A stretch of DNA of 64,000 nucleotides, taken from the NCBI GenBank assembly GCA_016125375.1, contig WGLU01000003.1, positions 227,880-291,879 of the forward strand, written 5' to 3'. Made by a program: the position numbers and the translations under genes. Under the pieces are notes generated by a model that saw only the letters and a list, made by a program, of their open reading frames with translations, did no database searches and was not told the DNA's origin. Below are positions 1 through 64,000 of the stretch, in pieces (position 1 is the first letter of the stretch; every line of letters starts with the position of its first letter). This DNA is from Pseudomonadota bacterium. GTDB lineage: Bacteria > Pseudomonadota > Alphaproteobacteria > UBA1280 > RI-95.

Positions 1-1049
1 ACCGCCGCCTTGGTTAGCACTTTTTGCGGGATGTTTTCCTGCGCACACAAGCGCGCGGTAAAGTGCTGTGCCAGTGCCGGGATGTCGCTGCGCCGGTCCT
101 CCAGCGCGGGTACAAAAATCGGCAGGACGTGAATCCGGTAGTACAGGTCTTCCCGGAAGGTGCCCAGTTTCACCATTTCGCTCAGGTTCCGGTGTGTGGC
201 CGTTACCAGTCGTACATTGACTTTGGTTGCCCTGTTGCTGCCGATGGGCTCAACCTCGCGCTCTTGCAGCACGCGCAGCAGACGCGTCTGCGCCGGGAGC
301 TCCAACTCACCGATTTCGTCCAGAAAAACCGTGCCGCCGTCCGCTTCCTTGAACTTGCCGACGCGTTTTTCGGTCGCACCGGTAAAGGCACCACGTTCAT
401 GGCCGAACAGGGTGCTTTCAATCAGGTTGGGGGGGATGGCTCCGCAGTCGACCACAATGAACGGTGCTTCCCGGCGGGAAGAGTTGTCGTGAATGGCCCG
501 TGCCATCAACTCCTTACCGGTACCAGAGGCACCTTGCAGGCACACGGTAATATCGCTACCGGCGGCTCGGCGTAACTGACTGAACAGCCGCTGCATTTTT
601 TCAGATGTGCCAATCAGGTCGGTAAAATCGGTCTGATGTTCAACCTGACGGGAAAGCCTGCCCACTTCATTACGCAAAGCGGTGCGCTCCAGCGCATTGC
701 GTAGGGTAATTTCCAGCCGCGGGCCATCTACGGGTTTGGTCATAAAATCTGCCGCGCCCAGCTTCATGGCCTCTACGGCGCTTTTGATACTGCCGTGACC
801 GGTCAGGATAACAACGGGCACATTTTCGGCCAGCTCGCGCATGGTCCGCAACAGTGTCAGCCCGTCCATACCGGGCATCATCAGGTCTACCAGCAGCACG
901 TCCGGTCGTGTGACTTCCTGTTGCAGGGTGCTGATGACGTCGTATCCGTTGCTAAAGGTGCGGCTTTCGATACCCTGCAGTGACAGCTGCATGGCAACCA
1001 GCTCGCGCATGGGTTTTTCGTCATCTACAACATATACAAGTCTTGGCAT
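1..1049 (-). CDS. sigma-54-dependent response regulator (NtrC family), 3' end outside window
   Basis: Reading leftwards from ATG at 1049 the protein begins MPRLVYVVDDE, a receiver domain with the acidic pair, a phospho-acceptor Asp in DVLLVDLMMPG and the conserved Lys in FMTKPVDG. An AAA+ domain follows, with Walker A GASGTGKE, the sigma-54 contact loop GAFTGA and Walker B GTVFLDEIGEL. About 349 residues are visible; the end of the AAA+ domain and the expected Fis-type DNA-binding helix lie beyond the edge. The GAFTGA loop is intact, so it should activate RNA polymerase-sigma54 after phosphorylation. Its neighbour is a polysaccharide chain-length protein, which suggests, as inference only, control of exopolysaccharide genes as in PrsR-type regulators. 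Confidence 0.93.
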   Translation of the reverse strand, partial: MPRLVYVVDDEKPMRELVAMQLSLQGIESRTFSNGYDVISTLQQEVTRPDVLLVDLMMPGMDGLTLLRTMRELAENVPVVILTGHGSIKSAVEAMKLGAADFMTKPVDGPRLEITLRNALERTALRNEVGRLSRQVEHQTDFTDLIGTSEKMQRLFSQLRRAAGSDITVCLQGASGTGKELMARAIHDNSSRREAPFIVVDCGAIPPNLIESTLFGHERGAFTGATEKRVGKFKEADGGTVFLDEIGELELPAQTRLLRVLQEREVEPIGSNRATKVNVRLVTATHRNLSEMVKLGTFREDLYYRIHVLPIFVPALEDRRSDIPALAQHFTARLCAQENIPQKVLTKAA

Positions 1050-1102
1050 GTACTTCACGCTCAGGTTGTTTTTATCGTCAACCTAACCAGTGAGGCACGA
1101 AA

Positions 1103-1127
1103 AAACCCCCTCGACAAGAGGGGGTTT
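1103..1127 (-). terminator. Rho-independent terminator after the Wzz-like gene
   Basis: On the minus strand AAACCCCCTC and GAGGGGGTTT form a stem with a short loop and run into a T-stretch (A-run at 1100-1105 on the plus strand). It sits just past the stop of the 1140-2117 gene and before the start of the regulator gene, so the two are probably separate transcription units. Confidence 0.85.
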
Positions 1128-1139
1128 AGTCACAAGGGC

Positions 1140-2117
1140 TTATATCCCCATTTTGGGCATGGCCGTTAACCTGCCTTGGTCAATTTTCACATCCCCCATA
1201 TTGGGCATGCGACCAATGATTTTCAGGCCGATTTCACGGCGGATTTCATCATCTGTCCGCAGGGATGTGTCCAGTTTCGACTTGAGGGCAATCAATGTCA
1301 GGCTCAGCAGACCCGCCAGTACGATGCTCGCCAAAAGGTAAGACATATGCTGTTCCATTTCCGGATTCTCGTTCTCCAGCATCGGAGGCAGGGGGAACTT
1401 GACCGTCGGGGTCGCGCTGCGGCTTTGTTTCTCGCTCAGGACCTTGTCAAAGTCCTCTTTGGCCAGACCATACTGGGTCTGGATTTTCTGAATCTCGAAC
1501 TCGGCGGCTGCCATGCGGGCAATGTTCTCGTCACTGTCGGCTTTACCGCTACGGGTCACTTCCACTTTCAGGGCATCGTAATTTGCCTTGGCCTTGTTCA
1601 GGCGGGCAGACAGCTCGCGCAGCTGGCGTTCCAGAAACTCCTGTGTCTCATCGGCGCTGAAGCGCTCTCCTGCATTGATCTCGTCAATAAAGTTCAGGGC
1701 CAGTTGCTCCAGAACGGTCGTGATACCGGCACGGGTGGTGCTGCGGTAGTAAATCTCGATCAGGTCGTCGCCAATGGTTTGCAGGTGGATGTTGCGGGCG
1801 GCCTGGGCAATTTTCTGGTTGCGCTCGTCGGAGGAAGCACCGTCCAGCAGCAGGCCGGCGGCGCGCAGGGTATCCCCAACCACGTTGGCGGATTTGATGG
1901 TCTGGCGCAGCAGGTTGGTTTTATCCGGATCGGAAATGTTCTGCAACAGCGGCGGATTTGTCGCGGCATTCTGGATTTGAATGGTGGTGCGCGCTGTGTA
2001 CATGGCAGGCGTATTGGCGCTGTAAATCACGGCCAGTGTGGGCAAAATCAAGAACGGCAGAACAAGTGCGTAGCGGTTACGCCAAAAAATACCGAACAAG
2101 GTAAAAAAGGTGTTCAT
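1140..2117 (-). CDS. Wzz-like polysaccharide chain-length determinant / exopolysaccharide transport protein
   Basis: A 325-residue protein with the Wzz/PCP layout: an N-terminal transmembrane helix at about residues 15-35, a long periplasmic stretch rich in predicted coiled coil (QEFLERQLRELSARLNKAK), and a second helix at about 260-278 after a Pro-containing segment (FPLPPMLENENPE). The family controls chain length in Wzy-dependent surface polysaccharide assembly in the inner membrane. No fused BY-kinase domain follows, so it is a PCP1- or short PCP2-type protein. It is transcribed alone and ends at a strong hairpin. The next gene on the same strand is a sigma-54 activator. The exact subfamily is not certain. 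Confidence 0.8.
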   Translation of the reverse strand: MNTFFTLFGIFWRNRYALVLPFLILPTLAVIYSANTPAMYTARTTIQIQNAATNPPLLQNISDPDKTNLLRQTIKSANVVGDTLRAAGLLLDGASSDERNQKIAQAARNIHLQTIGDDLIEIYYRSTTRAGITTVLEQLALNFIDEINAGERFSADETQEFLERQLRELSARLNKAKANYDALKVEVTRSGKADSDENIARMAAAEFEIQKIQTQYGLAKEDFDKVLSEKQSRSATPTVKFPLPPMLENENPEMEQHMSYLLASIVLAGLLSLTLIALKSKLDTSLRTDDEIRREIGLKIIGRMPNMGDVKIDQGRLTAMPKMGI

Positions 2118-2285
2118 AGTGACCGTAAAGCTCCTGCGGGGCCTGTGTTTGATTGTTAGCTAAAAAACGTCTTTAATATAACCGACTTATAGGGTAAGTG
2201 TAAGCCCTAAGTTGCCGTCAGGCGATAATTTCTGCGCCTTTGCATATATGTTTGCCACCAAAAAACAAGAACAGGGTTGCCGTCG

Positions 2286-3704
2286 ATGCTCCGTAACAGA
2301 CATGCCAAAATCTTGGCCACACTCGGGCCGGCCAGTGCCGATTATGAAGTGATGAAAAAACTGGTTGCCGCTGGGGTGGACGCCTTCCGTCTGAACTTCA
2401 GCCACGGCAGCCACGACGACCATCGCCGTAACGTTGCCAATATTCGCAAAATCGAAGCCGAGCTCGGGACGCCGATTGCCATTCTGCAGGATTTGCAGGG
2501 CCCCAAAATCCGTATCGGCACCTTTGCAGATGATAAACCCCAGATGCTTAAATCCGGTGACCGCTTTACGCTGGACAGCGACAAAACCCCCGGTGACCAT
2601 AAGCGCGTTTATATGCCCCATCCGGAGATTCTGAAGGTTCTGCAAGTTGGCGACCCCGTGTACATCAACGACGGTCTGGTCCGTTTGAAGGTGGTCAAAA
2701 AAGGTGACGGATTTGTAACCTGCGACGTCACAGCCGGTGGTGCGGTTTCCAACCGCAAAGGGGTGAACCTGCCGGGCGTTGACCTGCCCATGTCGGCCAT
2801 GACGCCCAAAGACCACGAGGATTTGAAACTCGGCCTTGAGCTGAATGTGGACTGGGTTGCCCTGTCCTTTGTCCAGCGTCCGGAAGACGTGCACGAGCTG
2901 CGCGGCATTGTGGGGAACAAGGTTGGTGTGATGGCTAAAATCGAAATGCCGAATGCCGTTGCCCGCCTGGACCAGATTATCCCGCTCTGCGACGCGATTA
3001 TGATTGCCCGCGGTGACTTGGGCGTGGAAATGCCCATCGAGGAAGTTCCCCCCATTCAGAAAAAAATCATCCGCAAGTGCCGCGAGCAGGGCAAACCGGT
3101 GATTGCGGCCACGCAAATGCTCGAGAGTATGACCCAGAACCCGTCACCGACGCGGGCGGAGGCCTCCGACGTTGCCAACGCCGCCTACGAGGGCGCTGAT
3201 GTACTGATGCTTTCGGCCGAAAGTGCGTCCGGCAAGTACCCCGTAGAGGCTGTGGCGATGATGGACAGCATCATCAAACGGGTGGAAAACTCCTCCGCAT
3301 GGCGGCCGCTGATGGACGCCCGCCACCCTGAACCGGAGCCGGAAATCGGCGACAGCATTACCAGCGCCGCCCATATGGTGGCGGAATCTGTGGATGCCTG
3401 CTGCATCGTCACCTTCACCTCCAGCGGGTCGACGGCTGTGCGGATGAGCCGCCAACGCCCCATTCAACCGGTCCTGATGCTGACGCCGAACCTGAATACC
3501 GCCCGCCGGCTGGTTTTGGGTTGGGGCCTGCACTGCCGCGTTGCGCAAGACCCGACCAATCTGGATGAAATGGTTTCTATCGCCGTCGAATGTGTCCGCG
3601 CCGAAGGGCTGGGCGACCATGGCCGCCACGTGGTCCTGACCGCAGGGGTACCGTTCGGCGTACCCGGCAGCACCAATATGCTGCGGGTTGTAACGCTGGC
3701 CTGA
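2286..3704 (+). CDS. pyk: pyruvate kinase
   Basis: 472 residues, the usual bacterial length. The protein opens RNRHAKILATLGPAS as type I/II pyruvate kinases do. It carries GVMAKIEMPNAV with the catalytic Lys, the metal and phosphate site IARGDLGVEMP and the segment AATQMLESM. It converts PEP and ADP to pyruvate and ATP in the cytoplasm. ATG at 2286 is preferred over the in-frame TTG at 2277 because the purine stretch AGGG at 2273-2276 is correctly spaced only for the ATG. A very stable 13-bp hairpin follows 24 bases after the stop. Confidence 0.96.
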   Translation: MLRNRHAKILATLGPASADYEVMKKLVAAGVDAFRLNFSHGSHDDHRRNVANIRKIEAELGTPIAILQDLQGPKIRIGTFADDKPQMLKSGDRFTLDSDKTPGDHKRVYMPHPEILKVLQVGDPVYINDGLVRLKVVKKGDGFVTCDVTAGGAVSNRKGVNLPGVDLPMSAMTPKDHEDLKLGLELNVDWVALSFVQRPEDVHELRGIVGNKVGVMAKIEMPNAVARLDQIIPLCDAIMIARGDLGVEMPIEEVPPIQKKIIRKCREQGKPVIAATQMLESMTQNPSPTRAEASDVANAAYEGADVLMLSAESASGKYPVEAVAMMDSIIKRVENSSAWRPLMDARHPEPEPEIGDSITSAAHMVAESVDACCIVTFTSSGSTAVRMSRQRPIQPVLMLTPNLNTARRLVLGWGLHCRVAQDPTNLDEMVSIAVECVRAEGLGDHGRHVVLTAGVPFGVPGSTNMLRVVTLA

Positions 3705-3727
3705 TACTTTGTCGAAACTCCTTGAAG

Positions 3728-3758
3728 CGGCAGCCGGACTGTACTAGTCTGGCTGCCG
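3728..3758 (+). terminator. 13-bp stem-loop downstream of pyk, possible terminator
   Basis: Arms 3728-3740 and 3746-3758 pair over 13 positions (one G-T wobble) around the 5-base loop GTACT. The T-run (seven T) comes about 18 bases later rather than at once, so this may be an atypical terminator or an RNA 3' end stabiliser. Confidence 0.5.
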
Positions 3759-3821
3759 ATTTCTGCGTTCACTTTTTTTCTGACACCACTCCGCATTTTC
3801 CCGTGCAACAGGAGGCCATCC

Positions 3822-4415
3822 ATGCACGCTCTTTCCACCTATATCACCCGCAAGGTGTTCTGGCTGGCGTATGCCGGCATCAACGTTCTTGCGGCGTTCC
3901 TCATCGGCGCTGCCGTGACGACCAAGATGGGCAACGGCTGGGATGCCGCTATTGCTTATCTGGCCGCTATCGGTGTGCTGATGCTGCCGATCATCTGGTT
4001 CCGCAAGAAGGTTCTGGCTGACAAGCTGACGCATGCCAGCGAGCTGTACGTGGCGTCGAGCCAGTGCATGCTCGGCGGCTTCTACTGGAGCCTGTACCTG
4101 ATGCCCGAAGGCAGCACTGTCTGGTACTTCTGGCTTGGCGTCATCTGGCTGGGTCTTGGCCTGTTCCGGCTGATGCAGATGCCGAAGCACATCGAGCGCG
4201 CGCGCCAGTGGGCCGAAACCGATGCCCGCCTTGCCGAGCTGCGCCGCAAGATCGACGAGGAGCTGCAAGGCTTTGACCGTGGCCAGCGCGGCGCCCAGAT
4301 GGCGCAGCAGCCCAACAAGGACAAGGCGCAGGCGCCGTCGGTGCTGGACCCCATCCTGAAAGACATCCGCGACGCTGATGCGGCGAAGGATGACCCCAAG
4401 GACAAAACCCCGTGA
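3822..4415 (+). CDS. uncharacterised membrane protein
   Basis: 197 residues. Hydrophobic segments lie at about 13-33, 43-60, 80-95 and 100-118, followed by a charged, Gln-, Lys- and Asp-rich cytoplasmic-looking tail from about residue 125 (ARLAELRRKIDEELQG). ATG at 3822 has the purine stretch ACAGGAGG about 8 bases upstream. Codon choice is strongly C/G-ending with AAG for Lys, unlike the next gene, which overlaps it by four bases (GTGA). No family is recognised. Confidence 0.75.
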   Translation: MHALSTYITRKVFWLAYAGINVLAAFLIGAAVTTKMGNGWDAAIAYLAAIGVLMLPIIWFRKKVLADKLTHASELYVASSQCMLGGFYWSLYLMPEGSTVWYFWLGVIWLGLGLFRLMQMPKHIERARQWAETDARLAELRRKIDEELQGFDRGQRGAQMAQQPNKDKAQAPSVLDPILKDIRDADAAKDDPKDKTP

Positions 4416-4798
4416 CGCTCCTGCGTGTTCTGTGGTGGCTGCTTGTGCCAACGGCACAGGCAGCCATTCACTTCCTCGCCTTTGGCTGGTTATACCAGCT
4501 GGTATGCGGGGCCACGGATGATGGCGCCCTTCTTTGGGGAGGTTTTACCCTGTACTGGGTTGCCTCCGTTGGCCTGATGGCACTGGCTCACGTGTATTTG
4601 TTGCGTAAGGCCGGCCAATGGGCATCTGTCTGGTATATGAGTGCGCTCGCCTCTGTTGCTGCCGGCCTGTGGGCCGTGGCTGCGACCGCGGTTGTGCCCG
4701 GTGATGTTTTCGCCGCCCTCTTTGCCTGCGGGTGTTTACTGGTTGCGCTGGTCTACGCGCAGATTTATGTGTACGCCACACGTCCCAAAGCCGATTAA
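4412..4798 (+). CDS. uncharacterised four-helix membrane protein
   Basis: 128 residues, almost entirely hydrophobic, with about four transmembrane helices and a short polar end (YATRPKAD). It starts with GTG overlapping the stop of the upstream membrane gene in the sequence GTGA, so the two are translationally coupled. A bidirectional terminator follows directly. No recognisable motif. The pairing suggests the two proteins act together; the function is unknown. Confidence 0.7.
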   Translation: MTLLRVLWWLLVPTAQAAIHFLAFGWLYQLVCGATDDGALLWGGFTLYWVASVGLMALAHVYLLRKAGQWASVWYMSALASVAAGLWAVAATAVVPGDVFAALFACGCLLVALVYAQIYVYATRPKAD

Positions 4799-4800
4799 CG

Positions 4801-4831
4801 AAAAAAGCCCCCGCATGACGGGGGCTTTTTG
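4801..4831. terminator. bidirectional Rho-independent terminator
   Basis: AAAAAAGCCCCC and GGGGGCTTTTT flank a short loop. It lies between convergent genes (membrane protein ending at 4798, thymidylate kinase ending at 4835) and has A- and T-runs on both sides. Confidence 0.9.
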
Positions 4832-4834
4832 TTT

Positions 4835-5488
4835 TTATCGCTTGTCTGCCAGATGGCGTTCGAGGGCGCTCAAAATCCGTGCATGCACGTCTTCCGGCGA
4901 GCCACGGCCATCCACCACCACACAGCGGTGGGTGTTGTGGGCGGCAATATCCAGAAAACCCTGGCGCACCCGTTCGTGAAAACTCACGTCCAGTTGCTCG
5001 AAGCGGCTCTCGTGGGCACTGCCTTCGCGGGCGAGGGCGCGGCCAAGACCATCCTCAACGGGCATATCCAGCACGATGGTCAGGTCGGGCAGCGTGTCGG
5101 CTACCACAAGGTCTGCCAGCAGGGCCATGGCTTCGGCGCTGACGCCGCGGCCACAGGCCTGATAGACCATGTTGGAGTCGACAAACCGGTCGCTCAGGAC
5201 CCAGTCGCCGTTGTCCAGCGCCGGGCGGATGACATTCTGCAACAGCTCGTTGCGTGCGGCCATGAACAGCAGGGCTTCGGTCAGGGCGTCCCAGTTGCCG
5301 CTGTCCTGCTCGACCAGCAGCTTGCGCAGCAAGGCGGAACGTGCGCAGCCGCCGGGGTCGCGCGTAGCGGTTACATGGTGGCCTTTGGATTCCAGAAAAC
5401 GGCGCAGCAGTTGGAGCTGGGTGCTCTTGCCGCAGCCTTCGCCACCTTCAAACGTCACGAAAAAACCGCTTTTGCGGGGATGAGGCAT
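4835..5488 (-). CDS. tmk: thymidylate kinase
   Basis: About 217 residues. P-loop FEGGEGCGKST, the dTMP-binding segment TRDPGG and DRFVDSNMVYQ are all present in family order. The enzyme phosphorylates dTMP to dTDP. The ATG at 5488 is chosen because GGAGG stands five bases upstream; two in-frame ATGs up to 5506 lack such a site. A TTGTATACG element on the minus strand at about 5571-5579 could belong to its promoter. The window also encodes two phage-type dNMP kinase homologues, which makes this the housekeeping copy. Confidence 0.94.
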   Translation of the reverse strand: MPHPRKSGFFVTFEGGEGCGKSTQLQLLRRFLESKGHHVTATRDPGGCARSALLRKLLVEQDSGNWDALTEALLFMAARNELLQNVIRPALDNGDWVLSDRFVDSNMVYQACGRGVSAEAMALLADLVVADTLPDLTIVLDMPVEDGLGRALAREGSAHESRFEQLDVSFHERVRQGFLDIAAHNTHRCVVVDGRGSPEDVHARILSALERHLADKR

Positions 5489-5602
5489 AGGCGCCTCCAT
5501 GGTCATGGGGGGGATTACGAAATGGAAAAGGAATACAAGTTAACAGTGGGGCCACTGTACGCAAGCTTTACGTATACAACAAGGGGTGTGGTCACAAAAA
5601 AA

Positions 5603-5624
5603 GAGCCCCCTCGAAAGGGGGCTC
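5603..5624 (-). terminator. Rho-independent terminator of the 5638-6000 gene
   Basis: GAGCCCCC and GGGGGCTC pair around a small loop, followed on the minus strand by seven T. Confidence 0.88.
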
Positions 5625-5637
5625 AATACGCGGTTGT

Positions 5638-6000
5638 TCAGGCTGCCAGCAGGGTGGCCGTTTCCTCCATCACCTTCATCAGGTGCTTGGGGTCGGGCCG
5701 CGGGCGGTCCATCACATGGGTCATGCTGATCTGGTACTTGCCGTCGAAGGCCTCGTTGAAGGCGTTCGCCGCGTCCACCAGCGTCATGTTGTCGGTGAAG
5801 TACAGCTGGGCTGCTTCCTCCGGGCTCATGAACCGCATCAGCGGAATGGTCACCGTGGTCAGGAAGGCGCGCAGCTCGGCCTTGTCCGCATCACCCAGGG
5901 GGGCGATGTAGTGCCGCAGCACTTCCGAGTCGACTTTGTAGGGGGCATGCAGCAGCGCGATGTTGATGATCGCACGTTCGGTTGCGTGTGCAGTGTTCAT
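5638..6000 (-). CDS. hypothetical protein, about 120 aa
   Basis: A soluble, mildly acidic protein of about 120 residues with no signal peptide or transmembrane helix and no motif I recognise. ATG at 6000 is preferred: GGAG lies six bases upstream, whereas the longer version starts at a TTG inside that ribosome site. It has its own terminator, and the gap to the divergent hydrolase gene at 6200 must hold promoters for both. Confidence 0.65.
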   Translation of the reverse strand: MNTAHATERAIINIALLHAPYKVDSEVLRHYIAPLGDADKAELRAFLTTVTIPLMRFMSPEEAAQLYFTDNMTLVDAANAFNEAFDGKYQISMTHVMDRPRPDPKHLMKVMEETATLLAA

Positions 6001-6199
6001 GGTGAACTCCAAAAGAGAGGGGGAACAGGGAACGGAAGATACGTCGTATGAATCGACCTAAATCACATAGGCAGGATTTCAGGCACGTTCAAGGGCTGTT
6101 GTGTGCAGATATATTTTTTAAGGGATTATGTTGCACCATCCGCTTGTGTTTGTAACAATTCTGACCAAATGAAAAGCGACCACCAATTTATGCGGTGCC

Positions 6200-7003
6200 A
6201 TGACTATGACCGAGGTCATAAACGAGTTTACTCATGAAGGCGTAACCCTGAGCGTACGGGACAGGGGCACGGGCCCTGTGGTTGCCGTCATTTCCGGCTG
6301 GGGGTACGGCTCTTTGATGGGTGAGGTGGCCTTCGGCACCCTGCGCGATGCGGGCTACCGCGTCATCACGTTCGATCTGCCCGGTACGGGTTGTCTGAAG
6401 GATAGGAGCGCATTCGTACATATTCCCCGCCTTTCCCGCGCCGTCGCCGGTTATCTGCGTGCGCAGAATGCAGCGGGGGCGACGGTTGTCGGACACTCTT
6501 TCGGGACGCTGGTCGCGCAGGAGATGGCCCTGTCCGAGGATGATGTAGTCGGCCGTCTTGTTTTGGTATCACCGGTTGCGGGCGTCGGGGGCATCATGCC
6601 CGACATGAATGCCGCCATGGACATGCTGGGCCGTCTGATGTCCGGCCAGTCCGGTCTGCTGACGTTCCTGTTCCCGCCATCGTATCTGGGCAAGCTCAAA
6701 ACAACGCTGGGCGACGTGTTTGAAGAGCTGGAGCGACCCGCCTCCAGCGCGGCGCTTTCCGGTCAGGTGTGGGCGGCAACGCGCTGGAGCACCTTTGGCA
6801 GATTGCAGAGCATGTATCAGGATGTGCTCATCCTCCACGGGGACAAGGACCCTCTGTCGCCGCTGCACGGTGCGCAAAGTCTGGCCCGACAAATCCCCAA
6901 AGCCAAGCTCCAGGTGCTGGAAAAGTGCGGTTATCTGCCCTTTATCGAATGTAAAAAAGAGACGCTCGGTGCCCTGAGCGCCTTCCTGCCGAGCGCAAAA
7001 TAA
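6200..7003 (+). CDS. alpha/beta hydrolase fold protein with Tyr in place of the catalytic His
   Basis: 267 residues of the classical fold: the oxyanion strand VVAVISGWG, the nucleophile elbow VVGHSFG (Ser100) and the acid-loop segment LILHGDKDPLSP (Asp215/217). In the usual His position the sequence reads CGYLPFIE instead of GHxPxxE, with Tyr245 encoded by TAT at 6932-6934, one base from CAT. Either catalysis is lost or altered, or this is a binding protein. The nearest relatives would be BioH/MhpC-like esterases. It stands as a single gene. Confidence 0.85.
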   Translation: MTMTEVINEFTHEGVTLSVRDRGTGPVVAVISGWGYGSLMGEVAFGTLRDAGYRVITFDLPGTGCLKDRSAFVHIPRLSRAVAGYLRAQNAAGATVVGHSFGTLVAQEMALSEDDVVGRLVLVSPVAGVGGIMPDMNAAMDMLGRLMSGQSGLLTFLFPPSYLGKLKTTLGDVFEELERPASSAALSGQVWAATRWSTFGRLQSMYQDVLILHGDKDPLSPLHGAQSLARQIPKAKLQVLEKCGYLPFIECKKETLGALSAFLPSAK

Positions 7004-7065
7004 GCCCCCGTCAGCGAATTGGTCTGAAAGCCTTACCCCTGCCATCATAAGATGTAGAGACAAGA

Positions 7066-7108
7066 GGGACGCAAACGTTTGCGCAGAAAAAACGATGAAA
7101 GGCGTCCC
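7066..7108 (+). promoter_or_regulatory. LacI/PurR-like palindrome inside a larger inverted repeat
   Basis: CGCAAACGTTTGCG at 7070-7083 is a perfect 14-bp palindrome that resembles the operator consensus of LacI/PurR regulators. It overlaps the left arm of an outer inverted repeat, GGGACGC at 7066-7072 with GCGTCCC at 7102-7108, which ends five bases before the ATG at 7114. The region could act as an operator or as an RNA fold that hides the ribosome site of the next gene. Confidence 0.55.
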
Positions 7109-7113
7109 ATAAG

Positions 7114-7611
7114 ATGGAACTGCTTTCCCTGTTGGGCCATAACGGTCAGAAAACGCATATCTCTGACGATTGGCACAAAGCTTACGGCATCAGCCACCTG
7201 ATTGCGCGGCTGACCCTCAAGCGTACCGAACATCATGCACTCGCCAGTATGGAGGCCGACACCAAAGACGCGCAGCTGCGCCTGTCTATGGAAATTGCGG
7301 CTTTGAAGGCTGAGATTACCGAATGGCTGATTAAACGCCCGATGCCCGATGGCTCGTGGATTGACCCGCCCGCCCTGCATCCGTCGCTGGTCACGCAGCT
7401 TTCGTCACTAGATGTGGATGACAGGCAATTGCCCGCCAAGGCCACGCTGATTGTGCGGGACTATTGGTTCGGCGTTGTCGTGCCAAGGTTGGCCAATGAC
7501 GAACCGGTGCTTAATGGCTCCACCTTCCGCAAGATGTGCGATGAGTTGGTGGCCGAGGCAAAAGCCGCCCGCAAGAGGCGCGCGACCAAACTGGTACGGC
7601 TGGTCAAATAA
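7114..7611 (+). CDS. hypothetical protein, 165 aa
   Basis: A soluble 165-residue protein, His-rich near the N-terminus and with a basic C-terminal helix (AEAKAARKRRATKLVRLVK) that could touch nucleic acid. No family is recognised. It lies directly behind the palindromic element at 7066-7108. It is convergent with rnr, with only 11 bases between the stops and no separate terminator visible. Confidence 0.65.
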   Translation: MELLSLLGHNGQKTHISDDWHKAYGISHLIARLTLKRTEHHALASMEADTKDAQLRLSMEIAALKAEITEWLIKRPMPDGSWIDPPALHPSLVTQLSSLDVDDRQLPAKATLIVRDYWFGVVVPRLANDEPVLNGSTFRKMCDELVAEAKAARKRRATKLVRLVK

Positions 7612-7622
7612 CGTCTCTTAGA

Positions 7623-10382
7623 TTACGCGCCGCCGCGGGGCTTATCGCGGCGGTTTTTTCTGTCGGTACTTTTATCCTTACGGAAAGGTTTGCCGCCGTC
7701 TTTGCCTTTGCGCGCAAAAGGCTTGTCGCTACCGCCGCCTGCACTGTCGTCACGCTTGCGGAAAGGCTTGCCGCTGCCTTGTGCGGGCTTGGCGCTGCCG
7801 TCAGCACCTCTGAAGTCTTTTCTGTACTGGCCGTCACGGTCCTTGCGCTCGCCGCCGCCGGTGCTGTCATCCCGCTTGCGGAAAGGCCTGCCACCGCCGC
7901 CTTGTGATGGTCTGGAGCTGCCGTCAGCACTTCTGAAGTCTTTTCTGTACTGGCCGTCACGGTCCTTGCGCTCGCCGCCGCCGGTGCTGTCATCCCGCTT
8001 GCGGAAAGGCCTGCCACCGCCACCCTGTGCCGGTTTAGAGCTGCCATCGGTGCTTCTGAAATCTTTTCTGCGCTGACCGTCGCGGTCGGTGCGTTCCCCG
8101 CTACCGCTGCTGTCATCACGTTTGCGGAAAGGTCTGCGGCCGCCTTTTTTGTTGTCCATATCGCGGCGGCGCGCACGGTCCGGGCGCCCCTGGAAGCGGG
8201 ATGGTTTGTCTAAAGCTGACAGGTCCTCGATTTCACCGAGGGCAAATGTCAGTTTTCCAATTTCGGGGGAGGCTTCAATCAGCGTCACCGTAATATGGTC
8301 GCCGGTTTTGTAACGGGTGTGGGTGCGGCGTCCCGTCAGGGTCTGGGTGCGCGGGTCATAGTCAAACCGGTCAGCGCCCATGTATGACATGGGGATGAGG
8401 CCTTCCGCCACGCCTTTGTCGATGCTCACAAACAGGCCAAACTTCATCACGCTGCTGACGCGGGCCTCAAAGAAACTGCCGATATCCTTGCCATAAAAAC
8501 GGGCGGTCAGACGGTCAACAGCTTCCCACTCGGCAAGCTGTGCCTTGCGCTCGGTGAGTGAGATATGCTCTGCAATGGCGCCAAAACGGCTGGCCGGTGT
8601 TTTCAGGGCGCCTTTACCTGCAAGGCCGAGGTTTTTAATCAGGCTGCGGTGGACAATCAGGTCGCTGTAACGGCGGATCGGTGAGGTAAAGTGCGCATAG
8701 CTGTGCAGCGCCAGACCAAAGTGGCCGACGTTGGCCGGGTCATAGCGCGCCTGTTGCTGGCTGCGCAGAATCATCTGGAACATGCCTTCGCTGTCTTCCT
8801 GCTTTTTGGCCAGCAGAATAACCTTCTGGATTTGCTCCGGCGTAATGTTGCCCTTTGTCGGCACGGCAATGCCGTGAGGCTTGAGCTGGATGGACAGATT
8901 CTCCAGCCGCTCCGGTGACGGGGAGGGGTGCACGCGGTACAGGCAGGGCGCGCCTTTGCTCTCCAGCGCTTTGGCGGCAGCTACGTTGGCCAGAATCATC
9001 ATCTCCTCAATCAGCATGTGTGCGTGTTTGCGCTGGCGGCGGATAATCTCATGAATCTCCCCATGCGGGCCGACAATCACCTTCTTCTCCGGTACGTCCA
9101 GATCCAGCGCACCGCGCCCGTCGCGTGCTTTGAGGAGGATTTTAAACGCCGCATGCAAAGGCTTGAGCGTGCTGTCCCACACGCCGCTGCACATATGGTC
9201 GGGGTTGCCGTCGATAGCGTCCTGCACCTGTTCGTAGGTCAGGCGCGCGGCAGAGTGAATGACAGCACGTACGAAGCGGAAGTCTTTCATCTCGCCGTCC
9301 TTGTCGATGTACATGTGCACGGCAAGGGTGGGGCGGTCTTCACGCGGGCGCAGCGAACAGAGGTTGTTGGAGATGCGCTCCGGCAGCATCGGCACCACCC
9401 TGTCGGGGAAGTACACCGAGTTGCCGCGGGTAAAGGCCTCTTTATCCAGTTCGCTGCCCTCGCGGATGTAATGGGCAACGTCGGCAATGGCGACAACGAT
9501 GTGGTAACCGCCGTTCTCCCATTCCTCCGCCCACACGGCGTCGTCAAAGTCCTTGGCGTCGGCACCGTCGATGGTCACGATGGGCAGCTTGCGCAGGTCT
9601 TCACGCTCGCGTACTTCGCTCTTGTCCAGCGTATCGGGCAGGCCTTCGGCTTCGTCCAGCACTTCCTGCGGGAAAACGTGCGGAATATTGTGGTTGTGGA
9701 TGGCAATCAGGCTCTCCAGCCCTTTGCTGTCCTCGCCCAGCACGTCCAGTACTTCGACTGTAGGCGGCATGTGCGGGTTGTCCTGCGGCAGGGGCTTGGC
9801 CAGCAGCACGCTGCCGTCACTGAGCTTGTGTTTGGCAATGTCATCCGCCGTGACCAAAAACAGGCGCGGGACCATATTAGGGTTCAAGGGTGTCAGGTGG
9901 CCGGGGTGACCGGGGGCGGTGCCGTAGAATGTACCCAGCACAGTAAAGGTACCTTTGCCGGCCATCTTCTGCATGACGCGGGCGAGGAAGTTGTTGGGCT
10001 GAATCTCGCGCAGCTCCACAAGGGCGCGTTCGCCGACGGTCAGATCGGTACCGTCTTCCATGATAATCTGGGCGTTACGCTCGCGGTGTTTGGGGTCAAC
10101 GGCCTCGGCAATCAGCAGGCCATCGCTGTCGGTTGCGGTGACTTCCACCACAATGCTGCGGGGCAGTTCCGCATGCAGGCGTACAATGGCGCCGGCGTAG
10201 GCCAGCTGGCCGTTCTCGGCCATCTCGCGCAGCATGTCCCTAAAGTCGCGGCGCTGGGCGCCCTTCAGGTTAAAGCGGCGGATAAGTTCCTTGCGCTCCA
10301 TGCTGCCGCCTTTTTCTTTAAGGATGGCCAGAACCTCCCGCATGGTGGGGAGAGAAGGTGTCGTGTACGAAGATTTACTCAT
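7623..10382 (-). CDS. rnr: ribonuclease R with a repetitive basic tail
   Basis: 919 residues, longer than the usual 750-810. An N-terminal winged-helix region (MREVLAILKEKGGSMERKEL) and cold-shock OB segments lead to the RNB domain with the catalytic Asp cluster GADAKDFDDAVW. A C-terminal S1 domain follows (EARVSSVMKFGLFVSI). After residue 750 come three tandem units of about 41 residues, each opening PFRKRDDS, and a Lys/Arg/Gly-rich end. The enzyme degrades structured RNA 3' to 5'. It is the last gene of the plsY-dprA-topA cluster, 20 bases after the DUF924 gene. Confidence 0.95.
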   Translation of the reverse strand: MSKSSYTTPSLPTMREVLAILKEKGGSMERKELIRRFNLKGAQRRDFRDMLREMAENGQLAYAGAIVRLHAELPRSIVVEVTATDSDGLLIAEAVDPKHRERNAQIIMEDGTDLTVGERALVELREIQPNNFLARVMQKMAGKGTFTVLGTFYGTAPGHPGHLTPLNPNMVPRLFLVTADDIAKHKLSDGSVLLAKPLPQDNPHMPPTVEVLDVLGEDSKGLESLIAIHNHNIPHVFPQEVLDEAEGLPDTLDKSEVREREDLRKLPIVTIDGADAKDFDDAVWAEEWENGGYHIVVAIADVAHYIREGSELDKEAFTRGNSVYFPDRVVPMLPERISNNLCSLRPREDRPTLAVHMYIDKDGEMKDFRFVRAVIHSAARLTYEQVQDAIDGNPDHMCSGVWDSTLKPLHAAFKILLKARDGRGALDLDVPEKKVIVGPHGEIHEIIRRQRKHAHMLIEEMMILANVAAAKALESKGAPCLYRVHPSPSPERLENLSIQLKPHGIAVPTKGNITPEQIQKVILLAKKQEDSEGMFQMILRSQQQARYDPANVGHFGLALHSYAHFTSPIRRYSDLIVHRSLIKNLGLAGKGALKTPASRFGAIAEHISLTERKAQLAEWEAVDRLTARFYGKDIGSFFEARVSSVMKFGLFVSIDKGVAEGLIPMSYMGADRFDYDPRTQTLTGRRTHTRYKTGDHITVTLIEASPEIGKLTFALGEIEDLSALDKPSRFQGRPDRARRRDMDNKKGGRRPFRKRDDSSGSGERTDRDGQRRKDFRSTDGSSKPAQGGGGRPFRKRDDSTGGGERKDRDGQYRKDFRSADGSSRPSQGGGGRPFRKRDDSTGGGERKDRDGQYRKDFRGADGSAKPAQGSGKPFRKRDDSAGGGSDKPFARKGKDGGKPFRKDKSTDRKNRRDKPRGGA
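7767..8132 (-). repeat. coding tandem repeat in the rnr tail (3 units of about 123 bp)
   Basis: Units of 41, 41 and 40 codons, each beginning PFRKRDDS and containing GERxDRDGQ, RKDFR and an Ala/Gln/Gly-rich end, cover residues about 751-872. A fourth partial unit follows. Units two and three are nearly identical, a sign of recent duplication. Confidence 0.85.
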
Positions 10383-10402
10383 AAAAATACTAACTTAAAA
10401 CT

Positions 10403-10948
10403 TTAAAACGATGAGCCCGGTTGCTTGAGGAAGTCAGCTTCTTCGGGCGTGGTCGGGCGTTCCAATATGAGGTTGCGGTGCGGGAACCGGCCAAACTTTT
10501 CAATAATACCGTAATGCGCCTCGGCGAATTTCAGGTTGTTGGCAATACCCAGTTCAGCAAATAACTGCACCGATTTTTTCTGTAGATTCAAACTTTCCGC
10601 ATGCATGAACGGCATGTAAAGGAACACGCGTTCCTTTTTGGCAAGCTTGCGGTCAAAACCCCGTTCTATGGCCATTACTGCCGTATGGCAGGCGGCACTG
10701 TCGGTGGCGAAGGCATCTGCCGTATCACGGAAGATATTCCGCGGGAACTGGTCAAGCACGATGGTCAGAGCCAGTGCGCCTTCCGGACTTTTCATCCAGC
10801 CGGACAGGCTGCCCGTTTTGGCGGCTTTGTAGGTCGGCAGGAACCGGTCCTTTATCTTGTCGTCAAAGGTGGGGTCTTTGTCGAACCACTTTGGCTCGTG
10901 CTGCGGGGAGAACCAGAAATCAAGGACGGTATTGGGCGTAACAATCAT
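10403..10948 (-). CDS. DUF924 family protein
   Basis: 181 residues matching the DUF924 pattern from end to end: VLDFWFSPQHEPKWF at the start, ALALTIVLDQFPRNIFR in the middle, VFLYMPFMHAE, and FGRFPHRNLILERPTTPEE near the C-terminus. This alpha-helical family has a TPR-like fold and no established function. The ATG overlaps the stop of the upstream YgjV-like gene by four bases, so the two are translationally coupled. Confidence 0.9.
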   Translation of the reverse strand: MIVTPNTVLDFWFSPQHEPKWFDKDPTFDDKIKDRFLPTYKAAKTGSLSGWMKSPEGALALTIVLDQFPRNIFRDTADAFATDSAACHTAVMAIERGFDRKLAKKERVFLYMPFMHAESLNLQKKSVQLFAELGIANNLKFAEAHYGIIEKFGRFPHRNLILERPTTPEEADFLKQPGSSF

Positions 10949-11481
10949 TCCACGGCCATTTTTTGTGTTCTTCGGTGCCGGTTGCTGGCAAGCAGGTTCG
11001 ACAGCAGCAACGCAAACTCACCTCCTACAATAACATAGGCGCCGCTCAGGTATCCATACCCCATCCATAAAAGCTGCACAGGCATAAAGGCATAGCGGAT
11101 GCGTTGGGTATTGCTTTGGGTTTCCCCCAGCCGGGCGATGATAAAGGCCAGCATCGGCAACAGGTCAGACGGCGCTTTGTACATGAACCACGTACCGCAG
11201 GCAATCACGGTCAGCGCAAAGCCCACACGCAGCTTTTTCACGCGCGGACTGTCATGCTCGGGCAGGGCGGCCATCAGCAGACAATTGATGCCGACCATGG
11301 AACTGACGAGGGCACCGGTAAAAGCTTGCTCGGACAGCAGGTAGTAGACGAATGGCAGACAGCTCGCGGCATTGATAAGCAGGAACATGCGACGTCTGCG
11401 TACATGGAACATTTTCAGCGCAACAAGGTAGCCCATGATGCAGGCCAGTGCGGGCAGATGGTCCATCACGAAGGTGATCAT
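10945..11481 (-). CDS. YgjV-like inner-membrane protein
   Basis: 178 residues with about five to six hydrophobic helices. The order and motifs resemble the YgjV family (INAASCLPFVYYLL, MVGINCLLMAAL, RYAFMPVQLLWMGYGYLSGAY). No function is established. Its start shares a base with the stop of the upstream DUF486 gene, and its stop overlaps the next start by four bases, so it sits inside a coupled operon. Confidence 0.75.
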   Translation of the reverse strand: MITFVMDHLPALACIMGYLVALKMFHVRRRRMFLLINAASCLPFVYYLLSEQAFTGALVSSMVGINCLLMAALPEHDSPRVKKLRVGFALTVIACGTWFMYKAPSDLLPMLAFIIARLGETQSNTQRIRYAFMPVQLLWMGYGYLSGAYVIVGGEFALLLSNLLASNRHRRTQKMAVE

Positions 11482-11813
11482 TACCGGAAGTCCTTGAAAA
11501 TAAATACGACTGCCAGAACAAGCAGGCCAAACCCGACCAGATGATTCCAGCTGATTTTTTCATTAAATACCACAATGGCAAACACACTGAAAACCAATAG
11601 CGTTATGACTTCCTGAATGGTTTTCAGTTGCACCAGATTAAACTGCCCGTGGCCGATGCGGTTGGCGGGCACCGCTAGACAGTACTCGACCAGTGCAATC
11701 CCCCAGCTCACCAAAATGACCGCCCACAAAGGGGCGGCCTTGAACTTGAGGTGTCCGTACCATGCGACGGTCATAAAAATGTTCGACGCAAGCAGCAGCA
11801 GAACGGTGGTCAT
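11481..11813 (-). CDS. DUF486 / DMT-type small membrane protein
   Basis: 110 residues and four helices. The family hallmark is seen in FMTVAWYGHLKF near the start and in AVPANRIGHGQFNLVQLKTIQEVITL in two parts through the middle. DUF486 proteins belong to the drug/metabolite transporter superfamily; their substrates are unknown. The start overlaps the stop of topA by four bases, and the stop touches the YgjV-like start. Confidence 0.85.
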   Translation of the reverse strand: MTTVLLLLASNIFMTVAWYGHLKFKAAPLWAVILVSWGIALVEYCLAVPANRIGHGQFNLVQLKTIQEVITLLVFSVFAIVVFNEKISWNHLVGFGLLVLAVVFIFKDFR

Positions 11814-14092
11814 GATGCCTTCGTGGCAGCCTTTCCTTTAGCGGATGTTTTCTTGGCCGGTGCCTTTTTCTTGGCAGCAGGCTTTTTGGGTGCAGCTTTT
11901 TTAGCCGGCGCTTTTGTAGCTGCTGCGGGCTTGGCGCTGTCTTTGGCTGTTGCCGGCGGGTCCTGCCAGCCACAATCGGGTACCACGCACTTGCGGATGG
12001 TGCCCTGGCGTTTGGTGTCCTTCTCCGCCGTGTAGCTGGCGCCGCACTGCGGGCAGGGCTTGGCGACCGGCTTGTCCCAGAAGGCAAAGTCGCATTTGGG
12101 GTAGCTGCCGCAGCCGTAGAATACCTTGCCGCGACGGGATACTTTTTCCATGATTTTTCCGGTGCTGCATTTCGGGCAGGTAAAGCCGGTATCTTTGGGT
12201 TCGGCCTTGGGCGCTGCGGACGCGGCATCGCCACCGGCAGTATTACCGGGCAGGTTTTCGATATAGCGGCACTCGGGGTAGCGGCTGCAGCCCTTAAAGC
12301 GGCCATAGCGGCCAAGACGGATAATCAGCTCGCCTTCCTTACATTGCGGACAGGTTTCGCCTGTGCGTTCGGAGGTTACATCGCTCTTCTTGACCGAGGT
12401 CATCTTCTCGTCAACGGTGGATTTGAACGGCGACCAGAAGTCCCCCAGCAACGGCTTCCAACCGCGTTCGCCGCGGGATACGGCGTCCAGATCATCTTCC
12501 AGATTGGCAGTAAAGTCATAGTCCACGTAGGTGGCAAAGTGCTCGACCAGGAACTTGTTCACAATACGGCCCACATCCTCGGGGAAGAAGCGGCGTTTTT
12601 CGTTCCGCACATAACCGCGGTCCAACAGGGTTGAGACAATGCTCGCGTAGGTGGAGGGGCGGCCGATGCCGCGCTCTTCCAGCGCCTTCACCAGCGAGGC
12701 ATCGCTGTAACGGGGCGGGGGTTCGGTAAAGTGCTGCTCTGGCTTGAGCTCTTTCAGGCTCAGTTTGTCACCTTCGGCCACTTGCGGCAGGACGGCTTCG
12801 TCAAGGTCGTCGCTCTGGTTGTCGTCCAGCCCTTCGCGGTAGACTTTCAAAAAGCCCGGGAAGGTGATGACGCTGCCCGACGCGCGGAAGGCCTGCTTGC
12901 CGTCGGCAGTTGCCAGCGTCAGCGATGTCTGTGCCAGTTTGGCCGGTGCCATTTGGCTGGCGACGGTACGCTTCCAGATCAGTTCGTACAGTTTGGCCTG
13001 ATCTGCTTCCAGCTCGCCTTTCAGGTCGTTCGGCAGCTTGCCGCTGTCGGTCGGGCGGACGGCTTCGTGCGCCTCTTGGGCGTTCTTGGTTTTGTTCTTA
13101 TAAAAGTTCGGGCTCTCCGGCACATAGTCGCCGCCGTATACTTTGGCGATGGTGCCGCGCAGGTTGGCCAGCGCGTCGTTCGACAGGGTTACACTGTCCG
13201 TACGCATGTAAGTGATGTGACCGGCCTCGTAAAGGCGCTGGGCAAGGTTCATGGTCTTGCGGGTGGTAAAGCCCAGCTTGCGGCTGGCTTCCTGTTGCAG
13301 GGTCGATGTGGTAAAGGGCGGTGCCGCGCGGCGGGAGACGTCTTTCTGCTCCACTTTCGCCACGCTGTAGGTGCCGGCCTGCAAGGCTTTAACGGCAGCG
13401 TCCGCCTGCGTTTGCGACGTCAGGGAGAACTTCTCCACCTTGTCCCCGTTCAGGGTGTACAAACGGCCCGTGAGCGGTTCGTTCTTGGTGGTGGCGAACA
13501 GGCCGTCGATGCTCCAGTATTCTTCGGCCTTGAAGGCTTCGATTTCGGCTTCGCGGTCGCAAATCATCCGCAGGGCGACGGATTGCACGCGGCCTGCGGA
13601 CAGGCCCGGGCGCACCTTGCGCCACAGCAGCGGCGACAGGTTAAAGCCCACCAGATAGTCCAGTGCGCGGCGCGCCTGTTGGGCGTTGACCAAATCCATG
13701 CTCAGGTCACGCGGGTGGGCGATGGCCTTTTGGATGGCGGTCTTGGTGATTTCGTGGAACTCAACGCGTTTAACGTCAATCTTACCGAGCTTATTGCGCT
13801 TTTTAATCTCTTCCAGCACGTGCCAGCTAATGGCCTCGCCCTCGCGGTCGGGGTCGGTTGCGAGGTACAGGGTGTCGGCGTCTTTGAGGGCCTTGATGAT
13901 GGCGGTGATGTGTTTTTCGCTCTCTTTCGGCACGCTGTAGTGCATGGCGAACTCTTGCTCGGGGTCTACGGAGCCGTCTTTGCTGGGCAGGTCGCGCACG
14001 TGGCCGAAGGAGGCGAGGACTGTATAGTCCTTACCCAGATATTTATTGATGGTTTTTGCCTTCGCTGGCGACTCGACCACCACAACTTTCAT
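11810..14092 (-). CDS. topA: DNA topoisomerase I
   Basis: 760 residues. The TOPRIM domain opens VVVESPAKAKTINKYLG. The active-site Tyr is in ITYMRTDSV. Three C-terminal zinc-ribbon segments each start CPxC (CPQCKEGEL, CPKCSTGKI, CPQCGASYT). The last 40 residues are a Lys/Ala tail (AKKAAPKKPAAKKKAPAKK) of the kind seen in alphaproteobacterial and actinobacterial enzymes. It relaxes negative supercoils. It is 98 bases downstream of dprA and four-base coupled to the DUF486 gene. Confidence 0.97.
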   Translation of the reverse strand: MKVVVVESPAKAKTINKYLGKDYTVLASFGHVRDLPSKDGSVDPEQEFAMHYSVPKESEKHITAIIKALKDADTLYLATDPDREGEAISWHVLEEIKKRNKLGKIDVKRVEFHEITKTAIQKAIAHPRDLSMDLVNAQQARRALDYLVGFNLSPLLWRKVRPGLSAGRVQSVALRMICDREAEIEAFKAEEYWSIDGLFATTKNEPLTGRLYTLNGDKVEKFSLTSQTQADAAVKALQAGTYSVAKVEQKDVSRRAAPPFTTSTLQQEASRKLGFTTRKTMNLAQRLYEAGHITYMRTDSVTLSNDALANLRGTIAKVYGGDYVPESPNFYKNKTKNAQEAHEAVRPTDSGKLPNDLKGELEADQAKLYELIWKRTVASQMAPAKLAQTSLTLATADGKQAFRASGSVITFPGFLKVYREGLDDNQSDDLDEAVLPQVAEGDKLSLKELKPEQHFTEPPPRYSDASLVKALEERGIGRPSTYASIVSTLLDRGYVRNEKRRFFPEDVGRIVNKFLVEHFATYVDYDFTANLEDDLDAVSRGERGWKPLLGDFWSPFKSTVDEKMTSVKKSDVTSERTGETCPQCKEGELIIRLGRYGRFKGCSRYPECRYIENLPGNTAGGDAASAAPKAEPKDTGFTCPKCSTGKIMEKVSRRGKVFYGCGSYPKCDFAFWDKPVAKPCPQCGASYTAEKDTKRQGTIRKCVVPDCGWQDPPATAKDSAKPAAATKAPAKKAAPKKPAAKKKAPAKKTSAKGKAATKAS

Positions 14093-14190
14093 TGGCCAGA
14101 TACCCCGTATTGTCTTGTAAAACGCCTTATAGGGATACGTGGATTATTGGCGATATGCAAGCGCCGTTATATAAAAAAGCGCACCCCTTT

Positions 14191-15312
14191 TTAAGCCAGC
14201 AGGCGCACGCGGTTGCCGGGCAGCCGCTCCAGTTTGCCATCCAGTTCCAGAACGGTCAGTCTGGATGCGACCTCGGCCTCACTCAAACCCGATTGTCGGA
14301 TGAGGGTATCCATTTCCACGGGCGTTGTGCCCAGCAGGGTTTCAAAATCCCCGGATGTTGCAGGGGTAGGGTCATCGAATAGCAGGGACTGTTCGTCCTC
14401 CTCCCGCGTGTACAGACGTATCTGGCGCGGCGTGGGCGCATATGCCAGCAAATCCGGTAAGGCGTCCAGATGGCTCAGGATATCCTCGGCACTTTCCACC
14501 AGCAGGGCGCCCTGTTTAATCATGTGGTTGGGCCCCTTGGCACGCGGGTCGGACGGATGACCGGGCACGGCCATCACCTCGCGCCCGTACTCCCCTGCAT
14601 ATTGGGCGGTAATCAGCGTGCCGGAATGGCGGTCGCACTCAAGCACCACAACAGCGTGGCTCATGCCGGCAATCAGGCGGTTGCGCCGCGGAAAGTGCGA
14701 TGCGTTGGCAGGTGCGCCCGGGGCGTACTCGGTCAGGAGGCATCCCTTTTGCGCGAGCTGATGGTACAGGGGTGCATTTTCCGGCGGATAAATATGGTCG
14801 ATGCCACCACCAAGGACGGCAATCGTGCCGCCCGGGGTATCCAGCGCACCCGTGTGCGCGGCAGTGTCTATCCCCCGCGCCATACCGGAGCTGACACACC
14901 ATCCGGCATCGCCAAGGGCGCGGGCAAGCTCGGTGGTAAACCGCTGGCCCGCCGCACTGGCACCGCGGGTGCCGACAAGGGCAATCTGCTTGCGGTTCAG
15001 AAGCGCCGGGTTGCCCAGCGCTGTCAGCACGGGCGGGGTATCGCTGATCTGGTGGAGCAGGGCAGGGTAGTCGTCATCATCATCGAACACAAAGCGGGCG
15101 CCGATTTTCTGCAGGGTTTGCAGCTCGCGCTCAACAGACTCGGTAGATGGGGCTTTTAAAGGCACTTTCCTGCCGCGGCTGAGCTCCGGCAGGGCAGCCA
15201 GGGCCTTCTGCGCGTTGCCGTACTTTGCCAACAACTGGCGGTACAGCACCGGCCCCACCTGCGGGGTGCGGATAAGCCTGAGGCGGGCAATCTGGTCGGT
15301 GCTTAAAACCAT
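14191..15312 (-). CDS. dprA: DNA-processing protein DprA/Smf
   Basis: 373 residues. The Rossmann-like core shows ALVGTRGASAAG, VSSGMARGIDTAAH, VLGGGIDHIYPPEN and FPRRNRLIAGMSH, all DprA hallmarks, and a C-terminal winged helix (PVEMDTLIRQSGLSEAEVASRL) follows. DprA loads RecA on incoming single-stranded DNA during transformation. The start lies within the end of the plsY-like gene (10-base overlap), matching the alphaproteobacterial plsY-dprA-topA order. Confidence 0.95.
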   Translation of the reverse strand: MVLSTDQIARLRLIRTPQVGPVLYRQLLAKYGNAQKALAALPELSRGRKVPLKAPSTESVERELQTLQKIGARFVFDDDDDYPALLHQISDTPPVLTALGNPALLNRKQIALVGTRGASAAGQRFTTELARALGDAGWCVSSGMARGIDTAAHTGALDTPGGTIAVLGGGIDHIYPPENAPLYHQLAQKGCLLTEYAPGAPANASHFPRRNRLIAGMSHAVVVLECDRHSGTLITAQYAGEYGREVMAVPGHPSDPRAKGPNHMIKQGALLVESAEDILSHLDALPDLLAYAPTPRQIRLYTREEDEQSLLFDDPTPATSGDFETLLGTTPVEMDTLIRQSGLSEAEVASRLTVLELDGKLERLPGNRVRLLA

Positions 15313-15890
15313 GCGGGTTCCTTTTTCCTCATCAAGCGGACAATATGCCGCCGGTAGACGAAAAGTACAATCCCCGCCACGAAAAGAGACGCAAACAGCT
15401 CATATGCAGGTGCCCCATGCAGGAAGAGCATCATCGGCAACACACAGACCGTACCAATGCTGGCCAAAGGCGGACGGCGGCTGGTCAGGGTCAGCGCCAG
15501 CCATAAAATACCGCACAAAATGGCAGAAGAGGGGTTGAGCGCCAGCAGCCCGCCGAAGACCGGGCTAAAGGTAAGCGTTGTCTTAAAGCGCCCCAACGGC
15601 GGGAAAAAGTGTCCGGCAATGCCTGCAACAAACGCCAGTGTTGGTAAAAAAGGGTTTTCGCTCAGGCTGAGGGCAAGCACAACGCTCAGGCTGCATTTGG
15701 CCATTTCCAGAATCGCCGTTGCGAGGGCCAGCCTGTGCCGCCCCGTCTGCCAGATGACGAAAGGCGGCACATTTGCCGTGCCCGGACTATCCATTTGCGT
15801 GTTGGCGAACAGCACCATCATGATGCGGCCGAACGGCACGCTGCCAAAGAGCCACGCAAGAAGGGGCAGAAGAATGGTTTCCGGTGTCAT
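15303..15890 (-). CDS. plsY: PlsY-like glycerol-3-phosphate acyltransferase, divergent
   Basis: 195 residues with about five transmembrane helices. The position upstream of dprA and the start LAWLFGSVPFGRIM fit PlsY. GHFFPPLGRFK matches the GHxFP segment. The family's other motifs are badly eroded: the Ser/Gly/Asn-rich first loop reads MDSPGTANVPPF, and the phosphate-binding GGKGVAT is replaced by TTLTFSP. The protein may have lost acyl-phosphate-dependent acylation of glycerol 3-phosphate, or be a specialised relative. Confidence 0.65.
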   Translation of the reverse strand: MTPETILLPLLAWLFGSVPFGRIMMVLFANTQMDSPGTANVPPFVIWQTGRHRLALATAILEMAKCSLSVVLALSLSENPFLPTLAFVAGIAGHFFPPLGRFKTTLTFSPVFGGLLALNPSSAILCGILWLALTLTSRRPPLASIGTVCVLPMMLFLHGAPAYELFASLFVAGIVLFVYRRHIVRLMRKKEPAWF

Positions 15891-15938
15891 ATCCGCAGTA
15901 TGGCGTGCTATGCTGGCGGGGTAAACAGGGGAGTTGAG

Positions 15939-16259
15939 ATGATGAAAAAACTTTTACTGAGCGCCGGATTAGTTCTGTTTGCTATGCCGGTTGCCCAGGC
16001 GCAGGAAGCTTTTTCCGACTATAAGAACATGCAGCGCAATATGCAGCGGACGCCCTTGCGGATGAAGCCGGCCGGAGAGTCCGAACCCCGGCGGAGCAAA
16101 CATATCGAGCGCCCGGCAGGACTGACACAGGAAGAAGAGTTCCAGCGCCAACGGGACGAGTACAACACCCGTATGGAGCGCCGCCGCACCAGCCGTATCG
16201 GCAAGGGCCGCCCGTCCAAGCAGAAGGAGTCCGGCTTCTTTGACTGGCTGGGTTTTTAA
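15939..16259 (+). CDS. small secreted or periplasmic protein, highly charged
   Basis: 106 residues from ATG at 15939, with GGGGAG at 15928-15933 as ribosome site. A clear signal peptide, MMKKLLLSAGLVLFAMPVAQ, has a likely cleavage after AQA. The mature part is short, Arg/Glu/Gln-rich (RRSKHIERPAGLTQEEEFQR) and ends in a Phe/Trp patch, FFDWLGF. No family is recognised. Confidence 0.75.
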   Translation: MMKKLLLSAGLVLFAMPVAQAQEAFSDYKNMQRNMQRTPLRMKPAGESEPRRSKHIERPAGLTQEEEFQRQRDEYNTRMERRRTSRIGKGRPSKQKESGFFDWLGF

Positions 16260-16330
16260 ATTTCGGGGTTGTTATTCCGTCAAGGTCCCCCCAACTTCAA
16301 AGAACAGGTACGATACGACGGGAGAGAATA

Positions 16331-16708
16331 ATGACCGGATGCCGCATTACCTATACCGATGTGAAGGAACGCCTGCCTGAGTTTCCGGAGGCTTTGGCCG
16401 CCCTGCCGCAACAGCCGGACGGCACCCGCAAGGCCTTTGGGTTCAGTGATCCGGAAGACGGGCAGTGCCATGCTGTCATGGGAACCTTCGATGCGGACGG
16501 CAACGTGATTTATCTGGCAGCTATCAGTATCCCCGAAGAAACCCGGCAGGATGTTGCCGATAAAATGACCGGCGCGGGTATGACCCGTATGGAGATGCTC
16601 CCGGCGATTGACATGATCGCCCGCGAGCGCGAAGCCCGTAAAGAGGGCTGCTGTATCGAGGATACCATTCCCGAAGTTGATCCGACGCAGGACGCGCCTG
16701 TCCGCTAG
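16331..16708 (+). CDS. hypothetical protein, 125 aa
   Basis: A soluble acidic protein. ATG at 16331 follows the purine-rich stretch GGGAGAGAATA. The start reads MTGCRITYTDVKERL, and the tail has a Cys pair (EGCCIEDTIPE). No homology is recognised. It converges on ruvX with a 4-base overlap of stops, leaving no room for a terminator. Confidence 0.65.
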   Translation: MTGCRITYTDVKERLPEFPEALAALPQQPDGTRKAFGFSDPEDGQCHAVMGTFDADGNVIYLAAISIPEETRQDVADKMTGAGMTRMEMLPAIDMIAREREARKEGCCIEDTIPEVDPTQDAPVR

Positions 16709-17172
16709 CCCCGCAGGGCATCCAGCACACTTTGCAGAATCAGGGCAGCCGCAACGCTGTCCAGATGTTCCTTGATGTCTTTCTTGCTGGCGCGGGTCTG
16801 GCGTCCCGTGCGCTGCTCGAAAAGGCTGCGCTCGGCAGCAGCGGTAGACAAACGCTCATCCCACAACAGAACCGGCAGGCCCAGCTCATCTTCCACCAGC
16901 TTGGCAAAGTTCAGACTGCGGTCGGCGCTGGCGCCTTGCGAGCCGTCCATCATCAATGGCAGGCCGACAACGATACATGTGATGTTCTCGGTGGTAATCA
17001 GCGTGCCAAGGGCCTGCTTGTCCTGACCCCATTTGGTCCGGCGGATAGTGGTGCGCGGACTGGCAATGGTCCGTAGGGCATCACATACGGCGATGCCGAG
17101 CGTTTTTTCGCCAACGTCGAGGCAGAGGATTTTTCCGGTTTGGGGCAGGTCTTGCGCCTTGCGTGTGGGCAT
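16705..17172 (-). CDS. ruvX: putative pre-16S rRNA nuclease / Holliday junction resolvase-like YqgF
   Basis: 155 residues with the RNase H-like YqgF signature: ILCLDVGEKTLGIAVCD with the first acidic residue, IVVGLPLMMDGSQG, and LLWDERLSTAAAERSL with the second acidic motif. Family members trim pre-16S rRNA. It is divergent from gatCAB, which starts 64 bases away, an arrangement often seen in alphaproteobacteria. Confidence 0.93.
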   Translation of the reverse strand: MPTRKAQDLPQTGKILCLDVGEKTLGIAVCDALRTIASPRTTIRRTKWGQDKQALGTLITTENITCIVVGLPLMMDGSQGASADRSLNFAKLVEDELGLPVLLWDERLSTAAAERSLFEQRTGRQTRASKKDIKEHLDSVAAALILQSVLDALRG

Positions 17173-17236
17173 GAATGGTGCTATTTCTGTAAGCCGTTTT
17201 TAACGTATCGCGCAAATCTAGCAAAGAGACGCCATT

Positions 17237-17530
17237 ATGTCGACAATTGATATTGATCTGGTAGCCCGTCTGGCTGACCTGTCCCGCCTTGAGTTCAGCG
17301 AAGCGGAAAAGAAAACCCTGCAGGGTGAGATTGGCCGTATTCTGGACTTTATTTCCGTGCTGGAAGAAGTAAATACCGACGGGGTGTCGCCGATGTCGAG
17401 CACCATGTCTGCCGAAACCACCCGTGCCCGCGAGGACGTGGTGACCGAAGAAGATAAACGCGACGCCTACCTGAAAATTGCCCCCGCTTCCGAGATGGGC
17501 TTTTACGTTGTGCCCCGCGTGGTCGAGTAA
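17237..17530 (+). CDS. gatC: Asp-tRNA(Asn)/Glu-tRNA(Gln) amidotransferase subunit C
   Basis: 97 residues, the normal GatC length, with LVARLADLSRLEFSEAEKK and the typical ending of this subunit. AAAGAGACG provides the ribosome site. GatC ties subunits A and B together. It is the first gene of a gatC-gatA-gatB operon that ends at the hairpin at 20469. Confidence 0.95.
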   Translation: MSTIDIDLVARLADLSRLEFSEAEKKTLQGEIGRILDFISVLEEVNTDGVSPMSSTMSAETTRAREDVVTEEDKRDAYLKIAPASEMGFYVVPRVVE

Positions 17531-17542
17531 GGAGTGGAACCG

Positions 17543-19000
17543 ATGGATCTGATTAAACTGGGGCTGAAAGAGGCCGCCGACCTGCTGAAGAAACGCGAAA
17601 TCTCTTCAGTCGAACTGACCAAAGCCTGTATGGACCGCATCAACAGCCGCAACGAGCGGCTGAATGCGTTTGTAACCATTACCGAAGACAAGGCGCTGGA
17701 AATGGCACAACGCTCCGACAAACGCCTCAAGGAAGGCAATGCCCGCCTGATCGAGGGTGTGCCGCTGGGCATGAAAGACCTGTTCTGCACCGAAGGCGTG
17801 CTGACCACGGCCTGCTCGCACATTCTGGACGGCTTTGTGCCCCCTTACGAGTCCACCGTTTCTGCAAACCTGTGGAAAGCGGGTGGCGTGCTGGTTGGTA
17901 AAACCAACATGGACGAGTTCGCCATGGGTTCCTCCAACGAGACCTCCTACTACGGCCCCGTCCGCAACCCGTGGGACGAATCCCGCACCTGCGGCGGCTC
18001 TTCCGGCGGTTCGGCCGCTGCCGTTGCCGACTATATGTGCATGGGCGCGACCGGTTCCGATACCGGCGGCTCCATCCGCCAGCCGTCGGCCTTTGCCGGC
18101 ATCGTGGGGATGAAACCAACCTACGGACGCTGCTCCCGTTACGGGATGGTGGCCTTTGCCTCCAGTCTGGACCAAGCAGGCGCCATGTGCCGCAACGTGG
18201 AAGACACAGCCCTGATGCTGCGCGCCATGTCCGGCTTTGACCCGATGGATTCCACCAGCGTGGATATGCCGATCGAGAACTACGACCAGAACCTCGACAA
18301 GCTGACCCTGAAAGGTCTGCGCATCGGTCTGCCGAAGGAATACTTCATCAAGGAACTGGACCCCGAGGTAAAAGCGATTGTGGACGCTGCTGTCGCCCGC
18401 TTTACCAAAGAGGGTGCCGAGGTGGTGGAGGTATCCCTGCCGCATACCAAATACGCCGTGCCTGTGTACTACATCATTGCGCCTGCCGAGGCGACCTCCA
18501 ACCTGGCCCGTTACGACGGTATGCGTTTCGGTCTGCGCATCGAGGGTGAAAACCTTGCCGACACCTACCGCAAGAGCCGCTCCAAAGGCTTTGGCTGGGA
18601 AGTCAAACGCCGGATTATGATTGGGAACTACACCCTGTCGTCCGGTTACTACGACGCCTACTACACCAAGGCACAGCGTGTGCGCGCCCTGATTGCGAAG
18701 GACTTTGCCGACGCCTTTACCCAGTGCGACGTTATCTTTACCCCCACCACGCCGACGCCGGCCTTTAAGCTGGGTGAAAAGATCAGCGACCCGATTCAGA
18801 TGTTCCTGAACGACGTGTTTACCACGGGCGCCTCGCTGGCTGGTCTGCCCGGTATTTCCGTGCCGGCCGGTATGGTTGGCGGTATGCCTGTCGGCATCCA
18901 GATTCTGGGCAAGCCTTTTGCCGAACAGCATCTGCTGCAGGTTGCATGGGCACACGAGAAAATGACCGCGTTTGCCGCGCTGGATGTTAAGGCTGCTTAA
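17543..19000 (+). CDS. gatA: Asp-tRNA(Asn)/Glu-tRNA(Gln) amidotransferase subunit A
   Basis: 485 residues of the amidase-signature family. The catalytic Lys is in [10 protein letters not shown]; the Gly/Ser loop [12 protein letters not shown] holds the cis-Ser, and the nucleophile is in [11 protein letters not shown]. It releases ammonia from Gln for transamidation of misacylated tRNA. ATG at 17543 is chosen over the GTG at 17534 because AAGGAG at 17529-17534 stands eight bases before the ATG and overlaps the GTG. Confidence 0.96.
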
Positions 19001-19013
19001 GGGAGAAAAAACA

Positions 19014-20459
19014 ATGTTGCGTCAAGATTACGAACTGGTTGTCGGTCTGGAAGTTCACGCCCAAGTGAGCACCCAGTCCAAGCTGTTCTCCGGCAGCAGC
19101 ACGGCTTTTGGTGCCGAGCCCAATACGCAGACCTGCCCTATTGATTTGGGTATGCCGGGCGTTTTGCCTGTGCTGAACGATAAAGTGGTCGAAGCTGCTG
19201 TACGTACAGGTTTGGCCCTGAACGCGCACATCAACAAAACCAGCGTGTTCGCCCGTAAGAACTACTTCTATCCGGACCTGCCGAAAGGCTACCAGATCTC
19301 CCAGTACGACCTGCCGATTGTGGAGCATGGCCGTATGACCGTTGATCTGGAAGACGGCTCCAGCAAGGAAATCGGCATTACCCGCATCCACATTGAAGAG
19401 GATGCCGGTAAATCCGTGCACGACATCGGCGACGAAAAAGTGTCGCACGTCGACCTCAACCGCGCCGGTGTGCCGCTGATGGAAATCGTCTCCGAGCCGG
19501 ATATCCGCACGGCGGAAGAGGCGGGCGCCTACGTTAAAAAGCTCCGCGCCATCCTGCGCTTCCTCGAAGTGTGCGACGGTAACATGGAGCAGGGTTCCAT
19601 GCGTTGCGACGCCAACGTCTCTGTTCGTAAACGCGGCGAGACCAAGTTCGGCACCCGTACCGAGATTAAAAACCTCAACTCCATCCGCAACATTGTCCGC
19701 GCGATCGAGTACGAAGCCGAACGTCAGGTAGAAGCCATCGAGAACGGTGAAAAGATTTATCAGGAAACCCGCCTGTGGGACGCCGGTAAAAACATCACCC
19801 GCAGCATGCGTGGCAAGGAAAATGCGCATGACTACCGCTACTTCCCGGATCCTGACCTGCTGCCCCTGCGCCTGAAAGAGGATGATATCGAGGCATGGAA
19901 GAAAACCCTGCCCGAGTTGCCGGACCAGCTGAAGGACCGCTTTATGCGTGACTACAGCCTGAACAATTACGATGCCGCTGTCCTGAGTGGCTCGCGCGAG
20001 TCCGCCCGCTTCTTTGAAGCGGCGCTCGAAGGTGGTCGTGACCCTAAACTGGTTGCCAACTGGATTATGGTGGAGCTGTTCGGTGCGCTGAACAAGTCCG
20101 GTAAGGACATCACTGAATCTCCGGTTTCTCCGGCACAGCTGGGCCAACTGGTCGGTCTGATTGAAAAGAACACCATCAGCGGTAAAATCGCTAAAACCGT
20201 GTTCGAGGAGATGTTGCAAAGCTCTGCCGACCCGGAGGAAATCGTCAAAGCCAAAGGGCTGGTGCAGATTACCGACACCGGTGCCATTGAAAAGGCGATT
20301 GACGACATCATGGCCGCCAACGCCGATCAGGTTGCCGACTTCCGCAGTGGTAACGAGCGCGTATACGGCTGGTTTGTCGGTCAGGTCATGAAGGCGACGC
20401 AGGGTAAAGCCAACCCCGCCATGCTGAACGACTTGCTGCGCAAAAAGCTGCAAGGCTGA
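19014..20459 (+). CDS. gatB: Asp-tRNA(Asn)/Glu-tRNA(Gln) amidotransferase subunit B
   Basis: 481 residues. It opens [20 protein letters not shown] as GatB does, with [13 protein letters not shown] and a C-terminal YqeY-like helical domain ([20 protein letters not shown]). It activates the Glu/Asp side chain on tRNA. ATG at 19014 has GGGAGA 8-13 bases upstream, immediately after the gatA stop. A strong terminator follows 10 bases after the stop. Confidence 0.96.
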
Positions 20460-20468
20460 GTCCGAGAA

Positions 20469-20498
20469 CGCCCCCGCAGAAGCGGGGGCGTCTTTTTT
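20469..20498 (+). terminator. Rho-independent terminator of gatCAB
   Basis: GCCCCCGC and GCGGGGGC pair around AGAA and run into TCTTTTTT. Confidence 0.92.
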
Positions 20499-20502
20499 AG
20501 CG

Positions 20503-20532
20503 TTGACACCCCTTGAAAGGGTGTTGTATACA
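20503..20532 (+). promoter_or_regulatory. strong sigma-70-type promoter
   Basis: A perfect -35 box TTGACA at 20503-20508 and TATACA at 20527-20532 are 18 bases apart (17 if the box is read as GTATAC). It lies right after the gatB terminator and points into a 300-base stretch without a convincing gene. The -10 overlaps the octamer TGTATACA, which recurs upstream of other genes in the window. Confidence 0.65.
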
Positions 20533-20538
20533 GACTAT

Positions 20539-20836
20539 CTGTTCGCTTGAACTTATATCTCACTTTTTCTCGTTTCCCCGTCCAACCCCCTCTATGCGCG
20601 TTAAGCGCACTGTGTTTGCGGTGATGGTTGTTATGCGTATGCGCCCATGCCTGGTGGCTGTTGCTTCCCTCCCCGTTGCCACTGTTCGCATGGTTGATAG
20701 CATCCCCGAATGCCCAGTTAGGCGCATCAGGTCCCGAAAGGGAATGACACCATCACCGCCATGTCTTACAAAAAGAAAAACGACCCTCGCTTCCCTCAGC
20801 GAAACTTAGCCCGCCGCAAGGCGGGCTTTTTCTTTT
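20539..20836 (+). ncRNA. candidate non-coding RNA or structured leader, unidentified
   Basis: Between the promoter at 20503 and the hairpin at 20808 lies a stretch of about 300 bases. It contains pairing segments: ATGCGCC near 20637 with GGCGCAT near 20721, GGTGGC with GCCACT inside it, and the small hairpin TCCCGAAAGGGA near 20732. A 71-codon reading frame from 20594 has no ribosome site and an unnatural Arg/Val/Pro composition. I compared it by eye with SRP RNA, 6S, tmRNA, RNase P and 5S rRNA and found no convincing match. It could be a small RNA or a leader for the methyltransferase pair, which starts 60 bases after the terminator. Confidence 0.4.
20808..20836 (+). terminator. Rho-independent terminator of the 20.5-kb unit
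   Basis: AGCCCGCC and GGCGGGCT close on the loop GCAA and are followed by TTTTTCTTTT. Confidence 0.88.
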
Positions 20837-20896
20837 GGTCTTGGCACAGGCTTTGCTAGCATAAATCCACTTGCCATAAAAAAGAGGATATCCCGC

Positions 20897-22213
20897 GTGG
20901 AAGGTAACTATCTCAAACAGGTCCGTGACCAGTACGAAGACTATCCCTATCCCTATCGTGATCCCCAGGATGAGAAAAAGCGCCTCGTCAATACAGCGCT
21001 GGACGGACTGGCATACCTGAATCACCATGTTTATGGTGGCAAGAAGGATTTTAAAAATAACTTCAATGTGTTAATCGCTGGTGGCGGCACAGGTGACAGC
21101 CTGGTTTATCTGGCCGAGCAACTCCGTGAAATACCAAATGCCACCGTCACCTATCTGGACCTCTCCACCGCCTCTATGGCTATCGCGCAGGAACGCGCCA
21201 AGGTGCGTGGTCTGACCAACATCGACTGGCATCATATGTCTTTGCTGGATGTGGCAAAAATCGGCAAAAAATTCGACTATATCAACTGCAGCGGTGTACT
21301 CCACCATTTGGAATCTCCCGATGCCGGCCTTAAAGCGCTTGCAGGTGTCCTAAAACCCGACGGTGCCATCGGTATTATGGTTTACGCGCAGTATGGCCGG
21401 ACAGCCATCTACCAGATGCAGGACCTCATGCGTTTGATTAACGAGCCGGATACACCAGCTGCTGAGAAAGTTGCCCGCACGAAAAGTGTCATGTCGCAGT
21501 TGCCACCTGATAATTTGTTCCGCCAGCAGTCCAATATCTGGCAAGCTGAGATCCAGCGAAACGGGGATATTGGTATTTATGACCTGTTGCTGCATTCTAC
21601 TGACCGTGCCTATACAGTCCCGGAATTGTATGAGTGGACCGCAAAGGTCGGCCTCAAGGTTGGTCGTTTCAGTGGCCTGTTGGGGTATGGTCTTGTTTAT
21701 CGTCCTGAGTTTGTCTTTGGTCGTGACCCTGAAGTGATGGCACTGATTAATGAAAAGGACCTCTCTATCCAGCAAGCCATCGCAGAATTGGCGCACAGCA
21801 ATATCGCGCGTCATATCTTCTACGCGTGCAGAGATGAAGTAGCTAGACCATCAGTCGATGAGACAGATATGGTCCCATTCTTCCATATGCAATTTCTGCA
21901 TGGCCCAGAGTTGGCTAAGCAAGTGATGCCAGATCAACCGCTGGCGCTGCAAACTCCCGCATCGGGTCTGCGTATCACGCTGCCGTACTCGCCGTATTTG
22001 AAGGATGTTCTTCATCACTTGGATGGTCAGAATACATTCGGTGAGATTTTAGCAGCTGTTTCAAAGGCGCATCCTGCTTCAGCTAAAGAAGATATACGTT
22101 CTGTCTTGGCACATCTGTATGACCGTCTTGAAGATGGCGACATGATGCTCTGCCGTCATAAGTCTGTTCCGGCATTTGAGGCCGAACGCAACTTGCAACT
22201 CCGTGTGGCATAG
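20897..22213 (+). CDS. SAM-dependent methyltransferase with C-terminal PqqD-like/winged-helix domain (copy 1)
   Basis: 438 residues from GTG at 20897 (GAGG about 10 bases upstream). The N-terminal signature is YEDYPYPYRDPQDEKKRL. The Rossmann fold has motif I VLIAGGGTGDSLVYLA, an acidic motif II in VTYLDLSTASM, and FDYINCSGVLHHL. A helical middle part contains LLLHSTDRAYTVPELYEW. The last 80 residues (LHHLDGQNTFGEIL ... LEDGDMMLCRHKS) look like a PqqD or methyltransferase-regulatory winged helix. The substrate is unknown; protein-Lys methyltransferases share this layout. The downstream copy begins 17 bases later. Confidence 0.85.
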   Translation: MEGNYLKQVRDQYEDYPYPYRDPQDEKKRLVNTALDGLAYLNHHVYGGKKDFKNNFNVLIAGGGTGDSLVYLAEQLREIPNATVTYLDLSTASMAIAQERAKVRGLTNIDWHHMSLLDVAKIGKKFDYINCSGVLHHLESPDAGLKALAGVLKPDGAIGIMVYAQYGRTAIYQMQDLMRLINEPDTPAAEKVARTKSVMSQLPPDNLFRQQSNIWQAEIQRNGDIGIYDLLLHSTDRAYTVPELYEWTAKVGLKVGRFSGLLGYGLVYRPEFVFGRDPEVMALINEKDLSIQQAIAELAHSNIARHIFYACRDEVARPSVDETDMVPFFHMQFLHGPELAKQVMPDQPLALQTPASGLRITLPYSPYLKDVLHHLDGQNTFGEILAAVSKAHPASAKEDIRSVLAHLYDRLEDGDMMLCRHKSVPAFEAERNLQLRVA

Positions 22214-22229
22214 AGGAAAGGGCTGCGTC

Positions 22230-23558
22230 ATGAAAGGTAACTACCTTAAAGAAGTACGTGACCAGTATGAGGATTATCCGTACCCGTATCGGGATCCCAA
22301 AGATGAGAAAAAACGCCTCCTTATAACCGTAACCGACAGCTTGCCGATGATTAATCACTATGTTTACGGCGGCAAGCAGACATTCCGGAATTTTGAGGTG
22401 CTAGTCGCGGGAGGCGGTACCGGTGATTCCACTATTTATCTGGCCGAGCAATTAAGAGGGATTCCTGATGCTAAAGTAACGTATGTAGATCTATCTTCTG
22501 CCTCCATGGAGATAGCACGTGCACGTGCCAAAGATCGCAAGTTGTTTAATATTGAATGGCATCAGATGTCATTATTGGATGTAGGACAACTGGAGAAAAA
22601 ATTCGACTTTATTAATTGCACGGGTGTGCTCCACCATCTGGCTTCTCCTGAGGCGGGCTTGAGGGCGCTGGAAAGTGTTATGAAACCAGATGGTGCCATG
22701 GCCCTGATGGTATATGGGCATTACGGAAGGGCTGCTATTTATCAGATGCAGGAGCTTCTGAAGAGGATCAATGACCGAGACATGTCGGCAGCCCAGAAAG
22801 TGGGGATTGCTAAGAAGGTATTGCCTTTGTTACCACAGAGCAATTTGTTCCGAATGCAGGCCAGGTGGATGAATGAGTTGGGCCGGAACGGTGACATCGG
22901 TCTGTATGATTTACTCCTGCACTCTACTGACCGCGCCTATACGGTGCCTCAGCTATATGATTGGCTTGCAACCGCCAGTTTGACAATTACACGGTTCTGT
23001 TGCGATATCGGCCAACATTTGCGTTACATGCCAGAGTCCGTTTTTGGCAGAGATGCAAGTTTGCTGGCGCATATTAAATCATTGCCGCTGCCTCGTCAGC
23101 AGGCTATTGCCGAGGTTGCACACTCGAATATGATCAAACACGCTTTCTTTGCAACACGCGGGAAGAAAGAGGCTGCTACTCCTAAAGACGAGGATATGGT
23201 GCCATGCTTCTTTATGAACGTGGTAGATGGTGCGACCATATCAAAGCGGCTTAATGCAAGCGCGGGAGAGGGTATTCAGGTAGATATAGGCAGGGAAGTA
23301 AAAGTCAGTATAAAAGCGGAACGGTTTACAGCGGATATCTTCCGTCAAATTGATGGCCAGAGGACGATTGGCAAGATTTTCGATGAGGTGCAGGCAAAGC
23401 ACAAAGAAGCTAAAAGAGAGGAAATTCGTATGGCGTTTGATCGCATATACACGCAGTTTGAACTTGTCGATGCGCTGGTCCTCCGTCACAAGTCTGTACC
23501 CGAGTTCCCGTCGCTGACAGCCATGCAACAGCGTGTTGCCAAGAAGAAAGGCCGCTAA
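22230..23558 (+). CDS. SAM-dependent methyltransferase with C-terminal PqqD-like/winged-helix domain (copy 2)
   Basis: 442 residues and paralogous to the upstream gene over the full length: YEDYPYPYRDPKDEKKRL, VLVAGGGTGDSTIYLAEQL, FDFINCTGVLHHL, LLLHSTDRAYTVPQLYDW and the C-terminal LRHKSVPEF are shared. ATG at 22230 follows GAGGAAAGG. Base composition is clearly more AT-rich than in copy 1, so the duplication is old or the second copy came from elsewhere. Both are in one transcription unit ending at the 23564 hairpin. Confidence 0.85.
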   Translation: MKGNYLKEVRDQYEDYPYPYRDPKDEKKRLLITVTDSLPMINHYVYGGKQTFRNFEVLVAGGGTGDSTIYLAEQLRGIPDAKVTYVDLSSASMEIARARAKDRKLFNIEWHQMSLLDVGQLEKKFDFINCTGVLHHLASPEAGLRALESVMKPDGAMALMVYGHYGRAAIYQMQELLKRINDRDMSAAQKVGIAKKVLPLLPQSNLFRMQARWMNELGRNGDIGLYDLLLHSTDRAYTVPQLYDWLATASLTITRFCCDIGQHLRYMPESVFGRDASLLAHIKSLPLPRQQAIAEVAHSNMIKHAFFATRGKKEAATPKDEDMVPCFFMNVVDGATISKRLNASAGEGIQVDIGREVKVSIKAERFTADIFRQIDGQRTIGKIFDEVQAKHKEAKREEIRMAFDRIYTQFELVDALVLRHKSVPEFPSLTAMQQRVAKKKGR

Positions 23559-23563
23559 TGCAA

Positions 23564-23585
23564 ACAGCCCCCGTGAGGGGGCTGT
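23564..23585. terminator. bidirectional hairpin between methyltransferase and GNAT genes
   Basis: ACAGCCCCC and GGGGGCTGT pair around GTGA between convergent stops. The T-run is weak on both strands. Confidence 0.7.
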
Positions 23586-23590
23586 GTCGT

Positions 23591-24043
23591 TTAGAGAATG
23601 GTTTTGTACACGTTCACCATGCGGACCTTGGCTTTTTCCGCATGGCTGAGGCGCAGGCCGACCGCTTTATAGAACGCATTTGCGGCGATGCCCTGAGGCG
23701 TTTTGACCAGCAACGTGTGCTGGGTGCGTCGCTTGGCATCCGCCTTGAGATGGGCAATCAACTGCCTGCCGTGACCTTGGCCGTGGCAGGCACTGTCGAT
23801 GCAGATCTCATGCAGGGTGGTTTGACCATCCAGACGGTGTAATGCCCGCATGAAGCCGATGACGGTGCCGCCGGCCTTGAGGACGCAGAGAACGTAGCGA
23901 GTATCCTTTGTGCCACGTTTGACGTAGTCGTCGAAAACACTGCGCATCAGAAAGCCGAAGCCTTCGCGGTTGGCCTTCTGGTTGACGATGCGCTTGCAGT
24001 CGGCATAGTCGCCGCTGCGCGCGGGCGAAATGGTAACGGACAT
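23591..24043 (-). CDS. GNAT family N-acetyltransferase
   Basis: 150 residues. The acetyl-CoA loop CHGQGHGRQLIAHL fits the Q/RxxGxG/A motif, preceded by a beta-strand HEICIDSACH and followed by ANAFYKAVGLRL, as in GNAT enzymes. Substrate unknown. ATG at 24043 has GGAG seven bases upstream. It is a single-gene unit. Confidence 0.88.
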   Translation of the reverse strand: MSVTISPARSGDYADCKRIVNQKANREGFGFLMRSVFDDYVKRGTKDTRYVLCVLKAGGTVIGFMRALHRLDGQTTLHEICIDSACHGQGHGRQLIAHLKADAKRRTQHTLLVKTPQGIAANAFYKAVGLRLSHAEKAKVRMVNVYKTIL

Positions 24044-24130
24044 GGGGAAGCTCCATGCATGGGAAAAGGAACGGGTGAATAACCGTACCTCCCTATCTGG
24101 GGCGCAGGCGGGTGAGTTTCAAGAAAAGAA

Positions 24131-24152
24131 AAAGGCGGCCGTAGCCGCCTTT
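24131..24152 (-). terminator. Rho-independent terminator of the AsmA-like gene
   Basis: AAAGGCGGC and GCCGCCTTT pair around CGTA. The minus strand continues TTCTTTTCTT. Confidence 0.82.
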
Positions 24153-24166
24153 AACGGAAGAAGTAT

Positions 24167-24937
24167 TTATTCGTCGGTGCCGAACATGCTCTTGATGCTG
24201 CTGCCGATGCCTTTCAGCCCGGTGGTGATGTCATCTTTAATGCCCATCACTTTTTCTTTCATCTTAGCAACGTCCTGCGTAGACAGTGCGGCAACGCTGC
24301 CCATGATCGGCGTCATGACTTGCTGAACAGCTTCTGCCAGTGTGGCACCGTCTTTTTGCGCGCCAATGTCTTTCAGGATGATCTCGGGCACATCAAAAGA
24401 TGCTTTGCCGCCTTTGCCTGCCAGGCTGGCACCCATGGCAACCTTGGTGTTTTTGATTTCTACACGGTCAATCTGAACCTTTTTGCCGTGCGCAGGCGCT
24501 TTGGCGGGGGCTGCTTCTGCTGTTTTTTGTGCAGGGGCGGCATTTTGGCTGCCAGTGAACTTGGCAATATTGCCCATGATTGTGTCGATGTTGGTGCCCT
24601 TCTCGCTCATTTCGTAGGAGATGGCGGGGCTATCGATATTGACCTTTTCAACACGGATGCGGTCGCTCAGGACGGAAGCGGGGACGAGTTTGACTTCAAT
24701 CTTGCCCAATTTGACAGCATCACCCTCGCTGAAACCAGCAGGGTTTGCAACGCTCAGGCCTTCAACAACCGCATGGCCCTTGAGCAGAGAAATGTGCACG
24801 GATGCGACGTTGACCTGTGTGCCGGTCAGTTTGCTGCCAAAGGTTTCGGTACCGGATTTGACGATAGTGTCCAGAAACATCCATACACCGCCAGCACTGA
24901 GCAGAACAGCTACAACCAGAAAACCAAGAATACGCAC
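24167..24937 (-). CDS. membrane-anchored AsmA/DUF748-like protein
   Basis: About 256 residues. The N-terminal anchor is RILGFLVVAVLLSAGGVWMF. The following region has the repeating beta pattern of AsmA-type proteins (VNVASVHISLLKGHAVVEGL, EVKLVPASVLSDRIRVEKV). An Ala/Pro/Lys linker and a helical C-terminus come next. GTG at 24937 is preferred: AAGGAG stands nine bases upstream, while the longer TTG version would put that site inside the coding region. Such proteins are linked to envelope lipid homeostasis; the function here is inferred only. Confidence 0.65.
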   Translation of the reverse strand: MRILGFLVVAVLLSAGGVWMFLDTIVKSGTETFGSKLTGTQVNVASVHISLLKGHAVVEGLSVANPAGFSEGDAVKLGKIEVKLVPASVLSDRIRVEKVNIDSPAISYEMSEKGTNIDTIMGNIAKFTGSQNAAPAQKTAEAAPAKAPAHGKKVQIDRVEIKNTKVAMGASLAGKGGKASFDVPEIILKDIGAQKDGATLAEAVQQVMTPIMGSVAALSTQDVAKMKEKVMGIKDDITTGLKGIGSSIKSMFGTDE

Positions 24938-25007
24938 GCCGGGAATCTCCTTAATCAATTGAAAAATAACTTCATAAGGCTAGCAGAGCAGGGCAGGCGA
25001 CGCAAGG

Positions 25008-26252
25008 TCAGCGCGTAAATGCGGCAACCAGCTCGGTGTGTGCAGACCAGAGGAACTGATCCACGGGCGTGACAGAAGACAGGGTATAGCCGCCATCAAC
25101 CAGAATACGCCCATCCCGCGCAAAGCTGGCAGGGTTGCAGGAGACATACACAATCCGTTCAACGGTGCTGGCGGCCAATTGCTGCACTTGTGCCTGTGCG
25201 CCTGCCCGGGGCGGGTCCAGGACAACGGCACCGTAGGTTGATAATTCATCTGGCATAAGGGGCATCTCGAACAGGTCGCGCTCTTCAGTACTTAAAGGCA
25301 AGCCGTGAGCCGCCGCCTTTTGGGCGTCCAGAGCATCTGCAATACTCTCTACAGCGTGTACAACGCGCCCTTCGGCGGCAAGCGGTAACGAAAAGGTGCC
25401 TAGCCCGCTGAACAAGTCTGCAATTCTACCGGATATGCCTGAAAGTCCTGCGGCAACAAGTGCTTGCAAGGCATGGGTTGAAGGTTGGCTGGCTTGCAGG
25501 AAAGCACCAACGGGCAGGGCGACAGGGCGTCCGCCAATTGTGACAACGGGGGCATGGCGTACAGCCACAGGGTCGGTAAATGTATTGTTACGCACGACCA
25601 GCCGGGCGAGGTTAAGCCCGTGAGCGATATCCGCCAGTGCCTCGCGTGCGGTGAGGTCGAGTTGCCAATCACCATCCAGCAAGGCGTCTACGCCAGTTTC
25701 TGTTAGGGTCAGTTGAAGGTCAACCGTGGCGCCGTGAGGTAAGATCGGGCGCAGCGCTTTGCGCAACGGCGTAAACAGGGCGGTAAGGTCCGGATGTGCG
25801 ACGGCGCAGCCGGCAATATCGATAATGTGGTGGGAGCGGAAAGCCTGAAAGCCCATGACCAGCGCGCCGCCGGTTTGACGCAAGGCCAGACGCACCCGCT
25901 GGCGGCTGGCTGGCTGTGTCGTCACCACGTCAGCTACCGGAACATGCAGGCCGCGTTGCGCCAGCGTGGTTGCAAGCTGTTCTTTTTTAAAGGCGATATA
26001 GGCACCGGGCGTGAGGTGTTGCAGGGCGCAGCCACCGCAGGTGCCAAAGTAGGGGCAGGGGGGCGTTTGCCGGTCGGGACCGGGGATGAGAACCTGCTTG
26101 AGTTTAATCTCGGTCCCGCGTTTGCCACGTTTGAGGGTGATGTCTGCCTCGTCCCCCGGTGCGGTGTAGGGAATGTGGATGGTTTTGCCGTCCAGCGTTG
26201 CCAGTCCGTGGCCGAGGTGGCCAAGACCTGTGATGGTAACTTTGATACCCAA
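25008..26252 (-). CDS. TrmA/RumA-family RNA (uracil-5-)-methyltransferase
   Basis: 414 residues. An N-terminal TRAM-like domain comes first, then an iron-sulfur cluster motif CPYFGTCGGCALQH. The Rossmann domain includes IADLFSGLGTFSLPLA. The catalytic region is VVLDPPRAGAQAQV and IVYVSCNPASFARD with the nucleophilic Cys. This matches RlmD/RlmC enzymes that methylate U in 23S rRNA or tRNA. The start at 26252 is a TTG with no good ribosome site; it lies just after the VirB11-like gene, so translation may be coupled. Confidence 0.9.
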   Translation of the reverse strand: MGIKVTITGLGHLGHGLATLDGKTIHIPYTAPGDEADITLKRGKRGTEIKLKQVLIPGPDRQTPPCPYFGTCGGCALQHLTPGAYIAFKKEQLATTLAQRGLHVPVADVVTTQPASRQRVRLALRQTGGALVMGFQAFRSHHIIDIAGCAVAHPDLTALFTPLRKALRPILPHGATVDLQLTLTETGVDALLDGDWQLDLTAREALADIAHGLNLARLVVRNNTFTDPVAVRHAPVVTIGGRPVALPVGAFLQASQPSTHALQALVAAGLSGISGRIADLFSGLGTFSLPLAAEGRVVHAVESIADALDAQKAAAHGLPLSTEERDLFEMPLMPDELSTYGAVVLDPPRAGAQAQVQQLAASTVERIVYVSCNPASFARDGRILVDGGYTLSSVTPVDQFLWSAHTELVAAFTR

Positions 26253-26254
26253 GG

Positions 26255-27295
26255 TTAGATGACCAGCGCGTCCATACTGTCGTCGCTTTTGGGCAGCTCG
26301 ATGAAGTAGCCCTTCACTTTTGCGGCATGCCGGTTGAGCTGCACAACGCCGTAAATATCGTTCACAAGCTGGCGGCGCAGGGTGGCGATGGTGCTTTCCG
26401 CCGCGTCCCCGTTCAGCAGTACGCGGTTGATGACCGCATCGATGGCCAGTTTGGGGGTGTTGGCGTGGATGGTTGCCATGGATCCTTCGTGACCGGTGTT
26501 AATGGCGGAGCAGAAGGTAAAGGCGTTTTCTTTACGAATCTCGCCGAGGATGATGCGGTCAGGGCGCAAACGCAGACAGGCGTTCAGCAGGTCTGTAATA
26601 TCCTGGTTACCAAAACCCGTGTCATTGTTGGCGAACAGCAGTTGCGTCCAGTTGCGGTGCGGCACTTTAAGTTCGGGTACGTCTTCCAGTGTGATCAGAC
26701 GTTCATCGTTGGGAATGTAGGGCAGCAGCGCGTTCATAAAACTGGTCTTACCGGAGCTGGTACCGCCGGAAATCAAAATCGTTTTACGCCCTTCAACGGC
26801 ATCAATTACACGTTTGATGTCCTCATCCGACAGGCCGTAGTCATGCACGGAAAACTTAACGTCACGCTGCATACGGACGGCCATGCAGAACTTTGAGGGC
26901 GTGTTGAAGCCGGAGATAATTTGCACGCGGTGACCGCCGGGCATCTTACAGGACAGAATCGGGTTGTCCGGTGTATAAATCTGGCCCGAAAGGTTGGCCA
27001 GACAGCGTGCCACGTTCAGCAGTAACTCTTCCGTCAGCAGAGGGTCCTCGAAAAACTTCCAGTCCCCGTTGGGCATTTCGATAACGATTTCTTCCGGCTT
27101 ATTAATGATAAGCTCTCGGATATCCGGCATTTCGACGTATTTTTGCAGTGGCGTGAGCGCACGGCGGGAAATGGGGTCAACCTGCTTGAGCAGTTCGGAG
27201 AAGGTGATTTTCTCAATTTCGCCGATGGGACCTGATTCTTCTTCCTCAATCTCCTCTAACGGTGGGGGATTGGGGTTGAATTCGTTTTCAAACAT
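26255..27295 (-). CDS. VirB11-type secretion/pilus ATPase
   Basis: 346 residues. The Walker A site is ILISGGTSSGKTSF, the Asp box LITLEDVPEL, Walker B DRIILGEIRKENAF, and the His box TGHEGSMATIHAN. This set and the length fit VirB11 rather than the longer CpaF/TadA. VirB11 hexamers power type IV secretion, yet no other virB gene lies nearby. The gene follows a CBS-domain gene and an unknown gene in one operon and precedes an RNA methyltransferase. Confidence 0.88.
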   Translation of the reverse strand: MFENEFNPNPPPLEEIEEEESGPIGEIEKITFSELLKQVDPISRRALTPLQKYVEMPDIRELIINKPEEIVIEMPNGDWKFFEDPLLTEELLLNVARCLANLSGQIYTPDNPILSCKMPGGHRVQIISGFNTPSKFCMAVRMQRDVKFSVHDYGLSDEDIKRVIDAVEGRKTILISGGTSSGKTSFMNALLPYIPNDERLITLEDVPELKVPHRNWTQLLFANNDTGFGNQDITDLLNACLRLRPDRIILGEIRKENAFTFCSAINTGHEGSMATIHANTPKLAIDAVINRVLLNGDAAESTIATLRRQLVNDIYGVVQLNRHAAKVKGYFIELPKSDDSMDALVI

Positions 27296-27301
27296 GGGCT
27301 G

Positions 27302-27736
27302 TTAGCCTTCTTTTTTTGCGGGTGTGTGCATACGCTGGTATGCCGACAGTAATTCCAGAATACTCAGAAAACCCATCAAATGGCCAGAAAGGTCTACAAC
27401 AGGCAGGTGGCGGATTTTGTGGTCAGCCATCAGGCGCAGCGCATCTTCTACTGTTTCTTCGGGCGTACAGACGAACAAATCCAGTGTCATGTACGCATCA
27501 ATGGGATCGAACAGAGCGTCCGTGCCGTTATCGGCAATTGCGCCAACTACATCGTGCTCGGAAATCAGGCCCGAGAGGTTCCCGTCCTCATCCACCACCA
27601 ACAGGGAGGTTGCGTGTTTCTTCTTGATAACGGAGATAACTTCAGAAACGGTTGAACGTTCTGACACCACATGTACCTCGCGCTCCTGATCCAGAAGGTC
27701 TTTCAGACGAAGGTTGTTTTTTGCTGCGTTTGTCAT
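27302..27736 (-). CDS. CBS-domain pair protein
   Basis: 144 residues forming a tandem CBS (Bateman) module: STVSEVISVIKKKHATSLLVV, LSGLISEHDVVGAI, DALRLMADHKIRHLPVVD and GFLSILELLSAY. Such modules sense adenosine nucleotides. Its ATG overlaps the stop of the upstream gene in ATGA, and the VirB11-like gene begins six bases after its stop. Regulation of the ATPase by nucleotide is a plausible but untested idea. Confidence 0.9.
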   Translation of the reverse strand: MTNAAKNNLRLKDLLDQEREVHVVSERSTVSEVISVIKKKHATSLLVVDEDGNLSGLISEHDVVGAIADNGTDALFDPIDAYMTLDLFVCTPEETVEDALRLMADHKIRHLPVVDLSGHLMGFLSILELLSAYQRMHTPAKKEG

Positions 27737-28083
27737 GTCGTTGACGCCATTACCCGGTTAATCTGTTCCGACACTTGCACGTTTTGTGCCTGCGACAGGT
27801 CAAGGATCGTCGTAAAGGGCACAGTATTCATTTTTTGCCGTGTGCGTTGTTCTACATAATGTACCAGCTCTTTTACAAGCTCATTCTTGAATGCTTTTAC
27901 CAGACTATCGTTTTGTGCTTCCAGTGTCACGGTCCAGCCGAGGGGGTTTTGTGTGTGCGCCACGGCGTCTATGAACACGCGCACGGGGCAGCGGAACGAG
28001 TGTTTGAACTCGATACGCTTAATAGAACCGTCCCCCGTTTTTTCAGGGCGGAATTTGTTAGAGAAAGTAACGCGTAAGGTCAT
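27733..28083 (-). CDS. hypothetical protein, first gene of the CBS-VirB11 operon
   Basis: 116 residues, soluble, with no signal peptide. The N-terminal half looks beta-rich (RIEFKHSFRCPVRVFI), the rest helical (VKAFKNELVKELVHYVEQR). No family is recognised. Four-base overlap with the CBS gene shows coupling. No good ribosome site is visible before 28083. Confidence 0.6.
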   Translation of the reverse strand: MTLRVTFSNKFRPEKTGDGSIKRIEFKHSFRCPVRVFIDAVAHTQNPLGWTVTLEAQNDSLVKAFKNELVKELVHYVEQRTRQKMNTVPFTTILDLSQAQNVQVSEQINRVMASTT

Positions 28084-28331
28084 CAGGTGAGAGCTTTATA
28101 GTTTATTTGTTCCGCTTAGCTTACACATAGTTTCAGTTGCGTTAAACGTCAATTGAGAGGCATGCCGTTATTTCGTTATTTCGTCGTATGTTAGGCCGAA
28201 ATGGTGCGGGTTGCGTGAATCATTTGTAATTATTAATTGTAATATGTATAGTTCCATTTTATGGTTGTAATAAACTATGGAATGATTTGAACATTGGGGA
28301 TTTTGTTCCGAGTAACCGCAGGGAGTCATCA

Positions 28332-29798
28332 TTGAAGCAGCGTATTGTAAACATCCTTATCCTTATCACCCTCACACTTCTTGCTCCAAATATTCTCAGC
28401 GCTCAGAACAAGTTTTTCAGTACGCCGGATAGAGGCGGACTTGACGGCGCCAAATCCCAGGCCATCCTCCAGATGTTGATGAACGAGAACGCTATCCGGC
28501 GTGACGAGACAGCCGCCAACGCGGCAAGTATTACACAGGACCGTGCCGCCGCCGAGGTGAGCATTACAGCATTGAAAAATGCGACTGACGCAAGCCTTAC
28601 AGTCATAGGTGATTGCGGAACACAGGGAATGATTTTCGGGCCGGGGCACACGCTGGTTGACGGCAATGATTGCATACCCTCCCTTCAGGTTAACAATGAT
28701 GGGCGGGTTTCCTTTCAGGCAGGCATAACTTTTGGCGCCTATGAGGTATGCAACCCCGCAACCGCGGGCACGATGCGTTACAACGCATCGGCCAAGCGTA
28801 TGGAGTTCTGCAATGGCGACGTATGGGGCATGCTTGGTGGTAATACCGGCTGTTCAATTAACTTCCCCACAATTTCCGATGCCGATCTCGATACCTTCTA
28901 TAACACAACGGATGCTGTCTATAGTGGCAGTGACGCGACGGCCTCGGTAGCAGGTGCAACGGCTGCAACGGTCCGCCGCAATGGTGCGAATACCGGTATG
29001 TCGTCCGGTGTGGCTATCAGTCAGGGGAACAGCGTCGGTATCCGTGGCCGTTCTGCATCGCTCTTTAACCAGACAGCAACCTTTACACTGGATATCGGTG
29101 CCTACACCGCCTGTTGGCAAATCACGACCAGGCAGCAGGATGTGACGCCCAATGCGTTTAATTTTTCCAACCTGTCGGCTCAGGAGCTCGATACGCTGGT
29201 TTCTTCAAACGGTGTGACTATCAGTGGGTTCGAAGGGCCTTTGAATGTGTCGGTTGGCGGGCAGGGCAGCCCTGAGCTGAAGGTTGATAGCGGCCCCTGG
29301 ACCTCCTCTGCTCAGATAGAGCCGGGGCAAAGTGTGCAGCTGCGGATGACAACGGCGAATGCATTTGCAACGTCGTACGTTGCATCAGTGTCAATCGGTA
29401 CGTATACGACCAGTTGGACGGTAACCACCAAACAAGACATGCTGTACGGAGGCGCACACAGCCCTGATGATTGTACCCTTGCCTTCGGGGTGGTGGACAA
29501 TACAACGGGTGTAAGTGTTTGCCGATTTAACCGCGGGGGAGCCAACACAGCCTGTCCAACAGGCTGGACGCATTATCAGAACTGGTCCGAGACCGCCAAC
29601 CAGAACTCGGGCGGTGTTGCCTGCGGTACTTCCAATGTGGGTCTTGCGCCAAATACATCCAATTGCAACACAGGCGGCCATGCCTGGGGGAACATCGCGC
29701 AGGAAACGTGCACATTCAACTACTGTACCTGCCATGGTTGCGGTTGTTGCAACAACCGAACGGCATATGCGCAGGTCATGATATCGCTGTGTTACTAG
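28332..29798 (+). CDS. secreted Cys-rich protein with two Ig-like repeats, adhesin candidate
   Basis: 488 residues from TTG at 28332, which has GCAGGGAG six bases upstream; an in-frame TTG at 28287 has no such site. The signal peptide is KQRIVNILILITLTLLAPNI. After a helical stretch and a CxxxxGTMRYN segment come two repeats of about 90 residues, each ending YTxxWxxTTxQ (near 29130 and 29430 on the DNA). A C-terminal domain with about 12 Cys follows, including FNYCTCHGCGCC. The architecture recalls pilus-tip or surface adhesins; the family is not certain. The AT-rich 250 bases upstream hold its promoter. Confidence 0.7.
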   Translation: MKQRIVNILILITLTLLAPNILSAQNKFFSTPDRGGLDGAKSQAILQMLMNENAIRRDETAANAASITQDRAAAEVSITALKNATDASLTVIGDCGTQGMIFGPGHTLVDGNDCIPSLQVNNDGRVSFQAGITFGAYEVCNPATAGTMRYNASAKRMEFCNGDVWGMLGGNTGCSINFPTISDADLDTFYNTTDAVYSGSDATASVAGATAATVRRNGANTGMSSGVAISQGNSVGIRGRSASLFNQTATFTLDIGAYTACWQITTRQQDVTPNAFNFSNLSAQELDTLVSSNGVTISGFEGPLNVSVGGQGSPELKVDSGPWTSSAQIEPGQSVQLRMTTANAFATSYVASVSIGTYTTSWTVTTKQDMLYGGAHSPDDCTLAFGVVDNTTGVSVCRFNRGGANTACPTGWTHYQNWSETANQNSGGVACGTSNVGLAPNTSNCNTGGHAWGNIAQETCTFNYCTCHGCGCCNNRTAYAQVMISLCY

Positions 29799-29833
29799 GG
29801 GATTCCGGCATCAATCGGGAAGCTGGGGGAAAG

Positions 29834-29909
29834 TGGTGCTCGTGGGCAGGATTGAACTGCCGACCTCTTCATTACCAATGAAGTGCTCTACCACTGAGCT
29901 ACACGAGCA
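29834..29909 (-). tRNA. tRNA-Thr (anticodon GGT)
   Basis: The minus strand reads TGCTCGTGTAGCTCAGTGG for the acceptor and D arm. The anticodon loop is TTGGTAA in a CTTCA/TGAAG stem, and the T arm is GGCAGTTCAATCCTGCC. The 3' end TGCTCGT pairs back (ACGAGCA) and CCA is encoded. Anticodon GGT reads ACC and ACT. Confidence 0.96.
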
Positions 29910-29969
29910 TACCAATCAGGCGTGCGGATTACCTTTTAGACAAAATTGCACAGGGCGTCAACTGCTCAT

Positions 29970-30629
29970 TCATGCAATTTTGGGCGGGCTGCCGATATCA
30001 AGGATGGGGCCCAGTGTCCCGAACTTTGTTTTTCCCATACGTGTCAGTGGGTTGATGACTTTTTCGTTGATATGAAAAATATCGCCGTCCACGTGTTCAA
30101 CGGCTTTTCCATCCACAAACAGGTGTGTCACTTCCAGCACAATAAGTCCCACAGGAAGCGTCCCCAGTTCCACCACTTCTTTCAGCTTGCAACCATAGGC
30201 AACGGGTGCATCTGAAACCCTTGGTAAAGGGAATCCCTCGAACGGTGTTGTTTTGATGTGGTAGGTATCCACCTCGCTCGCCCCTGTCGGCAGGGCTGCT
30301 GCGCTGTTATTGACGGCTGCTGCATTTGCGGCAGAAGGAATGTGCACAACGGCTTTGCCGGTGCGGACGATGTTGGCCCATGAATCCTTGGGGACAGAGG
30401 GGCTTTTTTTGCCTGCGGAAAAGACAATCGTCGGGGGGGCTATGTCTACCAGCGCGGTAAAGGAATAGGGGGCAAGGTTGTGGCTGCCATCCTCGTTCTC
30501 GGTCAATACCCAGGCAATTGGACGCGGTACAAAAGTTTGTACCATCAGTTCGTATACAGCGCCCGCATTGGCGCACCCTTCCAGAACGGCAGTGTAACCT
30601 TGGTCGTTGCGGGTGTAGGTAAGGGCCAT
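29970..30629 (-). CDS. flavin reductase-like FMN-binding protein
   Basis: 219 residues with the split-barrel flavoprotein pattern: FVPRPIAWVLTENEDGSHNLAPYSFT near the N-terminus (quoted in parts), APPTIVFSAGKK, and later VLEVTHLFVDG. Related proteins bind FMN and reduce free flavin or act as NADH:FMN oxidoreductases. ATG at 30629 has AAAAAGG upstream. It is transcribed alone. Confidence 0.85.
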   Translation of the reverse strand: MALTYTRNDQGYTAVLEGCANAGAVYELMVQTFVPRPIAWVLTENEDGSHNLAPYSFTALVDIAPPTIVFSAGKKSPSVPKDSWANIVRTGKAVVHIPSAANAAAVNNSAAALPTGASEVDTYHIKTTPFEGFPLPRVSDAPVAYGCKLKEVVELGTLPVGLIVLEVTHLFVDGKAVEHVDGDIFHINEKVINPLTRMGKTKFGTLGPILDIGSPPKIA

Positions 30630-30800
30630 AATAACCTTTTTCTATCAATGGGTTCTTGCCGTATCGGCAAGCTCACCCTAGCAGATTGCCAAGGGCCAGT
30701 ACAAGGGCGTTGTGCGGGTGCGTTCTCACCCCTTGCGCAGGGGGGCTTGCTGCTCTAGGCTTTTGCCGTCTTCAATCTGTACTTTGCAAGGATGCCTGCC

Positions 30801-31739
30801 ATGTCCAAACTCTCTACATCCATTCTTGATGCGATTGGCAATACGCCGCTTTTGGAGCTGGAGCCTGGTGTTCTGGCCAAGTGCGAGTTTATGAACCCGT
30901 CAGGCTCCATCAAGGCCCGCATCGCCAAGTACATGATCGAACGTGCCGAGCGCGAAGGCCGTCTGAAACCCGGCGATACAATAGTCGAGGCGACAAGCGG
31001 TAACACGGGCAATGCCATGTCCATGGTCGCTGCGGCCAAAGGGTACAAGATGATTGTGATGATGCCGGATGGCTTCTCCAAGGAACGTGCCGCCATCTCC
31101 CGCGCATTTGGCGCCGAAGTACGTCTGGTCGGCCACTTTCAGGTGAACGAGGCACTGGACGCTGCCCGTAAGCTGGGTGAAGAGCCCGGATATTACTGCC
31201 CCGGCCAGTTTGATAACGAGTGGAACGTGCAGGAAAACACCGAATGGCTGGCAGAGGAAATCCTGTCCCAGTTGCCTAAAGGCATGAAAATTGATGCCAT
31301 TGTGCAGGGTGTGGGTACCGGCGGTACTCTGGTGGGTGTGGCTGAGGGTCTGCGGGCCAAGCATAATCCGAACCTGAAGGTATACGCCATGGAGCCTTCC
31401 GAATCCAAAACCCTTGCATGTTGCGAGATTGGCGACCACGAGATTGAGGGCATTGCCGATGGTTTTGTGCCCAATATCTACGACCGTCACCGTGGCGTGG
31501 TGGATGGTATTGTTGCGGTGGATAGCAAGGTCGCAATTAAAGAAATGAAAGATATGGCACGCACCAAGGGCTTGTTTGTCGGCCCGAGCAGCGGTGCAAA
31601 CTACTGGGCGGCGCGCGAACTTAAAAAGCGCGAAGGCTTTGAAACTGTGTTAACATTTTTGTGTGACGAGGGTGAAAAGTACATCATGCAACACTTCATC
31701 CCCGAGCTGGAAGGCACAAAAAAAACAAGCGCGGCCTAG
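30801..31739 (+). CDS. cysteine synthase/cystathionine beta-synthase family PLP enzyme
   Basis: About 312 residues. The start SILDAIGNTPLLEL is classical. The PLP Lys lies in MNPSGSIKARIA, where most relatives have SVKDR. The substrate loop EATSGNTGNAM, the phosphate loop VGTGGTLVGV and the end of the pocket FVGPSSGAN are present. It likely makes Cys from O-acetylserine or a related beta-replacement. ATG at 30801 is preferred over 30792 because GCAAGG would be too close to the latter. Confidence 0.88.
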   Translation: MSKLSTSILDAIGNTPLLELEPGVLAKCEFMNPSGSIKARIAKYMIERAEREGRLKPGDTIVEATSGNTGNAMSMVAAAKGYKMIVMMPDGFSKERAAISRAFGAEVRLVGHFQVNEALDAARKLGEEPGYYCPGQFDNEWNVQENTEWLAEEILSQLPKGMKIDAIVQGVGTGGTLVGVAEGLRAKHNPNLKVYAMEPSESKTLACCEIGDHEIEGIADGFVPNIYDRHRGVVDGIVAVDSKVAIKEMKDMARTKGLFVGPSSGANYWAARELKKREGFETVLTFLCDEGEKYIMQHFIPELEGTKKTSAA

Positions 31740-31775
31740 GCATAACTGCCGCCGTGCAGCTTGAGGACACACTGC

Positions 31776-32483
31776 ATGTCGGCTGATATTAGTCTGACCG
31801 AAGTTTCTGACATTATCCTGAACGAGGGGCGGATCTCCCCCGACCATTACAGGTCGCTGGAGGGGCGTATCCTGTTCTGGGGTATTGTTACGGGCATCCC
31901 TGTTGTCTGGATGTATCAATCGCAAGGACCGTTTGGTTTCTGGATTGCCTTCCCGCTTTGGACGGGGTTCTTTTGCTGCCTTTTCGGATGGTTTACCGCC
32001 AAAATCCGCCGCGCACGCGACATGGGGTATTCGGGCACCGGTTTTTTGAGCGTTGTAGGCGGCCTTTCGTTACTTGCAACCGCGGCGATGTTTTTCTCCG
32101 GCCAGCCATTGGGGCAGGCGTCTCTCTGGGGATACATGATTTTCCAGCTGGCGGGCGTTGCCTTGCTCTTTACGCCCGGCCAACCTTTTGACAGCCGCTT
32201 TGGCGCACGCCCTGCTATTTATACTGAAACCGAACTGATGCAATTTGTCAGCTGGGGCACGGTAGCTTTTTATGTGGGCATGATAGGATACATTCTGACT
32301 GTCCAGATTGGTTTGGCCGAAGACAAGCTGAGCAAGGCGATTGGTCCGCTGCCCTTTATGGAAGGCTTCAGTGAATATACCAACCAGGATTTTGTGAAGG
32401 ATTTCATCAGACCTGAACCCATTGGTGCAGTCGCGCCTGATGAAGCCGCACAACCGATAGAGGAAGAGGATATACAACAATGA
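31776..32483 (+). CDS. DUF805-like membrane protein
   Basis: 235 residues from ATG at 31776 with TTGAGGAC seven bases upstream. There are about five helices and the family-like segment AKIRRARDMGYSGTGFL, which matches the RRLHDxGxSGW box in reduced form. The N-terminus is a short soluble stretch, the C-terminus acidic (PIEEEDIQQ). Its stop overlaps the next start (ATGA), and the two proteins are distantly similar. Confidence 0.7.
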   Translation: MSADISLTEVSDIILNEGRISPDHYRSLEGRILFWGIVTGIPVVWMYQSQGPFGFWIAFPLWTGFFCCLFGWFTAKIRRARDMGYSGTGFLSVVGGLSLLATAAMFFSGQPLGQASLWGYMIFQLAGVALLFTPGQPFDSRFGARPAIYTETELMQFVSWGTVAFYVGMIGYILTVQIGLAEDKLSKAIGPLPFMEGFSEYTNQDFVKDFIRPEPIGAVAPDEAAQPIEEEDIQQ

Positions 32484-33136
32484 CACCGATTCACATCTGG
32501 AAGTGGCGTGGGTATGCCACTGTAGGCGGGCGTCTAAACGGTGCCGCATACCGGTCATATGCCGGGATCTATTTTACGCAATTCGTTGTGGGTGCGATCG
32601 TTCTGGCTGCGTTGGCTTTTGCAGCAGTGTTGTTGGGAGATGGGTTCCTTAATACCATTGCCATGATAGTGGTGGCTCTGGCCGTTATAACAGGCTGTGT
32701 GTACCTGAGCGTTGCGCAGATTTGTATCCTTGTCCGCCGGTTGCATGACTTTGGATATTCCGGCTGGTGGATTCTGCTCATTTTCCCTTTGCTCTGGATT
32801 GCAGACGGCCTCCTCATGGGGATGCTGGCGCAAAGTCTGCACCTGCCCAAAATGCCGGGCCTGGTATCGGGGCTGTTTGGGTTGTTGCTGTTCTTTATGC
32901 CGGGAGATGAAGAAGAAAACGAATATGGCTCCCCCGTGGCAGCGGGAGATTTTGTCCCTACACCGGCAGCCAATGTGATGGGCTGGGTTGTTGTTGGTCT
33001 TTCTGTTCTGAGTTTGTTGCTGGCACCATGGGCACCTGAAAAAGACAAGAAAGACTGGGAACTCCAGTTCAAAGGCATGATTGAGAAGGGTGCCGGCGAA
33101 CCAGCAGTACCTGCGGACGGTGGAACTGACCTGTAG
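32480..33136 (+). CDS. DUF805 family membrane protein
   Basis: 218 residues. GGRLNGAAYRSY near the start and ILVRRLHDFGYSGWWILL in the middle are the DUF805 hallmarks. About five helices are seen, with a polar C-terminal end. It is translationally coupled to the preceding gene. A GC hairpin (33147-33167) without T-run stands before lysS. No function is known for the family. Confidence 0.82.
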   Translation: MTPIHIWKWRGYATVGGRLNGAAYRSYAGIYFTQFVVGAIVLAALAFAAVLLGDGFLNTIAMIVVALAVITGCVYLSVAQICILVRRLHDFGYSGWWILLIFPLLWIADGLLMGMLAQSLHLPKMPGLVSGLFGLLLFFMPGDEEENEYGSPVAAGDFVPTPAANVMGWVVVGLSVLSLLLAPWAPEKDKKDWELQFKGMIEKGAGEPAVPADGGTDL

Positions 33137-33146
33137 GTGTGGCCCA

Positions 33147-33167
33147 CCCCGCCCTTGAAAGGCGGGG
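33147..33167 (+). other. GC-rich hairpin between DUF805 gene and lysS
   Basis: CCCCGCC and GGCGGGG pair around CTTGAAA. There is no T-run, so it may be an mRNA-processing or attenuating structure rather than a terminator. Confidence 0.5.
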
Positions 33168-33221
33168 GCGAATGTTCTATAAACACGGGGTATTCAACCG
33201 CTAAAAAGCCGGAGCACCCCC

Positions 33222-34757
33222 TTGGAAGACAACCGTATCGTTGCAGAACGTAAAGCCAAGTTCGACGCCTTCAGTGCGTCGACATCTGTCGCTTACCCCA
33301 ATGATTTCCGCCCCACCCATACGGCTGCCGAGGTGCTGGAAGCGTATGACGGCGTTGCAACAGCCGAAGAACTTGAGAAACTGACCGATACGGTTGCCGT
33401 GGCTGGCCGCGTGATGTTCCTGCGCCTGTTCGGCAAGTTTGCCTTCTGCAAATTGCAGGACCGCAGCGGTCAGATTCAGGTTTCCTTCGCGATTGACGTG
33501 CTGGGTGAAGACGGCTTTGAGCAGTTCAAGAACCTCACCGATGTGGGTGACCTGATTGGCGTAACCGGTACCTTGACCCGTACCAAAACGGGCGAACTGA
33601 CCGTTAAGGCTGCCACTTTCCGTATGTTGAACAAAACCTTGCGCCCCCTGCCGGACAAGTTCCACGGCCTGACCGATGTTGAGCAGCGTTACCGCATGCG
33701 CTACGTGGACCTGATGATGAATGCCGACGTGCGCGATGTATTCCAGAAACGCGCCGCGATTATCCGCGAGATGCGCGACTTCTTCCACGAGAAGGATTTT
33801 ATCGAGGTCGAAACCCCCATGCTGCAAGTCCAGCACGGCGGTGCGGCGGCACGCCCGTTCAAAACCCACCACAATGCGCTGGATTTAGACCTGACCTTGC
33901 GCATTGCGCCGGAGCTTTACCTCAAGCGGCTGGTTGTTGGCGGGCTGGAGCGCGTGTTCGAGATTAACCGCAACTTCCGTAACGAAGGTGTGTCGGTGCG
34001 CCACAACCCCGAGTTCACCATGATGGAAGCCTATCACGCCCACATGGACTACAACGGCATGATGGACTTTGTGGAAGAAATGGTTACCCGCATTGCCGAG
34101 AAGGTGTGCGGCGGTCTGCAAATTACCTACGGCGAGTACAGCGTGAACATGGCACGCCCGTGGCGCCGCCTGAAAATGCGTGACGCCGTGAAAGAGATTG
34201 GCGGCGCGAGCGAGGATAACCTGAAAGATCTGGGGGCGCTGCAAGCCTTTGCCAAATCTAAAGGCATCAAGACCCCCCCTCGGATTACCGAGGACTACGG
34301 CCTGCTGCTGAACACGGTTTTTGAAGAGCTGTGCGAGGACAAGCTGATTAACCCGACGTTTATCACCGACCATCCGAAGGCGATTTCGCCGCTGGCCCGC
34401 AGCCAGGACGATACGGACGAGTACGTCCAACGCGCCGAGCTGTTTGTGGTCGGACGTGAGCTGTCTAACCTGTTCTCGGAGCTGAATGACCCGCAGGAGC
34501 AGGCGCTGCGTTTTGCCGAGCAGGTTGCCCAGGCCGGTAAAGGGGACGATGAGGCCATGCCTTACGACCACGACTATGTGCGTGCGTTGGAATATGGCCT
34601 GATGCCCTGTGCCGGTGTCGGTATCGGGATTGACCGCCTGGTCATGCTGCTGGCCAACCAGCCGAGCATCCGCGAGGTGATTTTGTTCCCGACCCTGCGT
34701 CCGGAAGGCGGTACTGCCGAGGCGGAGGCCGAGCACATCCACGTTGTTGGCGAATAG
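33222..34757 (+). CDS. lysS: lysyl-tRNA synthetase, class II
   Basis: 511 residues. An N-terminal OB fold (VAGRVMFLRLFGKFAFCKLQ) precedes the class II core: motif 1 near YRMRYVDLM, motif 2 FRNEGVSVRHNPEF and motif 3 GVGIGIDRLVML. It charges tRNA-Lys. The start is TTG at 33222, with GGAG six bases upstream and no in-frame ATG before conserved sequence. A bidirectional terminator follows. Confidence 0.96.
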   Translation: MEDNRIVAERKAKFDAFSASTSVAYPNDFRPTHTAAEVLEAYDGVATAEELEKLTDTVAVAGRVMFLRLFGKFAFCKLQDRSGQIQVSFAIDVLGEDGFEQFKNLTDVGDLIGVTGTLTRTKTGELTVKAATFRMLNKTLRPLPDKFHGLTDVEQRYRMRYVDLMMNADVRDVFQKRAAIIREMRDFFHEKDFIEVETPMLQVQHGGAAARPFKTHHNALDLDLTLRIAPELYLKRLVVGGLERVFEINRNFRNEGVSVRHNPEFTMMEAYHAHMDYNGMMDFVEEMVTRIAEKVCGGLQITYGEYSVNMARPWRRLKMRDAVKEIGGASEDNLKDLGALQAFAKSKGIKTPPRITEDYGLLLNTVFEELCEDKLINPTFITDHPKAISPLARSQDDTDEYVQRAELFVVGRELSNLFSELNDPQEQALRFAEQVAQAGKGDDEAMPYDHDYVRALEYGLMPCAGVGIGIDRLVMLLANQPSIREVILFPTLRPEGGTAEAEAEHIHVVGE

Positions 34758-34773
34758 GCCTTGAGGCACAAAC

Positions 34774-34801
34774 AAAAAAGCCGCCCCGTAGGGCGGCTTT
34801 T
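34774..34801. terminator. bidirectional Rho-independent terminator
   Basis: AAAAAAGCCGCCC and GGGCGGCTTTTT pair around CGTA between the convergent lysS and protease genes. Confidence 0.92.
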
Positions 34802-34804
34802 GCG

Positions 34805-35494
34805 TCATTGTTCCAACAGTTGGGCAATGTATGCCTTCATCTGCTCAATCGGCATGACCATCGATTGATAGGTGAGCTTGGACGTGGCGTATGCCATGCC
34901 GACCAGTTCACCTTGTTCGTTGAACACGGGGCTCCCCGAGTCGCCGTCCCTCACCGGCATGTCGGTGTACAGGTCGGTCAACGCCGCATCGTCAGCATCT
35001 TTCAGACGATTCTCGAGGGTGTCGGGCAGTGCGTTGGGGTTCACGATGCCGGCGTTTATCAGGGTGCGCCAAATGGTGCCCCTGTCGCCGTAGAAGTGAA
35101 CGACACCTTCCTTGAAGGCACCGTACTTGTTGTCGAACATCACCTTGTCGCCGACAGCCGGATTGGCCGCCGCTTGCGTGACCACCGGCAGCCCGTGGGG
35201 CGCGGTGAACTCGATGATGGCGATGTCCCCGTATGGGCCGCTTTCCGGAAACGTCAAGATGCGGGCGATTGCCGGCAGATCGAGGTTATTGGGAAAGCGA
35301 ACATTGACGGGTTTTCCCCGCCCCACAACATGGGCGCAGGTCACCAGCCGGTGCGTGTCGATGGCAAAAGCCTGACCGGTCCAGTAGGTCGTGAAGCTTT
35401 TCCAGAATAGGAACCGGTCGATGGAGCCGATTTCAACTTTGATACGAAAGCCCTGAATGCGGGCGTGCTTGGGGGGTGTGTCCTTTTCGGACAT
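34805..35494 (-). CDS. trypsin-like serine protease without signal peptide
   Basis: 229 residues. His55 in LVTCAHVVG, Asp90 in YGDIAIIEF and Ser186 in VRDGDSGSPVF form the catalytic triad in S1 order. Signal peptide and PDZ domain are both absent, so it seems to act in the cytoplasm or be exported by an unusual route. ATG at 35494 has GAGG upstream. It stands alone between two terminators. Confidence 0.88.
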   Translation of the reverse strand: MSEKDTPPKHARIQGFRIKVEIGSIDRFLFWKSFTTYWTGQAFAIDTHRLVTCAHVVGRGKPVNVRFPNNLDLPAIARILTFPESGPYGDIAIIEFTAPHGLPVVTQAAANPAVGDKVMFDNKYGAFKEGVVHFYGDRGTIWRTLINAGIVNPNALPDTLENRLKDADDAALTDLYTDMPVRDGDSGSPVFNEQGELVGMAYATSKLTYQSMVMPIEQMKAYIAQLLEQ

Positions 35495-35610
35495 GGCAAC
35501 CTCGGCGTATGAGGTTGAAGCTTAAAAGACAGATACAAAAAGTGAAGGGGTAGATAACTGAACTGTGCGGTATCTTAGGTTAACTTTAGCTTGATGCCAA
35601 AAGAAAAAAG

Positions 35611-35629
35611 ACCTGCCTATGCGGCAGGT
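35611..35629 (-). terminator. Rho-independent terminator of the 35648 gene
   Basis: ACCTGCC and GGCAGGT pair around a 5-base loop, followed on the minus strand by CTTTTTTCTTTT. Confidence 0.82.
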
Positions 35630-35647
35630 ACTCTTTAAAGTGAACGC

Positions 35648-36334
35648 CTAGTGGATTGTCCGCTGGCTGCTCCCGGCGCGGCGGAGCATATCCTCCAGCT
35701 TGTCCATCATGGCACCTTCGCTGACAACGCTATGGCTGTGGATGTGGCGGAGGACAGACTGGTAAATCAACTTGTGCGCAGGGGCAATGTCAGGCCCCAG
35801 CATAGCGTGCTCAGGCACGGCAATCACTTCCAGATTGTTACGTGTCGGCGCGCAGAGCTGCGCCTGTTCGGCGGTAATCTGCACAGCCCAGCACAGGCCC
35901 TGTACGGGCGTGGGCTGTTTTGTAATTGGGTCGTCGAAGCTCAGCATGGGAGCAGCGGCAATGCGGTCTGCATCAAGTAGATGCACGTCCAATGCCTTAA
36001 AGAATACATCGCCCAGTGTCGTTTTGATGGCGCGTACAAGGCTGTTATTTGCGGGCTGTGCATCCTCGCTGGCCATGCTGCCGACAAAACGGATGTTGGC
36101 GGTTTTCAAGTCGGTGTGGCGGGTCATCACAAACTTGCGGATACCATCTTCGATGTACCAGAACACCACACAGGCCGCCACCGCACCTTTATGCTGGCTG
36201 GCGATGTACATCTTCTGTCCATACAGCAGGCTGACAAGCTTTTCGGCAATGCCTGCGCGCAGGCGGATAATCCCACGGTAAAACAAGTCAGCAAAGCTGT
36301 CTGTCCGTGTCTTTTCCGGTGATGTGTGTGGCAT
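35648..36334 (-). CDS. hypothetical protein, 228 aa
   Basis: 228 residues, soluble, no signal peptide. The centre (AACVVFWYIEDGIRKFVMTRH) has the strand pattern of a Nudix-like start, but no Nudix box is present, so I make no assignment. ATG at 36334 has AAGGAAA upstream. It has its own terminator. It is divergent from the helicase gene. Confidence 0.6.
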   Translation of the reverse strand: MPHTSPEKTRTDSFADLFYRGIIRLRAGIAEKLVSLLYGQKMYIASQHKGAVAACVVFWYIEDGIRKFVMTRHTDLKTANIRFVGSMASEDAQPANNSLVRAIKTTLGDVFFKALDVHLLDADRIAAAPMLSFDDPITKQPTPVQGLCWAVQITAEQAQLCAPTRNNLEVIAVPEHAMLGPDIAPAHKLIYQSVLRHIHSHSVVSEGAMMDKLEDMLRRAGSSQRTIH

Positions 36335-36473
36335 GGGTTTTCCTTTCAGGTAACCAATCTGTTATAATCCCTCGCCGATTACCTTTCAAGGCGCTATGAT
36401 ACGCCGTAAGTTAGCAAAGCCAAGCGTTTTTGCGCCTTTTGAGAATAAATAATTTATTTTGGGAACCGTTGGC

Positions 36474-38678
36474 ATGACCTATCTTGACCGCCTGAATCCG
36501 CCACAAAAACAAGCCGTCCAGACAACCGACGGCGCTGTGCTGGTGTTGGCCGGGGCGGGGACAGGTAAAACATCGGTTTTGACCAGTCGTTTGGCGTATA
36601 TTCTGATGCAGGGGTTTGCGATGCCCAATCAGGTGCTGGCCGTCACCTTTACCAACAAGGCCGCGCGGGAGATGACCGAACGGGTGGAAGATCTGCTCCA
36701 GCGCCCGGCCGCGGGCATGTGGATGGGCACCTTCCATGCGCTGGCGGCGCGCATCCTCCGCCGTCATGCCGAGCTGGTCAACCGTGACAGCAACTTCACC
36801 ATCTTGGACATGGACGATCAGGCGCGTTTGCTTAAACAGATTCTGGCCGACCGCGGTATTGACGAAAAACAACACCCGGCCAAAACGCTGGTGCACATCA
36901 TCAGCAGTTGGAAAGACAATGGCTGGCTGCCGGAAGAAGTGCCGACCGACCATGCGGGCAAGTTTGCCGGCGGGCGTGCCATTGAGCTCTACCGGGAGTA
37001 TCAGGCGCGCCTGGAGCGCCTGAACGCCTGTGACTTTGGCGACTTGCTGCTGCTCAATCTTGTTGTCTGGAAGCGTTATCCGGATATTGCCGCCCGTTAC
37101 CAGCAACAGTTCAAGTACATTCTGGTGGATGAGTATCAGGATACCAACGTGGTGCAATACCTGTGGCTGCGGATGCTGGCCATGGGGCATGGCAACATCT
37201 GCGTGGTGGGGGATGATGACCAGTCCATTTATGGCTGGCGCGGCGCACAGGTGGGGAACATTCTGCGTTTCGAGAAGGATTATCCGGGCGCGGCGGTGAT
37301 TCGCTTAGAGCAGAACTACCGCTCTACCGGGCACATTCTGAACGCAGCAGCAAGCCTGATTGCCCACAATGAAAACCGCCACGACAAGACCCTCTGGACC
37401 GAAGACGACCACGGCAAGCCGGTGGAAATCCACACCACGTGGGACGATCGGGAGGAAGCCCGCATCGTCGCCGGTGAAGTGGAAGCCCATGTGAGCAAGG
37501 GCGGCAGTTACGCCGACTGCGCCATTCTGGTGCGCGCAGCCGCACAGACTCGTTCTTTTGAGGAGCAGTTCGTCCAGCAGGCTATCCCCTATCAGGTGGT
37601 TGGCGGCCTTAAGTTCTATGAGCGTAAGGAAATTCGCGACGCGCTGGCCTACCTGCGTTTAGCTGCCGTACCGCAGGACGATCTGGCGCTGGAGCGCATC
37701 ATCAACACCCCCAAACGCGGGGTGGGCGATGGCGCGCTGAATACCATCCGCGACCGCTCCCGCGGGCTCCTGCAAACCAGCCTGTTCGAGGCGTTGGAAC
37801 TCTGCGTGAACGAGGGTGCCATTACCGGCAAGGCTAAAACCAACCTGCAGGACTTTGTGGCCATGCTCAAGGGCTGGCAGCTGCTGGTGCGTGACTGGCC
37901 GCCCAGCCAGTTAATGGAAAAAATCCTTGAGGAAAGCGGCTACGTGCAGATGCTGCAAGAGGATAAAAACAAGGAAGAGGCCAAGGGCCGTCTGGACAAC
38001 TTGAAGGAACTTGTCCGCGCGATGGAAGAGTATGACGATGTGCCGTCATTCCTTGAGCATGTGTCGCTGGTGATGGATGTTGAGCCGGAGGAAAACCAGC
38101 GCGCGGTGATGATGATGACCGTCCACGCAGCCAAAGGGCTGGAGTTTGATACCGTTTTCCTGCCCGGGTTTGAAGAGGGGCTGTTCCCCCACCAGCGCAG
38201 CCTGAACGAAACGGGTGAAAAAGGACTGGAAGAAGAACGCCGACTCGCCTACGTGGCCATTACCCGCGCGCGGCGCCGCTTGGTGATTTTGCACGCCTCG
38301 TCCCGCCGGTTGTACGGGTCGTACCAGCCGAGCATGCCGTCGCGGTTCCTCGCCGAGTTGCCGGATGACAGCATTGAGTATATCCAGAACACCACCGCTG
38401 CCATGCGCACATGGGGTGCTGGCGGGCAGGGCGGTTACGGCAGCGGCTACGGCGCACGTCGCAGCAATGCGCCTCTTTTCGGTAGTGCGCCGATAGAAAT
38501 GGATGACATGGCCGAGCAGGGTTATGAACTGGGCAGCCGCGTCTTCCACGACAAGTTCGGCTACGGGCGTATCAAGCGCTTCGAGGGCGAGGGCAATGCC
38601 CGCAAGATTATCGTCGCGTTCGAGAAAGCGGGGGAGAAAAAGCTCCTCGCCAGCCTTGCCAACCTGCGTGTGGCATAA
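36474..38678 (+). CDS. UvrD/PcrA-type superfamily 1 DNA helicase
   Basis: 734 residues. The motifs run in family order: Q motif and Walker A (LNPPQKQAV, AGAGTGKTSVL), VTFTNKAAREM, Walker B VDEYQDTN, DDDQSIYGWRGA, then VHAAKGLEFDTVFLPG and VAITRARRRL in the second half. The C-terminal GSRVFHDKFGYGRIKRFEG domain is typical of PcrA/UvrD. It unwinds DNA 3' to 5' in repair. ATG at 36474 fits GGGA nine bases upstream; a TTG at 36459 is less likely. The stop TAATG overlaps the ispE start. Confidence 0.95.
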   Translation: MTYLDRLNPPQKQAVQTTDGAVLVLAGAGTGKTSVLTSRLAYILMQGFAMPNQVLAVTFTNKAAREMTERVEDLLQRPAAGMWMGTFHALAARILRRHAELVNRDSNFTILDMDDQARLLKQILADRGIDEKQHPAKTLVHIISSWKDNGWLPEEVPTDHAGKFAGGRAIELYREYQARLERLNACDFGDLLLLNLVVWKRYPDIAARYQQQFKYILVDEYQDTNVVQYLWLRMLAMGHGNICVVGDDDQSIYGWRGAQVGNILRFEKDYPGAAVIRLEQNYRSTGHILNAAASLIAHNENRHDKTLWTEDDHGKPVEIHTTWDDREEARIVAGEVEAHVSKGGSYADCAILVRAAAQTRSFEEQFVQQAIPYQVVGGLKFYERKEIRDALAYLRLAAVPQDDLALERIINTPKRGVGDGALNTIRDRSRGLLQTSLFEALELCVNEGAITGKAKTNLQDFVAMLKGWQLLVRDWPPSQLMEKILEESGYVQMLQEDKNKEEAKGRLDNLKELVRAMEEYDDVPSFLEHVSLVMDVEPEENQRAVMMMTVHAAKGLEFDTVFLPGFEEGLFPHQRSLNETGEKGLEEERRLAYVAITRARRRLVILHASSRRLYGSYQPSMPSRFLAELPDDSIEYIQNTTAAMRTWGAGGQGGYGSGYGARRSNAPLFGSAPIEMDDMAEQGYELGSRVFHDKFGYGRIKRFEGEGNARKIIVAFEKAGEKKLLASLANLRVA

Positions 38679-39541
38679 TGCACCTTAAAAGCCCCGCCAA
38701 GCTGAACCTGTGCCTGCGTGTGATTGGCCGCAGGGACGATGGGCATCATGCGCTGCAAAGTCTGGTTACCTTTGTGGATGTGGCCGACACGCTCACCTTT
38801 ACCCCATCAGATACGTTGAGTTTTCAGGCGCCCTCTCACCTCCCGCTGGGGGCGGATAACCTGTGCCTTAAAGCTGCTGAAGTGTTTGGGCGTGCGATAG
38901 GGGCTTCTATCACTGGCCGTTTGGTGCTGGAGAAAGATATCCCTGTGGGTGCAGGTCTGGGGGGTGGCACCATGAATGGCGCCATGACCCTGCGGATGTT
39001 GAATAAGCTGTATGACTATCCTCTGGCTGAACCGGACCTGCTTGGGCTGGCAAGTCATCTGGGGGCAGACGGTGTTGTTTGTGCCTACGGCAAACCGGCT
39101 TGGGTGGAGGGTACGGGCAACCGTGTGGCACCCGTCCTTGCCATGCCCAAAGCATGGGCAGTGTTGGTCTGGCCGGGGCAAGGGCTGGCGACAAAGCAAG
39201 TCTTTACCTATAGGCCTATTGAGATGCGCCCGCTGGTCACCCCGCCTGCTAAAGGGTGGACGCATTTGCCTGACTTGCTGGATTGGCTCGCCGAAGAGGG
39301 CGGCAACAGCCTGCTGGATAACGCAGTGGCGCTACTGCCTGATGTGGTACTGGCACGGGAGGCGCTGCTACAGACAGATGGGTGCCTCTATGCCGATATG
39401 ACGGGCAGTGGTTCTGCTTGTTTCGGGTTGTTCGCGGATGCATCTGCCGCGCAGGATGCTGCGCGGTCCCTAAAAAACACGCACCCGATGTGGTGGGTGC
39501 GTGCAGGGAGAATGCTGACGAACGTGTTTGACGCAGCCTAG
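38678..39541 (+). CDS. ispE: 4-diphosphocytidyl-2-C-methyl-D-erythritol kinase
   Basis: 287 residues of the GHMP kinase family. It starts SPAKLNLCLRVIGRRDDGHH, has the ATP loop PVGAGLGGGTMNGAM and ends with the Gly/Ser motif DMTGSGSACFGLF. It phosphorylates CDP-ME in the non-mevalonate isoprenoid pathway. One-base overlap with the helicase stop shows coupling. The usual second Ser of the ATP loop (GGGSS) is replaced by TM. Confidence 0.93.
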   Translation: MHLKSPAKLNLCLRVIGRRDDGHHALQSLVTFVDVADTLTFTPSDTLSFQAPSHLPLGADNLCLKAAEVFGRAIGASITGRLVLEKDIPVGAGLGGGTMNGAMTLRMLNKLYDYPLAEPDLLGLASHLGADGVVCAYGKPAWVEGTGNRVAPVLAMPKAWAVLVWPGQGLATKQVFTYRPIEMRPLVTPPAKGWTHLPDLLDWLAEEGGNSLLDNAVALLPDVVLAREALLQTDGCLYADMTGSGSACFGLFADASAAQDAARSLKNTHPMWWVRAGRMLTNVFDAA

Positions 39542-39918
39542 CGGATAACATCTTCTGGCAGTTGGCATTCGGCGCGAACAACCGCGGTCGTTACGTATTT
39601 GCCTTCTTTAGCCAGCATGTCGTAGAACTTTTTGTAGGAATCGAACGTCTCGTCAAACTTGGGCTGGATGCACATGGTCTGCTCACCTTCCTTGCCCCAG
39701 CCGACAATACTGTAGCTGTCAAAATGGTTCATTTCCGCTTCGGCGGCGTTAATGGCCTTTTGCAGGGCGGCACGGTCAATACCGCTGCCCGGGCTGCCAA
39801 AGTGAATGCGCAGTGTGCGTGGATGGTTGGGATCTTCATCCTGCTTGGGCAAGACTTGCGCAAAAGCGGGCACGGTTACAGCGCAGAACAGGGCGGTCAG
39901 GCACAGGTGACGGAACAT
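39538..39918 (-). CDS. secreted protein, about 126 aa
   Basis: Starts at ATG 39918 with AAGGAG eight bases upstream. The signal peptide FRHLCLTALFCAVTVPAFAQ has a probable AFA cleavage site. The mature part has two Cys that could form a disulfide (TMCIQPKF and AECQLPEDV). No family is recognised. Its stop overlaps the end of ispE by four bases on the opposite strand. Confidence 0.72.
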   Translation of the reverse strand: MFRHLCLTALFCAVTVPAFAQVLPKQDEDPNHPRTLRIHFGSPGSGIDRAALQKAINAAEAEMNHFDSYSIVGWGKEGEQTMCIQPKFDETFDSYKKFYDMLAKEGKYVTTAVVRAECQLPEDVIR

Positions 39919-40020
39919 GCGGGTTCTCCTTACTCGGTATGTGCGCAAAATAAGTGGCAGGCGCGAGGGATATTATAGTAACCTCCCCCGCAGATGACCA
40001 GTAATTAAGGATACCACCAG

Positions 40021-40896
40021 ATGACCGACCAAAACCTTGCCGGATGGCGCTTTGATACTGAAACGCCAGACAGTCTGCTGCCCCTTTACGAGCAGGCTGT
40101 AGAGAATCTGGGCGGCGCACTGGACGTAGCGGAAGGCAGCAAGCCCGGTTATTGGAAACTCTCCGCTTTTTTTGATGCGGCAGATGACAAGGCCCACATT
40201 ATTGCAGGCTTGGCTGTGGTTGCCAAAATTACCGGCCAGAATATGGATGTTACCTTGAGCGATGTGCCGCACGTGGACTGGCAGGCAAAGGCGCTGGCGG
40301 ATTTTCCGCCCTTTGCCATTGGCCGCTTTTTTGTGCATGGCTACGATGTGGCAGTGCCTGCGGGTCTGGTAGGACTTAAGGTGCCTGCTGCGATGGCCTT
40401 TGGCAGTGGCGAGCACGCCACGACCGAGGGCTGCCTGCGCCTGTACGAAACACTGACCGCAGAGCGGACCTTCAAAAACGGTCTGGATATGGGCGCGGGT
40501 TCGGGCATTCTGGCACTGGCTGCTGCAAAGGTGCAAAAAACGCCGTTCCTTGCGGTGGATATTGACGAACCGTCGGTGCGTATCTGCGATGAGAATATGC
40601 ACGATAACGGTGTAGCCAAGACAGTTACGAGCGTGTGCGGTGATGGTTTTGATGCGCCAGAAGTGGCTACACGTGCCCCTTACGACCTGATTTTTGCCAA
40701 TATCCTCAAAAACCCGCTGATTGCTATGGCTGAAGATCTTGTTGCCGTGCTGGCTGGCGGCGGTGTGTGTATCCTGTCCGGCTTTACGGATGATCAGGAG
40801 GCGGATGTAACAGCTACGTATACAGCCCTTGGGCTGACAGTTCAGCATGCCGAGCGCCTGCGCGGCTGGGTGGCTTTGGCCCTCAAAAAGAACTGA
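40021..40896 (+). CDS. prmA: ribosomal protein L11 methyltransferase
   Basis: 291 residues. A substrate-binding N-terminal half with little sequence signature leads to AAMAFGSGEHATTEGCL, SAM motif I GLDMGAGSGILALAA, and FANILKNPL, the motif for the methyl-accepting amine. All are typical of PrmA, which trimethylates L11. A hairpin terminator follows. Confidence 0.93.
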   Translation: MTDQNLAGWRFDTETPDSLLPLYEQAVENLGGALDVAEGSKPGYWKLSAFFDAADDKAHIIAGLAVVAKITGQNMDVTLSDVPHVDWQAKALADFPPFAIGRFFVHGYDVAVPAGLVGLKVPAAMAFGSGEHATTEGCLRLYETLTAERTFKNGLDMGAGSGILALAAAKVQKTPFLAVDIDEPSVRICDENMHDNGVAKTVTSVCGDGFDAPEVATRAPYDLIFANILKNPLIAMAEDLVAVLAGGGVCILSGFTDDQEADVTATYTALGLTVQHAERLRGWVALALKKN

Positions 40897-40917
40897 ACAT
40901 AAAATACTTGCTCCCAT

Positions 40918-40950
40918 GCGCCTGGCCCGATAGGCTGGGCGCTGTTTTTT
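40918..40950 (+). terminator. Rho-independent terminator of prmA
   Basis: Arms 40918-40927 and 40933-40942 pair over 10 positions with two G-T wobbles and are followed by TGTTTTTT. Confidence 0.82.
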
Positions 40951-40987
40951 ACGCCCTTTCCCTTTTTCACGCCTGCGGGAGATCCCG

Positions 40988-41428
40988 ATGCGTAACAATC
41001 CCCTTCATGTCGTGGGCAATATCGCCCGCTTCTTCTACTGGCCGGGGCTGATTGCCTCTGTCGCTCTCGGCATTGCCACATTCGCGTACTGCCCGTTCGT
41101 CTGGGCGGGGGCGCTGGTGGTGCTGTACGGCTTTTTCAGCACGGGCATCCTGAGCCTGGTGTTCATGCAGGACATCAAGAACTGGGACGCTGACCGCCGC
41201 TACGTCGGCGCACGTGCCGCTGTGCTGACCGAACCGATCCGCCGTTACTGGAGTGTGCTGAACATCCTGTCCACCGGTCTGGCGAAGACGGGCGGTTTCG
41301 GCCTTGGCTTGTCGCTGGCCGTCATCCTGACCGGCGGGCTGACTGTCGCTGCGGCCATCACGCTCGTTCCGGCTGTGCTGTTGCTGCTTGCAGCGACCGT
41401 ATTCCGTCTGAGCGCCTCGAACGCCTGA
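40988..41428 (+). CDS. small membrane protein A of a paralogous pair
   Basis: 146 residues with about four helices. The N-terminal half (MRNNPLHVVGNIARF, ATFAYCPFVWAGALVVL) is clearly related to the next gene. A charged loop follows (QDIKNWDADRRYVG). ATG at 40988 has GGGAG upstream. Codons are strongly C/G-ending with AAG for Lys. It has its own terminator. No function is known. Confidence 0.75.
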   Translation: MRNNPLHVVGNIARFFYWPGLIASVALGIATFAYCPFVWAGALVVLYGFFSTGILSLVFMQDIKNWDADRRYVGARAAVLTEPIRRYWSVLNILSTGLAKTGGFGLGLSLAVILTGGLTVAAAITLVPAVLLLLAATVFRLSASNA

Positions 41429-41438
41429 AGCAAAACGA

Positions 41439-41469
41439 CAAACGCCCCCCCCCAAGGGGGCGTTTTTTT
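41439..41469 (+). terminator. Rho-independent terminator
   Basis: ACGCCCCC and GGGGGCGT around CCCCAA, then seven T. It is preceded by ACAAACG, which recurs before several terminators. Confidence 0.92.
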
Positions 41470-41576
41470 ATGGTAAGAATCCGCTTGCCAGAGTCTTTAG
41501 GTCCGGCTAATTTGTATACAGTTTTTGAGTTCTCTAGACCTTTTCCTTAGTTTATTTCATTGGCGGGAGTCGTTTC

Positions 41577-42029
41577 ATGCATCGACCGCTGTACCTTGTG
41601 GGGTATATTGCCCACTATTCTCAAATCCCCGGATTGTTTTTGGCCTTTATCGCGGCTATTGGCACCCTCGTGCGCTGCCCTTACGAATGGGCAGGTGCTG
41701 TGGGTGCGCTGGCTGGCATTGTGCTGGCCGCACTTGTTGCCCTGATCTACCGCAAGGAGCTCAGAGCATGGCGTACCGACCGTCCGGAATTGCGGAGCAT
41801 GTCGTCTGTGGGCGACGAAATCCAGACCGGATTGGACACAGCACGCATGCTGATGTCGGTCATCTTGATGTTGGCAGCGTCATATGCCTTTGCCGTCACC
41901 ATGTTCAACATCTACATGATCTACCTAGGTGTGACTGGTCTGACACTGGCTATGGCTGTGACCGTTGTACTGACATTGGTCTGCTTTATCGGCTACGAAC
42001 GGTACCAACCCGTATTTTGCCACGTCTGA
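41577..42029 (+). CDS. small membrane protein B of a paralogous pair
   Basis: 150 residues with about four helices. It is similar to the preceding protein in RPLYLVGYIA, TLVRCPYEWAGAVGAL and the charged loop RKELRAWRTDRPE. The second half differs. GGCGGGAG stands upstream of ATG 41577. It is a separate unit: a TGTATACA element at 41513-41520 precedes it and a terminator follows. Confidence 0.75.
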   Translation: MHRPLYLVGYIAHYSQIPGLFLAFIAAIGTLVRCPYEWAGAVGALAGIVLAALVALIYRKELRAWRTDRPELRSMSSVGDEIQTGLDTARMLMSVILMLAASYAFAVTMFNIYMIYLGVTGLTLAMAVTVVLTLVCFIGYERYQPVFCHV

Positions 42030-42038
42030 AAAACGACA

Positions 42039-42069
42039 AACGCCCCCGAGTTATCGGGGGCGTTTTTTT
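42039..42069. terminator. Rho-independent terminator, convergent
   Basis: ACGCCCCCGA and TCGGGGGCGT around GTTA, then seven T. It ends the membrane protein B unit and also lies just past the stop of the opposite Bfd-like gene. Confidence 0.92.
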
Positions 42070-42072
42070 CGT

Positions 42073-42309
42073 TTATTCGGTGGGTTGGGGCGTGATGCGC
42101 AAAGTACCTTGACGGTCGCCTTTCTCGGCGGCCATTTCGGCCTTTGTTGCGGCCATGACTTCGTTCATATGCTTGGTGCAGATGCCGCAGCTGGGGCGGG
42201 TGTCATGGTGCTTGTAGACATCGCTCCGGCATTTGGCACCGGCGCGAACGGCATCACGGACGTCTTTCTCTGTCAGGCCCTTGGGGCCCGCGCAGTGGCA
42301 AACGTACAT
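42073..42309 (-). CDS. bacterioferritin-associated ferredoxin-like [2Fe-2S] protein
   Basis: 78 residues. MYVCHCAGPKGLTEKDVRDAV with CxC at the start and SCGICTKHMNE with CxxC give the four cluster ligands of Bfd-like domains. An additional Cys (KCRSD) lies between. A polar tail extends it beyond the usual 64 residues. Bfd reduces bacterioferritin to release iron. ATG at 42309 has GGAG nine bases upstream. Confidence 0.85.
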   Translation of the reverse strand: MYVCHCAGPKGLTEKDVRDAVRAGAKCRSDVYKHHDTRPSCGICTKHMNEVMAATKAEMAAEKGDRQGTLRITPQPTE

Positions 42310-42394
42310 AACGGGTGACTCCGCGGTTGGGAAAAGGAAAGAAAGATGCCATGATATTCAGGCACTGGAAACCAGATTGGAGGAAATGGATAAA

Positions 42395-43099
42395 ATGTCA
42401 ATCCGTGTTGGTATTGTTTTGTCCGGTTGCGGCGTTTTTGACGGTGCGGAAGTGCACGAGTCGGTGTTGACGCTGCTGCATGTCGTCAAAGCCGGTGCAG
42501 ACGTGACTTTTTTGGCACCGGATGTGGCTCAGGCCCATGTTATCAATCATCTTGTTGGACAGCCTGTCACAGGTGAGCAGCGTAACGTACGGGTGGAAGC
42601 CGCTCGTATTGCCCGTGGTGATGTTCAGGATATTGCTTTGGCAAAGGCAGATGACTTTGATGCGGTTATTTTTCCCGGCGGTTTTGGGGCGGCGAAAAAT
42701 CTGGGCAATCTGGCCTTTGCCAAATCCCCGGACGAGATGACGGTGGAAGCCGGAACCCGCAAACTGGTCGAGGCGATGTACGCATCAGGCAAGCCGCTCG
42801 GTTTTATCTGTATCGCACCGGCCTCGGTCGCTGCGGTTGCCCTGAAAGGCAAAGGCCTTAAGCTGACCGTTGGCAGCAATGATGACGATGCTGCTGGTGC
42901 CGTGCGCGCAATGGGCCATACCCATGTGGCGGCGAAGGTTGACGAGATTGTTATCGACAACGCCCACAACATCGTCAGCACCCCGGCATACATGCTGGCA
43001 AAAGACGTGGCCGAAGCCGACAGCGGCATTGCAAAACTGGTTGCGGAGATAATGGTCCGTGCCAAGTCCGGTACACGCGCCCAAGCGGCAAATGCTTGA
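42395..43099 (+). CDS. elbB: ElbB-type DJ-1/PfpI family glyoxalase, isoprenoid biosynthesis-associated
   Basis: 234 residues. It matches ElbB along the chain: VGIVLSGCGVFDGAEVHE, FLAPDVAQAHVINHL, VIFPGGFGAAKNLGNL, PLGFICIAPASV with the nucleophile-elbow Cys, and NIVSTPAYMLA. The E. coli protein has glyoxalase III activity. ATG at 42395 is preferred to 42386 since GGAGG lies only two bases before the latter. TTGACA overlaps the stop and may serve the next gene. Confidence 0.92.
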   Translation: MSIRVGIVLSGCGVFDGAEVHESVLTLLHVVKAGADVTFLAPDVAQAHVINHLVGQPVTGEQRNVRVEAARIARGDVQDIALAKADDFDAVIFPGGFGAAKNLGNLAFAKSPDEMTVEAGTRKLVEAMYASGKPLGFICIAPASVAAVALKGKGLKLTVGSNDDDAAGAVRAMGHTHVAAKVDEIVIDNAHNIVSTPAYMLAKDVAEADSGIAKLVAEIMVRAKSGTRAQAANA

Positions 43100-43195
43100 C
43101 AAAATCCCTGTTTGGGAGAAAAGTAAAACGTTTTTAACCTTACTTTTTCTCCCTTTTATACCTTTACAAAAAGCTCTGTCTGAGAGGAGCAACCC

Positions 43196-44374
43196 ATGAG
43201 CCAAAACAAACGCATCGCCCGCGCCCTGTACGGCCACGGCAGCAACAACTACTACGCCATTCGTGTGGAAGTGCCTGACGCCTACGTCTGGTACCGCGAC
43301 ACCAAGGGCAAGACCCACGTCATCATGTCGGCACTGGAATACGACCGCGTCAAGAAGTACGCCAAGGTGGACGTTGTCCACGCCATGGACGACGTGGTGG
43401 CCGAGCTGACCAAGCTCCAGATGCCCACCGACACGGCCGGCCAGATCGCCTGGCTGGTGATGAACGACAAGCTGCCCGGCGGCCTGACCAGCGGACGGGT
43501 GTTCGAAGGTGTGGACGTGCTGGAAGTCCCGTCGGACTTTCCGTTCGGCCTTGCGGCGGCGCTCATCAAGATGGGCATCACCGTCGAGCCCGTGAAGGGC
43601 CACTTCTTCCCCGAGCGCTCGCTCAAGTCCCAGGCCGAGGTGGATGCTATCCGCCATGCCCAGTGGGTGAACGAGCAGGGCCACGAGCGCGCCCGTGTGG
43701 TGCTGCGCGAGGCTACCATCGGCAAGGACGATGTGCTGATGTGGAACGGCAAAGTGCTCACCTCCGAGATTCTGGCCGGCGAAATCAATGCCGAAATCGC
43801 TCGTCATGGCGGTGTTCCTGCCGAAGGCGGTCCAATTGTCGCTTGCGGTGAACACTCTGCCGACCCGCACGAACGTGGCCACGGCCCGCTCAAGGCGTAC
43901 CAGTTCATCATCATCGACAGCTGGCCCCGCGCCGACTTCTACCACGGCGATCTGACGCGCACCTACATCAAAGGCAAGGCTACTGCTCAGCAGCAAGCCA
44001 TGTATGATGCGGTGAAGGACGCCCAGCAACTGGGGCTGGATATGGCCAACACCAGCGCCAACCCGGCCGCCATCCATCAGGCGATTGAGGACTTGCTCAC
44101 GTCCCGCGGTTTCAAAACCGGTAAGGACGCGAATGGCAATAACTGTGGGTTCTTCCACGGAACGGGCCACTCTGTCGGCCTGAACGTGCATGACCAAGGT
44201 CCCGGCATCCACCGCCGTAACACCACGCCGTTGCCGGAAGGCACGGTTGTCACGGTTGAGCCGGGTGTCTACTATCAGGGCATTGGCGGCGTTCGTATCG
44301 AAGACATTATCGCCATTACGGCGACAGGTAACATCAACCTGACGACCTTCGATAAAGAGCTTGTCATTCCGTAA
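43196..44374 (+). CDS. M24 family metallopeptidase (Xaa-Pro aminopeptidase-like)
   Basis: 392 residues. The pita-bread fold supplies the five metal ligands: Asp in ADFYHGDLTRTY (two), His in GTGHSVGLNVHD, Glu in TVEPGVYY and Glu in GVRIEDIIAI. The N-terminal half is a creatinase-like domain. GAGAGGAGC is upstream of ATG 43196. Codons in the first 500 bases are almost all C/G-ending with AAG for Lys; later parts use AAA and T-ending codons more freely, which is unusual inside one gene. Confidence 0.9.
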   Translation: MSQNKRIARALYGHGSNNYYAIRVEVPDAYVWYRDTKGKTHVIMSALEYDRVKKYAKVDVVHAMDDVVAELTKLQMPTDTAGQIAWLVMNDKLPGGLTSGRVFEGVDVLEVPSDFPFGLAAALIKMGITVEPVKGHFFPERSLKSQAEVDAIRHAQWVNEQGHERARVVLREATIGKDDVLMWNGKVLTSEILAGEINAEIARHGGVPAEGGPIVACGEHSADPHERGHGPLKAYQFIIIDSWPRADFYHGDLTRTYIKGKATAQQQAMYDAVKDAQQLGLDMANTSANPAAIHQAIEDLLTSRGFKTGKDANGNNCGFFHGTGHSVGLNVHDQGPGIHRRNTTPLPEGTVVTVEPGVYYQGIGGVRIEDIIAITATGNINLTTFDKELVIP

Positions 44375-44391
44375 CTGCCTACAAACGTGAA

Positions 44392-44420
44392 GCGGCCCCC
44401 ATTTTGGGGGTCGTTTTTTT
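44392..44420 (+). terminator. Rho-independent terminator of the M24 gene
   Basis: GCGGCCCCC and GGGGGTCGT pair around ATTTT, then seven T. The sequence ACAAACG stands upstream. Confidence 0.9.
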
Positions 44421-44565
44421 ATGTCCTATGCCTTGCATTCTTGAACGTGCACCCTCACTTTGTTCAGATACGGCAAAATATAGCCGCATCTTTCACTTGT
44501 TTCCTTTTTGTTATCTTTTCACTTCCCCCTTCCCCCTTCCTCAACTGGCTCTAAGGAGCACTATC

Positions 44566-46164
44566 ATGCGAATTCTTACCTCTTTGTGGGGTGCTTTTGC
44601 GGGCCTTGCCCGCGAGATGCGTTGGTCATTCCTTCCGCCGCTGATGGTCTATATGGCCGCTGGTGTCTCGGGTTTGACGGCCATCGTCGGCACCTTCTTC
44701 GTGAAGGATTACCTCGGCCTGAGTGCCGAATTCCTCGCTGCCCTTACTTTCTGGGCAGGTATCCCGTGGGCGCTGAAAATGCCGCTCGGCCATGCGGTCG
44801 ATCTGCTGTGGCGCTACAAGTCGGGCTTCATCTATCTCGGTGCCAGCTTGCTGGCGGCGAGTATGCTCATCATGCTGGGGCTGATTGCCGATAAGGCAAT
44901 GATGGTTCAGTACATGAGCGCCGAAGCCTGGTACGTGCTTGCAGCACTTTTGGCCCCCGTGGGCTATGTGGTGCAGGACGTTGTGGCCGATGCCATGACG
45001 GTCGAAGCCGTACCTGTCACCGACACAGCGGGTAACCCGCTGGATGCGGATACCATTCGCGCAGCCCATACCACCATGCAAACGCTGGGTCGTGTTGCCA
45101 TTATCGCCGGTGGGCTTTTGGTGTCTCTCGTGAACGTGATTCTGTTCAACGATGTGGCGCCCGATGCCATGCAGGCAACCTACGTCCTTGTTTACAAGAT
45201 GGCGTTGGTGATTCCGGTCATTTCGGTGCTCGGTGTTGTGGTGGCATTTTTCCTGCGTCGTAAACGCGTGGCTGCCATGCGTGCAGAAGGCTTGAGCGAG
45301 GACGACATCCGCGCTCTGCTGAATACGCAGGATGAAAAGCCTTCCGCCAACTGGTGGATTCTCGGTGGATCGGCAGTATATACCGCCTTTACGCTGACGA
45401 TGGGCCTGTCCGACATCCCCTACGCACAGGAGATTATTTTCGTTGGCTCTATGGGCATCGTGTTGTTCCTGATGACACGTCTGGTTCAGGCGCTACCCGA
45501 AGGTAGTCGTATGGCGTTGGTCGCCACTGCGGCGGTCATCTTCATCTTTCGTGCAATCCCGGGAACGGGTGCCGGTGCAAGCTGGTGGCAGATTGATGTG
45601 CTGAACTTCGACCAGGCCTTTATGGCAAAGCTGGGGCTTATCGCCAGTGTCTTGACGCTGGTGGGTATGCTGTGGTTGCGCCGTTGGATGGCCGAACGGT
45701 CCATTCTGTATGTGGTGGGCTTCCTCTCTGTAGTCGGCGGCATTCTGACGCTGCCGATTCTGGGTATGTTCTATGGCCTGCACGAGTGGACGGCTGCTCT
45801 GACAGGCGGCTTGATTGACGAACGTGTCATTGCTGTGGTGGACACGGCGCTGGAATCCCCTCTGGGGCAGGTGGCCATGATCCCCATGCTGGCATGGATT
45901 GCCAACAGCGCACCAAGCAACCTCAAGGCGACGTTCTTCGCGGTGATGGCCTCGTTTACCAACCTGGCCCTGTCGGCCAGTAGCTTGGGAACGAAGTACC
46001 TGAACCAGATGTTCGTCATCACCCGCGAGGTGAAGGATGCCACTGGTGCGGTGATCACTCCGGCCGATTACAGCGATTTGGGCATGTTGCTCATTATCGT
46101 GACGGCACTGAGTGTGTTCCTTCCGCTGGCGGCGATTCTCATCTTCCGCAAGTGGGCCAAGTAG
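44566..46164 (+). CDS. MFS/BT1 (folate-biopterin transporter)-like membrane protein
   Basis: 532 residues and about 12 helices. The start of the second helix region (TFFVKDYLGLSAEFLAALTFWAGIPWALKMP, here split: KDYLGLSAEF, GIPWALKMPLGHAVD) resembles BT1-family transporters, with a central charged loop (RRKRVAAMRAEGLSEDD). ATG at 44566 has AAGGAG seven bases upstream. Substrate unknown. A terminator follows. Confidence 0.75.
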   Translation: MRILTSLWGAFAGLAREMRWSFLPPLMVYMAAGVSGLTAIVGTFFVKDYLGLSAEFLAALTFWAGIPWALKMPLGHAVDLLWRYKSGFIYLGASLLAASMLIMLGLIADKAMMVQYMSAEAWYVLAALLAPVGYVVQDVVADAMTVEAVPVTDTAGNPLDADTIRAAHTTMQTLGRVAIIAGGLLVSLVNVILFNDVAPDAMQATYVLVYKMALVIPVISVLGVVVAFFLRRKRVAAMRAEGLSEDDIRALLNTQDEKPSANWWILGGSAVYTAFTLTMGLSDIPYAQEIIFVGSMGIVLFLMTRLVQALPEGSRMALVATAAVIFIFRAIPGTGAGASWWQIDVLNFDQAFMAKLGLIASVLTLVGMLWLRRWMAERSILYVVGFLSVVGGILTLPILGMFYGLHEWTAALTGGLIDERVIAVVDTALESPLGQVAMIPMLAWIANSAPSNLKATFFAVMASFTNLALSASSLGTKYLNQMFVITREVKDATGAVITPADYSDLGMLLIIVTALSVFLPLAAILIFRKWAK

Positions 46165-46180
46165 CCCCAAAACAAACGAT

Positions 46181-46211
46181 AAGAACCCCGCTTTTGCGGG
46201 GTTCTTTTTTG
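46181..46211 (+). terminator. Rho-independent terminator
   Basis: AAGAACCCCGC and GCGGGGTTCTT pair around TTTT, then a T-run. Preceded by AACAAACGAT. Confidence 0.93.
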
Positions 46212-46438
46212 TTTGATACCTTTTATTTAGTGCCTTTTTTTTTGTTAAAATCGACCTATATCATTGTATACAAAATAATTGCCTGCCCTATTGAGATGGG
46301 GTATGGTGATTGGTTAATATCCCATCTTTATTCGCTTTTCTTTATCCAACCTTTTCAGAGCCGTTGCGTATCGGGCATAATGCATCAACAACAACATGTT
46401 AATGCCTTGCCCGCGCACTCTAATAACGGAGCAAACCT
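46212..46438 (+). promoter_or_regulatory. AT-rich upstream region of the Yej-type importer
   Basis: About 225 bases without a gene. TTGTTA at 46242-46247 and TATACA at 46267-46272 (19-base gap, inside TGTATACA) form a possible promoter. The leader to 46439 is unusually long, about 160 bases, and no obvious structure was seen in it. Confidence 0.4.
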
Positions 46439-48091
46439 ATGACGGATAATACAAAAACATCTGCCGCCGACGGCCCTCTTGTGGCTGTAAACGGCCTGCA
46501 GGTGGCTTTTGGCAAAAACGTGGCTGTGGACGGCGTATCGCTGACCATCGGACATGGCGAAACCGTCGCCCTTGTGGGCGAGTCAGGTTCCGGCAAGTCT
46601 GTCACCGCCATGAGCATCCTCAAACTGCTGCCCAAAGCGGCGAACATCAGCGCAGGTTCTGTGGTGATGGAAGGACGCAACCTCCTCGATCTCGACAACG
46701 CCGCTCTGCGGTCGGTCCGCGGTCGAAAAGTATCGGTTATCTTTCAGGAGCCGATGACATCGCTTAATCCTGTGCATACCATTCAGCGTCAGCTGGTGGA
46801 AATGCTGCTGCAGCACAATACGGGGATGAGCAAGCGCGAAGCGCGTGCCCAAACCTTGGAGCTGCTCGAACAGGTCGGCATCCAAAATGCGCATGAACGT
46901 GTGGGGGCTTACCCGCACGAACTTTCCGGTGGCCAGCGCCAGCGTGTCATGATTGCCATGGCCCTTGCGTGCAACCCCGAAATGATCATCGCTGACGAGC
47001 CGACAACGGCTTTGGATGTGACCGTTCAGGCACAAATCCTGACGCTGTTGAAGGATCTGCAAAAAAAGCGCGGTATGGCTTTGCTGCTTATCACCCATGA
47101 TCTGGGTGTGGTGCGGCACATGGCCGAGCGTGTGTATGTGATGCAGCATGGGAAAATTGTGGAAGAGGGGAAGACCGAAGACATCTTCACCAAAGCCCAA
47201 CACCCCTATACGCTGAGTCTGCTGAATGCCGAACCGAAAGGAACGGCGCTGGCAGGTGATCCCAATGCACCGACAGTTCTGAAGGCGGACAACGTGAAGG
47301 TGTGGTTCCCCATTAAAAAGGGGTTTCTGCGCAAGACCGTTGGTCATGTCAAAGCTGTTGACGGTCTTTCTCTCGACATCAAATCCGGTCAAACGGTTGG
47401 TGTGGTGGGCGAGTCCGGCTCGGGCAAAAGCACGCTGGGTAACATGCTGCTTCGGCTTATCGACAAGTCGTGCTGCCATGGCACTGTGCTCTTTGGTGAT
47501 GTGGATGTTCAAAAGCTGAGCGGTGCCGATTTGTGCCGCTTGCGCACGGATATCCAAATCGTCTTTCAGGACCCGTTCGGCTCGCTCAGCCCCCGCATGT
47601 CGGTGGCCGAGATTGTCGCCGAAGGTCTGGAGCTGCACGAACCCAACCTGACAGCGGCAGAGGTAGACACCAAGGTGTGTGCCGTGCTGAACGAAGTGGG
47701 GCTTGACCCCGAGATGCGTCACCGTTATCCGCACGAGTTCTCGGGCGGCCAGCGGCAGCGTATCTCTATCGCCCGCGCGCTCATTCTGGAGCCGAAGTTC
47801 CTCGTCCTCGACGAGCCGACCTCGGCACTGGACATGACTGTGCAGGAACAGGTGGTCAACCTGCTGCGCGACATTCAGAAGCGCCGGAATCTGGCGTATC
47901 TGTTCATCTCTCACGACCTGAAGGTCATCCGCGCCCTGTCGAACCACATCCTTGTGATGAAGGACGGCAAGGTGGTGGAGCAAGGGACCGCTCAGGAGAT
48001 TTTCCAGCAGCCCAAAGAGGCATACACCAAAGCCCTCATCGCCGCCGCGTTTAACAACAAGGCGGTGGGTGGCGGTGTGGTCAAGGACTGA
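46439..48091 (+). CDS. yejF: peptide ABC transporter, fused twin ATPase (YejF-type)
   Basis: 550 residues with two complete nucleotide-binding domains. The P-loops are both GESGSGKS, the signatures [15 protein letters not shown] and [15 protein letters not shown], and the Walker B motifs ADEPTTALD and LDEPTSALD. The single-chain arrangement is typical of YejF and Nik/Opp fusions. It energises uptake of oligopeptides and microcin-C-like compounds. It begins the F-E-B gene run; codon use is more mixed than in the following three genes. Confidence 0.9.
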
Positions 48092-48105
48092 AGGAGGGTC
48101 CTGAC

Positions 48106-49143
48106 ATGTTCCAACTTTCCCCCATGAATAAACGGCGGTGGGCCAACTTTAAGGCCAACCGCCGGGGGTACTGGTCCATGTGGCTGTTTCTGGCGCTGTT
48201 CCTCGTCACCTTGTGTGCGGAACTGGTGGCCAACGACAAGCCGCTCATGGTCAAGTACGACGGGCATTACGTCTTCCCGATCGTGGAGCGCCTCCCCGAA
48301 ACCTATTTCGGCGGCGACTTCAAGACCGAGGCAGACTATCGTGATGCCTATGTGCAAAAGCTGATTGCGGACAAGGACGGCTGGATGATCTGGCCTGCCA
48401 TTCCGTACAGCTATGACACCATCAACTACGACACCTCCAAGCCCGCGCCTGCCGCGCCCAGCACCACCAACTGGCTGGGAACGGACGATCAGGGGCGTGA
48501 CGTGCTCGCGCGCGTCATCTACGGCTTCCGTCTGTCGGTGATGTTCGGCCTTGTGCTGACGGTCCTCGGCTCGGTTGTCGGCATCATGGCCGGCAGCGTG
48601 CAGGGGTACTTCGGCGGCAAGGTCGACCTGCTGTTCCAGCGGTTCCTGGAAGTCTGGGGTTCCCTGCCGGTGCTGATGATCCTGATGATCATGTCCAGCG
48701 CCATCGTGCCGGGATTCTGGACGCTCCTCGGCCTCATGCTGTTGTTCAGCTGGACGTCGCTGGTGGGCGTGGTGCGTGCGGAGTTCCTGCGTGCCCGTAA
48801 CTTCGAGTACGTCCGTGCCGCCAAGGCACTGGGCGTCGGCGACTGGACCATCATGCGGCGGCACGTGCTGCCGAACGCCATGGTGGCAACCATGACCATG
48901 ATGCCCTTCATTCTGGTGGGTGCACTGACCACGCTGACATCGCTGGACTTTCTGGGTCTGGGGTTGCCGGCCGGTTCGCCCTCGCTGGGTGAGCTGATGG
49001 CGCAGGGCAAAAACAACCTGCAAGCGCCGTGGCTCGGCATCACGGGGTTCTTCGTGATGGCGGCCATGCTCTCGCTGGTGGTGTTCATCGGCGAGGCGGT
49101 ACGTGACGCCTTCGACCCGCGCAAAACGGCAGAGGAGGCCTAA
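48106..49143 (+). CDS. yejE: peptide ABC transporter permease (YejE-type)
   Basis: 345 residues. An N-terminal extension with one helix (YWSMWLFLALFLVTLC) and a soluble region WLGTDDQGRDVLARVIYG precede the permease core. The EAA-like loop is RAAKALGVGDWTIMRRHVLPN. The large insert between the first two helices is typical of YejE. AGGAGGG stands upstream of ATG 48106, 14 bases after the yejF stop. Confidence 0.9.
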   Translation: MFQLSPMNKRRWANFKANRRGYWSMWLFLALFLVTLCAELVANDKPLMVKYDGHYVFPIVERLPETYFGGDFKTEADYRDAYVQKLIADKDGWMIWPAIPYSYDTINYDTSKPAPAAPSTTNWLGTDDQGRDVLARVIYGFRLSVMFGLVLTVLGSVVGIMAGSVQGYFGGKVDLLFQRFLEVWGSLPVLMILMIMSSAIVPGFWTLLGLMLLFSWTSLVGVVRAEFLRARNFEYVRAAKALGVGDWTIMRRHVLPNAMVATMTMMPFILVGALTTLTSLDFLGLGLPAGSPSLGELMAQGKNNLQAPWLGITGFFVMAAMLSLVVFIGEAVRDAFDPRKTAEEA

Positions 49144-49146
49144 GCT

Positions 49147-50262
49147 ATGGGTGCGTATATCCTGCGGCGCCTGTTGCTGATTCCGGTCACCCTGTTTCTG
49201 ATCATGGCGGCGAACTTCGCCATCGTGCAGATTGCACCGGGTGGGCCTGTGGAACAGCAGCTCGCGCAAATCACCGGTCAGGGCGGCAACGCCACCGACC
49301 GTATCACCGGCAGCGGCAGTGAGACCATCACGCCGAGTGGCGGTGCCAAGAACGGTGCCGCCACGGGCGGCGCTGCCAGCAAGTACCGAGGCGCGCAAGG
49401 CCTCGACCCCGAGCTGATCAAACAGATCGAGAAGCAATTCGGGTTCGACAAGCCGGCGCACGAGCGGTTCTTCAAGATGATGTGGGACTACATGCGGTTC
49501 GACTTCGGAACCAGCTTCTTCCGCGACGCCAAAGTCGTGGACATCATCCTCGAGAAGATGCCTGTCTCCATCTCGCTGGGGCTGTGGACGACCCTGCTGG
49601 TCTACCTCATCTCCATCCCGCTGGGTGTGCTCAAGGCCGTCTACGACGGCAGCCGCTTCGACGTGGCATCGAGCGCCGTTATCATCGTCGGGTACGCCAT
49701 TCCGGGGTTCCTGTTCGCCATTCTGCTCATCGTGCTGTTCGCCGGCGGCAGTTACTGGGACATCTTCCCCTTGCGGGGACTGGTCTCGGACAACTTCGAC
49801 CAGCTCAGCACCTGGGGTAAGGTGGTGGACTACTTCTGGCACATGGCGCTGCCCATCATCTCGATGGTGGTCGGCGGCTTTGCGAGCCTGACCATGCTGA
49901 CCAAGAACTCGTTCATGGACGAGATCGGCAAGCAGTACGTGATGACCGCACGGGCCAAGGGCCTGTCGGAATTCAAGGTGCTGTTCGGTCACGTGTTCCG
50001 CAACGCCATGCTCATCGTGATTGCCGGCTTCCCGGCCGCGTTCATCGGCATCCTCTTCACGGGGTCCATGCTGGTGGAGGTCATCTTCTCGCTCGACGGT
50101 CTCGGCCGTCTGGGTTTCGAGGCGGTGATGAAGCGCGACTATCCGGTGATGTTCGGCACCATGTACATGTTCACGATGCTGGGCCTGCTGCTCAGCCTTG
50201 TGGGCGACCTGATGTACGTGGCGGTGGACCCGCGTATCGACTTCGACAAACGCTCCTCGTGA
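49147..50262 (+). CDS. yejB: peptide ABC transporter permease (YejB-type)
   Basis: 371 residues. It starts [17 protein letters not shown] as DppB/YejB do and holds a Gly/Thr/Ser-rich insert (residues about 45-85) in the first periplasmic loop. The core has [20 protein letters not shown] as the coupling loop. It begins four bases after the yejE stop and ends the F-E-B unit at the following hairpin. Confidence 0.9.
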
Positions 50263-50277
50263 GCCGATAACGACCAG

Positions 50278-50311
50278 AAAGGCAGCCCGTCAAACGGCTG
50301 CCTTTCTTTTT
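50278..50311 (+). terminator. Rho-independent terminator after yejB
   Basis: AAAGGCAGCC and GGCTGCCTTT pair around CGTCAAAC, then CTTTTT. It separates yejA from the upstream genes, and TGTATACA begins at its end. Confidence 0.9.
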
Positions 50312-50438
50312 GTATACAATGTGGTTGATGAGGGGGGGAAAGGGTGTTAGGGTGGCCACTGGAAGTGATATATCTTCTTTACCCTTTCTATGCTTTTTCG
50401 CTACCCTTTTGACTGAGTCAAAACAACGAGAGGCGCAC

Positions 50439-52304
50439 ATGCGCAAAACCCTTATCTCGCTCGCTGCCGTGCTGACGCTCGGCCTGACCGCCCCCGCACT
50501 GGCTGATGCCACGACGGCGGTGGATGGCCCGGGCATTGCCATGCACGGGGACACCAAATACAAGAGTGGCTTTGACCATTTCGACTACGCCAATCCGGAC
50601 GCCCCGAAGGGCGGCGTGTTGCACCTCGGTGCAACCGGCGGGTTCGACAGTCTGAACGGCTTCATCATCAAAGGTGAGGCGCCCGAAGGTCTGGGCCTGA
50701 TCTACGACACGCTGATGGTCTCGTCCGCCGACGAGGCGTTCACCGAATACTGCCTGCTGTGTGAGCGCGTTGTGGTGCCCGCCGACCGATCGTCGGTGAC
50801 GTTCTACATGCGCACTGACGCCCGCTGGCATGACGGCAAGCCTGTCACGGTGGACGATGTCATCTTCACCTTCGAGACGCTGCGGACCAAGGGTTCGCCG
50901 CACTACCGTTTCTACTACGCCGACGTGGTGAAGGTGGAAAAGGTGGACGGCAACGGCGTCAGGTTCACCTTCAAGGACAGCACCAACAAGGAGCTGCCCC
51001 TGATTCTCGGCCAGCTCCCGGTGCTGCCCAAGCACTACTGGGAAGGCCGTACCTTCGACAAGACCACGCAGGACGTGCCGTTGGGCAGCGGTCCCTACCG
51101 CGTTAAGGAGTTCGAACCCGGCCGCTACATCGTTTACGAACGTGTGGCGGACTACTGGGGGCAGAACCATCCGGTGCGCAAGGGGCAGTTCAACTTCGGC
51201 GAGATCCGGTACGACTTCTACCTCGACCCGAACGTCATGTTCGAGGCCTTCAAGGCCGGCGCCATCGACTACCGCGTGGAGAACACCTCCAAGCTGTGGG
51301 CGACGGGCTACGATCTGCCTGCCGTACGCAACGGCGCCATGGTGAAGGAGGAGTTTCCCCATCACCGTAACGCCGGCATGCAGGGCTTTATCATGAACAT
51401 GCGCCGTCCGCTCTTTCAGGACGTGCGTGTGCGTGAGGCCCTGGGTTTCGCGTTCGACTTCGAGTGGACGAACAAGAACCTGTTCTACGGCGTCTACAGC
51501 CGGACCGAGAGCTACTTCCAGAACTCCGAGCTTGCCGCCACGGGCCTGCCCCAGGGCGAAGAGCTGGAAATCCTGAAGAAGTTGAAAGAAAAGTACCCCG
51601 ATGCGGTGCCGGATGCGGTGTTCACCACCCCGTTCAAGGCGCCGGTCAACGACGGCAGCGGCGACGCCCGGACCAATCTGGTCAAGGCACGTGATCTGCT
51701 TAAAGCAGCGGGTTGGGACATCCCGGAAGGGGAGTTCCTGCTCAAGAACGCTGCCGGGGAAACTTTCCGGTTCGAAATCCTGCTGGTCAGCCCGGCGTTC
51801 GAACGCATCATGCTCCCGTACGTCAAAAACCTGCGCAAGCTGGGGATGGACGTGACGGTGCGCACGGTGGATACCTCGCAGTACGTGAACCGTCTGCGGG
51901 CGTTCGACTTCGACATGGTTGTCAGCGGCTGGGGCCAGAGCGCATCGCCCGGTAACGAGCAGCGCTCCATGTGGACCTCGGAAGTGGTCAACGTGCCCGA
52001 AAGCAGCAACTACGCGGGTATCGCCAATCCGGCGATTGATGCGGCGGTTGACCTGCTCATCGGTGCGCCCGACCGTGTTAGCCTGGTCAACCGCACCCGT
52101 GCGCTGGACCGTCTGCTCCAGTGGGGATTCTACGTGGTTCCCAACTGGCACGCGAAGTTCGACCGGCTTGCCTACTGGGACAAGTTTGGCCACCCCTCCG
52201 TGACGCCTGACAGCGGCAGCGACATCTACACCTGGTGGATCGATGCTGCCCGGGACGCAACGCTGGACGCCCGCAAGGCGGCTGCTGCGCCCAAGGCCAA
52301 CTGA
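50439..52304 (+). CDS. yejA: peptide ABC transporter substrate-binding protein (YejA-type)
   Basis: 621 residues. The signal peptide RKTLISLAAVLTLGLTAPAL has a likely cleavage at ALA-DA. SBP family 5 pattern: GLIYDTLMVSS, RWHDGKPVTVDDVIFTFE, GSGPYRVKEFEPGRYIVYER and the YejA-like FNMRRP-type segment (QGFIMNMRRPLFQDVRV). GAGAGG precedes ATG 50439. It is separated from yejFEB by a terminator, so the binding protein has its own promoter region. Confidence 0.92.
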   Translation: MRKTLISLAAVLTLGLTAPALADATTAVDGPGIAMHGDTKYKSGFDHFDYANPDAPKGGVLHLGATGGFDSLNGFIIKGEAPEGLGLIYDTLMVSSADEAFTEYCLLCERVVVPADRSSVTFYMRTDARWHDGKPVTVDDVIFTFETLRTKGSPHYRFYYADVVKVEKVDGNGVRFTFKDSTNKELPLILGQLPVLPKHYWEGRTFDKTTQDVPLGSGPYRVKEFEPGRYIVYERVADYWGQNHPVRKGQFNFGEIRYDFYLDPNVMFEAFKAGAIDYRVENTSKLWATGYDLPAVRNGAMVKEEFPHHRNAGMQGFIMNMRRPLFQDVRVREALGFAFDFEWTNKNLFYGVYSRTESYFQNSELAATGLPQGEELEILKKLKEKYPDAVPDAVFTTPFKAPVNDGSGDARTNLVKARDLLKAAGWDIPEGEFLLKNAAGETFRFEILLVSPAFERIMLPYVKNLRKLGMDVTVRTVDTSQYVNRLRAFDFDMVVSGWGQSASPGNEQRSMWTSEVVNVPESSNYAGIANPAIDAAVDLLIGAPDRVSLVNRTRALDRLLQWGFYVVPNWHAKFDRLAYWDKFGHPSVTPDSGSDIYTWWIDAARDATLDARKAAAAPKAN

Positions 52305-52309
52305 AACAA

Positions 52310-52339
52310 ACGCCCGCGGATCATTCCGCGGGCGTTTTT
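52310..52339 (+). terminator. Rho-independent terminator of yejA
   Basis: GCCCGCGGA and TCCGCGGGC pair around TCAT, then TTTTTC. ACAAACG stands directly before it. Confidence 0.92.
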
Positions 52340-52387
52340 CTTCTTCACTCCTCTTTTCCCCTGACTGTTCTTCCAGAGGAAATTGTT

Positions 52388-52789
52388 ATGGCGCTGAACA
52401 TCAACGTGCTGCCTGTCTCCACCGCTGCTGCCTACTTCTTTGGCGGCAATATGGAGGCCGACGAGGCCCTGAGCCTCGGCGTGTGCCTGCGCAGCTGGGA
52501 CAAGACGCCCAAGTACTTGTTCCAGGCCCGCTTCCGCACGCCGTGCCCGACCGATGAGCAGTGGACGCTGCTGCCGCTGGACGCCCGCCCGCAGTTCAGC
52601 GTGGGCGAAAACCTGTGGACGTTTGCCTTCCGCAACGGGGAGGATGTCGAAAAGGGAGCCGTCAAGCTCGCTACCCGCATCCACGCGTCGCTGAAGGCAT
52701 ACGACGTTCGTGCCGTGGACGTGTACGAGCTGCGGACCGACAGCAACGGCCTGCGCTACTACCACTATCTTCAGGCCGCAACTGCCTGA
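52388..52789 (+). CDS. hypothetical protein, 133 aa
   Basis: From ATG 52388 (AGAGGAAA upstream). Soluble, without signal peptide. Distinctive segments are YLFQARFRTPCPTDEQW, FSVGENLWTFAFRNGEDVE and YELRTDSNGLRYYHYLQ. It looks like an alpha/beta domain; no family is recognised. Codons are C/G-ending like those of its neighbours. It sits between two terminators. Confidence 0.7.
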   Translation: MALNINVLPVSTAAAYFFGGNMEADEALSLGVCLRSWDKTPKYLFQARFRTPCPTDEQWTLLPLDARPQFSVGENLWTFAFRNGEDVEKGAVKLATRIHASLKAYDVRAVDVYELRTDSNGLRYYHYLQAATA

Positions 52790-52797
52790 TGCACACC

Positions 52798-52826
52798 GTG
52801 CCCGGCATAAGCCGGGCACACTTTTT
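52798..52826 (+). terminator. Rho-independent terminator
   Basis: GTGCCCGGC and GCCGGGCAC pair around ATAA, then CTTTTTG. Confidence 0.88.
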
Positions 52827-52940
52827 GTGCACTGCATGTTGACCCGCATCGGTTATGCCCGATAGTCTTAAAGAAAACACGTTTTTGTTGGAATCCTGAT
52901 GCTTTTACATGCTGTTCTTCCGACCCCCCATGAGGTGTCC

Positions 52941-53528
52941 ATGGCGACGCAAAACGTGCGTCCGCTGCCGACGGTGATAGGCCTCTATTCACCGCGCGAG
53001 CAGTCGGGCAAATCCACCGTCACCGCGTACCTTGACCAGACGGCCGTTGCGGCCGCGGGCAAGACGATGGTGAACATCAAGATTTCCGCTCCCCTCAAGC
53101 AGCCGCTCTACGACCTCGGCCTGACCGAGGAAGAAGTGGAAGGCAAGCTGAAAGAGGTGCCCAATGCCAAGCTGGGTGGCAAGAGCCCCCGCGAGGTGAT
53201 GATCGCCGCCTACAAGGCCGGCGCTGCCAAGGATGGTCCGGACTGGTTGGCCAAGCTGGCTGCTCACCGCATCCTGGACGCCGTGATGGCCGGGTACGTT
53301 GTCGTTGTCGATGACGTGCGCACGCCCGCCGACTACGAGATGATCCGCCGGTTTACCGGTGCCGTCGTCTGGCGCGTGTTCCGCCCGAAAACGGGTGGTG
53401 CCGACATCGGCAAGGCCGAGAACATCGAGGGCATGCTCGAAGGCAAAACCTTCGACCTCAAGGTCGACAATGTCGGTACCTTGCAGGACCTCTACGGCAT
53501 CATCGACGGCTATTTCGCCGGCAAGTGA
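52941..53528 (+). CDS. phage-type deoxynucleoside monophosphate kinase-like protein (copy 1)
   Basis: 195 residues. The P-loop is GLYSPREQSGKST. A substrate-side segment KISAPLKQPLYDLGLTEEE, SPREVMIAAY and the Walker B-like strand YVVVVDDVRTPADYEMI occur in the order seen in T4-type dNMP kinases (FADPLK, TPREL, DVRFPNE). It would make dNDPs from dNMPs. GAGG five bases before ATG 52941. A close paralogue lies 1.4 kb downstream. The assignment is by motif order, not overall identity. Confidence 0.65.
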   Translation: MATQNVRPLPTVIGLYSPREQSGKSTVTAYLDQTAVAAAGKTMVNIKISAPLKQPLYDLGLTEEEVEGKLKEVPNAKLGGKSPREVMIAAYKAGAAKDGPDWLAKLAAHRILDAVMAGYVVVVDDVRTPADYEMIRRFTGAVVWRVFRPKTGGADIGKAENIEGMLEGKTFDLKVDNVGTLQDLYGIIDGYFAGK

Positions 53529-53536
53529 CAAACGAT

Positions 53537-53564
53537 AAAGCCCCCGCACTGCGGGGGCTTTTTG
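53537..53564. terminator. Rho-independent terminator, convergent
   Basis: AAAGCCCCCGC and GCGGGGGCTTTTT around ACT, between kinase copy 1 and the opposite metallopeptidase gene. AACGATAAAG precedes it. Confidence 0.92.
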
Positions 53565-53578
53565 CGTGTGGGCCAGTA

Positions 53579-54703
53579 TCAAGCGCGTTCGCGGGCACCT
53601 TCCAGATGGATGACGGCACCCAGCTCCTGCGCGTAGTCGTCACGCTCCTGTTGATAGAAGTCGAGCATGTCGTCCAACACTTCATCGCGTTCTGTCTGTG
53701 TCAGTGCTGGCCCTAGGACGACAAACTCATCCATGCCACCGATGCGTTGGATGCGGCGTGTGCTCTCCAGATAGGCAAGTCGGTAGCAGAGGTCATCATA
53801 TCCTGAATTATCGTTCACAAGGTGTGTTTCCACCCGTTCGCGGAAGAGGTGCTTTTCAACAGCGTTTTCTGGCGCCGGTTCACCCGTCAGGAGCGGGTGG
53901 CTCTTCATGTAGTACAGGGTGGTCATATCCCGCGCAATAGGGGTGTTGGGGTGGCGCACGTCGCGGTCGAACAGTTCAAACTCATCACCGCTCAACAGAC
54001 CGGCATCGCTACGCAGGCAAATGTCATGTTCGTCATGGGCATCACGGTAGAAAAAGTGACCCAGTACATGTTCGTGCATGATGGTTGTGGCATCCAGCTC
54101 TTCCAGCCGGGCAGGGGGGCACATCATGGCATCCCTCAGGGTAGGGGTGGTGTAATGGACGGTGTCCTTTGCCGGTACAAACACTTCGTCAGGACCCAAG
54201 TCCACGCCGTTAACAACCGCAGCAAGCCTCTGGTGGGCGACAACGTTCAGGGTGGTCATGTCGCCAGTATCACGCAGGACCATCAGGGCTGCAAAGCGGT
54301 CGGCGACGTTTTCGTCGATATAACTCCGGTAGTCAGGATTTTTGGCGCCAATCGCATCAAAGAAGCGGGTGTTTATATTATTGAACATCTCGTGCGCCAG
54401 TTCATGGTAGGCAACATACAACCGATATGTCCCCATGTTAAAGCCCTGTGGAACATGGTCAAGCTCTCTGGTTATGCAGGCGCCTGTTGCAATCACGTCC
54501 GTCGGGCGGGCATCCACATCCGGCATAGGCACGGGCCGTTGACTGCCTTTGTAGGCCAGTATCTCGGCCATACCATCTTCGTGGTACATGTGGCAGCGCA
54601 ACGCCTTTGGACGAAATCCTTCCGGGAATAGGTCAGCCATTTCTGTTGTGGCGTGGTCCAGCACCTGTTGCGAGGTGAGGCGGTTAAAGTCTATCTGCTT
54701 CAC
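53579..54703 (-). CDS. HExxH putative zinc metallopeptidase, 374 aa
   Basis: Starts at GTG 54703 with GAGGG eight bases upstream. The zinc motif HELAH is at residues 100-104, and ENVADRF follows near 131-137, where Glu131 could be the third ligand as in gluzincins. A further His pair sits in TTIMHEHVLGHFFY. There is no signal peptide, so it may act in the cytoplasm. The family is not recognised. It lies in opposite orientation between the two dNMP-kinase-like genes. Confidence 0.7.
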   Translation of the reverse strand: MKQIDFNRLTSQQVLDHATTEMADLFPEGFRPKALRCHMYHEDGMAEILAYKGSQRPVPMPDVDARPTDVIATGACITRELDHVPQGFNMGTYRLYVAYHELAHEMFNNINTRFFDAIGAKNPDYRSYIDENVADRFAALMVLRDTGDMTTLNVVAHQRLAAVVNGVDLGPDEVFVPAKDTVHYTTPTLRDAMMCPPARLEELDATTIMHEHVLGHFFYRDAHDEHDICLRSDAGLLSGDEFELFDRDVRHPNTPIARDMTTLYYMKSHPLLTGEPAPENAVEKHLFRERVETHLVNDNSGYDDLCYRLAYLESTRRIQRIGGMDEFVVLGPALTQTERDEVLDDMLDFYQQERDDYAQELGAVIHLEGARERA

Positions 54704-54798
54704 GCGGGTTACCCTCTTGCATCTTGCGTTGTTATTTTGTGGAGGGCACAACCAGCGAGACGGCTGACGTTTTGCAAAAAGCCAAGTGTTACACGGGA

Positions 54799-54834
54799 TT
54801 GACATAACCGACAGTTCTGGGGTATGTGTATACA
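54799..54834 (+). promoter_or_regulatory. candidate promoter region of kinase copy 2
   Basis: TTGACA at 54799-54804 is followed 24 bases later by TATACA at 54829-54834 within TGTATACA; GTATGT at 54822 gives a 17-base gap. The leader to ATG 54887 is T/C-rich. Confidence 0.4.
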
Positions 54835-54886
54835 AACTTTTCTTTCCTGCCTTTTTACCATTCGCTTCCCAGAAGAGGACCTGCCC

Positions 54887-55492
54887 ATGCAGGAAGTTCC
54901 CTTGTTCCGTCTGCCGAATGTGATCGGGGTGTATTCACCGCGCCCGCAATCCGGCAAATCCACCGTTGCCGCGTACCTGCGCGACCATGTGGCCGCGCCG
55001 ATGGGCATCACCCTGGTGACCATCAAGATCGCCGACCCCATCAAGCAACCGCTCTACGCCCTCGGCCTGACCGAGGAAGAGGTGGAAGGCAAGCTCAAGG
55101 ATGTGCCGCACACCAAGTTGGACGGCCGTACCCCGCGTGAAGAGATGATCCGTCTGGCCCGTGAGGGTGCCGAGAAGCTCGGCGCCGACTGGCTGGCCCG
55201 CCGTGCGGAAAGCCGCATTGCCGAGGCTGTGGCCCAGGGCAAGGTGGTCATCGTCGACGACATCCGCCGCCCGAGCGAGTACGACCTCATCCGTCAGTTC
55301 GCTGGCAACGAAATGTGGCGCCTGTTCCGCCCCAAGGAGGGCGAGGCCGTTGTGACCGACAGCGCCAACTATGAAGGCCTGCTCGAGGACCATGTCTTCG
55401 ACCTGCGGCTGCAGAACACCGGCACGCTGGCGTTCCTGTACGCCCAGCTGGCCAGTCACCTGCGCGTGCCGCGTCTGGATGCGTCCTGCTGA
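54887..55492 (+). CDS. phage-type deoxynucleoside monophosphate kinase-like protein (copy 2)
   Basis: 201 residues, paralogous to copy 1 with roughly half of the residues identical by eye: GVYSPRPQSGKST, KIADPIKQPLYALGLTEEE, TPREEMIRLA and KVVIVDDIRRPSEYDLI are shared. Its ADPIK and TPRE motifs are closer to the phage kinase consensus than those of copy 1. AAGAGGAC lies upstream of ATG 54887. Codons are strongly C/G-ending. Confidence 0.68.
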   Translation: MQEVPLFRLPNVIGVYSPRPQSGKSTVAAYLRDHVAAPMGITLVTIKIADPIKQPLYALGLTEEEVEGKLKDVPHTKLDGRTPREEMIRLAREGAEKLGADWLARRAESRIAEAVAQGKVVIVDDIRRPSEYDLIRQFAGNEMWRLFRPKEGEAVVTDSANYEGLLEDHVFDLRLQNTGTLAFLYAQLASHLRVPRLDASC

Positions 55493-55496
55493 ATCG

Positions 55497-55527
55497 AAAA
55501 GCCCCCGCGTTTGCGGGGGCTTTTTTT
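55497..55527. terminator. Rho-independent terminator, convergent
   Basis: AAAAGCCCCCGC and GCGGGGGCTTTTTTT around GTTT. It overlaps by two bases the stop of the opposite rRNA methyltransferase gene. Confidence 0.92.
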
Positions 55528-56233
55528 ATGCCTTGGCTTTGCGTTGCCGTGTTACCTCGTACAGGCTGATGCCCGCGGCAACGGAGACATTGAGTGACTC
55601 CACATCACCGATCATCGGCAACTTGGCCAAAAAGTCGCAATTGTCGCGCACCAGTTTGCGCAGACCTTCACCTTCGCTGCCCATGACAATTACGATTTTG
55701 CCGGACAGGTTTACGTCGCCCAACTCTTGTGTGGCTTCACCCGCCAGGCCGACAATCCAGTACCCCATGCCTTTAAGTGTCTCGATGGTGGTGTTCAGGT
55801 TGCCCACATCCAGCATGGGTGTGTATTCCATCGCGCCGGCAGAGGCTTTGCCGATAATAGGGGAGTCTTTTGCGCTGTGGCGGGAGGGCACAATCACAGC
55901 TGCTGCGCCCATGGCATTTGCGCTACGCAGGATGGCACCTACGTTGTGCGGATCGGTAACCTGATCCAGCATGACCAGCAGGTCACCGCTTTCGGCCACA
56001 TCCTTAAGGCTGACTTTGCCCAATGGCGCTACCTGAGCGGCCACACCCTGATGGGGCTGTTTGGTCATGCTGTCGAGCACGTTTTTGTTGACCACGCTCA
56101 GGCCGATGCCCCGTTGTTTGCACAGGTTGCGGTAGCGGTCAGCCTGCTGGGCAGTTGTCCGCACCTCGTGCACCTTGCGTTTGCCCGACTCCAGTGCGCT
56201 GGTAACGGCGTGATTGCCAAAAATCCATTCCAT
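55526..56233 (-). CDS. rlmB: TrmH/SpoU family 23S rRNA (guanosine-2'-O-)-methyltransferase (RlmB-like)
   Basis: 235 residues from ATG 56233 (the segment WIFGNHAVTSALESGKRKV matches the RlmB start). The knot domain has LVMLDQVTDPHNVGAILRSA (motif 1), IVIVMGSEGEGL (motif 2) and LNVSVAAGISLYEV (motif 3). It methylates the 2'-O of a guanosine in 23S rRNA. Longer starts upstream add a region with no family match. Confidence 0.9.
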   Translation of the reverse strand: MEWIFGNHAVTSALESGKRKVHEVRTTAQQADRYRNLCKQRGIGLSVVNKNVLDSMTKQPHQGVAAQVAPLGKVSLKDVAESGDLLVMLDQVTDPHNVGAILRSANAMGAAAVIVPSRHSAKDSPIIGKASAGAMEYTPMLDVGNLNTTIETLKGMGYWIVGLAGEATQELGDVNLSGKIVIVMGSEGEGLRKLVRDNCDFLAKLPMIGDVESLNVSVAAGISLYEVTRQRKAKA

Positions 56234-56388
56234 GATAAGTGCCTCTGACTGCTGTGGTTGCGTGGGTATATGGTGTATGCCACAGGCGTGCGCAAAATAA
56301 AATGCAAAACCAACGGAGAGATGGTTGACATCACGGCCGCTGTGGGCTAATTTGCGCACCTGCATGGCGCGTATGCGCCGACCACTGT

Positions 56389-56473
56389 GGAGGGATGTCC
56401 GAGTGGTTAAAGGAGACAGACTGTAAATCTGTTCGCTATGCGTACGTAGGTTCGAATCCTACTCCCTCCACCA
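56389..56473 (+). tRNA. tRNA-Tyr (anticodon GTA)
   Basis: GGAGGGATGTCCGAGTGG forms the acceptor and D arm. The anticodon arm CAGACTGTAAATCTG has anticodon GTA. The variable arm is long as in bacterial tRNA-Tyr, and the T arm is GTAGGTTCGAATCCTAC. CCA is encoded at 56471-56473. Confidence 0.97.
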
Positions 56474-56475
56474 CT

Positions 56476-56507
56476 AAAAACCGACCTCAATTGGGGTCGG
56501 TTTTTAA
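56476..56507 (+). terminator. Rho-independent terminator of tRNA-Tyr
   Basis: AAAAACCGACCTC and GGGGTCGGTTTTT pair around AATT directly after the tRNA. Confidence 0.9.
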
Positions 56508-56519
56508 TTTCCGGTATAG

Positions 56520-56786
56520 TGCCGCAACTTCAAACCGTTGCAGATGGTGGCGGATGCGATTCTGGACTGCTCTCAGCCTAAGCAAATCATTCTGGACCCA
56601 TTTGCCGGGAGCGGCACAACACTCATCGCTGCCGAAAAAATCGGACGTAAGGGGTATGTCATGGCGCTGGACCCGGTCTATGTGGATGTCATCATCAACC
56701 GCTGGCAAGAGTTTACGGGTGGGCGGGCGAGGCTGTCTGACGGTGAGCAGATATTTGCTGAGGTGAAAGGGGAGCTCCATGGCTAG
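56520..56786 (+). pseudogene. C-terminal remnant of a phage-type DNA-modification methylase
   Basis: The readable frame, right after a stop at 56517-56519, gives NFKPLQMVADAILDCS, then the SAM motif IILDPFAGSGTTLIAAE and DPVYVDVIINRWQEFTG. This is the C-terminal third of N4/N6 DNA methylases of the ParB-methylase type; the catalytic motif IV region and everything before it are missing. A possible TTG start at 56538 would give 82 residues. The cut lies only about 45 bases after tRNA-Tyr, which fits deletion or integration at a tRNA. Confidence 0.75.
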
Positions 56787-57264
56787 AATTTACCGTGGGA
56801 AAAGGCGAATAGGCTCCAGCAAGGCAACTGCAAAACCCCCTACGCCAGCCCCAGCGGTGGAAAGCAAAGCGGATGAGCAAGTGGGCTACAAGAACCCGCC
56901 CAAACATACTCAGTTTAAAAAGGGGCAGTTCGGCAACCCTAAGGGTAGACCAAAGAAAGAAACTCTCCCTCTTGCGTACCTTGCACTACGGGAGCTGGGC
57001 TCCACGATCGTCGCGGTGGAGAATGGCAAAAGGATCCGCATTACCAAAAAAGAGGCCTAGGTTAAGGGGCTTGTTGCAAACAGCGTCAAAGGTGACCGAT
57101 CTGCGCAGAAGTACCTGATGGAGATTATTCGCGGTGAAGAAAACAGGTTGTTGAAGCAAGCACACCAAGAGGAATGGAATAAAAAGCAGCGTGTCCTTGA
57201 TGGCATGCCCGATGAGGAAGCCCGTGCCTCGTATCTGGAGTCTCTGCAGGGCCCGGAGGGTTAA
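56779..57264 (+). pseudogene. DUF5681 protein interrupted by an in-frame stop
   Basis: ATG 56779 overlaps the end of the methylase remnant. The protein contains VGYKNPPKHTQFKKGQFGNP and KGRPKKE, the DUF5681 hallmark often beside phage terminase genes. A TAG at 57058-57060 breaks the frame after RITKKEA. The same frame continues with VKGLVANSVKGDRSAQKYLME to a stop at 57264, as intact homologues do. One base change (CAG to TAG) would explain it. Both this and the methylase look like decayed prophage genes. Confidence 0.75.
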
Positions 57265-57507
57265 CCTACCCATCATCCAAAACATCCGGGTAAGTCAGGA
57301 GATTTTCATGTCAAATACCCCTTAAGTGCAGGGTGATGGGAGGGGATATATCTCCTACGTGTCAATCAATGGCGCAAATTGGGGGTTCTTGAAATAACAT
57401 GCACATTTCAATGTTTTATTTGTGCCTTCGGGGATATTTTAGGGTTATTTTGGGGCTGGAATATCCTACAATTGCAGCAACGATTTTTTACAGGAAGAGA
57501 CGGCCCC
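57265..57507. other. non-coding stretch downstream of the prophage remnant
   Basis: About 240 bases, AT-richer, with no convincing gene, hairpin or tRNA-end repeat seen. It holds the leader of the secreted-protein gene at 57508. Confidence 0.4.
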
Positions 57508-58995
57508 ATGACCCAGCTCACCCGGACGGTATATTTGCTTAGCAGCGCAGTGCTTATGGCCTGCGCTTTTGTTTTACCTGCAACAGTGTACGGGGCGGAT
57601 GTAAGCGCTACCGTGGACGTGCCCGTGATAAAGGGTTCGGTCGAGAAATTGTTGGAGCGTAAAGAGTGGCCGTCCGACGCGGAGCGGGACGCATATATCA
57701 AGAGCCTCGATTATACGGATAAAAATATCCCTGTTGCTAACGCAGCGTTGTTCCCCAGTAAAACAATGCCCGAGGCACTATATACAGACTCTGCCGCATG
57801 GATAGACAATCGCTATGTGCTGATTGGAACATCTGTGTGGGATACGGAAGAAAATACTTTAAAAAATCTTATAGATGCAGAGCGGTTATATCATCCAACC
57901 GATCCTCAAAGGTTGGCGCCTGTTTGTCTTGATCCTAAAACCAAACTTATTCACACATGGGTTGTGCCTTGGGGGATTAAAGCCTTGCCTGCCGCGCTGT
58001 TGGAGAGTTTTAATGGCATGCAGTACAAAAAGTACCAGTTTTTTGAAGAGGTTTATAACGCCCCCGATGGTACACGGATGCGTACCCAAACATTCTACCG
58101 AGCCAAAGTATACGGCTATATGGATGGCCCGATGCATACGCTGGTCACACGCCAAACCCAAACCCAGCGCCAAACGGGTGTTTTGCCCAAGGTGGGTGGC
58201 CCTAAATACGACAATCTGGACGAAAACGGGCAGCCTATTGGCCCATCTGACCCTGTGTTGATTTATACCAATGACCCAGCTGTACTTGCCAAAGCAAAAG
58301 TGGGTGAGGTGTACATTGACCCAATAGACACCAATACGCCGTTGCAATGGGCGCGCAGTAATGTGCAATGTATGCTGAAATATCCTCGTGATACTAAAGA
58401 TTTGTCCGTTTGGGGTACGTCGTTTGGTTACGATAGGTCTCGTGCCTACCTTGCAAAATATATGCGTTGGAAGATAGGGGAAACCATCTATGAGAACATT
58501 GGAGGGAAGCCGGAAGTTGTTCCGGTTACTGAGAAACGGCTTTGGAGTACTGACTACGGCCGTGTTTATGATGAAAAGAACGACCGTTACTTTATATATC
58601 GGTATGGTATGAGTAAGTATGATAGGGCAGATGATCGCCATGTGTTTTGGTTGCTAAAAAATGGTGACTTGGAAATAAACTATATGCCGATTTTCAGCCA
58701 TACTTCGCAAGTTTTACTACCTGTAGCTACGGGACACCTTATTATAAACCAGTTTGTTTTTAATCCAACAAATGGCGAACTCCAGAAAATACCAAACGTA
58801 TTGCCCCCAGTATACCGTTCACCTGTTTATGGATTGGTGTCTAGGGAAACAGTCGTTAATGTTTCTCCTGATTTTTGTAAAGTGCTGACGGTTTCTCCGC
58901 TAGGGGATAGCGGTGAAGTGTATTTGTCTAACCCTGCAAAAAAATTGCAGGTTATCGATTTTTGTGAAGGTTTTAAAAAGGCGGGAGCTAATTAA
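57508..58995 (+). CDS. large secreted protein of unknown function
   Basis: 495 residues from ATG 57508 with CAGGAAGAGA upstream. The signal peptide (YLLSSAVLMACAFVLPATVY) is cleaved near YGA. The mature protein is rich in Tyr, Asp and Thr, beta-looking, with few Cys (VCLDPKT, NVQCMLKY, DFCKVLT, DFCEGF). No family is recognised. Codon use becomes AT-rich in the last third. The next gene starts at the base after its stop, so they are likely one operon. Confidence 0.7.
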   Translation: MTQLTRTVYLLSSAVLMACAFVLPATVYGADVSATVDVPVIKGSVEKLLERKEWPSDAERDAYIKSLDYTDKNIPVANAALFPSKTMPEALYTDSAAWIDNRYVLIGTSVWDTEENTLKNLIDAERLYHPTDPQRLAPVCLDPKTKLIHTWVVPWGIKALPAALLESFNGMQYKKYQFFEEVYNAPDGTRMRTQTFYRAKVYGYMDGPMHTLVTRQTQTQRQTGVLPKVGGPKYDNLDENGQPIGPSDPVLIYTNDPAVLAKAKVGEVYIDPIDTNTPLQWARSNVQCMLKYPRDTKDLSVWGTSFGYDRSRAYLAKYMRWKIGETIYENIGGKPEVVPVTEKRLWSTDYGRVYDEKNDRYFIYRYGMSKYDRADDRHVFWLLKNGDLEINYMPIFSHTSQVLLPVATGHLIINQFVFNPTNGELQKIPNVLPPVYRSPVYGLVSRETVVNVSPDFCKVLTVSPLGDSGEVYLSNPAKKLQVIDFCEGFKKAGAN

Positions 58996-59265
58996 ATGGC
59001 TGTTATTGCAATTGCGGAAAATGTACTGGTTAAGGCATCGCATGAACGTTGGCCTTCGCTTGTCTTTGAGGCGGAAGGTCTACAAATCCGGCGACCCTTT
59101 CATGAGGGAGACAGTCAGTCATTGTTTCCCGAGGTAACGAATGCGGTCTCCAGTCCTTGCAAAAAGACATTCGGTACGTGGATCATACGGGAATTGTCTG
59201 GTCAGAGTTTTTTTATACAAGAGAGGATGCCAAAGGCTTTATGCGGCAGGTTGGCAGCCGGATAG
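58996..59265 (+). CDS. N-terminal part of a frameshifted or overlapping gene pair
   Basis: 89 residues starting at the base after the previous stop. It reads AVIAIAENVLVKASHERWPS and then SSPCKKTFGTWIIREL to an early stop. From about 59160 the overlapping frame, one base back, carries a more natural protein (next entry). The change coincides with the A-run in GCAAAAAG. Either one gene was broken by an indel, or a -1 slip joins the two. Confidence 0.5.
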   Translation: MAVIAIAENVLVKASHERWPSLVFEAEGLQIRRPFHEGDSQSLFPEVTNAVSSPCKKTFGTWIIRELSGQSFFIQERMPKALCGRLAAG

Positions 59266-59642
59266 CCACTTTTCTGCACCCTCCGGTTTGTAACGATGAT
59301 TGGTACTTCGCGCTCCCCCGTCACGAAAACGAAACGAAAAATAAATGGGAGTTTGATAGTATCCGCTTCCCCAAATTCGAGTATGTCTGGATACCGGAAG
59401 GTAAGGTTCAAACTATACAGATTGACTTACAAACCGACTGCTCCAAGCAAAGTCTGGACGGGCGGTTTGCTGAGCCGCTCGGTTTTTGCTTACCCGGGCT
59501 GGAAGAGTATTTCCGTTCTGTTCTGTTGCAGACCCCCTGGCCCGGTACTTTGTTACGACTTGATTTGCGATATGCAACGGAGGGGGTAAATGTCTGGAAT
59601 TCAGGAGAGTTTTTGGTCTCCGAGGGACAGCGGATTCTGTAA
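59157..59642 (+). CDS. C-terminal part of the same frameshifted or overlapping gene pair
   Basis: Up to 161 residues from TTG 59157, with no clear ribosome site. The sequence is natural: DIRYVDHTGIVWSEFFYTRE, GKVQTIQIDLQTDCSKQ, LEEYFRSVLLQTPWPGTLLR. No family is recognised. It overlaps the preceding frame by over 100 bases, more than two true genes usually do. If the A-run near 59160 is corrected, one protein of about 215 residues results. Confidence 0.55.
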   Translation: MQKDIRYVDHTGIVWSEFFYTREDAKGFMRQVGSRIATFLHPPVCNDDWYFALPRHENETKNKWEFDSIRFPKFEYVWIPEGKVQTIQIDLQTDCSKQSLDGRFAEPLGFCLPGLEEYFRSVLLQTPWPGTLLRLDLRYATEGVNVWNSGEFLVSEGQRIL

Positions 59643-59688
59643 AGTATCGTCGCCGGCTAGATACAAATAATAGCGGGTTTCTGATCGG

Positions 59689-59710
59689 CCTCCCTTGAGG
59701 GGGCTTTTTC
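59689..59710 (+). terminator. weak Rho-independent terminator before the stator-like operon
   Basis: GCCTCC and GGGGGC pair with one wobble around CTTGA and are followed by five T. It ends the 57.5-59.6 kb unit. The following 200 bases contain no gene and should hold the promoter of the next operon. Confidence 0.6.
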
Positions 59711-59910
59711 GTGTCGGATTGCGACTTTTTCTTGTGTCCTGTGGTTGTAATTATGATCTCTGGTTACCAACTCAACACGGTTAGGTAAATCATCTTGGCT
59801 GTTTCGGCAGCCTACTGGTGTTTTTCATCTTTTCGCCTCTGATTCTCTCGGGAGGCACGTACTTGCTAGTTTTTTGACTTCCCGCCACTCCTGGAAAAAG
59901 GTCCAAAACC

Positions 59911-60744
59911 ATGTCCTCTTCTCTCAACCGTCACGGGCTTGCCCTTCTGCTGGGCAAATCCCTGCTGTGCATTGCCGCTGGCATTGCCCTGTACCAGACT
60001 GGCTACCTGCAGCGCGTGCTGCCGCAGGATCAGTTCAGCTGGATCTGGGTGGGCGGCATGGCCCTGGTCTTCGTCTATCAGGCGGTGTTCGGCATGGTGC
60101 CGTACCAGCGCCTGACCGACCGCGAGGTCAGCGTCTACAACAAGGTCAAGGCACAGCTCGACAAGCAGGATGACGCGGCTGCCGCGCAGATTCTGGATCC
60201 GGAGGCCTATACCGAGGCCGAACGGAACACCGGTCTGTTCGACATGCTGATGCGCATCCGTCACATCTGCACCGATACCCGGCGCCACACCGCGCTGGAC
60301 ATCGACCGGCTGCTGCAGCGGTTCAGCAACTGGCACGCGCTCAAGGCGCGTCCCATCCACTGGACCCGTCGCAACCTGCTGACCTACGGCATCATCGGCA
60401 CCTACATCGGCCTCAATCTGGCCACCGGTGGTGCGGAAAAGATGGCCTCGGGCGAGCCGGAAGCCATCTTCGCCTACGTGGTGGAGATGTTCCAGTTCCT
60501 CAGTCTGGCGATTCTGACCACCCTGGTCGGCATCAAGCTGGGCGGCGTGATGCTCAACCACGCGGTCGAGCGTGCCGAGCGCACGGTGCACAACATCGCC
60601 AACGACCTGAGCGCGGCCCTGTATGACAGCGGATTCGTCGCCTGGGCCGAAGACGCCGAGGTGCGTACCAAGCTGCATGCCGAGAAGGTGGCTATCGAAG
60701 CCGCAAAGACCGAAACCACGGAAGCCGAAGGCGCTGCGTCGTGA
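59911..60744 (+). CDS. MotA/TolQ/ExbB-like proton channel subunit
   Basis: 277 residues. Helices lie at about 11-31, 42-62, 155-172 and 192-215, with a cytoplasmic loop of some 90 residues between the second and third, as in TolQ/ExbB/MotA. Helix 3 carries TYGIIGTYIGL and helix 4 AILTTLVGIKLGG, which match the GxxGTxxGL and ALxTTxxG motifs of the family. The C-terminus is a long charged helix. A first-in-operon position and the GTGA overlap with the next gene indicate coupled synthesis with its B subunit. The family link is by topology and motifs. Confidence 0.72.
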   Translation: MSSSLNRHGLALLLGKSLLCIAAGIALYQTGYLQRVLPQDQFSWIWVGGMALVFVYQAVFGMVPYQRLTDREVSVYNKVKAQLDKQDDAAAAQILDPEAYTEAERNTGLFDMLMRIRHICTDTRRHTALDIDRLLQRFSNWHALKARPIHWTRRNLLTYGIIGTYIGLNLATGGAEKMASGEPEAIFAYVVEMFQFLSLAILTTLVGIKLGGVMLNHAVERAERTVHNIANDLSAALYDSGFVAWAEDAEVRTKLHAEKVAIEAAKTETTEAEGAAS

Positions 60745-61604
60745 GCTGGAAACTGCCTCACGGCGGAGATGTTCACGAGCAGGAAACCGATCAGGACCGG
60801 GCGATGGACGACGTGATGTCGGCCTTCGTCTTCATCCTGCTGATCATCGCGGCGGCGCTGCTGATGATCTATACCCCCACAAAGTTGGGTGGTACGTCGG
60901 TTTCCCAGTGGGCGCCGGGCATTCCGCTCCGGTTCGAATCACGGCGGGACTTCAACCTGACGGGCACCACGCTCGACGACTTCACCTGTGAGGTCGTCAG
61001 TGGTGTCCATCTGGGTGAGCCCGGGCACTTTGGCCGCGACGGTAAGTTGCTGCCCGAGTTCAAGGCGCTTTACAAGAAGCGCCCGCCGGAATGTTCACGT
61101 GCTGACCAGGATCTGTATGTCCGCTACATCGAGCCGAACGGCAAGGTGCACGACGTGCTGAGCATGGACAGCCCGAACCAGATGGGTACGGCAGAAGGTG
61201 CCTTCGCCTACAGCGAGGCCAACCGGTGGAATCTGGGTGAAAACACCCCGAATCCCTTCCGCGACGTGCGTGTGGTCACACCGTTTCGTCTGGAAGAGCT
61301 GACCTATCGGAATAAATACCTGAAGCCGGGGACGTATATCTTCAACGTCCATCTTCAGCGGGGTGACGACTATTTCCCCGATGAACCGGTCAAGGTTGCG
61401 GTCTACCTGATTGCGTTTGAAGGAACAACGCACGAGCAGGTCATCTTTGGTGGTTTTGTCGATCTTCGGATGGACACGCCCCAGACCCGCGAGCGCACCA
61501 TTGCTACCTTCAAAGTGGACGATGCCGGCCAGATCATTCCCGGCAGCATCGACACCACAACGCAGACGTCCATCATCGAGGCTCTGGCGGGGAACGTCAA
61601 ATGA
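60741..61604 (+). CDS. MotB/ExbD-like single-pass subunit B1
   Basis: 287 residues from GTG 60741. A short cytoplasmic N-terminus leads to one helix, MDDVMSAFVFILLIIAAALL. Asp24 followed by V-M-S-A aligns with the proton-binding Asp of MotB (D-F-M-T-A). The remaining 230 residues are extracytoplasmic and beta-rich, with KRPPECSRAD, LKPGTYIFNVHLQR, DEPVKVAVYLIAFEG and PGSIDTTTQ. The OmpA/MotB peptidoglycan motif is absent. The next gene is a paralogue. Confidence 0.7.
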   Translation: MSWKLPHGGDVHEQETDQDRAMDDVMSAFVFILLIIAAALLMIYTPTKLGGTSVSQWAPGIPLRFESRRDFNLTGTTLDDFTCEVVSGVHLGEPGHFGRDGKLLPEFKALYKKRPPECSRADQDLYVRYIEPNGKVHDVLSMDSPNQMGTAEGAFAYSEANRWNLGENTPNPFRDVRVVTPFRLEELTYRNKYLKPGTYIFNVHLQRGDDYFPDEPVKVAVYLIAFEGTTHEQVIFGGFVDLRMDTPQTRERTIATFKVDDAGQIIPGSIDTTTQTSIIEALAGNVK

Positions 61605-61651
61605 CGCGCCCCGTTACCCTCACCTCACCACGCACGCATTAGGAGGCGTAC

Positions 61652-62455
61652 ATGAAGCTGAATATCTTCGGCTCCCATGGTCATCAGTCTCCTGATGACC
61701 AGGACTTTCTGAAAGCGGCCCTCGATCTGAAAACGGCGATGTTCTTCCTGCTGTTGATTATCGTGGCGGCGCTGCTCGTCATTTATCCGCTGGTGTCGAA
61801 AGACGGCGCGGGTAAGAGCACGGAAAGTGCGACTGCGTTCCGTCCCGTGGGCTTGCCGCTGCGCGTGCAGGTGACCTGGGACAGCAACCTGGACGCTTCT
61901 CAGGCCCTCCAGCCTGGGCAGATGTGCCTTAAACCCGGTGACAGGGGTTTCGATATCAATCGACGCCCGCCCGAGTGTTCGGCCGCGGATGTGGATTTGT
62001 GGATGCAGCGTGTCACGCCGGAAGGCGAGCGCGTTCTGTACGCCGCGAACCGCAAGTTCCCGGACGGGTTGATGGCGTATACACCGGATGACCGGGGTAT
62101 CGCCTACAACAAGGTTCCGACGACGTTCCGTGCCGAGCAGATGGTGCCCCAGTATTCGGTTCTGCCGAAGGGGGAGTACACCATCAACATCGATCTGTTC
62201 CGACCCGACGCCTACCGACCGGACAAGCCGGTCAAGGTGTGCGCCATCGTCATTTATGCCGAAGGTGCCAAGGACAAGGAAAAGGTCCTGTACCGGAACT
62301 GCCGCCAACTGGGTGTTGACAAGAGCTTCCCGCGGGAGGTGACCTTGGTCAGCTTCCGTATCGGCGACGGTCACAATCTGGTCGAAGGGTCGGTGGATAC
62401 GCGCACGCAAGTGCCGTTGGCCGTGCCCTACTATGCCGTCAACACAGGGAAGTGA
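61652..62455 (+). CDS. MotB/ExbD-like single-pass subunit B2
   Basis: 267 residues. One helix follows ALDLKTAMFFLLLIIVAALL; Asp25 with L-K-T-A-M again fits the MotB pattern. The extracytoplasmic domain shares RRPPECSAAD, LPKGEYTINIDLFR, DKPVKVCAIVIYAEG and EGSVDTRTQ with B1, so the two are paralogues. AGGAGGC is upstream of ATG 61652. The next gene begins four bases after its stop. Two Cys not present in B1 could form a bridge. Confidence 0.7.
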   Translation: MKLNIFGSHGHQSPDDQDFLKAALDLKTAMFFLLLIIVAALLVIYPLVSKDGAGKSTESATAFRPVGLPLRVQVTWDSNLDASQALQPGQMCLKPGDRGFDINRRPPECSAADVDLWMQRVTPEGERVLYAANRKFPDGLMAYTPDDRGIAYNKVPTTFRAEQMVPQYSVLPKGEYTINIDLFRPDAYRPDKPVKVCAIVIYAEGAKDKEKVLYRNCRQLGVDKSFPREVTLVSFRIGDGHNLVEGSVDTRTQVPLAVPYYAVNTGK

Positions 62456-62458
62456 GCC

Positions 62459-63940
62459 ATGTTCTTCAACACTCTGTTCTCATCGGAGTACTGGCGGGCC
62501 GTCCTGTCCGGAGATGCACACGTGAGCTTCCTGTGGAACTTGTTTCTGCAGGAGCACCAGTTGCTCTTCGTGATCGGCGTGCTTGGCCTTTCCTTCCTGG
62601 TCCTGACTCTCCTCATCCTCTACGTGCTGCCGCGCAGCTCGCTGGGGTGGGGAAAAGGCGTCGCCATCGCGGCGTTCGCTGGTCTGGCCTTTGTGCTGCA
62701 GATCTCGCACAGCTTCGTTGTGCCGGAAATGTATGCCAATGCGGGGAAGGGACGTGCCAACCCTGCCTGCCCGTCGCTGGTCTACGGACCGGACGGCAAG
62801 CTGGTGTTCGTCAAGTCACTCATCATCCACGAGGGCAAACCGCGCAACGCGATGGTGGCCCAGAAGCATGTGTATCTGGTCGAACCGACGCCCTACACGG
62901 GCGTGTACAACGGCGAGGCCTCCGTGGGTCTGCTGCTGCGCAACCATGATGCACTCGGGGACACGTTCCCCGTTTACTGCAGTGCGGCTCTGTCGGCGGG
63001 CGGTCAGGCATGGCTTGACCGTATCAACGCCTACGGAACGCCCGTCAACCACGAGATGCTCAAGCAGATTCTCGTGAGCAACTGGAGTCCGGACTTCTGG
63101 CAGGGCATCGTCGAGGGCAAGATCAAGCCGTCGCAGATGTCGGAGCTTTTGGCCCTCTACATGGGCAATGAGCTGCTGCCGGCCAATGCCAAGGACCTCG
63201 CGCGCGCCATCCAGATGGCCGCGATCGACGTGTTGAAGCCCAACCACGACCGTGGTGTGGCCGAGATGCGCAAGGTCTGGCGGACCATCGCCGAACGCCT
63301 GAAGGCGGAACGCGGCATCGATCTGCCCCTGCATCACGACTTCCCCATGGCGGGGACGCCCAACGGGCACTACGCCATGCATGTCGAGATGGGGCCGATG
63401 ATGGTGGAGTACATCCTCATGGACGTCACCGACGAGGCACCTGCTTTGATGCAGGAACTGGACTATACCAAACGTCTGGTCGCCGAAGTCTGGAGCCAGA
63501 GCTTTGCTGACATCGGCATCAAGTTCGCCGAAACGGTCAGCACGGATCTGGAGCGTCTGGGGGTGAATAACCGCCAGCCAGCCGTGACCATGCCCGGTGA
63601 AGCGCCGTGGTACCTCCTGCCCGAAAGTGACGGTCAGGAAGGTGACGCCGACGGCGATGGCCAGAGCGATGGCAAAGGCAAGGCCGGTGGCAAAGGCAAG
63701 GCGCAGTCCGACCGTCAAGGTCAGGACGGCGAAGCCGAAGCCCTCCGCCAGAAACTGCTGGAAGTCATGAAGCAGCAGGGTCTGGAAGCCGGCAGCGCTC
63801 AGGCGCAGCTGGATGGCATGCAGGCCTCGCAGGGTCAGGGCAATGGCTCGGGCAACGGCCCGGGTAATGTCGACGTCGGCGACCCCGACGGACTGGGTGG
63901 CCCGCAAGGCGATCCCAAGCCCGACAGCGAACGCTTCTAA
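62459..63940 (+). CDS. membrane protein with low-complexity Gly/Asp/Lys tail, partner of the stator-like genes
   Basis: 493 residues. Two helices lie at about 35-57 and 66-84. A large soluble domain of about 300 residues follows (VVPEMYANAGKGRANPACPS, GKIKPSQMSELLALYMGNEL, FADIGIKFAETVSTDLERLG). The last 100 residues are repetitive: GDADGDGQSDGKGKAGGKGK, then a helix, then GQGNGSGNGPGN. No family is recognised. It is the last gene of the operon and is closed by a strong terminator, so it most likely works with the channel subunits. Confidence 0.7.
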   Translation: MFFNTLFSSEYWRAVLSGDAHVSFLWNLFLQEHQLLFVIGVLGLSFLVLTLLILYVLPRSSLGWGKGVAIAAFAGLAFVLQISHSFVVPEMYANAGKGRANPACPSLVYGPDGKLVFVKSLIIHEGKPRNAMVAQKHVYLVEPTPYTGVYNGEASVGLLLRNHDALGDTFPVYCSAALSAGGQAWLDRINAYGTPVNHEMLKQILVSNWSPDFWQGIVEGKIKPSQMSELLALYMGNELLPANAKDLARAIQMAAIDVLKPNHDRGVAEMRKVWRTIAERLKAERGIDLPLHHDFPMAGTPNGHYAMHVEMGPMMVEYILMDVTDEAPALMQELDYTKRLVAEVWSQSFADIGIKFAETVSTDLERLGVNNRQPAVTMPGEAPWYLLPESDGQEGDADGDGQSDGKGKAGGKGKAQSDRQGQDGEAEALRQKLLEVMKQQGLEAGSAQAQLDGMQASQGQGNGSGNGPGNVDVGDPDGLGGPQGDPKPDSERF

Positions 63941-63948
63941 ACGATAGA

Positions 63949-63978
63949 ACGGCCCCCGCGAGGGGGCCGTTTTTTTTA
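63949..63978 (+). terminator. Rho-independent terminator of the stator-like operon
   Basis: ACGGCCCCC and GGGGGCCGT pair around GCGA and are followed by eight T. TAAACGATA directly precedes the hairpin. Confidence 0.93.
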
Positions 63979-64000
63979 TGCGCTATTCTTGTTGATATGA

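Follow-up and report, generated by a model that had tools for sequence, protein, structure and literature searches.

The window analysed here, a stretch of DNA of 64,000 nt, contains at 59911-63940 four co-directional genes (A, B1, B2 and C) with a terminator-like hairpin on either side, and the question is what kind of machine these genes encode. The 5:2 ion-driven motors drive flagella and gliding and also energise Ton/Tol transport and Zorya defence. The original prediction placed A in the MotA/TolQ/ExbB group of such motors and took the operon as a whole for a proton-driven envelope motor.

Layout of the operon

The predicted four-gene arrangement, including the quoted motifs, the Asp residues at the helix starts, the small overlaps and gaps, and the terminator, was confirmed by open reading frames, hydropathy combined with alignment, and a hairpin scan (Table 1). 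B1 overlaps A by 4 bases, the gap between B1 and B2 is 47 bases and that between B2 and C is 3 bases. Both hairpins come from a consensus scan only, and the overall hairpin count was not above the shuffled expectation.

Table 1. Genes and flanking hairpins of the operon, in window coordinates
Feature	Position	Strand	Description
Terminator-like hairpin	59687..59705	+	Upstream; separates the operon from the preceding gene
A	59911..60744	+	277 aa; MotA/TolQ/ExbB-like channel subunit with four helices; Thr of the polar ring: T164 (TM3), T203 and T204 (TM4)
B1	60741..61604	+	287 aa, GTG start; one TM helix, D24 at its start; periplasmic DUF2135-related beta domain
B2	61652..62455	+	267 aa; B1 paralogue, 34% identity; D25 at helix start; AF2: helix 14-48 and nine strands
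C	62459..63940	+	493 aa; two N-terminal helices, enlarged soluble part, Gly/Gln/Asp-rich tail; assigned as C from gene order, topology and a weak similarity
Terminator-like hairpin and T run	63946..63973	+	12-pair stem, rho-independent type; closes the operon

Direct searches of the window proteins against Pfam, NCBIfam and PHROG yielded nothing significant, which places them outside current annotation; PADLOC returned a weak match of A to ZorA1 (E 0.0084). Profiles of A and B were built on sequences from phages and other genomes, leaving out the window's genome and its nearest relative; they matched window A (E 4.8e-12), B2 (E 5e-12) and B1 (E 3e-7). The best shuffled-sequence scores with the same profiles were 10.1 bits (A) and 6.9 bits (B). 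Since the matches of A, B1 and B2 lie far above these scores, the operon features are not attributable to chance.

Two genes in the surroundings were noted in passing. A lone DUF5681 protein (E 1.1e-11) is encoded at 56779-57060, ~3 kb upstream of the operon; members of this family are frequent near phage terminases. After the operon, just beyond the window end, lies a gene whose product is a catalase-peroxidase of the KatG type, apparently with a signal peptide (L009, 7081-9354).

The A, B and C proteins

Judged by its profile matches, A falls within the MotA/TolQ/ExbB superfamily, as had been predicted, though as a divergent member. The A family profile matched solved chains of MotA (8gqy, E 2.5e-7), ZorA, PomA, TolQ and ExbB, and a profile of the short A proteins gave the same solved-structure matches. 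PF01618 was matched by 29/30 A-family proteins, phage ones included (E <= 0.1; best 6.3e-12), and its cut-off was passed by a scanned set of A members and by a paralogue of A encoded in the same genome. The PF01618 search proposed as a check was thus positive for the relatives and the paralogue and negative for window A itself, which stayed below the cut-off and is tied in via its relatives and the independent profile.

Hydropathy of window A gave three segments over the threshold; the fourth, TM3, which carries the GIIGTYIG of GIIGTYIGL (residues 160-168), was placed by alignment and from the paralogue, where four segments exceed the threshold. The motif ILTTLVGIKLGG occupies residues 201-212. 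The threonine ring was positioned by HMMER alignment to MotA 8gqy: the T164 position (TM3) is Thr in 111/113 A proteins, while in the TM4 pair the T203 position is Thr/Ser in 110/113 and the T204 position in 113/113. The TM2-TM3 loop of window A measures ~95 residues without recognisable homology. About 65 residues follow TM4, in agreement with the claim that the channel lacks ZorA's long tail.

In Vibrio PomA, T158, T185 and T186 bind Na+, and H+ stators have Ala at T158 and T185 (PMC10374538). The counterpart of PomA T185, the residue distinguishing Na+ from H+ stators, is Thr or Ser in 110/113 A proteins, window A included, with the PomA-to-A equivalence placed by motif. Because this residue is kept, sodium coupling of A-B-C appears at least as likely as proton coupling, with a slight preference for sodium, and the assignment of the motor to protons in the original prediction was not upheld. 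This conclusion is tempered by TolQ and ExbB, which also retain Thr at the first of these sites.

Hydropathy detected a single helix in B1 (25-43) and in B2 (30-48), with D24 and D25 at the respective helix starts; an Asp is found there in 114/115 B proteins. Within the beta domain, B proteins have a common D-x-D-L-W/Y motif. Direct matches of B to PF09906 (DUF2135) were marginal, none reaching the cut-off and the best (E 2.6e-4) narrowly missing it. The B profile matched, at E 1e-8 to 1e-11, the C-terminal domain (e.g. 890-1008) of two kinds of protein, secreted YfaP-like ones and VIT proteins of ~1000 residues; the PF09906 matches of these proteins fall at the same place (E 1e-19 to 3e-9). 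Going by these profile matches, the periplasmic domain of B is a relative of DUF2135, which YfaP-type and VIT/DUF2135 proteins contain. Profile searches of B1, B2 and 36 B proteins gave no OmpA-like, ExbD/TolR or vWA matches, and the predicted lack of an OmpA-like domain in the B subunits therefore stands.

The AF2 model of B2 has nine strands besides a single long helix (14-48), with a pLDDT of 75 overall and about 90 in the core. Foldseek comparison of this model with the PDB returned generic immunoglobulin-like sandwiches only (E above 0.01). Foldseek against viral models retrieved two ~700-residue uncharacterised phage proteins (Cellulophaga phi4:1 and Campylobacter IBB35), which probably represent DUF2135-like domains, and a crocodilepox protein that was taken as spurious. 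A phage B protein (L069, 5251-5847) matched phrog_1735, a 673-residue profile of function not known (E 5.5e-5), which suggests that large phage proteins also contain DUF2135-like domains. B1 and B2 are both paralogous to the single B present elsewhere. On the B tree they form their own supported pair (99/93), probably by a lineage-specific duplication, although the long branches of this tree call for caution. The bacterial sequences sampled for this tree nest in a group to which viral sequences belong as well.

Window C has two helices by hydropathy and is much longer than a typical C. The model of a typical C (L102; pLDDT 85) combines two helices with a small beta-beta-beta-alpha domain, and Foldseek found nothing significant for it in the PDB. 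The C-family profile did not recognise window C, and it resembled the nearest relative's C weakly (E 0.026). The C proteins of the paralogous operon and of the nearest relative are clearly alike (E 1e-28); the profile-profile probability linking this pair to the wider C family was low (27%). Window C is thus weakly tied to the family, its assignment following gene order and topology.

Distribution in bacteria and phages

Another contig of the same genome encodes the paralogous A (23% identical, E 1.2e-12) in a three-gene operon of A, one B and one C, located directly 3' of aspS; besides this paralogue, the genome has three other PF01618 loci. On another contig it also encodes a tandem pair of Cys-rich KCGEGKCG proteins, accompanied by DUF692-like and DUF2063-like partners (L008, 2664-5129), a cluster that presumably resembles the HvfABC-type copper-binding peptide cluster. 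In genome G005, three trypsin-like proteases in a row precede aspS-A-B-C (L010, 1093-4315).

Within the class, the B model matched 61/386 genomes, and A, B and C were adjacent in 29/30 sampled loci, with the one exception at a contig end. Related genomes of the class carry A-B-C in unrelated surroundings, in L013 with the order A-C-B. In the named collection, B was present at 80/80 A loci and C at 78/80, the two exceptions lying at contig ends; among the organisms are Azospirillum, Skermanella, Denitrobaculum, Kiloniellales, Sneathiellales and SAR116. Across the phylum, 30/397 sampled genomes had a match, many of them from one genus (g259) with genomes of 6-9 Mb, and about ten of these matches cover the B domain alone. 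All of the phylum-wide loci examined (12/12) contained A, B and C, at least four of them outside the window's class. In Azospirillum brasilense Sp7, the module is located on plasmid ABSP7_p1. The conserved gene neighbourhood that had been set as a check was accordingly found at the bacterial loci of all three samples.

Clustering of neighbours at the phage and bacterial loci yielded no constant partner beyond C. As the neighbours outside A-B-C are not conserved, these three genes should suffice, and A-B-C is, by its gene linkage, a self-contained module with obligately linked members.

Searching with A recovered 33 viral contigs, where B adjoins A in 33/33 and C was recognised by profile in 28/33. 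This phage carriage, like the paralogy of B1 and B2 and the second operon in the genome, did not feature in the original prediction. Annotated phages with A, B and C are Rhizobium/Sinorhizobium phage 16-3 (module genes p038, p040 and p042), RHph_X2_25, RHph_TM3_3_14B, RHph_N3_13 and RHph_N34. The B gene also occurs in further relatives, among them AP-16-3 and the 150-kb phages P10VF and RL38J1. Annotation gives no function for the module products of the named phages. The neighbours are true phage genes, encoding tail sheath and tube, UvsX, a UvsW-like helicase, DnaB, SbcC and ribonucleotide reductase. Viral A proteins range from 136 to 209 residues, mostly < 170; in most, the TM2-TM3 loop is nearly absent and almost nothing follows TM4. 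These are the smallest A subunits met in the analysis and are therefore good subjects for determining the bare needs of a motor core. In the literature searched, of which few subscription papers and preprints were part, we found no description of a phage-encoded MotA/ExbB-like motor or of the A-B-C family, and no paper naming DUF2135.

A role in a lysis cassette was considered and not adopted because the position of the module varies among phages (tail sheath/tube, UvsX, UvsW, DnaB or ribonucleotide reductase); in L057 it lies beside an endolysin-like gene. Trypsin-like, probably periplasmic or membrane-anchored proteases are encoded next to the module at L162 (12181-13080), L163 (6583-7230), L166 (8027-8737) and L165 (12459-13151), just upstream in three Rhizobium phages and downstream in RHph_N3_13. 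Such a protease was not counted as part of the system, since it was seen in the Rhizobium phages and L010 only, plus three weaker, distant matches, and was absent near other viral and bacterial loci. Inspection by eye of several marine phage contigs revealed a secreted ClpP/SppA-like protein directly 5' of A (L059, 2555-3241; L076, 4060-4767; L077, 4069-4773), a second protease-like neighbour that is not related to the trypsin-like one. A small secreted protein family also recurs next to the phage module (L053, 1328-1603; L056, 4059-4517; L058, 6380-6682).

Proposed mechanism and comparison with known motors

The superfamily of A, the conserved Asp and threonine ring, the identity of the B domain, the linkage of A, B and C and the occurrence in phages can all be read from the sequences. 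On this basis, we consider it probable that the operon encodes an A5B2-type ion-driven inner-membrane motor acting through the DUF2135 domain, with C as a regulator or anchor. A would form the channel, presumably pentameric, with two B helices in its centre and their Asp facing the threonine ring of A. The pair in the window is probably one B1 and one B2; in most relatives it would be two copies of one B. Ion flow would shift the B helices relative to A, and this movement would be transmitted to the periplasmic DUF2135-related beta domains, whose contact in the envelope may be C or material of the cell wall or outer membrane. With its two helices and small periplasmic domain, C would be an obligate accessory regulating or anchoring the motor. 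We infer the 5:2 stoichiometry, the rotation, the periplasmic output and the role of C as regulator. Because phage A is almost devoid of a cytoplasmic part, the output there should lie in the periplasm, through the DUF2135 domains and perhaps C, unless the ion flux is itself the output; a Zorya-like tail can play no part.

A broader proposal, which we offer tentatively, is that an ion-driven envelope motor circulates between phages and bacteria. The near-minimal phage form (A down to 136 residues) might act on the host envelope via the DUF2135 domain, for example in superinfection exclusion or pre-lysis envelope weakening, while alphaproteobacteria might retain the module as a stable envelope system. 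If true, phage A-B-C would be the first viral MotA/ExbB-type ion-driven motor. The phages carrying the module are of several unrelated types, and the question is raised why viruses should carry an envelope motor. Its presence in Sinorhizobium meliloti phage 16-3 and in Azospirillum brasilense Sp7 makes the role directly testable.

Phage carriage, a minimal A without a cytoplasmic domain, a variable position in phages (including beside the endolysin-like gene in L057) and the lack of a conserved force transducer among the neighbours would also fit an alternative in which A-B-C is not a motor but a gated ion leak. Such a leak would be plugged until a periplasmic signal, and depolarisation would be its output (superinfection exclusion, abortive death or phage lysis timing). 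We regard it as unlikely: the conserved Asp and threonine ring are the turnover site of true motors, the large conserved periplasmic domain and the obligate C exceed a leak's needs, and the module is stably carried on chromosomes, e.g. in many sampled genomes (6-9 Mb) of genus g259.

The weak ZorA1 match of window A, the place of ZorA among the best PDB matches and the presence of the module in phages and scattered genomes could be explained by a Zorya-like complex that senses envelope damage and defends against phages or competitors. However, Zorya function needs the ZorA tail and peptidoglycan binding (PMC11890865), and A-B-C has no long ZorA tail and no peptidoglycan-binding OmpA-like domain; PADLOC found no ZorB match in the window, and no conserved effector gene adjoins the module. 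This makes a defence complex of that kind quite doubtful. A further ExbBD/TolQR-type energiser, whose transducer would be a TonB- or TolA-like protein acting at the outer membrane and encoded away from the operon, seems very unlikely. The superfamily is common to ExbB and TolQ, and ExbBD and TolQR are able to serve distant transducers, but B has no ExbD/TolR domain, the surveyed loci offered no conserved linked candidate transducer, phages carry none alongside the module, and three other PF01618 loci are available in the genome for Tol/Ton/Mot roles.

The preferred reading, a motor with a DUF2135-related output, can be set against the known systems. With the MotA/TolQ/ExbB (PF01618) 5:2 motors, A-B-C has in common the fold signature of A, the threonine ring, the Asp-bearing B helix and the adjoining A and B genes; it differs in the DUF2135-related B domain, the obligate C and the very short phage A. 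To the repertoire of 5:2 motors, the family contributes an output domain of a new kind and a third, obligate subunit. The MotAB flagellar stator has an OmpA-like peptidoglycan-binding domain on B, absent from the B proteins here, and a large cytoplasmic torque-generating loop in A, which in A-B-C is reduced or absent. ExbBD and TolQR combine an ExbD/TolR domain with a TonB/TolA transducer, whereas A-B-C has neither an ExbD match nor a conserved neighbour gene. Zorya ZorAB is similar in superfamily, in the weak ZorA profile match and in the Asp and Ser/Thr ring, but possesses a long cytoplasmic ZorA tail, an OmpA-like peptidoglycan-binding ZorB domain and a ZorC/D/E-type effector that A-B-C lacks. 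Because the defining B domains or A parts were absent when tested, A-B-C is not a flagellar stator, an ExbBD/TolQR system or Zorya. DUF2135 proteins (YfaP-type secreted; VIT/DUF2135) resemble B in having a periplasmic beta domain with a D-x-D-L-W/H motif; unlike B, they are secreted or large and have no motor helix.

Williams-Jones et al. (2025; PMC12204202) described motor-coupled TPH-vWA proteins, in which a TolQ-like gene occurs without ExbD/TolR, the Asp helix directly bears a large non-PG domain, and B pairs are heterologous. The window is similar in all three respects; the domain is vWA in that system and DUF2135-related in A-B-C, and a C protein and phage carriage are not described there. 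In parallel to the heterologous TPH-vWA pairs, the two B genes suggest a 5:1:1 complex in the window. Non-flagellar homologues have been grouped as 'generic ion transporters' with diverse extra domains of unknown kind (PMC12505986), and the A-B-C family would fall among these.
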